A stretch of DNA of 34,072 nt from Chloroflexota bacterium (GTDB taxonomy: Bacteria; Chloroflexota; Anaerolineae; Aggregatilineales; Phototrophicaceae): NCBI GenBank assembly GCA_026706445.1, contig JAPOYT010000176.1, positions 1-34,072 on the forward strand. Reading direction: 5' to 3'. Under the pieces are notes generated by a model. It ran no database searches. It worked only from the letters and a program-made list of their open reading frames with translations, and was not told the DNA's origin. Made by a program: the position numbers and the translations under genes. Of this stretch, positions 1 to 34,072 are shown piece by piece; position 1 is the stretch's first letter, and each line of letters begins with the position of its first letter.

Positions 1-55
1 CCCTCTTTATGCGCCGCGTAGACACTGGCGGTCGGGGAGGGGTTTGGGGTGGGGG
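1..55. repeat. C-rich/G-rich palindromic element, right half (type A)
   Basis: The end of an interspersed element whose left part lies outside the window. It shares the core TTTATGCGCCGCGTAGACAC and a G-run tail (34-55) with the copy inside the gene at 2002-4863. The tail has four G-tracts separated by 1, 3 and 1 bases, the standard pattern for a G-quadruplex on the plus strand. It ends 10 bases before the stop codon of iolC, so it is the 3' flank of that minus-strand gene. Confidence 0.7.
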
Positions 56-65
56 ATTCTTAAAT

Positions 66-1082
66 TCAATCCAGCCCGCCATAAGGCGCGGCGAAAGCCT
101 CCACCTCGGGCATCGTCGGCATGAAATTGGCGCAGCCATGCTCGGTGACGACGATGGCGCCGCAAGCATTGCCCAGCCGCGCCGACCGGTACCAGCCCCA
201 ATCATTCACCAAGCCATAAACGAAGCCGCCGCCAAAGGCATCGCCCGCGCCCAGGATATTCGTCACCTCCACCGGGAAGCCAGGCGCGTCGATGATCTCG
301 CCATTCTTCAAATGAATGCGCGCGCCTTCCGGCCCGATCTTCTCCACCACCGCCTCCGGTCCCAGCGCAAGCATCACTTCAATCGCCGAGCGCGTATCGC
401 CTTCGACTTTGGTATCGGATACTTGCGAATGCGTGACTGTAATCTGCGAGACATCACGCAGCATCGCCGCGTTGATCTCGTCTTGGGTGCCGACTGCCAC
501 ATCGACCAGCCGCAAAACACTCCGCGCGACGACACCGAAGGCGCGCGCGTCATGCCACTGATCGGGGCGAAAATCGACATCAAAGATCACCGTTGCGCCG
601 GCTGCCCGCGCCAGCTCAGCCGCGAACATGGTGGCGCTGCGGCTCGGCTCCAGGCTGAGGTTGGTGCCGGCGAATTGAAACACCTTGCAATCATCCACCG
701 GCGCCGCCAGCGCATCATCGATATTCAGGTTGATATCGGCGCAATTGTCGCGGTAGAAAACCAGCGGGAACTTGTCCGGCGGCTCAATGCCCAGCACGGC
801 GGCCGCGGTGCGATGCGCCGGCTTGCGCGGGATGAAGCGCGTTTCCACACCTTCATTCGACAAAAAGCTCATGATGAAATCGCCGACCGGATCAGCGCCG
901 ACCGCCGTCAGCAGCGCCGTCTTCAGCCCCAGCCGCCGCCCGCCGACGCTGATATTGGTGGGCGAGCCGCCAACGTAGGCGGCGAAGCTCTCGATCGCTT
1001 CAAAGGGCGCGCCGATGTCATTTGAGTAGAGGTCGATGGAACTGCGCCCCATGTGCAAGGAATCGTAGGTTTTTGGCGTCAT
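66..1082 (-). CDS. iolC: 5-dehydro-2-deoxygluconokinase (PfkB family)
   Basis: A PfkB/ribokinase-family sugar kinase of 338 residues. It probably phosphorylates 5-dehydro-2-deoxy-D-gluconate in myo-inositol catabolism, in the cytoplasm. The N-terminal block with GRSSIDLYSNDIGAP, the following GGSPTN (residues 38-43) and the spacing to LKTALLTAVG are the IolC pattern rather than fructokinase or ribokinase. The family signature GAGDAF lies at 278-283, with Asp281 as catalytic base. I start at the ATG at 1082 because a GGGGG tract lies 5 bases upstream; the reading frame also runs back to a GTG at 1121 without a convincing ribosome site. iolG lies on the same strand at 4860-5885, but two unrelated genes separate them. 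Function rests on motif similarity to characterised IolC; another sugar kinase specificity cannot be excluded. Confidence 0.85.
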   Translation of the reverse strand: MTPKTYDSLHMGRSSIDLYSNDIGAPFEAIESFAAYVGGSPTNISVGGRRLGLKTALLTAVGADPVGDFIMSFLSNEGVETRFIPRKPAHRTAAAVLGIEPPDKFPLVFYRDNCADINLNIDDALAAPVDDCKVFQFAGTNLSLEPSRSATMFAAELARAAGATVIFDVDFRPDQWHDARAFGVVARSVLRLVDVAVGTQDEINAAMLRDVSQITVTHSQVSDTKVEGDTRSAIEVMLALGPEAVVEKIGPEGARIHLKNGEIIDAPGFPVEVTNILGAGDAFGGGFVYGLVNDWGWYRSARLGNACGAIVVTEHGCANFMPTMPEVEAFAAPYGGLD

Positions 1083-1113
1083 TTTAGCCCCCAGATCACA
1101 ATCACAACGTAAA

Positions 1114-1143
1114 TTCACCACAGAGGCGCAGAGCGCGCAGAGA
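1114..1143. repeat. Dispersed repeat, CACCACAGAGGCGCAGAG type, copy 1
   Basis: A 30-base segment beginning TTCACCACAGAGGCGCAGAG matches 27006-27035 at 25 of 30 positions, in the same orientation. Both copies lie just upstream of a minus-strand gene (iolC here, the enolase-superfamily gene there). Sequences of this general look are common as dispersed short repeats in bacteria; no function is visible. Confidence 0.5.
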
Positions 1144-1151
1144 AAAGCGGT

Positions 1152-1190
1152 TTAGCTTTCATAAGGCTTGCCTGTGATAGACGGCTCGCG
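1152..1190 (-). pseudogene. Relic of the 3' end of a methyltransferase gene
   Basis: Read on the minus strand, this segment encodes LREPSITGKPYES followed by a stop. That matches the last residues of the gene at 2002-4863 (SREPSITGKPYEV, stop). At DNA level 1160-1190 matches 2010-2040 at 28 of 31 bases in the same orientation, and the stop codon sits at the same distance in both. Nothing recognisable of the gene survives further upstream. It is either a remnant of a tandem paralogue or a target-site-like copy made when the segment carrying the coiled-coil gene was inserted. Confidence 0.6.
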
Positions 1191-1274
1191 CAAGGCGCGC
1201 CCCTGCGGCCGCCTGCAATCAATATGTCAGCGCCGCGTTCTTTCACAATCTATTCCCTGAATCCATTCGGTTTT

Positions 1275-1304
1275 TTGACAAGCCCACGCAGAGTCTAATA
1301 TACT
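1275..1304 (+). promoter_or_regulatory. Promoter of the coiled-coil gene
   Basis: TTGACA (1275-1280), an 18-base spacer, then TATACT (1299-1304). The -35 box is perfect and the -10 box matches five of six. The start codon of the coiled-coil gene follows 26 bases downstream. This is sequence resemblance to the housekeeping sigma consensus; no experiment backs it. Confidence 0.55.
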
Positions 1305-1330
1305 CAAGGGGCAAGAGGCAAGTTCAGCTA

Positions 1331-2005
1331 ATGAAGGTCATGCTCGTGGATCAAGCGCAAATCCCTACTTACCTGGCGCTGGCGATGAATGCGGTGGTCA
1401 TGCTTTTGATGATTGCTTCGTTCTTCCGGCGCTATGCTACAAAGGATGACATCAAAGACCTGAGTGACAAACTGGACAGCGTCGAAAACAGGCTGGGCAA
1501 TCTTGAAGCCGGGCAGGCCGCGCTTAAATCCGGGCAGACCGCGCTTGAAGCCAGACAGGCCGCGCTTGAAGACGGGCAAGCCGCGCTTGAAGCCAGACAG
1601 GCCGCGCTTGAAGGCGGGCAGACCGCGCTTGAAGCCAGACAGGCCGCGCTTGAAGGCGGGCAAGCCGCGCTTGAAGCCAGACAGGCCGCGCTTGAAACCA
1701 GACAGGCCGCGCTTGAAGGCGGGCAGGCCGCGCTTGAAGCCAGACAGGCCGCGCTTGAAGGCGGGCAGGCCGCGCTTGAAACCGGGCAGACCGCGCTTGA
1801 AGGCGGGCAGGCCGCCCTCGAAGCCAGACAGGCCGCGCTCGAAACACGATTCGGAAGCCAGGAAAACCGGCTCGGCTCGATTGAAAACAAGGTCGACGCC
1901 TCGCTTGATCTGCATCACACCGTCCGCGGCGACTTAAAAGTTATGCAAGCCACGGTCAACCGCCTCGAAAGCTATTTCGAAACACCCAAACTCAAATCCT
2001 CCTAA
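1331..2005 (+). CDS. Membrane-anchored heptad-repeat coiled-coil protein
   Basis: A 224-residue protein of unknown function. Residues 12-32 form one hydrophobic segment, probably a membrane anchor, followed by a basic FFRR stop. Residues 34-57 are a polar helix-like stretch. Residues 58-169 are sixteen exact 7-residue repeats of the form LEARQAA/LEGGQAA, and a degenerate C-terminal helix ends in ESYFETPKLKSS. Leu recurs every seventh residue with Ala pairs, as in a long alpha-helical coiled coil. The repeats are encoded by a 21-bp minisatellite (1502-1837), so the length may vary between strains. It has its own promoter and lies between 31-bp direct repeats. Its stop overlaps by 4 bases the stop of the convergent gene at 2002-4863. 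AAGAGG lies 12 bases before the chosen ATG; the ATG at 1340 is an alternative. No defence or structural role can be assigned from sequence alone. Confidence 0.7.
   Translation: MKVMLVDQAQIPTYLALAMNAVVMLLMIASFFRRYATKDDIKDLSDKLDSVENRLGNLEAGQAALKSGQTALEARQAALEDGQAALEARQAALEGGQTALEARQAALEGGQAALEARQAALETRQAALEGGQAALEARQAALEGGQAALETGQTALEGGQAALEARQAALETRFGSQENRLGSIENKVDASLDLHHTVRGDLKVMQATVNRLESYFETPKLKSS
1502..1837. repeat. 21-bp tandem repeat (minisatellite), 16 copies
   Basis: Sixteen in-frame copies of a 21-bp unit resembling CTTGAAGCCAGACAGGCCGC plus one base, coding LEARQAA. GGGCAG and CCAGACAG variants alternate over much of the array, giving a partial 42-bp higher-order period. The unit length is a multiple of three, so copy-number change lengthens or shortens the coiled coil without a frameshift. 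Long open frames on both strands here are by-products of the repeat. Confidence 0.9.
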
Positions 2006-4863
2006 ACCTCATAAGGTTTTCCTGTGATGGACGGCTCGCGGCTGAGTTCGCGGCGGATGTTGGCGACGACTTCAGGCATGATGTCCAGGGCGTCGGTGAC
2101 CACGCGATCGAGCGCCCCCCGCGTTTCGTCTTGCATGATTTGCGGCAAGGGCAGCAGGGTGAAATTGCAGAGCGTGTCGAAAGCTGTCGCCAGGGCGGTG
2201 ACTTGGCTGGCCTCCAGCGCATAGAAGTCAGGGACGATGACGCGGCGCAGATCGTACATGGACATTTGAGGATAAGTCGGCTTCTTGTTCGTGCGGTCTC
2301 CCAGAATTGCCAAAATGCCAATAGTGGAATTGAAATAGGCGCACAACGCTTTTTCTAGCATAACTTCGGCATATTTATTTGCACGAGGTTTGCAAGGTAT
2401 CCATAGCGAACCCAGCGCCTTTTGGTTCAAGCGAACGCTCATACACCGAATCGTTGGAAGAAAGATGCGAAATGGAAGCATCATGTGCCCACGCTTTGCC
2501 CATAAATCCGCTGCCTGCTCCACTTTGCCCGGTTTCGGTTTGATATAAGTATCCCATCTCGCCCGCATCTTCTGTGTAACATCTGTCTTGTGGTACCAGA
2601 GCGCGACCATAGCCTCTTTGTCCGGCACTTCCGAACGGTCGAATATGCCCCGCACGCCTTGCCCGGCTGGACCTAACTGAGCGATATGACCAAGTTCTCG
2701 AAAGGCGAAAAACTCGTCTTCCCGCAATTCCACAAATTTCTCGCAGAGATATGGCGACAGAAACTGCACCCCGCCCCAGTCGCCTTGGGCAATGCGGTCG
2801 TGGGGCCAACGCTGCGCTGTGCCTTTGATGTTTGCCGTTCTGTCTTCGGCGATATCCCGCGCCACGCCCAGCGCGTCAGCCGGCGTGGCCGGATTTTCGT
2901 AGAGGTTGACGATGGTTGTGGGCGCCCCCACCCCCAAACCCCCGCGCCGCTCCAGTTGAGGCGGAACATCCCATTTCTCGCGGGCTGTCTCCCTCTCCCT
3001 CATTTGCGCCGCGTAGACACTGACGGTCGGGGAGGGGGCCGGGGGGTGGGGGTCCTTCCGCCGACAAATCAGCAGCATCTCTCCGATGGACGTATTCTCC
3101 GAAAAGTATATCCGCGTCGGATCGTGCGATGTGACGATGGTGTCAATGTGAAATTCCTTCGCCAGATAGATTCGCATTTCTCTAGTCGCATAATTGGTCG
3201 CGCCAACTAGCGGCAAGACAACCGCGATAGTTCCACTTTTGGATTTCACGATTTTGTCAGCCAGAGCCAAGAATCCGCCGCCGTTGTGAGAGCGATGAAT
3301 GCCGCCTTCCAGTTTGTCAAACAACTCCTTCTCCCGCGCTTTGAGTTTCTGCTCCTGCGCGCGGCTGAACTGGTCGTGGCGCAGGCTGTCCCGCGTAAAG
3401 GGCGGGTTCATAATCACCAGGTCGGCCCGCTCGGCTTCGGCGCTTTCCTCCCGCGTTTCAATCTGCTCGACGCCGGTGGGCCAAGGCAGCAGGCGCGGCT
3501 GCCCGTCCACCCCCGTATCCAGGAATTCCAGCGAACCTAATTTCGCCTCGTTGTTCTCGTCAATACCCAGCAAGGCGCGGTATATCTTCATATTCTCGAA
3601 GGTGGTCGTGGGCGAGAGCAAGCCCAGCGTGGTCGCCGCCAGGTGCGTCGCCGTCAGGTTGACATCGTAGCCGGTCAAGACATTTTCGATGAGCAGGCGA
3701 GACACTTCGTCTTGATTGCCGGCCGCGCTGGTCAAATCGCGGATGCGCTCGGCGGCCGCCATCAGCAGTGTGCCGGTGCCGCAGGCCGGGTCGGTGACGC
3801 GCAGCCGGGCGATGGCTTCGCTGTCCGACCAATCGAGCATGTCTTCTCGCAGCGCCAAGTTCGCCAGCAGGGTGGCGGCAGCGGTGGTGGTGTAGAAGGA
3901 GCCGTCGTAGCGGGCGGTATCGAGCACTTTGTGGAAGATGCGCCCCAGCAAATCATGACGCAAGCCGACGATGTTGCGCGCTGCTTGCAGGGATGCCCGC
4001 GCGACAATTTGCACGGCGGCGGTGAATTCATTCGAGCCGGCTAAAACTTGCAGCGCGCTGCGAGCGGTGTCGAAGATCGGCTTGTAATCGACGAGGAGCC
4101 ATAGCTTCCAAGCCTGCGAGAACGCGCCAATCGGATCGGCGCTATTGGCGCACTGGCTGGCGCTGGCGGGGGACCACTCGCCCGCGTAAGCGCGCGGCTT
4201 GATCGTATGTCGATGCTTGTCCAGTTGGCTGTGAAACATGACGGCGGTGGCGACGACGAGCATGGCGCGTTTGGCTGCTTGATTGAAGCGGCTGGTCAAG
4301 GCATGGCTCGTCTCTGACTTTGTGGGTTTGCCGGCCGGCAGATCCAGGCAGGCGGCGAGGTCCTGCTTTTGACTTTCATTGAGCCGCGCAACAGCGCGAT
4401 CCAGGCTGAATGAGAGGCGGTTGGCAATCTCGTCCGGGTCGCCGAGCTGGTCGGGGATTTTGCGGATCACGCTGACCAGTTGCGGGATATGATCCCGCTT
4501 CCAACTGGTTTTCTTCGCCGGCGGGCGTTCCTTGTGGCTGCGCAGCGTATGCAGCAGTTCGCTGCCCGCAAGCTCAGCCGGGGAGCGCAAGCCCTCCGGG
4601 TAACACAGCGCGATGGCGCAATCCGCCAGGTCATCATGCAGGCGGCTGTCGGCGTCTTTTATTGCCGAGGCTTTCTTTGACTTGGAAAAGCCCTGTTCCG
4701 CTTCCAGCGCAATTTTCAGCCCGTCGAGCGAGATTTCCACATCCAGGCGTTTGCCGCCGCCTTGACCGATCTCGGCGCGCGCATTCAAGCCGCGCTCTCG
4801 CAGGGCAGCCGCCAGCCAGGTATTCAATGTGCTTTCATAAGCGCTCATTGGACGACTCGTCAC
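2002..4863 (-). CDS. Type IIG-like restriction-modification enzyme / N6-adenine DNA methyltransferase
   Basis: A 953-residue protein that probably methylates adenine in DNA and may also cut it. Motif I DPACGTGT is at 358-365 and catalytic motif IV NPPF at 486-489, in the order expected for gamma-class N6-adenine methyltransferases. The N-terminus contains LDVEIS...IALEAE (residues 40-56), which resembles a PD-(D/E)xK nuclease core and would fit a single-chain type IIG enzyme; this is weaker evidence. The C-terminal half resembles a target-recognition region (NKKPTYPQMSMYDLRR near 859-874). Residues about 603-649 are Pro/Arg-rich and are encoded by a C-rich repeat element inserted in frame. 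The GTG start overlaps the iolG stop by 3 bases; the ATG at residue 6 (4848) is an alternative start. The 3' end is duplicated at 1152-1190. Confidence 0.75.
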   Translation of the reverse strand: MTSRPMSAYESTLNTWLAAALRERGLNARAEIGQGGGKRLDVEISLDGLKIALEAEQGFSKSKKASAIKDADSRLHDDLADCAIALCYPEGLRSPAELAGSELLHTLRSHKERPPAKKTSWKRDHIPQLVSVIRKIPDQLGDPDEIANRLSFSLDRAVARLNESQKQDLAACLDLPAGKPTKSETSHALTSRFNQAAKRAMLVVATAVMFHSQLDKHRHTIKPRAYAGEWSPASASQCANSADPIGAFSQAWKLWLLVDYKPIFDTARSALQVLAGSNEFTAAVQIVARASLQAARNIVGLRHDLLGRIFHKVLDTARYDGSFYTTTAAATLLANLALREDMLDWSDSEAIARLRVTDPACGTGTLLMAAAERIRDLTSAAGNQDEVSRLLIENVLTGYDVNLTATHLAATTLGLLSPTTTFENMKIYRALLGIDENNEAKLGSLEFLDTGVDGQPRLLPWPTGVEQIETREESAEAERADLVIMNPPFTRDSLRHDQFSRAQEQKLKAREKELFDKLEGGIHRSHNGGGFLALADKIVKSKSGTIAVVLPLVGATNYATREMRIYLAKEFHIDTIVTSHDPTRIYFSENTSIGEMLLICRRKDPHPPAPSPTVSVYAAQMRERETAREKWDVPPQLERRGGLGVGAPTTIVNLYENPATPADALGVARDIAEDRTANIKGTAQRWPHDRIAQGDWGGVQFLSPYLCEKFVELREDEFFAFRELGHIAQLGPAGQGVRGIFDRSEVPDKEAMVALWYHKTDVTQKMRARWDTYIKPKPGKVEQAADLWAKRGHMMLPFRIFLPTIRCMSVRLNQKALGSLWIPCKPRANKYAEVMLEKALCAYFNSTIGILAILGDRTNKKPTYPQMSMYDLRRVIVPDFYALEASQVTALATAFDTLCNFTLLPLPQIMQDETRGALDRVVTDALDIMPEVVANIRRELSREPSITGKPYEV
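2010..2040. repeat. 31-bp direct repeat, copy 2 (at 3' end of methyltransferase gene)
   Basis: CATAAGG...GACGGCTCGCG, matching 1160-1190 at 28 of 31 bases, with start positions exactly 850 bases apart. Together the two copies bracket the coiled-coil gene and its promoter. See the relic entry at 1152-1190. Confidence 0.7.
2925..3052. repeat. C-rich/G-rich element inserted in a coding region
   Basis: About 128 bp bounded by inverted C-run and G-run ends: CCCCCACCCCCAAACCCCC (2925-2943) pairs with the G-run at 3034-3052 at 16 of 19 positions. The inner part shares TTTGCGCCGCGTAGACAC with the element at 1-55. It lies in frame within the methyltransferase gene. The inserted peptide interrupts what otherwise reads as a continuous motif block, GEMLLICRRK then TTIVNLYENP. 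There is no transposase; it resembles a small non-autonomous repeat. Confidence 0.65.
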
Positions 4864-5885
4864 CCACGATCTTGCCCCGCCCCTAACTCATCCAATCTCA
4901 CGGGTCGATTCTCCCGCAGCGAGCGCATGCCCGCCATCGCCATCACCACCGGGACGCGCCCGTCATTGCCGACCACCGGCACGGTCTTCCCGTTGGCGAT
5001 CGCATCGACAAAGGCGATCATCTCAGTCACATAACTTTCGAAGTAGCGCTCGACGAAAAAGTGCAGCGGCAGGTCGCGCCTTACGCTCGCCGCATCGCTG
5101 ATCGTCACCGCGTTGGGATGCCAGTTGCCGGTTGTCGCCGCGCCCTTGCTGCCGAAGACTTCGACTCGCTGATCATAACCATAAACCGCTTGCCGGCTGT
5201 TTTCGATGCTGCCGAAGGCGCCGTTCTCGAAACGCAGCATCACCTTCGCCGTGTCGATATCGCCCGCCTCGCCAATCGCCGGATCCACCTTCACATCGCC
5301 CAGGGCGTAGATCTCTTCCGCCTCGCCCAGCAGAAAGCGCGACAAATCGAAATCGTGGATCATCATGTCCATCATCAATCCGCCCGACGCCTTGATATAA
5401 TCAATCGGCGGCGGCGACGGATCGCGACTGATGATTGTCATCGTATGCGGGTCGCCGATTTCGCCGCGCGTAATCGCCCCCTTGACACGCGCGTGATTGG
5501 CGTCAAAACGCCGATTGAAGCCGATCTGCAACTGCACGCCGGCCTCGTCAACAGCCGTCAGCGCCTCGTCAATCTCGGTCAGATCGAAGGCGATCGGCTT
5601 TTCGCAGAAGATTTGCACCCCCGCGCGCGCCGCTTCGATGATGAAGCGACAATGCGTATCGGTCGACGAGCAGATGACGATTGCGTCCATGGCGCCGCTG
5701 CCAATCAGTTCAGACGGGTCGGTGGTAAAATCGGGGATGCCATTGTCCGCCGCCGCCGACTTGGCCGCCTCTTCAAAGATGTCGGCCACCGCCAGCACTT
5801 TCGCGCCCGGGATCCGCGTCGTCAAGGTATTGGCGTGCAAACGTCCGACGCGCCCCGCGCCGATGATGCCCAAATTGATCGTCAT
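4860..5885 (-). CDS. iolG: myo-inositol 2-dehydrogenase (Gfo/Idh/MocA family)
   Basis: A 341-residue NAD-dependent oxidoreductase that probably oxidises myo-inositol to scyllo-inosose, the first step of inositol catabolism. The Rossmann motif GAGRVG is at residues 9-14, EKP at 95-97, and the segment GGLMMDMMIHDFDLSRFLLG at 168-187. Lys96, Asp173 and His177 line up with the Lys/Asp/His catalytic set of characterised IolG. Length is normal for the family. The presence of iolC on the same strand 3.8 kb away supports an inositol role, although scyllo-inositol or another polyol is possible. Its stop overlaps the GTG start of the methyltransferase gene, so the two may be co-transcribed by chance of position rather than shared function. 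Confidence 0.87.
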   Translation of the reverse strand: MTINLGIIGAGRVGRLHANTLTTRIPGAKVLAVADIFEEAAKSAAADNGIPDFTTDPSELIGSGAMDAIVICSSTDTHCRFIIEAARAGVQIFCEKPIAFDLTEIDEALTAVDEAGVQLQIGFNRRFDANHARVKGAITRGEIGDPHTMTIISRDPSPPPIDYIKASGGLMMDMMIHDFDLSRFLLGEAEEIYALGDVKVDPAIGEAGDIDTAKVMLRFENGAFGSIENSRQAVYGYDQRVEVFGSKGAATTGNWHPNAVTISDAASVRRDLPLHFFVERYFESYVTEMIAFVDAIANGKTVPVVGNDGRVPVVMAMAGMRSLRENRPVRLDELGAGQDRG

Positions 5886-5945
5886 GGTCGCCCCTGGATA
5901 CGCTCGTAAACATTGGCGCCTAGTTTATCGAATCTCGCCTCATTA

Positions 5946-5975
5946 TTGAATAGCGCGACATAGTTGCGCTACAAT
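5946..5975 (+). promoter_or_regulatory. Promoter and palindromic operator of the toxin-antitoxin module
   Basis: TTGAAT (5946-5951), 18 bases, TACAAT (5970-5975) form a plausible promoter 27 bases before the first antitoxin ATG. A perfect inverted repeat TAGCGC-N9-GCGCTA (5951-5971) fills the spacer between the two boxes, where a bound repressor would block polymerase. Toxin-antitoxin operons are usually autorepressed this way; which protein binds here is unknown. Confidence 0.5.
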
Positions 5976-6002
5976 CGCAAGTGTAGATGCAGGAGGCTAA
6001 CG

Positions 6003-6230
6003 ATGTACCTCGGCAAAGAGAATTCGGCGATGGACGGACCCAAGCTGAAGCCGGCTCCGCCGGAAGATATCGTAGCCGATGACGACGATCGCGAGCCGAC
6101 AAAAGAAGAAATCATGGATGATATTCGCCAGGGACTCCGCGATGTGCTGGCGGGCGAACAAGGGATGCCAGCGCTGGAAGGCTTAGAAGCGCTGCGTCGA
6201 AGAATTTACCACGATACCGAAATCAGGTGA
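6003..6230 (+). CDS. Antitoxin-like protein, copy 1
   Basis: A 75-residue acidic protein. Residues 10-60 (MDGPKLKPAPPEDIV... to LRDVLAGE) are almost identical to the next gene. The C-terminal part (EEIMDDIRQGLRDVLAG, then LEALRRRIY) is helical and resembles small antitoxins encoded just before RelE/ParE-type toxins. I use the ATG at 6003 because AGGAGG sits 6 bases upstream (5991-5996). No separate DNA-binding domain is obvious. It is the first gene of a three-gene unit with copy 2 and the toxin, and probably arose by tandem duplication. It could still neutralise the toxin or could be diverging toward another partner. Confidence 0.6.
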   Translation: MYLGKENSAMDGPKLKPAPPEDIVADDDDREPTKEEIMDDIRQGLRDVLAGEQGMPALEGLEALRRRIYHDTEIR

Positions 6231-6391
6231 GCATCTAATGGACTGGAGAATGAAAATGGACGGACCCAAGCTGAAGCCGGCTCCGCCGGAAGATATCGTA
6301 GATGTTGACGACGATCGCGAGCCGACAAAAGAAGAAATCATGGACGATATTCGCCAGGGACTGCGCGATGTATTGGCTGGGTATGAAGGTC
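6030..6391. repeat. Tandem gene duplication (226-bp period)
   Basis: The roughly 130 bases from 6030 and from 6256 are nearly identical, both starting ATGGACGGACCCAAGCTGAA, with scattered differences that are partly silent. The offset is 226 bases. The two units code for the N-terminal and central parts of the paired antitoxin-like proteins; the C-termini and the linker DNA between them have diverged more. Confidence 0.85.
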
Positions 6392-6456
6392 AGGATGCGA
6401 TGGAGTCCCTAGAAGAGTTACGTCGGGAAATATACGGTGAGACCGACTCTCGTTAG
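6256..6456 (+). CDS. Antitoxin-like protein, copy 2
   Basis: A 66-residue acidic protein nearly identical to copy 1 over its first 45 residues, ending in LEELRREIYGETDSR. I start at the ATG at 6256 because GGAG lies 7 bases upstream and the protein then begins MDGPKLKP like the shared block of copy 1. An ATG at 6238 in the same frame is an alternative. Its 3' end overlaps the toxin gene by 20 bases, the usual antitoxin-before-toxin arrangement with translational coupling, so this copy is the more likely cognate antitoxin. Confidence 0.65.
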   Translation: MDGPKLKPAPPEDIVDVDDDREPTKEEIMDDIRQGLRDVLAGYEGQDAMESLEELRREIYGETDSR

Positions 6457-6784
6457 GGATTTGCCGCGATTTAAGAAGCGGCTTGGTCGGATTGAACGCA
6501 AATATCCGAAGACAATAGATGCGGTAGAGAGCCTAATCGCGAGCCTGGCGCAAGGAAAACGTCCCGGACAGCGTATCCCGCGTGTCGGCTACCCTGTTCA
6601 CAAAGTGCGCCTGCCCAATCGCGCGGCCCGGCGCGGCAAGAGCGGCGGTTTCCGCGTGATCTATTACGCGCAGCTTGAAGATGTCGTTACCTTGCTGACC
6701 ATCTACAGCAAATTCGAAGAAAGCGACATCAGCGCAAGGGAAATTCAGGACCTGGCGCGGGAAGCCGACGAAGCGGCGCGCTAA
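6437..6784 (+). CDS. RelE/HigB-like toxin (putative mRNA interferase)
   Basis: A basic protein of 115 residues. The core VHKVRLPN...KSGGFRVIYYAQLEDVVTLLTIYSKFEESDIS is the pattern of RelE-superfamily toxins, which cleave mRNA on the ribosome and are held inactive by the antitoxin. It begins with a GTG at 6437 inside the end of antitoxin copy 2, and its stop overlaps by 3 bases the stop of the convergent methyltransferase gene. Toxicity and RNA target cannot be read from sequence. It is placed between two restriction-modification-type loci, which is common for such modules. Confidence 0.75.
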   Translation: MRPTLVRDLPRFKKRLGRIERKYPKTIDAVESLIASLAQGKRPGQRIPRVGYPVHKVRLPNRAARRGKSGGFRVIYYAQLEDVVTLLTIYSKFEESDISAREIQDLAREADEAAR

Positions 6785-8342
6785 AATCCATCCATGCGCT
6801 GTTGCCCGGCATCACGCAGGCGCCAGCGTCCCGAGGGCAACTCCCGCGCCAGCTCTCGAAGCACATTTAGAATCGTTTGCTCTTCGGGAGTGAGGCCATT
6901 TTTGAGCATGGGCATGATATCTTGCACAATCTCACTGAAATCTGGGTCGACGCGCTCCAACCGCTTGCGTTTGAGATAGGACAGCAGAAAATATCGCAGG
7001 CGCAGCTCAACTGGAATGGCGCTTTTGAACTTCTTGTTCTTGGGGAGATGATACTTCTGCGTCTCGTCGTCTAAATAAAAGTAGCTGTCCAGCATCGGCG
7101 AGAGGTCGTCGTACTTCTTACTAAGCAAGTCAAGGAAGCCCAGCTCGATGCCCTTGATGATGAGCTCGCTGTTGATCTCTTCGATCGTCGCGCCGTTCTT
7201 TTCCGCGATGACATTTTCAGCCGTCTCCAGGATCAGGTCAGTCGCGTCATCGCCCAAGTCGAGCTTCATAATGGCTCTAGGGCTGCGCGCCTTGCGGAAG
7301 TTGATGATGAGCTGCCCACTGAGCACAGTGGAAGGATTTTGTCGCTTCTTGAACGAAACCTTGTTGTTGGACTGTGGGACCGCGCCCATGTATTCGAAGC
7401 CGGCTTTTTCCGCCGTTTCCACGATGGTATGCCAATAAGCCGGGTTTTTATCGGCGAAGACGAAGCTCATCCAGCGGTCAAACTTCAAGACGCGGTAAAG
7501 CTCGCGGATGGATTGCGCCATCAAGTCGCTGTATTCCTCGCGCGTCTTTTCAAGCCGGCCGCCTTCGATGATTTCCTGCTGGCGGTCGAAATCGCTGACG
7601 GGCAGATCCAGCCAAGCCAGCCACATGGTCGAGAGATCGAGATATTGTATCTTCGCCCCATAGGGCGGGTCGGTGTAAACATAATCGACGCTTTCGTCAG
7701 TGATTCGGTTTAAGTCGGTTGCTGTGCCCTGGTAGGCAACAAAATCGTGTATTGTTTCTTCCGTGAAATGCGGAGCTAGTTCTTTCTTGGCATTCGTCAC
7801 GCGCCGATATCGGTGGTTAAAGAATCGCATTGTGTCAATTGAGACCGGATTCGGAGCGATTCGATAGCGATAGTAATTCATAATTCCACTGCCACCTCTA
7901 CCGACACTGCGCCCCTTCGATTGGTGGTAAGTTAAATTAATTAAGTTTATCAGGCTAGAAAACATCAGCAGCAAATTGTCGCGTATGTGGCCTTCGCTCA
8001 AGTTCAAAATCAGCTGCTTTAGCAAAGCCAATTCCGCCAACTGCCTATCGGAGAAAAGCTGCTCAACTGTGTCGACATCGCTGTCTTTGGGCAGGGGATT
8101 GCCAGTGGGATAAGGATAAACGCGCAACGCCGCTCGGATTTCGTCATCCGTCGTGGGGACGAGCCTCTGGAATTCGGCTACAACTTGATTGTAGGCTTCC
8201 CCAAGTGCATTCAAATCTATCGGCTGAACCAGCGCATTGACCCAAAATATCGTAAGGGGATTGATGTCGATATGAATAGCGCGGCGTCCGAGCACAACTG
8301 CCTCAATGGCAGTTACTCCGCTTCCGCCAAATGGATCGAGAA

Positions 8343-9053
<711 letters not shown>

Positions 9054-9074
9054 AATTTATCCTTGTGCAAGATT

Positions 9075-9099
9075 GACAATGAAATCTTATCTCATTGTC
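9075..9099. promoter_or_regulatory. Inverted repeat in the nuclease/P450 divergent intergenic region
   Basis: A perfect 7-bp inverted repeat GACAATG-N11-CATTGTC lies midway in the 68-bp gap between the divergent nuclease gene (starts 9053) and P450 gene (starts 9122). Its position and spacing suit a dimeric regulator. No clear promoter pair is visible around it, although TAAGAT inside the repeat could be a -10 box for the nuclease gene. Confidence 0.35.
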
Positions 9100-9121
9100 T
9101 CGTACTTGAATACAGATTGCT

Positions 9122-10402
9122 ATGACCTGCCCTGTTCACAACCTCGCCACCGCCTTCGACCCGCTCGACCTCAGCGACCCCTTCCCCCTGCTCGCCCAAG
9201 CCCGCCGCGACGCGCCCGTCTTCTATAGCCCCGAAATCGATTACTGGATCGTCACCCGTTACGCCGATATCAAAGCCATCTTCCGCGACCACGAGACTTA
9301 CACCGCCGCCAACACCATCACGCCAATCGTACCCTTTTCCGACGCCGTCCAGCGGATGCTCGCAGAAGGCGGCTACAGTCCCGAACCGGTGCTATCCAAC
9401 AACGTGCCGCCGAGCCACACCCGCATCCGCGCCCTGGTCAACCGCCTCTTCACGCCGCGCCGGATAAAGAGCTTCGCCCCCGCCATTCGCGACATCGCCC
9501 AAGGCGGCGTCGCTCGTCTCATCAATCAATCGCCCGTCGATATCGTAGCCGAACTGACCTACGAATATCCCGCGCATGTGCTCTTCCGTGTCTTGGGTGT
9601 GCCCGCCGCCGATGTCCCGCAAGTGAAAGCCTGGGCTGGCAATCGCATCAAACTCTACTACGGGCGACCTTCCGCCGCTGAGCAAATCGAAATGACGAAG
9701 AACCTCGTTCCCTTCTGGCGCTACGTCGTCGATCTCGTCGCGGAAAAAGCCAACGAACCGCAAGACGATCTCACCAGCGATCTCATTCGCATGCGCGCCG
9801 GCGATGACAGCGTCTTGACGCTAAACGAAATCGCCAGCTGCATGATCACCCTGTTGGTCGCCGGGCACGAAACCACCACCGCCCAGATCAGCAACGCGCT
9901 GCTGCATCTGCTCTCGCAGCGGGAGCATTGGGAAGCGCTCGGCCGCGCTCCCGAAACCATTCCCCAAATGCTGGAAGAAATGATGCGTTTTGACCCTTCA
10001 GTCTGCGCCTGGCGCCGGCTGGCGGTGAAGCCATCCACCATCGCCGGCGTCGAGATAGCGGCGGGCGCCAATCTGCTGCTGATGCTCAACGCGGCCAATC
10101 GCGATGATTCCGTCTTCCCCCAGCCCGATCTCATCATCGCGACGCGCGAAAACCTCAAAGATCATCTCGCCTTCGGCTATGGAATCCACTATTGCGTCGG
10201 CGCGCCCCTCGCCCGCCTGGAGATGACCATCTTGCTGGAAACGCTTGCGCGCCAGCTGCCGAACTGCGGCTCGCGCACGGGCAGCAGTTGGAATATACGC
10301 GCAATATCTCCTTCCGCGGTCCTCAATCCCTCTGGGTCGCCTGGTAATCCCTCACGATTCCAAGTCTCGAATCCGAGATGTATAATCGGGCGCACCGTAT
10401 AG
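9122..10402 (+). CDS. Cytochrome P450 with an apparent C-terminal frameshift
   Basis: A soluble bacterial P450 monooxygenase (426 residues as read). The I-helix motif AGHETT is at 247-252, ExxR at 286-289 and the heme loop FGYGIHYCVG at 351-360, with Cys358 as the iron ligand. The substrate is unknown and no ferredoxin partner is encoded nearby. After QLPN (residue 381) the sequence stops looking like a P450. Reading on in the +1 frame from 10264 gives LRLAHGQQLEYTRN...SLWVAW and a stop at 10345-10347, which is the normal C-terminal strand region of the family. A single missing C (AACTG for AACCTG) would explain this, so it is either a recent natural frameshift or a sequence error. The normal product would be about 408 residues. 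The heme domain is complete either way. Confidence 0.88.
   Translation: MTCPVHNLATAFDPLDLSDPFPLLAQARRDAPVFYSPEIDYWIVTRYADIKAIFRDHETYTAANTITPIVPFSDAVQRMLAEGGYSPEPVLSNNVPPSHTRIRALVNRLFTPRRIKSFAPAIRDIAQGGVARLINQSPVDIVAELTYEYPAHVLFRVLGVPAADVPQVKAWAGNRIKLYYGRPSAAEQIEMTKNLVPFWRYVVDLVAEKANEPQDDLTSDLIRMRAGDDSVLTLNEIASCMITLLVAGHETTTAQISNALLHLLSQREHWEALGRAPETIPQMLEEMMRFDPSVCAWRRLAVKPSTIAGVEIAAGANLLLMLNAANRDDSVFPQPDLIIATRENLKDHLAFGYGIHYCVGAPLARLEMTILLETLARQLPNCGSRTGSSWNIRAISPSAVLNPSGSPGNPSRFQVSNPRCIIGRTV
10358..10386 (+). promoter_or_regulatory. Putative promoter of mutAB
   Basis: TTCCAA (10358-10363), a 17-base spacer and a perfect TATAAT (10381-10386), 38 bases before the mutA ATG. The spacer contains the inverted repeat TCTCG-AATC-CGAGA (10365-10378). 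It lies after the stop expected for an unshifted P450 (10347), so mutAB can be transcribed separately. Confidence 0.45.
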
Positions 10403-10424
10403 TTGCGCCAGTGATTGCCGACCT

Positions 10425-11894
10425 ATGAGTGAAGCCCTTTTCGCCGACTTCGTCCCATCGACCTATGAAGACTGGATCGAGGCTGCGCGCCCCTCCCTGC
10501 GCGGATCAGCAATCGAAAGCCTGACCAAGCGCAGCTATGAGGGCATCGAAATGGAGCCGCTGCCCCAGGCCGCTGATCTCGCCGGCGTGAAACACCAGCA
10601 TTCGCTGCCCGGCCAGTTCCCTTTCGTCCGCGGAACCAGAGGCGCCGGTTACCGCGCCCGCCCCTGGCTGATCGCCGCCGAACTGGACATCAGCGATCCG
10701 CGCGCATTCAATGCGGCGCTGCGAGACGGGCTGGAAAACGGGCTGACGGCGATCACGATTCCTGACCAATTATCGCTGACTGATACAGTCGACATTCAAC
10801 TGGCGCTTGCCGATATCGATTTGGAACGACATCCGCTCTTAATCCATTCTGGCGCGCGCGCCCCGGAAATCTTCAATCTGCTCGGCGCGGCTCTGGGTGA
10901 TGATGCGCTTTCGCAACTGCGCGGCTGCATCGGATATGACCCGCTGAGCCAGCTTGCGACCACTGGCACCATGCCGGTCGAGGCTTTCGACCGTCTGAAA
11001 GCGCATGCGCAGACTGTCGCCCAGCGTGCGCCGCAACTCGGCAGCGTCGCAATCAGCACAGCGGCCTATCACGATGCCGGCGCAAACGCCGTCCAGGAAT
11101 TGGCTTTAGCAATCGCCACCGGCGTCGCTTGTCTGCGCGCGCTATATGACCGAGAGCTTCCCGTCGAGAGGGTCGCGTCCAAGCTGCATTTCTTCCTGAC
11201 CATCGGCGAAAACTTCTTTATCGAAATCGCCAAGTTCCGCGCCGTCAAGCTGCTTTGGGCAACCGTGCTGCGCGCATTGGGCGCGGAAAGCGAAGCGCAG
11301 AACATGAACATCCACGCGCGCAGCGGAAGGCGAAACAAGTCGCGCCTCGACGCCCACGTCAACTTGCTGCGCCTTACAACCGAAGCGCTCTCCGCTGCCA
11401 TTGGCGGCGTCGATAGCATCTCGCTCTCGCCGTATGACCAGCTGCTCGGCGATTCGACTGCATTCTCGCAGCGGCTCTCGCGAAATCTGCAACTGATCCT
11501 GCAGGAAGAGCTGCGTCTGGTCGAGCTGATTGACCCGGCGGGCGGCGCCTGGCACGTGGAAAAGCTCACTGACCAACTGGCGCGCGCAGCCTGGTCGCAT
11601 TTTCAACAGATTGAAGCGGCTGGCGGATTGGGCGAGGCGCTGCGCTCGGGGTCGATTCAGGCGGACATCAAAGCAGTCGCGGCGCGGCGACAGCAAGACA
11701 TGGCCTGCGGAGACGCCATTCTGGTCGGCGTCAATCGCTTCGTCGACCCGGCGCCGGCGCCAGCGATCCAACCGAGCCGGGAAACTGTCGACGCCCACTC
11801 CGCTACCGATGCCGCGGGCGCCCAGCCCTTGTCGCCTATTCGCCTGGCTGAGCCCTTTGAAGCGCAGCTGACGCAAGCGGGGATCGGCTCATGA
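10425..11894 (+). CDS. mutA: Methylmalonyl-CoA mutase small (beta) subunit, short form
   Basis: A 489-residue homologue of the non-catalytic subunit of methylmalonyl-CoA mutase, which pairs with MutB to convert (R)-methylmalonyl-CoA to succinyl-CoA. It has the TIM-barrel-like [22 protein letters not shown] opening (residues 65-87) and the central [19 protein letters not shown] block, parallel to [19 protein letters not shown]-type sequence in MutB. The protein stops in a Pro/Ala-rich linker soon after VGVNRF. It therefore lacks the degenerate B12-binding domain that actinobacterial MutA subunits of about 620 residues carry. Its TGA overlaps the mutB ATG (ATGA), so the two are translationally coupled. 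No strong ribosome site precedes the ATG. Confidence 0.87.
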
Positions 11895-14083
11895 CCGGCT
11901 TTCCCGACTTCAGCAAGGTCGACTACGATTCGGCCATCAATGCGTCCCGCGACCAATGGCGCGCCGCCGTCGAGGCCGAAACCGGCCTAGGCGCTGACGA
12001 GCGCGTTTGGCGCACGCTCGAGCAGATTGACATCAAGGCTTTGAACACCATTGCCGATCTCGATGAGCTGGAGCATCTGGGCTTCGTCGCCGGCCTCCCG
12101 CCCTTCTTGCGCGGACCCTATCCAGCGATGTACGCCCTGCGCCCCTGGACGATTCGCCAATACGCCGGTTACTCCACCGCCGAAGAGAGCAACGTTTTCT
12201 ACCGCCGCAACCTGGCAGCAGGTCAAAAGGGGCTGTCCGTTGCCTTCGACCTGGCCACCCACCGCGGCTACGACTCCGATCACCCGCGCGTAGTCGGCGA
12301 TGTCGGCATGGCCGGCGTCGCCATCGATAGCGCGCTCGATATGAAGATCCTCTTCGATGGCATCCCGCTCGACCAGATGTCCGTTTCGATGACGATGAAC
12401 GGCGCCGTCCTGCCCGTGCTCGCTTTCTACATCATCGCCGCGGAAGAACAGGGCGTCGCGCCGGCGCAGCTCAGCGGCACCATACAAAACGATATCCTCA
12501 AAGAGTATATGGTGCGCAACACCTATATCTATCCGCCAACCCAGTCCATGCGGATCATCGCCGATATATTCGCCTACACCGCCGCCGAGATGCCGAAATT
12601 CAACAGCATCAGCATCAGCGGCTACCACATACAAGAGGCTGGCGCGACCAGCGATATCGAACTGGCATATACGCTGGCGGACGGCTTGGAATACTTGCGC
12701 GCTGGATTGCAGGCGGGCTTGGAAATCGATGCCTTCGCTCCCCGGCTGTCGTTCTTCTGGGGCATCGGCATGAACTTCTTCATGGAGATCGCCAAGATGC
12801 GCGCGGCGCGGATGCTCTGGGCGAAGCTCGTCAGACAGTTTAATCCGCGCAATCCTAAATCGATGGCTTTGCGCGCTCACTGCCAGACTTCCGGCTGGAG
12901 CCTGCAGCAGCGCGACCCGTTCAACAACATCGCGCGCACCTGCCTGGAAGCGCTAGCCGCCGCCTTCGGTGGCACGCAGTCCCTGCATACCAACGCGCTG
13001 GATGAAGCGATCGCCCTGCCCACCGATTTCAGCGCCCGCATCGCCCGCAATACGCAACTCTTCCTGCAGCACGAAACCGGCATCTGCGATGTGGTGGACC
13101 CCTGGGGCGGTTCCTACCTGGTCGAGAAACTGACGCGCGACCTCGCCCAGCGCGCCTGGACCCATATTCAAGAAATTGAAGACTTGGGCGGCATGGCGAA
13201 AGCGCTGGAGACGGGCAGGCCAAAGATGCGCATCGAAGAAGCGGCCGCCCGCCGCCAAGCCCTAATCGACAGCGGCGCCGAGACCATCATCGGCGTCAAC
13301 AAATATCCCCCCGACCAAGAAACAGCAGTGGACTATCGCGAAGTCGATAACAGCGCCGTACGGGAGGCACAGATCGAACGCTTGCGCCAACTGCGCGCCG
13401 ACCGCGACGACAGCGCCCTGGGTTCCGCGCTGAATGCCCTTACCGCCTGCGCCCGCTCCGGCGAGGGCAATCTGCTCGCGCTATCGGTTGCGGCCGCCCG
13501 CGCCCGCGCCACCAACGGCGAAATCTCTCTGGCGCTGGAAAAAGCCTGGGGAAGACACAAAGCCGTCCTTCGGTCGGTGATGGGCGTCTACCGCGCTGAA
13601 TTCGGCGAGGAAGACCAAGTCGCGGAAGTGCGGCGTCTGTCCGACGCTTTCGCCAGCCGCGAAGGACGCCGCCCACGGCTAATGGTGGCGAAAATGGGTC
13701 AAGACGGGCACGACCGCGGCGCCAAAGTTATCGCGGCCGCCTTCGCCGATATGGGCTTTGATGTTGATATCGCGCCACTTTTTCAGACGCCGGCCGAGGT
13801 AGCCAAAGGGGCGATAGAAAACGATGCGCACGTGGTCGGCATCAGCTCGCTCGCCGCCGGCCACAAGACCCTATTGCCGCAGTTGGTGCAAGAATTGGAG
13901 CGGCAGGGGCGCGCCGACATGATGGTCGTCATCGGCGGCGTCATCCCCGCGCGCGATCACCAGTATCTCTATGAGCGCGGCGCCTCAGCCATCTTTGGTC
14001 CCGGCACCGTCATCCCGGTCGCGGCGAAAAAAGTGCTCGACGAATTGAATCAGCGCACCAACGCGAGCAAATCGGGACGGTGA
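11891..14083 (+). CDS. mutB: Methylmalonyl-CoA mutase large (alpha) catalytic subunit
   Basis: The adenosylcobalamin-dependent mutase subunit, 730 residues, full length. The substrate barrel carries [13 protein letters not shown] (89-101), with Tyr91, Arg209 and His246 in the places of the catalytic residues of the Propionibacterium enzyme. The RQYAGY form, rather than RQFAGF, indicates methylmalonyl- rather than isobutyryl-CoA specificity. The C-terminal B12 domain has the base-off motif DGHDRG at 605-610, with His607 as the lower cobalt ligand, then SSLAAGH and GGVIP. It starts inside the mutA stop. The next plus-strand gene of the pathway, meaB, lies beyond a small minus-strand gene. Confidence 0.95.
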
Positions 14084-14095
14084 TCTGAATGCGGA

Positions 14096-14407
14096 CTAAC
14101 CCAACCCGGCCGCCCGATTCAGCGCCCGGCCGGTCTCCTCCCCGCTAAGCAGGATGGTTGTTTTGCCGGCCGAATAATGCCCCTTTGCCGTCATCGCCAA
14201 AACGTAAGCCGCCATGCTCTCATTGTCCGGCATTTCCACCACCGCGATGAAATCGTATTCGCCAAAGGCGACCCAGGCATGTAATACCTTGCCGCCAAAA
14301 TGCCCGGCGTTTGCATCGCCCCTGTCAAAGAGCGCGACGATATTGCCTGACACTTGATCCTTCCAGGCGGAAGGCGTCAGCGAAGTCTGCCACAAGTATT
14401 GCGCCAT
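14096..14407 (-). CDS. GYD-domain protein
   Basis: A 103-residue alpha/beta protein of the GYD family (conserved, function unknown). FGEYDFIAVVEMPD, the family core around the Gly-x-Tyr-Asp-like turn, lies mid-protein, followed by MAAYVLAMTAKG. I use the ATG at 14407 because AGGAGG is 6 bases upstream; the frame extends to a TTG at 14425 that would lie before this site. It sits convergent to mutB (12-base gap) and divergent from meaB. Stress-induced roles have been suggested for relatives, but none can be assigned here. Confidence 0.75.
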   Translation of the reverse strand: MAQYLWQTSLTPSAWKDQVSGNIVALFDRGDANAGHFGGKVLHAWVAFGEYDFIAVVEMPDNESMAAYVLAMTAKGHYSAGKTTILLSGEETGRALNRAAGLG

Positions 14408-14479
14408 TATTTGCCTCCTCGTCAATTCTGTCCCGCCTACAGTGTAACAGATTAGCTCTCTGCGGTATGATGAACGAAA

Positions 14480-15502
14480 GTGACAGACGCCGAATCATTG
14501 ATGGAAGAACCCGCGCCCAAGCCTTCACCTGAAGTATCCGCCCATGCCCAAGACGTGCTGGCTGGCGACCGCGCCGCCCTCGCCCGCGCCATCACCCTGG
14601 TCGAAAGCGCCGCGCCCCAGCATCATGACGCGGCGCAATCGCTGCTCGCTCAATTGCTCCCACACGCGGGAAACTCGATCCGCATAGGCATAACCGGTCC
14701 CCCCGGCGCTGGCAAAAGCGCGTTCATCGAGACCTTCGGCAGCTATCTCACCGAGCGCGGACACAAGGTGGCTGTCCTGGCGATTGACCCGAGCAGCGCA
14801 TTAACGCGGGGCAGCATCCTGGGCGACAAGACGCGCATGGAGCGTCTCTCGCGCGACAAGAAGGCCTTCATCCGCCCATCGCCTACTTCCGGCCTGCTCG
14901 GCGGCGTCGCGGGCAAAACGCGCGAGGCGATTCTGCTCTGCGAAGCGGCCGGTTACGATGTCATCCTGGTCGAAACCGTCGGCACGGGTCAAAGCGAAGC
15001 GGCGCTGCGATCCATGGTGGATTTCTTGTTGCTCCTCTTGATCACCGGCGCCGGCGACGAGCTGCAGGGCATCAAGAAAGGCCTGATCGAAAACGCCGAC
15101 GCCGTCGTCATCAACAAAGCGGATGGCGACAACATCGCCGCGGCGCAAGCCGCCCGCGCCCAATTCGAGCGCGCCTTGCGCTATGTCGCGCCAGCTACTG
15201 AGGGCTGGGCTACGCGCGTACTTACGGCGTCCGGCTTGACCGGCGCAGGCATCGCGGAAATCTGGACGAGCGTCGGCGAATTCAGCGAGACAACCAAGCG
15301 CAGCGGCCACTTCGAGCAGCGGCGCGCGGAACAGCGGGTGGACTGGCTGCGCAGCGCCCTCGAAGGCAAACTGCGCGATCACCTCTACGGGCACCGAGCG
15401 GTCCAGGCGGCGCTGCCCGAAATCGAAGCGGCGGTAAAAGCGGGCGAACTGCCGGCGGCGGCCGCGGCGGAGACCTTGTTGCGCTTGATTTTGCCGCGCT
15501 AA
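14480..15502 (+). CDS. meaB: MeaB/ArgK-type GTPase, methylmalonyl-CoA mutase chaperone
   Basis: A G3E-family P-loop GTPase of 340 residues that gates cofactor loading and protects methylmalonyl-CoA mutase from inactivation. Walker A GPPGAGKS is at 73-80, DPSS at 103-106, the switch region ETVGTGQSE at 165-173 and the guanine-specificity motif NKAD at 212-215. The C-terminal helical arm ([19 protein letters not shown]) is used for dimerisation in the family. Location just after mutAB confirms the role. The start is GTG at 14480; an ATG eight codons in (14501) is also possible, and neither has a strong ribosome site. Confidence 0.92.
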
Positions 15503-15579
15503 ACCCGCCGTTCACAACGCTAGCCGTATCCCCACTCCGCCTGTACAATACGCCGCGTATCGCGATTGAGAGGAAACCA

Positions 15580-15921
15580 ATGGACAACAAGAGGAAGCGC
15601 ATGATCGTCACCACAACACCCAGCGTCGAAGGTCAGCCGGTCGCGGAATACCTGGGCATCGTCAGCGGCGAAGCGATCATGGGCGCCAATATGTTCAAGG
15701 ATATGTTCGCCGGCATCCGCGACATCGTCGGCGGCCGCTCCGGCGCTTACGAAGAAGAACTGCGCCGCGCCAAAGACATCGCCATGAGCGAAATGCAAGA
15801 CAACGCCATGCACATGGGCGCGGACGCGATTCTGGGCGTCGATCTGGATTATGAGACGGTTGGCGCAAACGGCAGCATGCTGATGGTGACCGCGAGCGGG
15901 ACCGCAGTCCGGCTCGGCTAA
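15580..15921 (+). CDS. YbjQ (DUF74) family protein
   Basis: A 113-residue member of the YbjQ family, small proteins that form ring-like oligomers and are often labelled heavy-metal-binding, though metal binding is poorly proven. [24 protein letters not shown], then [17 protein letters not shown] and a final GTAV strand, are the family pattern. GAGAGGAA lies a few bases before the ATG, and TACAAT at 15544-15549 could be its -10 box. It ends 9 bases from the stop of the convergent glpD gene. No pathway link to its neighbours is visible. Confidence 0.85.
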
Positions 15922-15930
15922 GCCGCGCTT

Positions 15931-17622
15931 CTACAACTCAACCCGATGCCTGACGCGCAGAATCTTGACCGCGCGTCTAATCTCTTGCTCTTTTCTCTCG
16001 GCCGACCAGCACAGCGTCTCGGCCGCGATCTCAGCCAGTTCATGCAACAGCTCGCGCGTCAATTCGCCCAGCATGGCGATCAGCGAGCGGCGCAGCAGCA
16101 GGTCGTCTAATCGCGCCACTTTTTCCTCGCGCAAGATGAATTCGACTTCGCCCCGGCTGTAGCCGGAATGATGCGTTAACGGGAGGTCGTCCGCCCCACC
16201 CAAATCGCGCGCGATTTTCTCGGCGCGCGTGCCATAACGCTCGAACAGCAGTTTCAGCCTGTCCGGCGGCGCTTCGCTCCGTCGCCCCAATTCATCCAGC
16301 CAGCGCTCGCGCGCCGCTTCATTCCGCGGATAATTGCGCCCGCCCCCAATCGGCAGATTCGCCGTGCTTTGACGCCGCTGCCGCCCTAAGTCGCTCAGCG
16401 CGAGATCGCTCGCCTGCTCGGCAAAGGCGCGGAAGGTCGTCCACTTGCCCCCGATCAGCGAGTGGATCGGATAGCGCCGCCTGACATCTGGCGCAATCGT
16501 CCGAATGCTGTGATCGCGGCTGATCTGCCCGGTCCGCCCGCCTTCACTATACGGCAGCGGCCTCACGCCGGAAAAGGTGAAAACGATGTTCGCCCGTTCA
16601 ACCCTGAGGCCCGGAAAGACCTTGTTCACCATCGCCAGCAAATAATCAATCTCAGCCTCGCTCGCGACCGCCTCATCCGGCTGGTCGATGCGAATATCGG
16701 TGGTGCCGATCATGACGCGATTGAAGTAAGGCAGAATCAGCACAAGGCGTCCGTCTTCATGCTCGAAGTAGAATTCGCTGCCGCCCGTCGCCGCCAGCAA
16801 CTCCGGGTGATGCAAAATCAGGTGTGATCCCTTTGTGCCGCCAATGAAGCGCTGATTCCCCCGCCCCAAATCGTCGTTGACCAAGTCAATCCAGGGTCCG
16901 GCCACGTTCAAAACCACCTTCGGCTTGACGCGCCAAGTCTCGCCGGTCAATTCATCGCGCAGCGCCACCGAATCGCCATCGCCGCATATAGCGCTGACAT
17001 AATTGAGCGCGTGGCAATTCTTATTGCTCGCCTCGGCCTCCAGCGCCAGCTCCAAGCAGATGCGTTCCGGGCAGGGCATCCAGGCATCGTAATAAGTCGC
17101 GGCGCAAACGATCGCTGGATTCAACTGCGGATACTCGCGCAGCGCATCGGCGCGCAGCCGGAATTCATGCTTTGGCATCGCGCGTTCGCGGCGGACCAGA
17201 AAGTCGTAAAATGTCAGCCCCAGCTTGACTGCCAGCGCGCCGCGTTCGCTTGGTCGGTCCAGCAAGCCGGCGAATTTCAGAGGCGCGTTCAGCAGCCCGG
17301 AAAACCAACGAAAAATTGGAATTGTCGTGCGCAGCGGCTTGGCGTAATGCGGCGCGTTCCGCAGCAATCGGTCGCGCTCCTGCAAAGCCTCGTTCACCAG
17401 GCGGAATTCGCCATTCTCCAAATAGCGCAGCCCGCCGTGCAGCATGTGCGACGACGCCGCGCTCGTGCCGCCGCCGAAATCGCCGCGCTCGACCAACAGC
17501 GCATCGACCCCCTGCAGCGCCAGATCGCGAAAGGTCCCAATGCCATTGACCCCGCCGCCGATGATCAGCACCGAGATCTCGGGACTGTGTCTGATGGCGT
17601 GCAGCGTCTCCTGACGGTTCAT
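15931..17622 (-). CDS. glpD: FAD-dependent glycerol-3-phosphate dehydrogenase
   Basis: A 563-residue membrane-associated flavoenzyme that oxidises glycerol-3-phosphate to dihydroxyacetone phosphate and passes electrons to quinone. The FAD-binding motif GGGVNG is at residues 22-27, followed by the GlpD signature HGGLRYLENGEFRLVNEAL (62-80), GTKGSHLIL and FSGVRPLPY. The C-terminal cap domain (from about 390) is present and length is typical. It is the last gene of a minus-strand series, 24 bases after gpmI, so DHAP and triose-phosphate metabolism are placed together. No glycerol kinase or uptake gene is visible in the window. Confidence 0.93.
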   Translation of the reverse strand: MNRQETLHAIRHSPEISVLIIGGGVNGIGTFRDLALQGVDALLVERGDFGGGTSAASSHMLHGGLRYLENGEFRLVNEALQERDRLLRNAPHYAKPLRTTIPIFRWFSGLLNAPLKFAGLLDRPSERGALAVKLGLTFYDFLVRRERAMPKHEFRLRADALREYPQLNPAIVCAATYYDAWMPCPERICLELALEAEASNKNCHALNYVSAICGDGDSVALRDELTGETWRVKPKVVLNVAGPWIDLVNDDLGRGNQRFIGGTKGSHLILHHPELLAATGGSEFYFEHEDGRLVLILPYFNRVMIGTTDIRIDQPDEAVASEAEIDYLLAMVNKVFPGLRVERANIVFTFSGVRPLPYSEGGRTGQISRDHSIRTIAPDVRRRYPIHSLIGGKWTTFRAFAEQASDLALSDLGRQRRQSTANLPIGGGRNYPRNEAARERWLDELGRRSEAPPDRLKLLFERYGTRAEKIARDLGGADDLPLTHHSGYSRGEVEFILREEKVARLDDLLLRRSLIAMLGELTRELLHELAEIAAETLCWSAERKEQEIRRAVKILRVRHRVEL

Positions 17623-17646
17623 TTCAATGCCTGGTTCGCGTCGGTT

Positions 17647-19194
17647 TCATTCGCTTTTGCGCATCGCCCGTATCAAACTCCGGCCCGTCATCTCCGCCGG
17701 CTGCTCGACATCCAGCAGATCCAGCACGGTCGGCGCCACATCGGCCAGCCGTCCCCAACTGTGCAAATCGTAGTAGCGCGCGCGATCAATCACGAAAAGC
17801 GAGACTGGTCCCACTGTATGGTATGTATGCGGCTCGCCCGTCGCTTCATCGATCATGCGCTCGCAATTCCCGTGATCGGCGGTCACGATAGCGGCGCCCC
17901 CTTTCGCCAGCGCCGCCTCCACCAGCCGGCCAGCGCAAGCGTCAACCGCTTCCACCGCTTGGATGGCGGCCGCCAGCGAGCCCGTATGCCCGACCATATC
18001 CGGATTGGCGAAGTTCACCAGCACGAAGTCATCATCAGCCGCCCCTAAGCGCGCAAGCGTCGCTTCGGTCAACTCGAAAGCGCTCATCTCCGGCTGCAAG
18101 TCATAGGTTGCCACTTTCGGCGACGGCACGATATTGCGCGTCTCGCCCGCGAATGGCGCCTCGTTGCGCCCGTTGAAGAAAAATGTCACATGCGGATACT
18201 TCTCCGTCTCCGCCGTGTGATACTGCGTCAAGCCGGCATTGCTCAGCGTCTCCGCCAAGGTGTTGCGCAGCAGCTCCACCGGGAATAGGATCTCGTCAGT
18301 CAACCCGCCCATATACTCCGTCATCGTGACCAGGCGCAGGTCAGCGATCGGCTGAAAGCGGTCGGCGCCATCGAAGTCTCGCTTGACAAAAGCCTGCGTT
18401 AACTGACGCATGCGGTCGGCGCGGAAATTGAAGCAAAGCAGCGCATCGCCCGGCGCAATGCCCATACCCGCTTCGCCTCCGACCACGGTGGGCGCGATGA
18501 ACTCGTCCGTCACGCCTAGATCGTAGGACTGCTGCATCGCCGTTGCCGCATCAGGCGCGTGGACATCGCTGACGCGCATTGTCATCGCGTCATAGGCGCG
18601 CTGCGTCCGCTCCCAGCGCCTGTCGCGATCCATCGCAAAGTAGCGCCCGCTCACCGTCGACACAGTCCCGCAGCCATCCCGCTCGATTTTTTCCACGAGC
18701 TCGGCGCAATACCTGAGACCATTCCGCGTCGGCGTATCCCGCCCATCAGTGATCAGATGCAATATCGGGTTCAGGCCATTGGCGCCGGCGATATCCAGCA
18801 GCGCAAACAGGTGATCGGAATGGCTGTGTACGCCCCCATCCCCCAGCAAGCCTATCAAGTGCAGCTTGCGGCCGCTCTGGCCTACGTATCGCAGCGCGCC
18901 GCGCAAGGCGGCATTCTCCGCCAGCGACCCATCGGCGATGGCATTGGCAATCCGCGAGATATCCTGATAGACGATCCGTCCAGCGCCCAGATTGAGATGA
19001 CCGACTTCGGAATTGCCCATCTGACCGGGCGTCAGACCAACGTGTTCGCCGGAGGTATGCACGATGCAACGCTCGCCGCTTCGCAGCCAGCGATCGAAAT
19101 TCGGCGTCTCAGCCTGCGCCACCGCGTTGCCATGTTCCGCCGCGCGGATGCCCCAGCCGTCCAAAACGATTAGCAATACCGGTCTTCGTCTCAT
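17647..19194 (-). CDS. gpmI: 2,3-bisphosphoglycerate-independent phosphoglycerate mutase
   Basis: A glycolytic enzyme interconverting 3- and 2-phosphoglycerate with two metal ions and a phosphoserine intermediate. VLDGWG (10-15) holds metal ligand Asp12, and GNSEVGH (60-66) holds the phospho-accepting Ser62. ITDGRDT, NFRADRMRQL, FANPDMVGHTG and TADHGN follow in the normal order. The ATG at 19194 gives 515 residues, the usual length, with AAGGG just upstream; the longer frame back to 19284 adds an unlikely N-terminal extension. It lies between the large membrane protein gene (90-base gap) and glpD (24-base gap). Confidence 0.95.
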   Translation of the reverse strand: MRRRPVLLIVLDGWGIRAAEHGNAVAQAETPNFDRWLRSGERCIVHTSGEHVGLTPGQMGNSEVGHLNLGAGRIVYQDISRIANAIADGSLAENAALRGALRYVGQSGRKLHLIGLLGDGGVHSHSDHLFALLDIAGANGLNPILHLITDGRDTPTRNGLRYCAELVEKIERDGCGTVSTVSGRYFAMDRDRRWERTQRAYDAMTMRVSDVHAPDAATAMQQSYDLGVTDEFIAPTVVGGEAGMGIAPGDALLCFNFRADRMRQLTQAFVKRDFDGADRFQPIADLRLVTMTEYMGGLTDEILFPVELLRNTLAETLSNAGLTQYHTAETEKYPHVTFFFNGRNEAPFAGETRNIVPSPKVATYDLQPEMSAFELTEATLARLGAADDDFVLVNFANPDMVGHTGSLAAAIQAVEAVDACAGRLVEAALAKGGAAIVTADHGNCERMIDEATGEPHTYHTVGPVSLFVIDRARYYDLHSWGRLADVAPTVLDLLDVEQPAEMTGRSLIRAMRKSE

Positions 19195-19283
19195 AGCCCT
19201 TCGCTCTTGCTCGGCATTTTTTGATAATCTGCTTCCTGTTGCCCTGCGCGAATACGCCAGGCATACTTCCCACTTGTCCCTCA

Positions 19284-21836
19284 CTAACGCAGCGCGGCTG
19301 CCAGCATTGTACTCGCTCGCGGCGGGAGCGGCGCGTCGGCATTATACAGCGCGCTCGCGTCATACGGCGCCTTACTTTCCAATCCCAGAAACGCGGCCGG
19401 CGCCTCGACCAATGCAACGGATAAATCTTCATGTAGCCGAAATACGAGCGTGCGGCGCAGCAATTCCCCCGGCGCCGCCGACGAAAATATCGTTTCCTCG
19501 CCGCTGAATTCGCCGCAATCGCTAATCGAATGGCAGAAGTAAGCATATTCAGGCGCGCCGCCTTCATAGAGCGCATGCAGCGCGCTATTCAGCATGTCAT
19601 TATTCAGAAACTCTCCGATGCCCATCGCTCGCAGCTCGGTGTTGTCCATCTCCGTTACCATTGCAATTTGCATATTCGAAGTCAAATTCGGGGCGATCAC
19701 AAGCAACTGATGCAAGATACGCGCTTTAGAATGCGCGCTTTCAATGAATCCGCCATGCTGCGTGAAAAGCCGCGACGCAGCGGGCGCCAATAGCAACAGG
19801 CAAAGGCCCACTGCGATAATTTGGCGCCGCAAATTGTCGCGTATCGGCGAGACCGCTAGCAAAATTAGACTGAAAGCTGCGATGGACCCGCCGATGGGCG
19901 CCAACATGTAAATCCGCCAGGAATCGCTGCGATAAAAGGGAATCCACATCAAAACGCCAATCGCGGCGAGGATGAGCAGAAGCCCAGATCCCAAGGCGAT
20001 CAAATGCTGGCGCGTGGTCGGCTGCTGCGCATACTTTTCCTCGCGGAGGTGAAAGCAGGCGATGAGAACGACAGCCGCCAGCATGATAAAGGTCGACAGC
20101 CACCACCGATTCGCGCCCAGAGCCGCCAATGCGTCCCGCCAGCCCAAAACAAACGCGCGTTCATAGACGACGCCCGCCACCTCAATAAAGATGTCAAGGA
20201 CTGAGGCTTGCTCCTCCGGGCCCGCGCCAATGAGATCACCCTGATAAAAGTCGCGTCCACTCGCCAGCAGCAAAACGACGAACGCGATTTTGAAACCCGG
20301 CGCCAGATACCAGATGGCGCTCAGGTTCAGGTTGCGCCGCCAATTTTGCCGCCCATCACGCAGCCACAGCAGCAGTGGCGCGATCAAAATGATTGCGTAG
20401 CCCGTCTCGTTCGATCCGACGCAAAACAGCAGCCCCAGCCAAAGTCCCAGCAGCGTCAGTCGTCTCGGCTCTCTGCAATAGTCCAAGAACAGAGAACCAG
20501 CTAGCAGGAGCGATACCGTGCTGAAATTGTTGGGCAGCCGCCGCAAACTCATCAAGTCGTCATTGACCGGATAGAACATGAACAGCATCGTTGTTAGGAA
20601 GGCGTATAGCGGCGATACTCCCAGCTGACGCAGGATGATGTAAAACAGCGCCATGCCGCCAGCATAGAAACCATAATTGACCAGGTGATAACCGACAAAT
20701 GTCTCCGAGCTGATTAGATAAGCCAGGGTGCGCGGCAGATTTACCCACGGGCGCGAGATTGCTTCGGTCGCGTAATAGCTCAGCGTCCCCCCTTCCGTGT
20801 AACCGTGGATGATCCACGCTTCCCAATGAGCGGCGCTGTCAAAGCCAAACGGCAAATACAAGACCAATACGACAAAGAAACAGCCAAGGATGGCAGCGGC
20901 GTCCGCCCGAGACTCACGGCGCCGGAACCGCTTAACATGTCGCGCCGCCATCGGACCATAAATCAACAGGCTCAGCGCGATTCCGACCAGCGACAAATAA
21001 AAGTAAGGAGGCGGAACCGACCGGTGCGGGAAGAGCGAATGAATTGGCAGAGCGTAGGACGCGCTTTCTCCAGCTTCATTCTCCACTTCGAGACGCGCGA
21101 ATGCGCCGTCTTCAGCGCAATGCTCAGCTTGAGCCGGATCGCTCTCGCTCGCAATCGCGCGCCCATTGAATCGCGCCGACCGTTCGCCAACAATCGACCA
21201 CCGGATATCGACGCAATCATGCGGAAACAAGATGCGATCATGCCCCGCCCACATGTGAAGCGCGATGTCTCCGCGGACCTCGTCAATCACGCGCGGCTCA
21301 TAAGTCTGCAAGCGCAGCCAACCGCCCAGCACGCTCAGCGCCAAGGTACCGAGCGCCAGCCAATACACCGGGATCGGTCGTCCAGGCGAGCGCGCAACGA
21401 AATAGAAAACAGCCAGCAAGGGCGAGCCAATGAACGTGACAAAGCCTAAGAGGTAAAACAGCAAATCGGGCAAATGGCGGATAGCCAACCGGAAACTGCG
21501 ATAGATCCCATCTTGCGCCCGCAGCTCGAATAGCGGGCTCGTCGCATTGATATCCGGGCAGAATCGCATCTCGTCAGCGCCGATCTTGCCCGCGCCATCG
21601 ACGTGCAGCGACGCTATCCCCTCCAGCCGCCACTCTATAATCAGGCAATCGCCGGGGAACAAGGTCCAGGCTCGGTCGGCGCGGATGAAGACCGTCGTCT
21701 CGCCATACGCGCGCTCAATGCTTGGCGCTGGATTGTTTAGTACAGTTAGAATCAGTAGGAGGCAAGTCGCCAACAGCGAGGCAAGTGACGTTACCCGCCG
21801 CGGAGACGCGCCCGCAAGCGGTCCGCCCGCCTTCAT
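19284..21836 (-). CDS. Large polytopic membrane protein with duplicated GDC...W ectodomain
   Basis: An 850-residue membrane protein of unknown function. An N-terminal hydrophobic segment (about 17-36) is followed by a domain with LFPGDCLIIEWRLEGIASLHVDG. After one or two membrane spans, a second copy of that domain appears (LFPHDCVDIRWSIVGERSARFNG). Each copy has a further Cys about 20-30 residues on, suggesting a disulfide-linked beta fold outside the membrane. From about residue 285 come roughly ten more hydrophobic spans, reminiscent of GT-C-type glycosyltransferases or polymerases, and a soluble C-terminal part from about 690. The start overlaps the sqdB stop (ATGA), so translation is coupled and a role in envelope glycolipid or glycan assembly is reasonable inference. 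I cannot name a family with confidence. Confidence 0.75.
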   Translation of the reverse strand: MKAGGPLAGASPRRVTSLASLLATCLLLILTVLNNPAPSIERAYGETTVFIRADRAWTLFPGDCLIIEWRLEGIASLHVDGAGKIGADEMRFCPDINATSPLFELRAQDGIYRSFRLAIRHLPDLLFYLLGFVTFIGSPLLAVFYFVARSPGRPIPVYWLALGTLALSVLGGWLRLQTYEPRVIDEVRGDIALHMWAGHDRILFPHDCVDIRWSIVGERSARFNGRAIASESDPAQAEHCAEDGAFARLEVENEAGESASYALPIHSLFPHRSVPPPYFYLSLVGIALSLLIYGPMAARHVKRFRRRESRADAAAILGCFFVVLVLYLPFGFDSAAHWEAWIIHGYTEGGTLSYYATEAISRPWVNLPRTLAYLISSETFVGYHLVNYGFYAGGMALFYIILRQLGVSPLYAFLTTMLFMFYPVNDDLMSLRRLPNNFSTVSLLLAGSLFLDYCREPRRLTLLGLWLGLLFCVGSNETGYAIILIAPLLLWLRDGRQNWRRNLNLSAIWYLAPGFKIAFVVLLLASGRDFYQGDLIGAGPEEQASVLDIFIEVAGVVYERAFVLGWRDALAALGANRWWLSTFIMLAAVVLIACFHLREEKYAQQPTTRQHLIALGSGLLLILAAIGVLMWIPFYRSDSWRIYMLAPIGGSIAAFSLILLAVSPIRDNLRRQIIAVGLCLLLLAPAASRLFTQHGGFIESAHSKARILHQLLVIAPNLTSNMQIAMVTEMDNTELRAMGIGEFLNNDMLNSALHALYEGGAPEYAYFCHSISDCGEFSGEETIFSSAAPGELLRRTLVFRLHEDLSVALVEAPAAFLGLESKAPYDASALYNADAPLPPRASTMLAAALR

Positions 21837-23017
21837 CCGATGACTTCCGACCGCTTGCGGCTGGCATCCCAGCGGATATCGGGAATCAACAATTCGGCGC
21901 GCGCTTCAATGCGACCTCGGTTCTCGCGCAGATCCAATAACATTTCCTTGACCACCGACTTGATGTCGCGCGTCGGCTCATACCCGAGATCCAGCAAATG
22001 CTTTCGATCCGGATTGTAGTAGTGCTCTTCCATCTCCACCCGCGGATTGTCGTAGCGTTTGATCTCGACCGCCAAGCCGATATCCGCCGCGACATCCCGA
22101 ACCAGACAAGCCAATTCGCTGATTGAATAAGCATTTTCAAATTGATTGAAAACGCGGAATTCGCCAGCTGCCGGCGGGTTTTCCACCGCCAAAGCCAGGC
22201 AGCGCATCGAATCCGCCAGCGGCAGGAAGCCCCGCTTCTGCTTGCCCAGCCCAAAGAGCGTCAGCGGATGACCGATTACAGCCTGGCAGCAAAAGCGGTT
22301 GATCGCCGTGCCAAAGCACTGATCAAAGTCGAGCCTCGTGCGCATGCGCCAGTCGTCGTCCATCTCCGGGATCCGCGTGCCGAAGACGACGCCCTGCATG
22401 ATATCCGTCGCCCGCGCGCCCCAAATTTTTGTGGCAAGCTGCGTATTGTGCGAATCGTGCACTTTGCTCTGGTGATACCAACTGCCGGCTTGCCGCGGAA
22501 AGGGCAATCGGTCGACCCGCCCGCGAAATTCGACTTCGAAAAATCCTTCGGGGATGTCGACCGCGGGCGTGCCGTATTCGCCCATCGTGCCCAGCTTGAC
22601 CAGATGCGCCGCCGGCACAACCTCTTTGATCGCCCATAAGATATTCAAATTGTTGATGACGTTATTCCGCTGCGTCCAAACGCAATGCGCCTGATCCATC
22701 ATCGAGTATGGCGCCGACGGCATCTGCCCCAGATGGACAACCGCCTCCGGCTGGTATTCCTCGAAGAATCCTTTGACAAAGGCGTAATCCGTCAAATCCC
22801 CAACGCGAAAGTCGAGCGCCAGGTCAGTCGCCTCTCGATAAGCCTCCAAGCGTTCCTCTCGGCTGGCGATCGGTAAAGCGCTGTCCCCGCCGACTTCCGC
22901 CACCCATTGGCGCCGCAGCAGCAGATCCGCGCCGGCGACTTCGTGCCCGCGCGCGTTCAAATAGATCGCCAGGGGCCAGCCCAAATAGCCGTCTATGCCA
23001 GCGATAAAAACTCTCAT
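21833..23017 (-). CDS. sqdB: UDP-sulfoquinovose synthase-like NAD-dependent epimerase
   Basis: An extended short-chain dehydrogenase/reductase of 394 residues. The family member SQD1/SqdB makes UDP-sulfoquinovose from UDP-glucose and sulfite, the head-group donor of sulfolipid. The Rossmann motif is GIDGYLGW near the N-terminus. KLGTMGEYGTP with the catalytic Thr region, and GSWYHQSKVHDS with the YxxxK pair, match SQD1 closely, and the C-terminal EHYYNPDRKHLLDLGYEPT is also characteristic. The ATG at 23017 is chosen (GGGAGC 5 bases upstream); the frame extends to 23074. A weak promoter candidate (TTCAAA, 16 bases, TAAGAT) lies at 23074-23101 on the minus strand. No SqdX-type glycosyltransferase is visible, so the lipid product is inferred. 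Confidence 0.85.
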   Translation of the reverse strand: MRVFIAGIDGYLGWPLAIYLNARGHEVAGADLLLRRQWVAEVGGDSALPIASREERLEAYREATDLALDFRVGDLTDYAFVKGFFEEYQPEAVVHLGQMPSAPYSMMDQAHCVWTQRNNVINNLNILWAIKEVVPAAHLVKLGTMGEYGTPAVDIPEGFFEVEFRGRVDRLPFPRQAGSWYHQSKVHDSHNTQLATKIWGARATDIMQGVVFGTRIPEMDDDWRMRTRLDFDQCFGTAINRFCCQAVIGHPLTLFGLGKQKRGFLPLADSMRCLALAVENPPAAGEFRVFNQFENAYSISELACLVRDVAADIGLAVEIKRYDNPRVEMEEHYYNPDRKHLLDLGYEPTRDIKSVVKEMLLDLRENRGRIEARAELLIPDIRWDASRKRSEVIG

Positions 23018-23174
23018 CAGACGCTCCCGCCCTTCCGCATTATCCAATCCCGCAATGCCATCCAGGCGCCACAATCTTACAGAATCGGAGACAGTTTTGA
23101 ACAGATGCTAAATGCTTGCCGAATTCAGCGCGCGCAGCGAAAACTGCCCCAAAAGAGCTTCGTCTTTTCGCCGC

Positions 23175-23203
23175 TGTATTGTGTGGCTGGCTGCGGATAT
23201 AAT
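23175..23203 (+). promoter_or_regulatory. Putative promoter of the MFS exporter gene
   Basis: A perfect -10 box TATAAT (23198-23203) is preceded at 17 bases by TGTATT, a poor -35 match. The expected start of transcription falls in the palindrome at 23207-23222, about 50 bases before the MFS gene. Confidence 0.4.
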
Positions 23204-23206
23204 GTT

Positions 23207-23222
23207 GCAAGCTCGGGCTTGC
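23207..23222. promoter_or_regulatory. Palindrome at the expected transcription start of the MFS gene
   Basis: GCAAGC-TCGG-GCTTGC is a perfect 6-bp inverted repeat, immediately after the -10 box. GTTGCAAG overlaps its left arm (23204-23211) and recurs at 23230-23237. It could be a repressor operator, as is common for efflux genes, or an RNA hairpin in the leader. Confidence 0.35.
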
Positions 23223-23259
23223 CCGACGCGTTGCAAGAATCCTGAATACATGAGCGCGC

Positions 23260-24579
23260 ATGCCGCTTCCGCAGGCGGCGCGGTCTGTCCTTTGCGAGAC
23301 TAACTTGAAAAAGACTGCTACCCACTCATCCGGTTACCTGCAACTGATACGCGGCAACCGCGCTTTTCGTTATCTCTGGGCGGGGCAGGTCATCAGCTTG
23401 ACCGGCGACTGGTTTAACTTGATCGCCTCGGCCGCCCTGATCGCGACCTTGACGCAATCCGGTACCGCTATCGGCGGTCTATTCGTCGTTAGGATGCTGG
23501 CGCCCTTCCTCGTCAGCCCAATCGCCGGCGTCGTGGCGGACCGCTACAACCGCCGGACCATTCTCATCATCACCGATGTGCTGCGCTGCTTCGTCGTTCT
23601 GGGCTTTGTGCTGGCGCGCGATCCGCAGCTCGTCTGGCTGATCTACGCGCTCACCGCGGTACAGGCGGCCTCCCAGGGCTTCTACTTTCCCGCCTGGAAT
23701 GCCCTGCTGCCCGATATCACCAAGCCGCAGGAGCTGGGCATCGCCAACGCCCTCTCGTCCGCCACCTGGTCGGTCATGCTGGCTTTTGGCTCGGCGCTGG
23801 GCGGCTTGGTCGCCGGCGTTGTCGGCGTCTATCCCGCCTTTGTGATAGATGCGGTCACCTTCCTGCTCAGCGCGCTCATCCTCCTGCGAATGCCCTATCA
23901 ATCAACGCTTGAGCGCAGATCCGACCAATCGGCGCTGGCCGGCATCCAGCAATACCTTGATGGGCTGCGCTATCTGCGCCGGCATATCGATACCTTCTCC
24001 ATCGCTATCCAGAAAGCCGTTCTCGGTTTCTTCATCATTGGCTTCTTCCAGGTAGCGCAAGTCACCATCGCCGAGAAATATTTTCCCATCGGCGAAGGCG
24101 GCAGCATCAGCATGGGCTTGATCTACGTCATGGCTGGCATCGGTTCCGGTCTCAGCCCAATTCTCGGGCGCAATTGGGCGCGCGATCGCGATCGGCGCCT
24201 GCGCCTGATGATCGCCTTTGGCTATGTTTGTTCGTCCCTCGGCTTTCTTATTTGCTCAACCTTGATTTCACTGCCCGTCGTGCTCATCGGCGCGCTTCTG
24301 CGCGGCGTCGGCGGCGGATTAGTTTGGGTCCTGGGTACGCAGCTGCTCTTGCAGATCGTGCCGAACGAAGTGCGCGGACGCGTATTCTCCACCGAGTTCG
24401 CCCTGTACACGCTCTTCGCCGCCGTATCTTCCGGCACAACCGGGCGCCTCATCGATACCTCGCTTGGCGTCAGCGGCGTCCTCCAGCTCGGTTCTATTAT
24501 TCTGGTCCTGCCGACGGCGCTCTGGCTGCTCTGGATCTTCTTCGGCAAACGTGACCTGGTCAAAGCAAAAGCCGCCTGA
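23260..24579 (+). CDS. MFS exporter (DHA3/EntS-like)
   Basis: A 439-residue major facilitator with about twelve hydrophobic spans. The loop GVVADRYNRRTILI between helices 2 and 3 is the family's motif A, and the repeat-half pattern (FYFPAWNALLPDI, then IVPNEVRGRVFSTEFALY) is typical of the drug or siderophore exporters related to MefA and EntS. It probably expels a small molecule using the proton gradient. The substrate is unknown. The start is uncertain: ATG at 23260 is given, but TTG at 23305 would begin LKKTATHSSGYLQLIRGN and fits the usual N-terminus better. It is divergent from the sqdB operon. Confidence 0.85.
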   Translation: MPLPQAARSVLCETNLKKTATHSSGYLQLIRGNRAFRYLWAGQVISLTGDWFNLIASAALIATLTQSGTAIGGLFVVRMLAPFLVSPIAGVVADRYNRRTILIITDVLRCFVVLGFVLARDPQLVWLIYALTAVQAASQGFYFPAWNALLPDITKPQELGIANALSSATWSVMLAFGSALGGLVAGVVGVYPAFVIDAVTFLLSALILLRMPYQSTLERRSDQSALAGIQQYLDGLRYLRRHIDTFSIAIQKAVLGFFIIGFFQVAQVTIAEKYFPIGEGGSISMGLIYVMAGIGSGLSPILGRNWARDRDRRLRLMIAFGYVCSSLGFLICSTLISLPVVLIGALLRGVGGGLVWVLGTQLLLQIVPNEVRGRVFSTEFALYTLFAAVSSGTTGRLIDTSLGVSGVLQLGSIILVLPTALWLLWIFFGKRDLVKAKAA

Positions 24580-24646
24580 ATAAGGGGAAGTCGCGAATAT
24601 TGAGGACATGGCAAATATAAATCTGGCTCAAAAGTAGCAGATGTAG

Positions 24647-24684
24647 GGGCGACCCTTGGGTCGCCCGCAGATTCAGATTCTGCG
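24647..24684. repeat. Pair of hairpins, TGTAGGGGCGACCC-type dispersed repeat
   Basis: GGGCGACCC (24647-24655) pairs with GGGTCGCCC (24658-24666), followed directly by CGCAGA (24666-24671) pairing with TCTGCG (24679-24684). It lies in the 230-base gap between the MFS gene and the aldolase gene. There is no U-run, so it is not a standard intrinsic terminator. The window's last bases (TTGTAGGGG, 34064-34072) look like the start of another copy. Confidence 0.5.
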
Positions 24685-24809
24685 GACGGGCAAGATTACA
24701 TCATCGCAATCCACCACTCCCACAGATAAGCGTGAAGCAAATTTGCAGCCAACGCATGCAAATATCTCGAAACAAGAACGAGAAACTTCCAAAGAAAGCG
24801 AGGACAAGA

Positions 24810-25712
24810 ATGAAAATCCACGGCATCGTGCCACCGATGGTCACGCCATTCGCCCAAGATGAGTCGGTAGACGAAGCGCTGCTTCGCGCCGAAATCGAAT
24901 ACCTGATTTCTTCCGCCGGCGTTCACGGCATCGCCGTCGGCGGCAGCACCGGCGAAGGCCACGCGCTAACCACCGACGAGCTTCGCCAAGTCGTGGCGAC
25001 CGCCTGCGATGTCGCTGCGGGCCGCGTCCCCGTCATCGCCGGCATCATCGTTGACAGCACGCGCCAAGCGATAGAGAAAGCCCGCGCCCTGGCTGACCTG
25101 GATGTCGCCGCCCTGCAAGTAACGCCGGTGCATTACCTCTTTCGCCCCGACGACGAGTTGATGTTCGCGCATTTTGCGCGCTTGGCGCAACACGCCGCCC
25201 AGCCGGTGATGATCTACAATGTAGTGCCCTGGACCTACTGCTCGCCCGCCCTGCTCGACCGCATGATGCGCGAAATCGACGGGCTCATCGGCGTCAAGCA
25301 AAGCGCCGGCGATCTCAAGCTGCTGGCTGATCTACTGATGACATCGGCCGACGCGGGCCTCATCATGTCGGCGGTTGACGCGCTGATGTATCCTTCATTC
25401 GCGCTCGGCGCGCATGGCGCCATCGCCGCCATTCTGACAGCGGCGCCCGAGCTATGCGTCGAGCTGTGGAATCAAGTTCAGGCGGGCGATCACATCTCCG
25501 CGCTGGACTCGCATCATAAGCTGCTGCCGATATATAACGCCCTCGAAGGCGACAATATGCCAGCCAATGTCAAGACGGCGCTCGCTTTGCAGGGACGGCC
25601 CGCGGGCATTCCGCGCATGCCCATGCCGGAAAGCTCCGATCAACAGCGCGCCGCCATTGAAGCGGCATTGCTAAACGCGGGGGTAAGTCTACGCGAGGCC
25701 ACTTTCGCTTAA
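24810..25712 (+). CDS. DapA/N-acetylneuraminate-lyase family aldolase or dehydratase
   Basis: A class I (Schiff-base) TIM-barrel enzyme of 300 residues. GGSTGEGHAL is at 44-53, Tyr136 in MIYNVVP and Schiff-base Lys163 in GVKQSAGD; these match Tyr133 and Lys161 of E. coli DapA. I use the ATG at 24810 (GAGG 6 bases upstream); the frame extends to 24732. Convergent to an enolase-superfamily dehydratase in a sugar-uptake locus, it is more likely a 2-keto-3-deoxy-sugar-acid aldolase, giving pyruvate and an aldehyde, than a lysine-biosynthesis enzyme. That specificity is inference; a dehydratase of the same family is also possible. Confidence 0.8.
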   Translation: MKIHGIVPPMVTPFAQDESVDEALLRAEIEYLISSAGVHGIAVGGSTGEGHALTTDELRQVVATACDVAAGRVPVIAGIIVDSTRQAIEKARALADLDVAALQVTPVHYLFRPDDELMFAHFARLAQHAAQPVMIYNVVPWTYCSPALLDRMMREIDGLIGVKQSAGDLKLLADLLMTSADAGLIMSAVDALMYPSFALGAHGAIAAILTAAPELCVELWNQVQAGDHISALDSHHKLLPIYNALEGDNMPANVKTALALQGRPAGIPRMPMPESSDQQRAAIEAALLNAGVSLREATFA

Positions 25713-25743
25713 GCGCCTACTGTCGCAATTTCTCCAGCGTTGA

Positions 25744-25803
25744 AGCCCCTCTCTCTTCATGGGATGCCCACCATAGAGATGGTGGGAAAGGTTTGGGGTG
25801 GGG
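25744..25803. repeat. C-rich/G-rich palindromic element (type B) between convergent genes
   Basis: It has CCCCTCTCTCTTCATGGGATG, then a perfect 8-bp hairpin CCCACCAT-AGAG-ATGGTGGG (25767-25786) and a G-run tail. It sits between the aldolase stop and the enolase-superfamily stop, where a bidirectional transcription block would be useful. The hairpin differs from the copy at 31224-31243 by a compensated base pair (A-T here, G-C there), so its pairing appears conserved. Confidence 0.7.
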
Positions 25804-25812
25804 GCTGCCAAG

Positions 25813-26982
25813 CTAGTCAACCAGATAACGTTGCAGGGCATCGCGATTCAGCTCGATGCCCAATCCCGGCTTCTGCGGCAGCGGAATTTCGCCATCAACC
25901 ATTTCCAGTTCATCGGCGACCAATTCGTCGCGCAGCGCCGACTCCGACAAATGCGCTGGCAAATACTCAATATACGGGCAGCAGGCGGTGGCGAAGCCCA
26001 AATGGGCGCTAGCCGCGATGCCGATGCCCGTCTTCCAGCAATGCGGCACGATCAAGCGTCCGTAATCCGCCGCCAACTGCGCCACCTTGCGCGCTTCGGT
26101 AAATCCACCCACGCGTCCAATATCCGGCTGCAAAACATCCAGCTTGCCCCGATGCGCCAAATCGATAAATTCCCAATGCGTATTCTGCCACTCGCCAGCG
26201 GCGATGCGGATCGGCGAACGATCGCTAATGAAGGCGTAGCCCTCCAGATCGTCGATATTGATCGGCGTCTCCAGGAAGAATAGATCGAAAGGCTCCAGCT
26301 GCTTGATCACCCGCAGCGCCGTTCGCGCGTCGTCCCAGGCGTAAGCCACATCCACCATCAGCGTCATCTCGGCGCCCACTGCGTCACGACATTCGGCGAC
26401 GATACCGGCAATATGTTCGTCATCTTCCTGCAAAGCGTTGTGGGTGTAAGGACCATTGATGCAGATCTCCAGCTTGGCCGCCTTGAAACCGAATTCTCGC
26501 GCTTGCAGCAGCTTTTCCTTCAGTGATTCGCGATATTCCCCCAAGCTGTCGCCGGTGGGCAAGAGCGACGCGTAAGGTGTGATCGAATCCTTGACCGCGC
26601 CGCCCAGCAGCTTGTAAATCGGCAGGCTCAGCGCCTTTCCCTTGATGTCCCAAAGCGCCATGTCGATAGCGCCCATTGCGCAAATCAGCGCCCCGCGCCG
26701 CCCGTTCATCTTTGAGCCGCTATACAGCTTCTGCCAAATCGCTTCCGGCTGCAGCGGATCTTCGCCGATCAGCATCTCTTCCAAACCCAAACCCATGATA
26801 TGCGTGCCCATGGCTTTGATGCAGGCGCGCGCGATCCAGGGATTCACATCCGTTTCCCCGATGCCAGTGATGCCCTCATCGGTATGGATCTCAACGACTA
26901 GATTGTCCTGCGCCGATGAGCAGGCTTCGCTGTGAAATTCGGGAACGAGCAATACGTGACAATCAATACGGGTGATTTTCAT
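25813..26982 (-). CDS. Mandelate racemase/enolase superfamily sugar-acid dehydratase-like protein
   Basis: A 389-residue enolase-superfamily enzyme that abstracts a proton next to a carboxylate using Mg2+. Predicted metal ligands are Asp211 (MVDVAYAW), Glu238 (FFLETP) and Glu264 (AAGEWQ). The His-Asp pair is His314 (IVPHCWKTGIG) and Asp287 (QPDIGRVGG), and Glu339 is the later acid. The second-strand motif is Lys170-Leu-Glu172, not the common KxK, so the second base differs from mandelate racemase. AGGA lies 6-7 bases before the ATG. It is the last gene after the transporter-GH42 series and converges with the aldolase gene, which suggests dehydration of a hexonate or related acid to a 2-keto-3-deoxy acid. 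The precise substrate cannot be read. Confidence 0.82.
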   Translation of the reverse strand: MKITRIDCHVLLVPEFHSEACSSAQDNLVVEIHTDEGITGIGETDVNPWIARACIKAMGTHIMGLGLEEMLIGEDPLQPEAIWQKLYSGSKMNGRRGALICAMGAIDMALWDIKGKALSLPIYKLLGGAVKDSITPYASLLPTGDSLGEYRESLKEKLLQAREFGFKAAKLEICINGPYTHNALQEDDEHIAGIVAECRDAVGAEMTLMVDVAYAWDDARTALRVIKQLEPFDLFFLETPINIDDLEGYAFISDRSPIRIAAGEWQNTHWEFIDLAHRGKLDVLQPDIGRVGGFTEARKVAQLAADYGRLIVPHCWKTGIGIAASAHLGFATACCPYIEYLPAHLSESALRDELVADELEMVDGEIPLPQKPGLGIELNRDALQRYLVD

Positions 26983-27005
26983 GATGCGTCCTGTAAATTA
27001 TCTAT

Positions 27006-27035
27006 TTCACCACAATGGCGCATAGGGCACAGAGA
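27006..27035. repeat. Dispersed repeat, CACCACAGAGGCGCAGAG type, copy 2
   Basis: Thirty bases matching 1114-1143 at 25 positions. It occupies the 81-base gap between the GH42 gene and the enolase-superfamily gene, 24 bases upstream of the latter's start codon. Confidence 0.5.
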
Positions 27036-27063
27036 TTTACACACTATGCTTACTCTACGGTGT

Positions 27064-29265
27064 TCAAGGGTCAAGCACCACACATGCCAGGCTGGTGCCT
27101 TCCACGCGAACCGATACCGCGTCCGCGCTCTCCTCTATCAGAGCCTCTCCCAAGAGGTCGCGCGCCGTACTAAAGCGTTCCTTACTGACGCGCTCCGTCA
27201 CCGCATGCGGGGTCGGATTAACGAAGAACCATGCTTCCCGCCCCTGCCATTCTCGCCGCCGCCGCAGCAGCGCGCCGCAGCGATCGCCTTTGACGCCCGC
27301 TTTCCGCAGCAGCGCATCCAGAAAGCGATCTGTATCAGCGTCCGATTCGCGATAGGCCTTCGCGCCAAAGCCGAGGAAGGTTCCGATCAAAATACCCCGC
27401 CCGGCGCCAAAGCGGTTCATCACGGCGACGACATCATCGCCATTCATCAGGATCGCTTCGCCAGAAGTCGGCTTGAGGCGCTGCAAGTAAAAGCTGGCGC
27501 GCGCTCCCGCGCCAAAAAACGCGCCGCAACCCGTCAAGGCAGTCGGCGGATCAAACTCGCCGTAACGGCGCTCATCAGGCATCCAGCGTGGCTCCGCGCC
27601 CGGCTCGCTGACCATTGCCAGCTCTCCGTGCCGCGCGCCGAAGACTTCCTCACCGCCATCCACCAACTGCGACAGCGTGGTCCAGCCATATTTGTCCCAA
27701 CGGCCTGGACAGGCTTCGGCAATCAGCGTCCCGCCTGCCTCGACAAATGTGGCCAAACGCGCGAAGTAGCCGCCATCCAAACTAAGCGGCATCGTCAAGA
27801 TTGCCAAATTGTAATGCGCCAGCTCGCCGGCGGCGACTTCTTCGGTATCAAGGAAATCCACCGTTATGCCCAGCCGCCATAGCCGCGCATACCACCCGCG
27901 CATGTTGTAGCGGTAATGCTGAATCACATCGCCATTAAAAGCTTGGAAAAAATGGCGCGTGTTCTCGTTCACCAGCAGCGCCGCCTGCGCTCGCGGCGGC
28001 TGCGCCTGCGCGAAGAACTCGCCATGCGCTTGAATCGCCTTTCCGATTCGGCTGACCGCTTCCATGCGCTCGCTGCTGTCGCCGATGGGATCCAACAGAC
28101 CGAAGCCATTCCCTTCCTTCCAGAAGCGCTCGACGCGATGATTCCAGAAGCTGATGCCGGTCATGCCGCAAGCCAGCCCCGACAGAATCCAGACGCGCAA
28201 GTCATTCGGCGTCGGCTTTCGCCCGAAATGCAGCGAAGTCGAGACTGGTCCACCCTGAAACTCAGCGCCCCACAGCGCGCGATCGCGACCGTTATTGCCG
28301 CGCGCCAAATCGGTGCAAAGCATCATCTCTTCCCAGATCTCATTGAGCAGCGCCCCATCTTCACTGGCAACCGGATCGTCCCAGGGGTGACCGTTATTCC
28401 ACTTTGGGTAATTGCTCGTGCCGAAAAAGTCGCCAACGCGCGCCCAGCGCCACTCCGCCCCCGAGCCGACGCGCGGCGTATCGGCGTGGCTGAAGACGGG
28501 CCGCCGCAATGGGTCGTTGTCCTTTAGCGCCTTTGTCTTAAATGCCAGCTGCCGCGCCAAATAAACATCGTCCATGAAATAGCGCCAGTCGATGAAGGGC
28601 GCCAGCGGCTCCTCGCGGCGCGGCGGCGCCACCTCGTCCCAGTCGCCGTAATTGATCTGCCACGCAGCGTTCAGCGCTTCCAGCGTCTCGTACTTCTCCC
28701 GCAGCCATTCCCGAAAACGCGCCAGCGTGTGCGGGCAATAACAGAAACCCAGCTTCCCCGCAGTATTGGGCCAGAAGCCAATCTCCTGAAAGGTATTCCA
28801 GGCCCAGATATTCTTGTATTGACCCAGCTTCCGCGCCAGCTCGCCGATGAAACGCGCCGCCGCCGCCCGAACACCGGGATGATCCCAACAGGGACCCGGC
28901 TTGCCATCCATCGGGATCGTGTACTGCGTTGGCTGATTGTGCCGCCGCCCATCGCTGTAGACGAAGTGGCAATCGGGATACTTCCGCCATATCCAAGCCG
29001 GCGCCTGCTCCATCGTCAGTCCCAGGTATACGCCCAGGTCCAGCTCGTCGGCGCGCCGCAGGACTTGCTCAATGCGCGAGAAATCGTACTCGCCCTCGCG
29101 CCTTTCATCGGCCGACCAATGCTCCTGAATCTTGATCATATTGAAGCCGTATTGCTTCAGCAGCGGCAAATCGCGCAGCATGCCGTCCAGATCAAGGCAA
29201 GGCTCGCGATACACATGCGTCCCCCAGGGAAATACGCCGCCGCCGAAGACGGGAGTAACGCCCAC
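27064..29265 (-). CDS. GH42-like beta-galactosidase family glycosidase
   Basis: A 733-residue retaining glycosidase, without a signal peptide, so probably acting on imported oligosaccharides in the cytoplasm. The clan GH-A barrel is followed by an amidotransferase-like trimerisation domain and a small C-terminal beta domain, as in GH42. Predicted acid/base is Glu161 in AWNTFQEIGFW and nucleophile Glu335 in LWGAEFQGGP; GTSNYPKW is also typical. The residue before the acid/base is Gln, where clan members usually have Asn. Start is GTG at 29265; its ribosome site AAGGAG is formed by the last two codons and stop of the upstream permease gene, indicating coupling. True substrate could be a beta-galactoside, an alpha-L-arabinoside or another glycan. 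Confidence 0.85.
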   Translation of the reverse strand: MGVTPVFGGGVFPWGTHVYREPCLDLDGMLRDLPLLKQYGFNMIKIQEHWSADERREGEYDFSRIEQVLRRADELDLGVYLGLTMEQAPAWIWRKYPDCHFVYSDGRRHNQPTQYTIPMDGKPGPCWDHPGVRAAAARFIGELARKLGQYKNIWAWNTFQEIGFWPNTAGKLGFCYCPHTLARFREWLREKYETLEALNAAWQINYGDWDEVAPPRREEPLAPFIDWRYFMDDVYLARQLAFKTKALKDNDPLRRPVFSHADTPRVGSGAEWRWARVGDFFGTSNYPKWNNGHPWDDPVASEDGALLNEIWEEMMLCTDLARGNNGRDRALWGAEFQGGPVSTSLHFGRKPTPNDLRVWILSGLACGMTGISFWNHRVERFWKEGNGFGLLDPIGDSSERMEAVSRIGKAIQAHGEFFAQAQPPRAQAALLVNENTRHFFQAFNGDVIQHYRYNMRGWYARLWRLGITVDFLDTEEVAAGELAHYNLAILTMPLSLDGGYFARLATFVEAGGTLIAEACPGRWDKYGWTTLSQLVDGGEEVFGARHGELAMVSEPGAEPRWMPDERRYGEFDPPTALTGCGAFFGAGARASFYLQRLKPTSGEAILMNGDDVVAVMNRFGAGRGILIGTFLGFGAKAYRESDADTDRFLDALLRKAGVKGDRCGALLRRRREWQGREAWFFVNPTPHAVTERVSKERFSTARDLLGEALIEESADAVSVRVEGTSLACVVLDP

Positions 29266-29268
29266 AAC

Positions 29269-30150
29269 CTACTCCTTCACCGCGCCCAACTTAATGCCCG
29301 ATATGAAATAGCGCTGCAAGAAGGGATATACGACGAGAATCGGAACCGTCGCGACAATGATCTGCGCGCCGCGGATTGCCCGGTCAGACAAGCGCTGCAA
29401 ATCGCGCGGATCAATGCCCACGTTGGTCAAATCCAGCTCGACCACAATCGTGCGCAAGAAGGTCTGCATGGGATAGTTGGCGGCGTCGGTCATGTAAATC
29501 AAGCCATCAAACCAGGCGTTCCAATGGTTGACCGCTGCGAACAGGGTCAAGGTGGCGATGGCCGGCAGCGAGAGCGGAATATAGATATGCCAGAGCACCC
29601 GCCAATGCGAAGCGCCATCGATCACCGCCGATTCTTCCAGCTCTCTTGGCACGCTGCGGAAGAAATTCATCATCAGGATCACGCTGAAGATGGGCACGGC
29701 GTTGGGCAGAATCAGCGCGCCCAAGGTATTCAGCAGCCCGAGACCGCGCACGACCAGGAAGGTGGGGATCAAGCCGCCATCGAAGAGCATGGCAAAAACG
29801 AAAAACCAGATGAAGATCGTGCGCCCTTTGAATACCCGCGGCGTCTTGGACAAAGGATATGCCGTCAGTATGATCAAAACCATGTTCAAGCTCGTGCCGG
29901 TCAAAACGCGCGCGACCGAGATAAAGAAGGAGCGCAGGAATGTGCGCGAACCCATCACCTCCTGATAATTCTCCAGCGTGAAATCGATCGGCCAAAACGA
30001 GACGAATCCGGCCGTCGCCGGCGCCCGCCCGCTAAGCGAGACTGCGAAAATATGCGCCATCGGCGCCAGGCAGAGCAGAGCGAAGAGAGCCAGGAAGACG
30101 TAGTTGAAGCTATCAAAAAGGCGGCTGAACCAGCCTCTGTCGCGGATCAT
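29269..30150 (-). CDS. Sugar ABC transporter permease, LplC/YtcP type
   Basis: A 293-residue inner-membrane permease of the CUT1 (carbohydrate uptake) family with about six spans. The EAA loop that contacts the ATPase is ELEESAVIDGASHWRVLWHI, followed by PLSLP. The C-terminal ending FLQRYFISGIKLGAVKE is typical of the LplC group, which imports complex oligosaccharides. It partners with the permease at 30161-31060, 10 bases upstream, and the binding protein at 31270-33057. No ATPase gene is present in the window, so a shared MsmX-like ATPase encoded elsewhere probably energises it. Confidence 0.92.
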   Translation of the reverse strand: MIRDRGWFSRLFDSFNYVFLALFALLCLAPMAHIFAVSLSGRAPATAGFVSFWPIDFTLENYQEVMGSRTFLRSFFISVARVLTGTSLNMVLIILTAYPLSKTPRVFKGRTIFIWFFVFAMLFDGGLIPTFLVVRGLGLLNTLGALILPNAVPIFSVILMMNFFRSVPRELEESAVIDGASHWRVLWHIYIPLSLPAIATLTLFAAVNHWNAWFDGLIYMTDAANYPMQTFLRTIVVELDLTNVGIDPRDLQRLSDRAIRGAQIIVATVPILVVYPFLQRYFISGIKLGAVKE

Positions 30151-30160
30151 GCGCCCGCCC

Positions 30161-31060
30161 CTATAAGATGCGATAGCCGGCGTAGCGATCGGCCAGATAA
30201 TAAGAAGACACGATTAGGAAAAAACCGATGAAGGACTTGAACAAACCCACCGCCCCCGCCAGGCTGTATTGCGCCGAGACGATGCCATGGCGGTACACGT
30301 AGGTGTCGATGATATCGCCGGTGCGGTAGACGGCCGGGCTGTAAAGCGTCAGGATCTGCTCGAAGCCGGCTTGCAAGACATCGCCCAGGCTCAGCGCCGC
30401 CAGCAGCACAATCGTCGGCCGAATGCCCGGCAAAGTGATATGCCAGATGCGGCGGAAACGCCCGGCGCCGTCGATCGCGGCCGCCTCGTGCAAGGTTGGG
30501 TTGATCGCTGTCAGCGCCGCCAGATAGACGATGGTCGAGAAGCCGACATTCTTCCAGAAGCCCGAAAGAATCACCGTGCCGCGGAACCAGGAGTTGCTGC
30601 CTAAAAACAACTGGCGCTCCCCGCCAAGATTGACGATGGCTTGATTGAGGATGCCGTATGGCGCCAGAATATCCAGCAGAATTCCGCCCAATACGATCCA
30701 CGAGAGAAAATGAGGCAAATAGACCAGCGTCTGTATCGCGCGGCGGAAGAGGATCACCCGCGCTTCGTTCAGCAGCAGCGCCAGAATAACCGCCCCGATC
30801 TGATCGGCGACGATCTTGGCGACCGCGATCAGCACGGTGTTGCCCAGGAAACGCCCGAACTCCGCAAAAGAGAACAGACGCTCGAAGTTCTCCCAGCCGA
30901 CCCAAGGCGAATTGAGGAAACCCTTGGCCAGGCTATAGTCCTGAAAAGCGATGACGATGCCATACATCGGGTAATAGCGGAATAACAGCACGAAGATCAC
31001 GCCCGGCACGATCATGACGTACAGGGGCCAGGCGCGCTTAAGGTATTCGCGGAAGGTCAT
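30161..31060 (-). CDS. Sugar ABC transporter permease, LplB type
   Basis: A 299-residue CUT1 permease with six or so membrane spans. The N-terminal LYVMIVPGVIFVLLFRYYPMYGIVIAFQDY pattern and the EAA loop LHEAAAIDGAGRFRRIWHIT-LPGIRP identify the LplB partner of a two-permease transporter. Start at the ATG at 31060, with GGAAAG 4-5 bases upstream; the frame extends to 31096, into the C-rich element. The 209-base gap to the binding protein gene is filled by a repeat element (31069-31269). Confidence 0.92.
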   Translation of the reverse strand: MTFREYLKRAWPLYVMIVPGVIFVLLFRYYPMYGIVIAFQDYSLAKGFLNSPWVGWENFERLFSFAEFGRFLGNTVLIAVAKIVADQIGAVILALLLNEARVILFRRAIQTLVYLPHFLSWIVLGGILLDILAPYGILNQAIVNLGGERQLFLGSNSWFRGTVILSGFWKNVGFSTIVYLAALTAINPTLHEAAAIDGAGRFRRIWHITLPGIRPTIVLLAALSLGDVLQAGFEQILTLYSPAVYRTGDIIDTYVYRHGIVSAQYSLAGAVGLFKSFIGFFLIVSSYYLADRYAGYRIL

Positions 31061-31068
31061 GCTGCTTT

Positions 31069-31269
31069 CCCCCCGCCCCAAACCCCTCCCCCGCAAGGAG
31101 GGAGGGGCTTAAGGCCCGAAAACATAATGCATTTGGCAATTAGCCGCGTCGAATATGCGAGCCCATTTTCGCGCACAGCTACCAACTTCGCGCCACGTGT
31201 TCCCCCTCCCTCTTTATGGGATGCCCGCCATAGAGATGGCGGGAGGGGGCTAGGGGGTGGGGGTGGGGG
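31069..31269. repeat. C-rich/G-rich element filling the binding protein-permease gap
   Basis: About 200 bp with CCCCCCGCCCCAAACCCC at one end (31069-31086) and a G-run tail at the other (31241-31269). Inside are the stem CCCCTCCC/GGGAGGGG (31083-31107), the stem CCCGCCAT-AGAG-ATGGCGGG (31224-31243) and an outer stem CCCCCTCCC/GGGAGGGGG (31202-31249), which competes with the inner one for GGG. The tail has five G-tracts, a G-quadruplex pattern on the template strand. It begins directly after the binding protein stop codon. Confidence 0.65.
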
Positions 31270-33057
31270 CTACATCTGCCCATGCCACCATTCATTGACC
31301 TCGCCGGTTATGGCATCGCCGCCGCCGCTCTTCCAGTCTGCGACGAAGCTGTCGAAGTCGTCCAGCGAGACTTGCCCCGTAATGATATTGACGAAGGTCT
31401 CCGCTTCCAAGCTATTCAGCGATGCGAGCGCAAGTTCCATCGTCCGCGTCGGGAAGGTTGTGAAGTGGTTGCGGATGCCATCCAGCTCCCAACGGTCCAC
31501 CGCAAAAACATTGGCGTCATCCCACATGACCGAAAGTTCGTCGCTGCCGAGGAAGGCGTCCATGTAGGCATCGCGCTCGGCCTCGGGAATGTTGGCCCAG
31601 ACTTCGCGGCGATGCTTTATCCAGTTGGTCTCGAAACGCGGTTCAGTCAGCGCGCTGCCGTTGGTTCCAGGAGGACCCCAGATATGCTTGTTGCCATCGT
31701 AGCCGGAGGCCAGATCGAGATTGGCGCCCATGGAGTCGACTTCGCCGTCATCGTTGCGCCAGTAGTAATCAGTGCCCTCGAAGCCATGATAGCGATTCTC
31801 CGGATTCTGCAGCAGCTCCGCCCACCAACCGATTTGCTTCAGCACGAGATCGACATGCTCGAAGCCCTTGCGGAAGCAAAAGACGCTATCGACAACATGG
31901 TTGCTCCAGGCTTTCTTCTTGATGCCGGTCGGTCCCGCCGGTATATCGCCCCAGGTCCAGCGCGCGCTCGGGTCGTTGGTGACGCTGTCGGGCAAGCCGA
32001 AAAGCGCGGCGAAGGCCGGCGACATGGTGATGCCGCAGGTATTGGCGCCAATTTGGCCGAAGGCGGTTTGCGGCGGGCGCAGCGTGAAGTAATCTTGCGC
32101 GAAGATGCCTTCGGCATACCATTGCCGCAGCACGCCCAGCACTTCCTTGATCTCCGGCAAGACACTGTTGTATTGCAGGTCACCGCTTTCATCCGGCGTC
32201 CAGTAGCCGGGCATGACGCCCCAGGCGCCGAAGATGGGATCGAGCGAGCTGTACCAGGTGACCAGGTTATTCGCCGCCGCGATGCCGATGGTGCTGCCTT
32301 CTGGACCGTGACCCAGGTCGGCTTCGACAAAGGCTTTGGCGACCGCGTACAATTCATCGACCGTGGTCGGCAGGCTCATGCCGACGGCGTCCAGCCAGTC
32401 TTGGCGAATCCACAGCAGCTTGTCATTCTGCGCCGCCTGCTCGGTGTGCGGCAAGCCCATCTTGCGTCCGTTCACTTCCGCGTACTGCCAGGCGACGCCA
32501 TTGCCGAAGTTCCAGGCGTCCTTCAACCAAACCGGATGCGCGACAGCATCGTAGACATCGGTGATGTCTTCCAACAGATCGTTCTCGAGCAGCTCGGCGT
32601 AAATCTGCAGCGGCACCGTCTCCATGAAGTCCGGCAGGTCGTCGCCGGCGATGGCGAGATTGTACTTCTGCAAAACCTCTTCCTCGTTGTCGGTCCAACT
32701 GAACGCCAGTTTCCAGATGATGCCAGTCACTGCGGCGTTGAGACGGGTGAAGTTCGAATTCTCAATGTCGTCGCCATCGGCGAATTCCCAGGGTCCGCGC
32801 CGGCTGCCCGTGATTGTCACTGGCGGATCAACCGGCATGCCGTCCGGAATCGGCGGCAGCGTCGTCGTCCAGCCACGCGGATTGTTCGGGCTGCCTGGAT
32901 GCAGTTCGGCCGGGATATCACCCATGCCTTGCGCCAGAAGCGGCAATGTTCCATAACGCATCATCATCGCCGCTGCCAAGCTAGTACCGCCCAGCCGCAT
33001 AAAGTCCCTGCGCGAGGGCTTCAAGTCCGATGTGTCAAAGGGGAATCTCTTTTTCAT
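31270..33057 (-). CDS. Extracellular sugar-binding protein of an LplA-type ABC transporter
   Basis: A 595-residue solute-binding protein that captures oligosaccharide outside the membrane and delivers it to the LplB/LplC-like permeases. The N-terminus holds a twin-arginine export signal, SRRDFMRLGG (Arg16-Arg17) followed by a hydrophobic stretch (SLAAAMMM) and an Ala-Gln cleavage region. The large size and Trp/Tyr-rich middle (WTDNEEE, GIAAANNLVTWYSSLDPIFG) match the LplA group. AGGAG lies 5 bases before the ATG. It is 67 bases after the regulator gene. The Tat signal, rather than a lipoprotein Cys, suggests export as a folded protein; the anchoring mode is not clear. Confidence 0.88.
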   Translation of the reverse strand: MKKRFPFDTSDLKPSRRDFMRLGGTSLAAAMMMRYGTLPLLAQGMGDIPAELHPGSPNNPRGWTTTLPPIPDGMPVDPPVTITGSRRGPWEFADGDDIENSNFTRLNAAVTGIIWKLAFSWTDNEEEVLQKYNLAIAGDDLPDFMETVPLQIYAELLENDLLEDITDVYDAVAHPVWLKDAWNFGNGVAWQYAEVNGRKMGLPHTEQAAQNDKLLWIRQDWLDAVGMSLPTTVDELYAVAKAFVEADLGHGPEGSTIGIAAANNLVTWYSSLDPIFGAWGVMPGYWTPDESGDLQYNSVLPEIKEVLGVLRQWYAEGIFAQDYFTLRPPQTAFGQIGANTCGITMSPAFAALFGLPDSVTNDPSARWTWGDIPAGPTGIKKKAWSNHVVDSVFCFRKGFEHVDLVLKQIGWWAELLQNPENRYHGFEGTDYYWRNDDGEVDSMGANLDLASGYDGNKHIWGPPGTNGSALTEPRFETNWIKHRREVWANIPEAERDAYMDAFLGSDELSVMWDDANVFAVDRWELDGIRNHFTTFPTRTMELALASLNSLEAETFVNIITGQVSLDDFDSFVADWKSGGGDAITGEVNEWWHGQM

Positions 33058-33124
33058 GTCGTCTCCTCAACAAGACTACTTGACCAAAGCGCGAACGGAA
33101 AAATCTGTGGCGCGGGTCACCTCC

Positions 33125-33898
33125 TCAGTCTTCGCCTGGCAAATCGTTGGTCGCCTCTCTATCAGCGTCGGCAGTCAGCGATATCACCGTCTGCCATACC
33201 TCGGCGCTGAACTGAATATGCTCCCGCATCAGATGGCTCGCGGCATCCGCGTCCCCGGCGGCGATGGCATTGAAGATCGCCTGGTGCGTGCCCCCGCCCT
33301 CCGCCTGCGCCGGCAAGCTATCGGAATGCGTCTCGCGCAAGACTTCTTCCAGCAAATCGATAAGGTTGCTGACGAACTGACTGATAATGGCGTTGTGGCT
33401 CGCCTCGCCGATGCGGCGATGAAAGTCGAAATCCGCCTTCAGATAGGCTTGCACCCGATCCATATTGGCTTGCATCGTCTTCAATTCCGCTTCAATCAAG
33501 CCAACTTCTTCCGCCGTCGCCCGTTCCGCCGCCGCGCGCGCCGCTTCCGCCTCGATCATCTTGCGCGCATCCAGCAGCTCGATGATGGTGCCGCCCCAAG
33601 TGGCGAAACTCAGCCCGAGAATCCGACCGAAACTCGCGCCCGTATTGGTCGTCAGGAAGGTGCCTTCCCCGATTCGCGACTCCACCAGCCCGACCGCCTC
33701 CAGCACCTTGAGCGCCTCGCGCACGCTATACCGGCCCACGCCGAGCGCATCCGCCAGCGCCCGCTCCGATGGCAAGCGCTCGCCCAGGCGCACAACGCCC
33801 GACAAGATGTAATTCTTCAATTGCTCAAGGGTTTGGTCTTTGACGCTGGCTTTTTCAATTGTATTCAAGCCGGAGATGCTTGGTGAGGAAACCTTCAC
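33125..33898 (-). CDS. GntR-family transcriptional regulator, FadR/FCD type
   Basis: A 257-residue repressor-type regulator. The winged helix occupies about 25-85 (LPSERALADALGVGRYSVREAL, GLVESRIGEGTFL). The all-helical FCD ligand domain follows, with Asp156/158, His160, His205 and His227 placed like the metal-binding residues used to hold carboxylate effectors. I start at the GTG at 33898 because GAGGAG lies exactly 6 bases upstream (33905-33910). Longer starts at ATG 33919 and 33997 would put the promoter and operator inside the coding region. It lies directly upstream of the transporter genes on the same strand and probably represses them and itself, released by a sugar acid. The effector is not known. 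Confidence 0.88.
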   Translation of the reverse strand: MKVSSPSISGLNTIEKASVKDQTLEQLKNYILSGVVRLGERLPSERALADALGVGRYSVREALKVLEAVGLVESRIGEGTFLTTNTGASFGRILGLSFATWGGTIIELLDARKMIEAEAARAAAERATAEEVGLIEAELKTMQANMDRVQAYLKADFDFHRRIGEASHNAIISQFVSNLIDLLEEVLRETHSDSLPAQAEGGGTHQAIFNAIAAGDADAASHLMREHIQFSAEVWQTVISLTADADREATNDLPGED

Positions 33899-33924
33899 GG
33901 CGCTCTCCTCGCAGACCATGCCAT

Positions 33925-33946
33925 ATTGGTCAGTGGTGTTACCAAT
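33925..33946. promoter_or_regulatory. FadR/GntR-type operator
   Basis: ATTGGT-N10-ACCAAT, with a centred-right TGGTGTTACCA (33934-33944) that fits the TGGTnnnACCA half-site pattern of FadR-subfamily regulators. It overlaps the -10 box and expected transcription start of the regulator promoter, so binding would block transcription. I did not find a second full copy elsewhere in the window by eye. Confidence 0.6.
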
Positions 33947-33973
33947 TTTAGGCGGTTTCGCCCTTGCTGTCAA
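33945..33973 (-). promoter_or_regulatory. Promoter of the regulator-transporter operon
   Basis: On the minus strand: TTGACA (33973-33968), a 17-base spacer, TAAAAT (33950-33945). The -35 box is perfect and the -10 box matches five of six. Transcription would begin near 33938, forty bases before the GTG of the regulator, and could continue through the binding protein, permeases, GH42 and enolase-superfamily genes, all in the same direction with short gaps. Confidence 0.6.
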
Positions 33974-34072
33974 GTTTTCGGCAGTTGGGGAGTGCATCGA
34001 ACTCGGTTGAAATTCTTTGAGCCATCCTCGAGATTATATCCCCAACCCCAAGTACGTATGATTTTGTAGGGG

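Follow-up and report, generated by a model that had tools for sequence, protein, structure and literature searches.

The locus raises the question of what an 850-aa membrane protein does when its gene is joined to that of an enzyme of the UDP-sulfoquinovose-synthase family. Both genes lie in the window, the whole 34,072-nucleotide stretch analysed here, which is on contig C22 of the source genome (G000); other G numbers denote further genomes and L numbers denote loci. The open reading frame of the membrane protein, here called GTC, begins with ATG. The ATG at 23017 is the most likely start of the SqdB-like gene and coincides with the end coordinate in the original prediction.

21833 to 23017, minus strand: SqdB-like SDR (UDP-sulfoquinovose-synthase family; NF041015, 1qrr), 394 aa with the ATG 23017 as start
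21833 to 21836, minus strand: ATGA start/stop overlap of the SqdB-like gene and GTC, ..GGATGAAG.., with 4 bases common to the ATG of GTC and the TGA of the SqdB-like gene
19284 to 21836, minus strand: GTC, 850-aa membrane protein, a putative GT-C glycosyltransferase carrying two extra domains

The start of GTC had been predicted to overlap the sqdB stop, and the 4-base ATG/TGA overlap bears this out, suggesting that the two genes may be translationally coupled. A GTC homologue lies directly downstream of sqdB in 27 of the 31 sqdB loci of the genus. A start at -4 (the nearest of ATG, GTG or TTG) is available in 24 of these 27 adjacent pairs. Under a single longest-ORF start rule, the -4 start is found in 16/25 sqdB-GTC pairs versus 0/24 of the next pair, GTC-iPGM; judged by these counts, the overlap is more than chance. 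The linkage, which was to be checked in other genomes, is therefore conserved, and its absence, one of two findings named beforehand as adverse to the prediction, does not apply. As exceptions, sqdB adjoins iPGM without GTC in G001, G004, and G018, both genes are present but apart in G027, and GTC is present with no sqdB detected in G003. Two ORFs make up the first GTC behind sqdB in G014 and in G030; those of G014 look like one split gene and were counted as such. Co-occurrence of sqdB and GTC gave a Fisher P of 0.03, a descriptive value that ignores relatedness. The pair is flanked by two conserved genes:

17647 to 19194, minus strand: iPGM, cofactor-independent phosphoglycerate mutase (TIGR01307, 635 bits; start set at an internal ATG), the conserved 3' neighbour
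23260 to 24579, plus strand: MFS transporter, divergent, the conserved 5' neighbour

The function of iPGM is probably unrelated to the pair. Since the synteny with iPGM and MFS is largely common to the genus, the sqdB-GTC adjacency alone may reflect inheritance.

The SqdB-like enzyme resembles SQD1 (structure 1qrr) over its full length (401 bits) and, by sequence, clearly belongs to the SQD1 family. The SQD1 residues T145, M146, Y182, and K186 are kept, as is the fingerprint TMG...YxxxK. The form [ST]MG..YxxxK, listed for SQD1/Agl3 in the review PMC8987622, is intact in all 44 aligned SqdB rows (SQD1, 42 from the loci, and S. meliloti). G004, G006, G017, G038, and G047 were left out of this alignment because of antisense ORFs or a broken frame; for these five, tblastn gave the Arg/Pro column. 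The window enzyme scored 523.3 bits against NF041015, below the curated NCBIfam cut-off of 575. This cut-off is not decisive, since an Arg-type sqdB copy beside a GT4 (L072) also falls below it (469.3 bits). The window enzyme departs from SQD1 at the EQR(S/A)AP site, where Pro replaces Arg and Met replaces Gln:

22718 to 22720, minus strand: Pro100 codon, in the column of SQD1 Arg101 (HLGQMPSAPYS versus HFGEQRSAPYS)

The Ala mutant of Agl3 at this Arg is inactive, marking the residue as essential, according to the available part of PMC4388408, from whose primer table the Agl3 column was taken. Pro stands for Arg in 45 of 47 Chloroflexota sqdB copies from the loci (31 in the genus and 16 elsewhere in the family and order); copies matched as sqdB in G049, G058, and the second one in G056 lie outside this count, and L134 and L135, two named copies on plasmids, were examined separately. 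The replacement favours a tentative alternative in which the SqdB-like enzyme would work without sulfite chemistry, giving a UDP-4-keto or UDP-5,6-ene sugar and no sulfur sugar, whereas the intact fingerprint argues against it.

No SqdX had been noticed in the window. This holds in a search of the source genome with the GT4 beside an Arg-type sqdB as the query, which matched C214 and C85 at E <= 1e-25 and not C22. An SqdX elsewhere in the genome was the other finding named as adverse, and here the outcome is divided. A related GT4 does exist on C214, 43% identical to the GT4 adjoining the Arg-type sqdB of G034, but it is kept in relatives with no detected sqdB: its orthologues (75-78%) are in G009 and G031, two genomes that gave no sqdB at E <= 1e-60, and a 54% relative occurs in G057, where sqdB was not detected. 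The orthologues in G009 and G031 suggest that the C214 GT4 is not a dedicated sqdB partner. Given this distribution, we provisionally did not accept it as SqdX. A plasmid-collection protein search gave only matches at 28-33%, with general names or none, among 25 of 1587 listed. In the classical sulfolipid scheme, the C214 GT4 would use UDP-sulfoquinovose to make SQDG and GTC would be an unrelated operon passenger. The likeness to the GT4 of G034 is in keeping with that scheme, but the relatives in G009, G031, and G057 and the conserved sqdB-GTC overlap make it quite unlikely.

The original prediction described GTC as two related GDC...W domains separated by membrane spans, followed by a GT-C-like multi-span region. 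The parts are as follows:

21477 to 21737, minus strand: first GDC..W domain, residues ~34-120, between predicted TM 1 and 2
21033 to 21299, minus strand: second HDC..W domain, residues ~180-268
19737 to 20891, minus strand: multi-span GT-C-like core, residues ~316-700, with a PMT_2-like stretch at about 372-475
20682 to 20849, minus strand: candidate catalytic loop FGFD...HWEaW, following helix 1 of the core, residues 330-385

The 43-row GTC alignment and the averaged hydropathy agree with an 850-residue protein carrying two Cys-paired GDC/HDC...W domains with membrane spans between them; roughly 75 GTC homologues were found in all. The first domain, which on its Cys residues extends over ~34-123, has the motif F-P-G-D-C64..W69..C93 and the second F-P-H-D-C208..W213..C240. 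Of the 43 rows, 41 have C64 and 2 a gap there, while 36 have C93 and 7 a gap; C208 and C240 are found in the 23 rows with the second domain. This domain is mostly beta strands in a low-confidence model (of its nine ten-residue blocks, eight have pLDDT 61-77 and one has 42). Hydropathy peaks lie at residues 24, 134, and 168, then at 292, 323, and about nine more positions up to 683; the C-terminal part (~700-850) has none. Within the candidate loop, residue 339 is E in 42 of 43 rows and D in one, and R362 is invariant (43/43). GTC thus has both a multi-span core and an acidic residue in the predicted first outer loop, and E339 is likely the catalytic acidic residue.

Pfam and NCBIfam returned no family at a useful score for the GTC protein; Pfam PMT_2 matched 1 of the 43 members (E 7.6e-4) and not the window protein. 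Profile comparison reached further. With hhalign, the GTC core (43 sequences) matched a pooled profile of 29 PMT_2 stretches from the same genome at E 7e-7 (probability 92%), versus 0.045 for the reversed profile, 0.2 for MFS, and 0.13 for ABC permeases. A core-only version gave 1.4e-5 forward and 0.0074 reversed. In the shuffle controls, the best of 20 column shuffles reached 0.043 and the best of 20 block shuffles 0.0025, versus 1.5e-6 unshuffled. Taken singly against the 43-row core, only one of the 16 PMT_2 groups had an E below 0.001. After its enlargement to 32 sequences, the E value of this group was 0.011 in the forward and 0.0058 in the reversed comparison; against the core with four remote homologues added, it was 1.2e-4 forward and 0.01 reversed. 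The PMT_2 similarity of the sequences is clear from the pooled 29-stretch profile only, and the single-group comparisons are mostly not significant. Among other loci, L143 encodes a remote homologue of the core (best domain 7e-30), and its PMT_2 match has an E of 4.4e-4. L154 joins a GTC-type N-terminal domain to a PMT_2 domain above the Pfam cut-off; compared directly with the GTC core, it gave no match.

The YPVN..R motif suggested TMTC (PF08409) as a candidate. TMTC gave no match in 251 Chloroflexota genomes, but the control genomes also gave none, which makes this result uninformative. Searches of solved-structure sequences with the GTC family returned no match or one chance-level match each. 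Two fold models built from five sequences (the window and L061-L064) were poor (pLDDT 38 and 44) and were not counted for or against GT-C; Foldseek, run with the second low-confidence model only, found no hit at E <= 0.001. The GT-C-like region therefore draws support from the profile comparison, the hydropathy, and E339/R362, and none from fold prediction. Alternatively, GTC might serve a surface polymer as polymerase, ligase, flippase, or anchoring protein. The lack of a family call for GTC itself and of a usable fold would fit such a role, which the pooled PMT_2 similarity, well above its controls, and the conserved acidic residue in the candidate loop render unlikely.

Genes linked to the pair bear on its sugar. 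A PgfS/ArnC-related GT2 lies 2.4-5.6 kb from sqdB in 15/31 loci of the genus, accompanied in part of these by aminotransferase, SDR, and acyltransferase genes. A DegT aminotransferase gene belongs to the sqdB operon in 3 loci, and 10 further loci carry one on the far side of MFS. One divergent cluster unites SDR, hexapeptide acyltransferase, and PgfS/ArnC-like GT2 genes; L096 has the full set and other loci have part of it. Tandem GTC copies (2 to 6, counted inside the fetched stretches) occur in 11/15 GT2-bearing loci versus 0/12 other coupled loci (Fisher P 2e-4, descriptive only, as it ignores relatedness). Both the GT2 and the tandem copies support the preferred reading given below. The aminotransferase, SDR, acyltransferase, and GT2 genes speak for the amino-sugar route introduced above, in which DegT aminotransferases and acyltransferases might finish the sugar and an ArnC-like GT2 and a GT-C might then transfer it, as in ArnB-ArnC-ArnT. 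Yet this cluster includes a 4,6-dehydratase-like SDR and might therefore do without SqdB. In the window locus no GT2/aminotransferase cluster is linked to the pair, which counts against the amino-sugar route and the preferred reading alike; the genome has only a 34% GT2 paralogue, at C165.

Our preferred reading, to which we assign a probability of roughly 0.55, is that GTC is an integral-membrane glycosyltransferase of a new GT-C subfamily, near the PMT_2/ArnT-like enzymes, acting in a lipid-linked pathway with the SqdB-like enzyme; that GTC is a new subfamily working with this enzyme is probable from the sequence evidence. The SqdB-like enzyme would convert UDP-glucose to a modified UDP-hexose in the cytoplasm. 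A polyprenyl-phosphate sugar synthase (the GT2, sqdB-linked in 15 genomes of the genus and unlinked in the window strain) would then load the sugar onto the lipid carrier. On the outer side of the membrane, GTC would transfer it to a glycan, lipid, or protein of the surface; E339 would be the likely catalytic residue, and the two extra domains would lie outside the membrane. We infer the activity, lipid-linked donor, sidedness, sugar, and acceptor of GTC on this basis. The sugar could be sulfoquinovose, a different hexose modified at C6, or a 4-amino derivative; a lipid-linked amino-sugar route is as plausible as sulfoquinovose. Of the proposed transfer of a sulfoquinovose-type sugar, the GT-C-like region and the coupled sqdB linkage stand, while sulfoquinovose itself is not established, given Pro for Arg and 523 versus 575 bits. 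A bolder version, which we hold doubtful, is that the Pro-type SqdB builds a sulfoquinovose-type or amino-sulfo sugar that is loaded on polyprenyl phosphate and attached outside the membrane by a dedicated, tandemly amplified GT-C family, so that these Chloroflexota would have a sulfonated glycan at their surface, in place of sulfolipid or alongside it.

The pairing, kept in most examined genomes of the genus, suggests a surface sugar that has yet to be characterised. Should the proposal for the pair be right, an sqdB-like gene in these Chloroflexota would be a sign of glycan and not of lipid chemistry, and it would be a mistake to call sulfolipid synthesis there from sqdB alone. Direct, testable predictions on the surface sugar follow from the SqdB Arg/Pro split and from the coupled, amplified GT-C-like family; the bacteria themselves are represented here by metagenome-assembled genomes alone (four named records).

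Compared with known systems, the window enzyme shares with the UDP-sulfoquinovose synthases SQD1, Agl3, and SqdB the full-length SQD1 similarity, TMG..YxxxK, and a Glu-Tyr pair (E147/Y148, tested in Agl3), and differs from them in the two EQR(S/A)AP replacements and the lower NF041015 score. Three-component extracytoplasmic glycosylation (Gtr; the GT136 system, PMC11127046) has a parallel in the GT2 near GTC genes in 15/31 sqdB loci, whereas the window locus differs in having no polyprenyl-phosphate sugar synthase-type GT2. PMT_2/ArnT-like GT-C enzymes (Pfam PF13231) resemble GTC in the profile similarity after the first outer loop, the helix order, and the acidic residue after the first helix of the core. 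Unlike these enzymes, which include ArnT (CAZy GT83), GTC is below Pfam detection, has two extra N-terminal domains, and is coupled to an SqdB-like gene. The agl3 gene is not known to be coupled to one for a GT-C. Although archaeal, the N-glycan sulfoquinovose system of Sulfolobus acidocaldarius (Agl3; available parts of PMC4388408 and PMC5222938) offers a likeness in that an SqdB-family enzyme serves a glycan.

The stop codon of the sqdB-like gene, which encodes an SDR enzyme of the UDP-sulfoquinovose synthase family, and the start codon of the downstream membrane protein gene share four bases, ATGA, in the window sequence. Both ORFs are real, and the original observation of a coupled ORF pair is confirmed and strengthened. 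The ORF call for the membrane protein, a putative GT-C glycosyltransferase termed GTC together with its homologues, is:

19284-21836, minus strand, GTC ORF, 850 aa

The sqdB-like reading frame is open up to 23074, and translation likely begins at position 23017, at an ATG preceded by GGGAG. Elsewhere in the window, N6-methylase-like and adenine-methyltransferase-like genes, possibly restriction or defence genes, flank an inositol 2-dehydrogenase gene (2002-8454).

A search for neighbours of the homologues in other genomes, proposed earlier as a check, revealed conserved linkage. GTC lies directly downstream of sqdB on the same strand at 27 of the 31 genus sqdB loci, and a possible start codon is available at -4 in 24 of these 27 pairs (ATG or GTG in 22, TTG in 2); for the other three it is at +6, -8, and +81. 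Under a longest-ORF start rule, the -4 pairs numbered 16/25 for sqdB-GTC, 3/32 for GTC-GTC, and 0/24 for GTC and its 3' neighbour, the cofactor-independent phosphoglycerate mutase (iPGM) gene. In genomes G001, G004, and G018, sqdB adjoins iPGM with no GTC directly downstream; in G027, a DegT gene follows sqdB and GTC is on a different contig. The flanking iPGM gene and the divergent MFS transporter gene on the 5' side were found at 27/31 and 25/31 loci, so the gene order is partly just inherited. GTC proteins of the genus that keep the overlap are 35-83% identical to that of the window, and retention of the overlap at this divergence, together with tandem amplification, goes beyond plain inheritance of gene order. 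Three loci carry six tandem GTC paralogues on a single strand between sqdB and iPGM (L085:4848-18546, L086:4156-17826, L087:2938-16618), with cores approximately 36-42% identical to that of the window GTC. In G047, sqdB is split into two overlapping pieces in different frames (L080:7242-8484), reflecting an assembly error or a frameshift.

Homologues of GTC (E <=0.001) were detected in 37 of 61 genomes (own plus 60 relatives), 30 of them inside the genus; the seven outside matched through the N-terminal part in six cases and through the core in one (G059). Among the 34 genus genomes, GTC is present in 30, sqdB (E <= 1e-60) in 31, and both in 29, the exceptions being G009 and G031 (neither), G001 and G004 (sqdB only), and G003 (GTC only). 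When 199 genomes from the class were searched with a GTC profile, 13 matched, including the own genome and G006; the remaining 11 comprise two with a core match (G043, G115) and nine with the N-terminal domain only. GTC copies away from sqdB adjoin a sulfatase-family gene plus two genes for ABC permeases (L113:4105-7603), or diaminopimelate decarboxylase, sulfatase-family, and solute-binding protein genes (L119:5285-14045).

At 15 of the 31 loci, sqdB has a PgfS/ArnC-like GT2 gene (>=67% identity to L096:16529-17548) at a distance of 2.4-5.6 kb. In G027 and G003, GT2 is on a contig other than that of sqdB or the genome has no sqdB; of the 17 remaining genomes, 16, including that of the window, have a 33-37% paralogue at best and G009 has no match. 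In NCBIfam, this GT2 scores 204 bits with PgfS (cut-off 500) and 148 with ArnC (cut-off 529), its neighbours there. The L096 cluster runs MFS, DegT aminotransferase (ArnB 233 and PseC 230 bits best, each below cut-off), 4,6-dehydratase-like SDR (144 bits, below cut-off), two hexapeptide acyltransferases, GT2, and DHDPS; it is only partial at other loci within the stretches examined. DegT adjoins MFS at 10 loci, and a separate DegT gene sits inside the sqdB operon in G006, G030, and G027, a 62% relative of which is found in the window genome on contig C55, apart from sqdB. At least two tandem GTC genes occur at 11/15 GT2-bearing loci versus 0/12 other coupled loci. This arrangement reads as a lipid-linked amino-sugar route beside the sqdB-GTC pair, joined with it in some genomes; the window's locus has the pair only, without the GT2/DegT cluster.

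No useful family match for GTC was obtained in Pfam or NCBIfam. Hydropathy averaged over 43 relatives bears out the predicted two Cys domains set apart by membrane spans, in the order helix, Cys domain 1, two helices, Cys domain 2, helix, basic stretch (RHVKRFRRRESR), and multi-span core. Placing the basic stretch on the inner side would put the two Cys domains, as well as the loop that follows the first core helix, on the outside. E339 is Glu in 42 and Asp in 1 of the 43 aligned rows, and R362 and W566 are present in 43/43; the E/D-x-W and Arg positions are retained in four remote homologues of the core (L136, L137, L142, L143). PMC11127046 describes the extracytoplasmic loop that follows TM1 of GT-C enzymes as binding the donor and catalysing transfer, and E339 is therefore proposed as a candidate catalytic residue. 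The N-terminal Cys domain also occurs with a GDSL-lipase domain in one protein (L140:3820-5850) and with FHA and Ig domains in another (L146:199-2088).

The predicted GT-C-like nature of the core is supported by profile comparison. A profile pooled from the 29 matches to PMT_2, the Pfam family of ArnT-like GT-C enzymes, in the window's genome (27 exceed the cut-off), aligned together with their flanks, gave E 7e-7 (probability 92%) against the core of the GTC alignment of 43 sequences. Controls gave 0.045 (reversed profile), 0.2 (MFS), and 0.13 (ABC permeases); the best of 20 column shuffles reached 0.043 and the best of 20 block shuffles 0.0025, versus 1.5e-6 for unshuffled columns. However, single PMT_2 groups gave E >0.001 in 15 of 16 comparisons, and one enlarged group performed no better than its own reverse against the 43-row core. 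The fold prediction suggested earlier yielded no usable fold, probably because of too few sequences. L143 matches PMT_2 at E 4.4e-4, below Pfam's cut-off; L154 joins a GTC N-terminal domain (5.7e-15) to a PMT_2 domain over the cut-off and gave 0.29 when compared directly with the GTC core. GTC most likely represents a new subfamily of GT-C-like proteins that is co-produced with a Pro-type SqdB-like enzyme. Among the matches listed, literature titles and abstract openings contained no description of an SqdB-coupled GT-C enzyme, which is not a claim of absence from print. Sponge Chloroflexi genomes have been reported, in part of PMC6306507, as rich in GT2, GT4, and GT83; an origin of the window in such an organism would be a guess. 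A second large PMT_2-like membrane family (~730-990 aa) occurs in all 34 genus genomes, often in tandem and with internal stops in some copies:

L173, L176, L179, L181 (C55, C173, and C83 of the window's genome), copies of the ~730-990-aa PMT_2-like family

Refutation had been set as an SqdX elsewhere in the genome together with absent sqdB-GTC linkage, and the second half fails given the linkage above. Downstream of the Arg-type sqdB of G034 comes a GT4 gene, an SqdX candidate, and the window genome encodes a 43% relative on C214 and a weaker one on C85. Orthologues of the C214 GT4 (75-81%) occur in G018, which has sqdB, and also in G009 and G031, where sqdB was undetected; the C214 GT4 is therefore probably not a dedicated SqdX partner.

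The SqdB-like enzyme aligns over its full length with Arabidopsis SQD1 (401 bits), and SQD1 residues H96, T145, M146, Y182, H183, and K186 are kept in 44/44 aligned rows. The motif [ST]MG..YxxxK is given for SQD1 and Agl3 in a passage of a review (PMC8987622). The Arg/Pro split of the SqdB family inside Chloroflexota is marked in the window by:

22718-22720, Pro codon at the EQR(S/A)AP site

Of 47 Chloroflexota copies read, 45, including the window's, have Pro at this site, as does a haloarchaeal relative (L135); Arg is found in S. meliloti (L133), Pseudonocardia (L134), G034 (L072), and G056 (L075). An unrooted 23-sequence tree unites the Arg copies (support 0.95) but does not place the Pro copies in a single group. 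Downstream of a Pro-type sqdB, two further genera of the family carry a histidinol-dehydrogenase-family gene and an APH-like gene (L065:8112-10662, L066:5856-8473). An Arg at this position is not known from 4,6-dehydratases such as RmlB. Agl3 carries EQRSAP and its Arg-to-Ala protein is inactive, according to the primers printed in PMC4388408. Whereas SQD1 has Arg101 in HFGEQRSAPYS, the window enzyme has Pro in that column, which makes its product uncertain: judged from sequence, the Pro-type enzyme may either add sulfite without the Arg or add none, and sulfoquinovose is one possible candidate among others for the sugar of the window pair.
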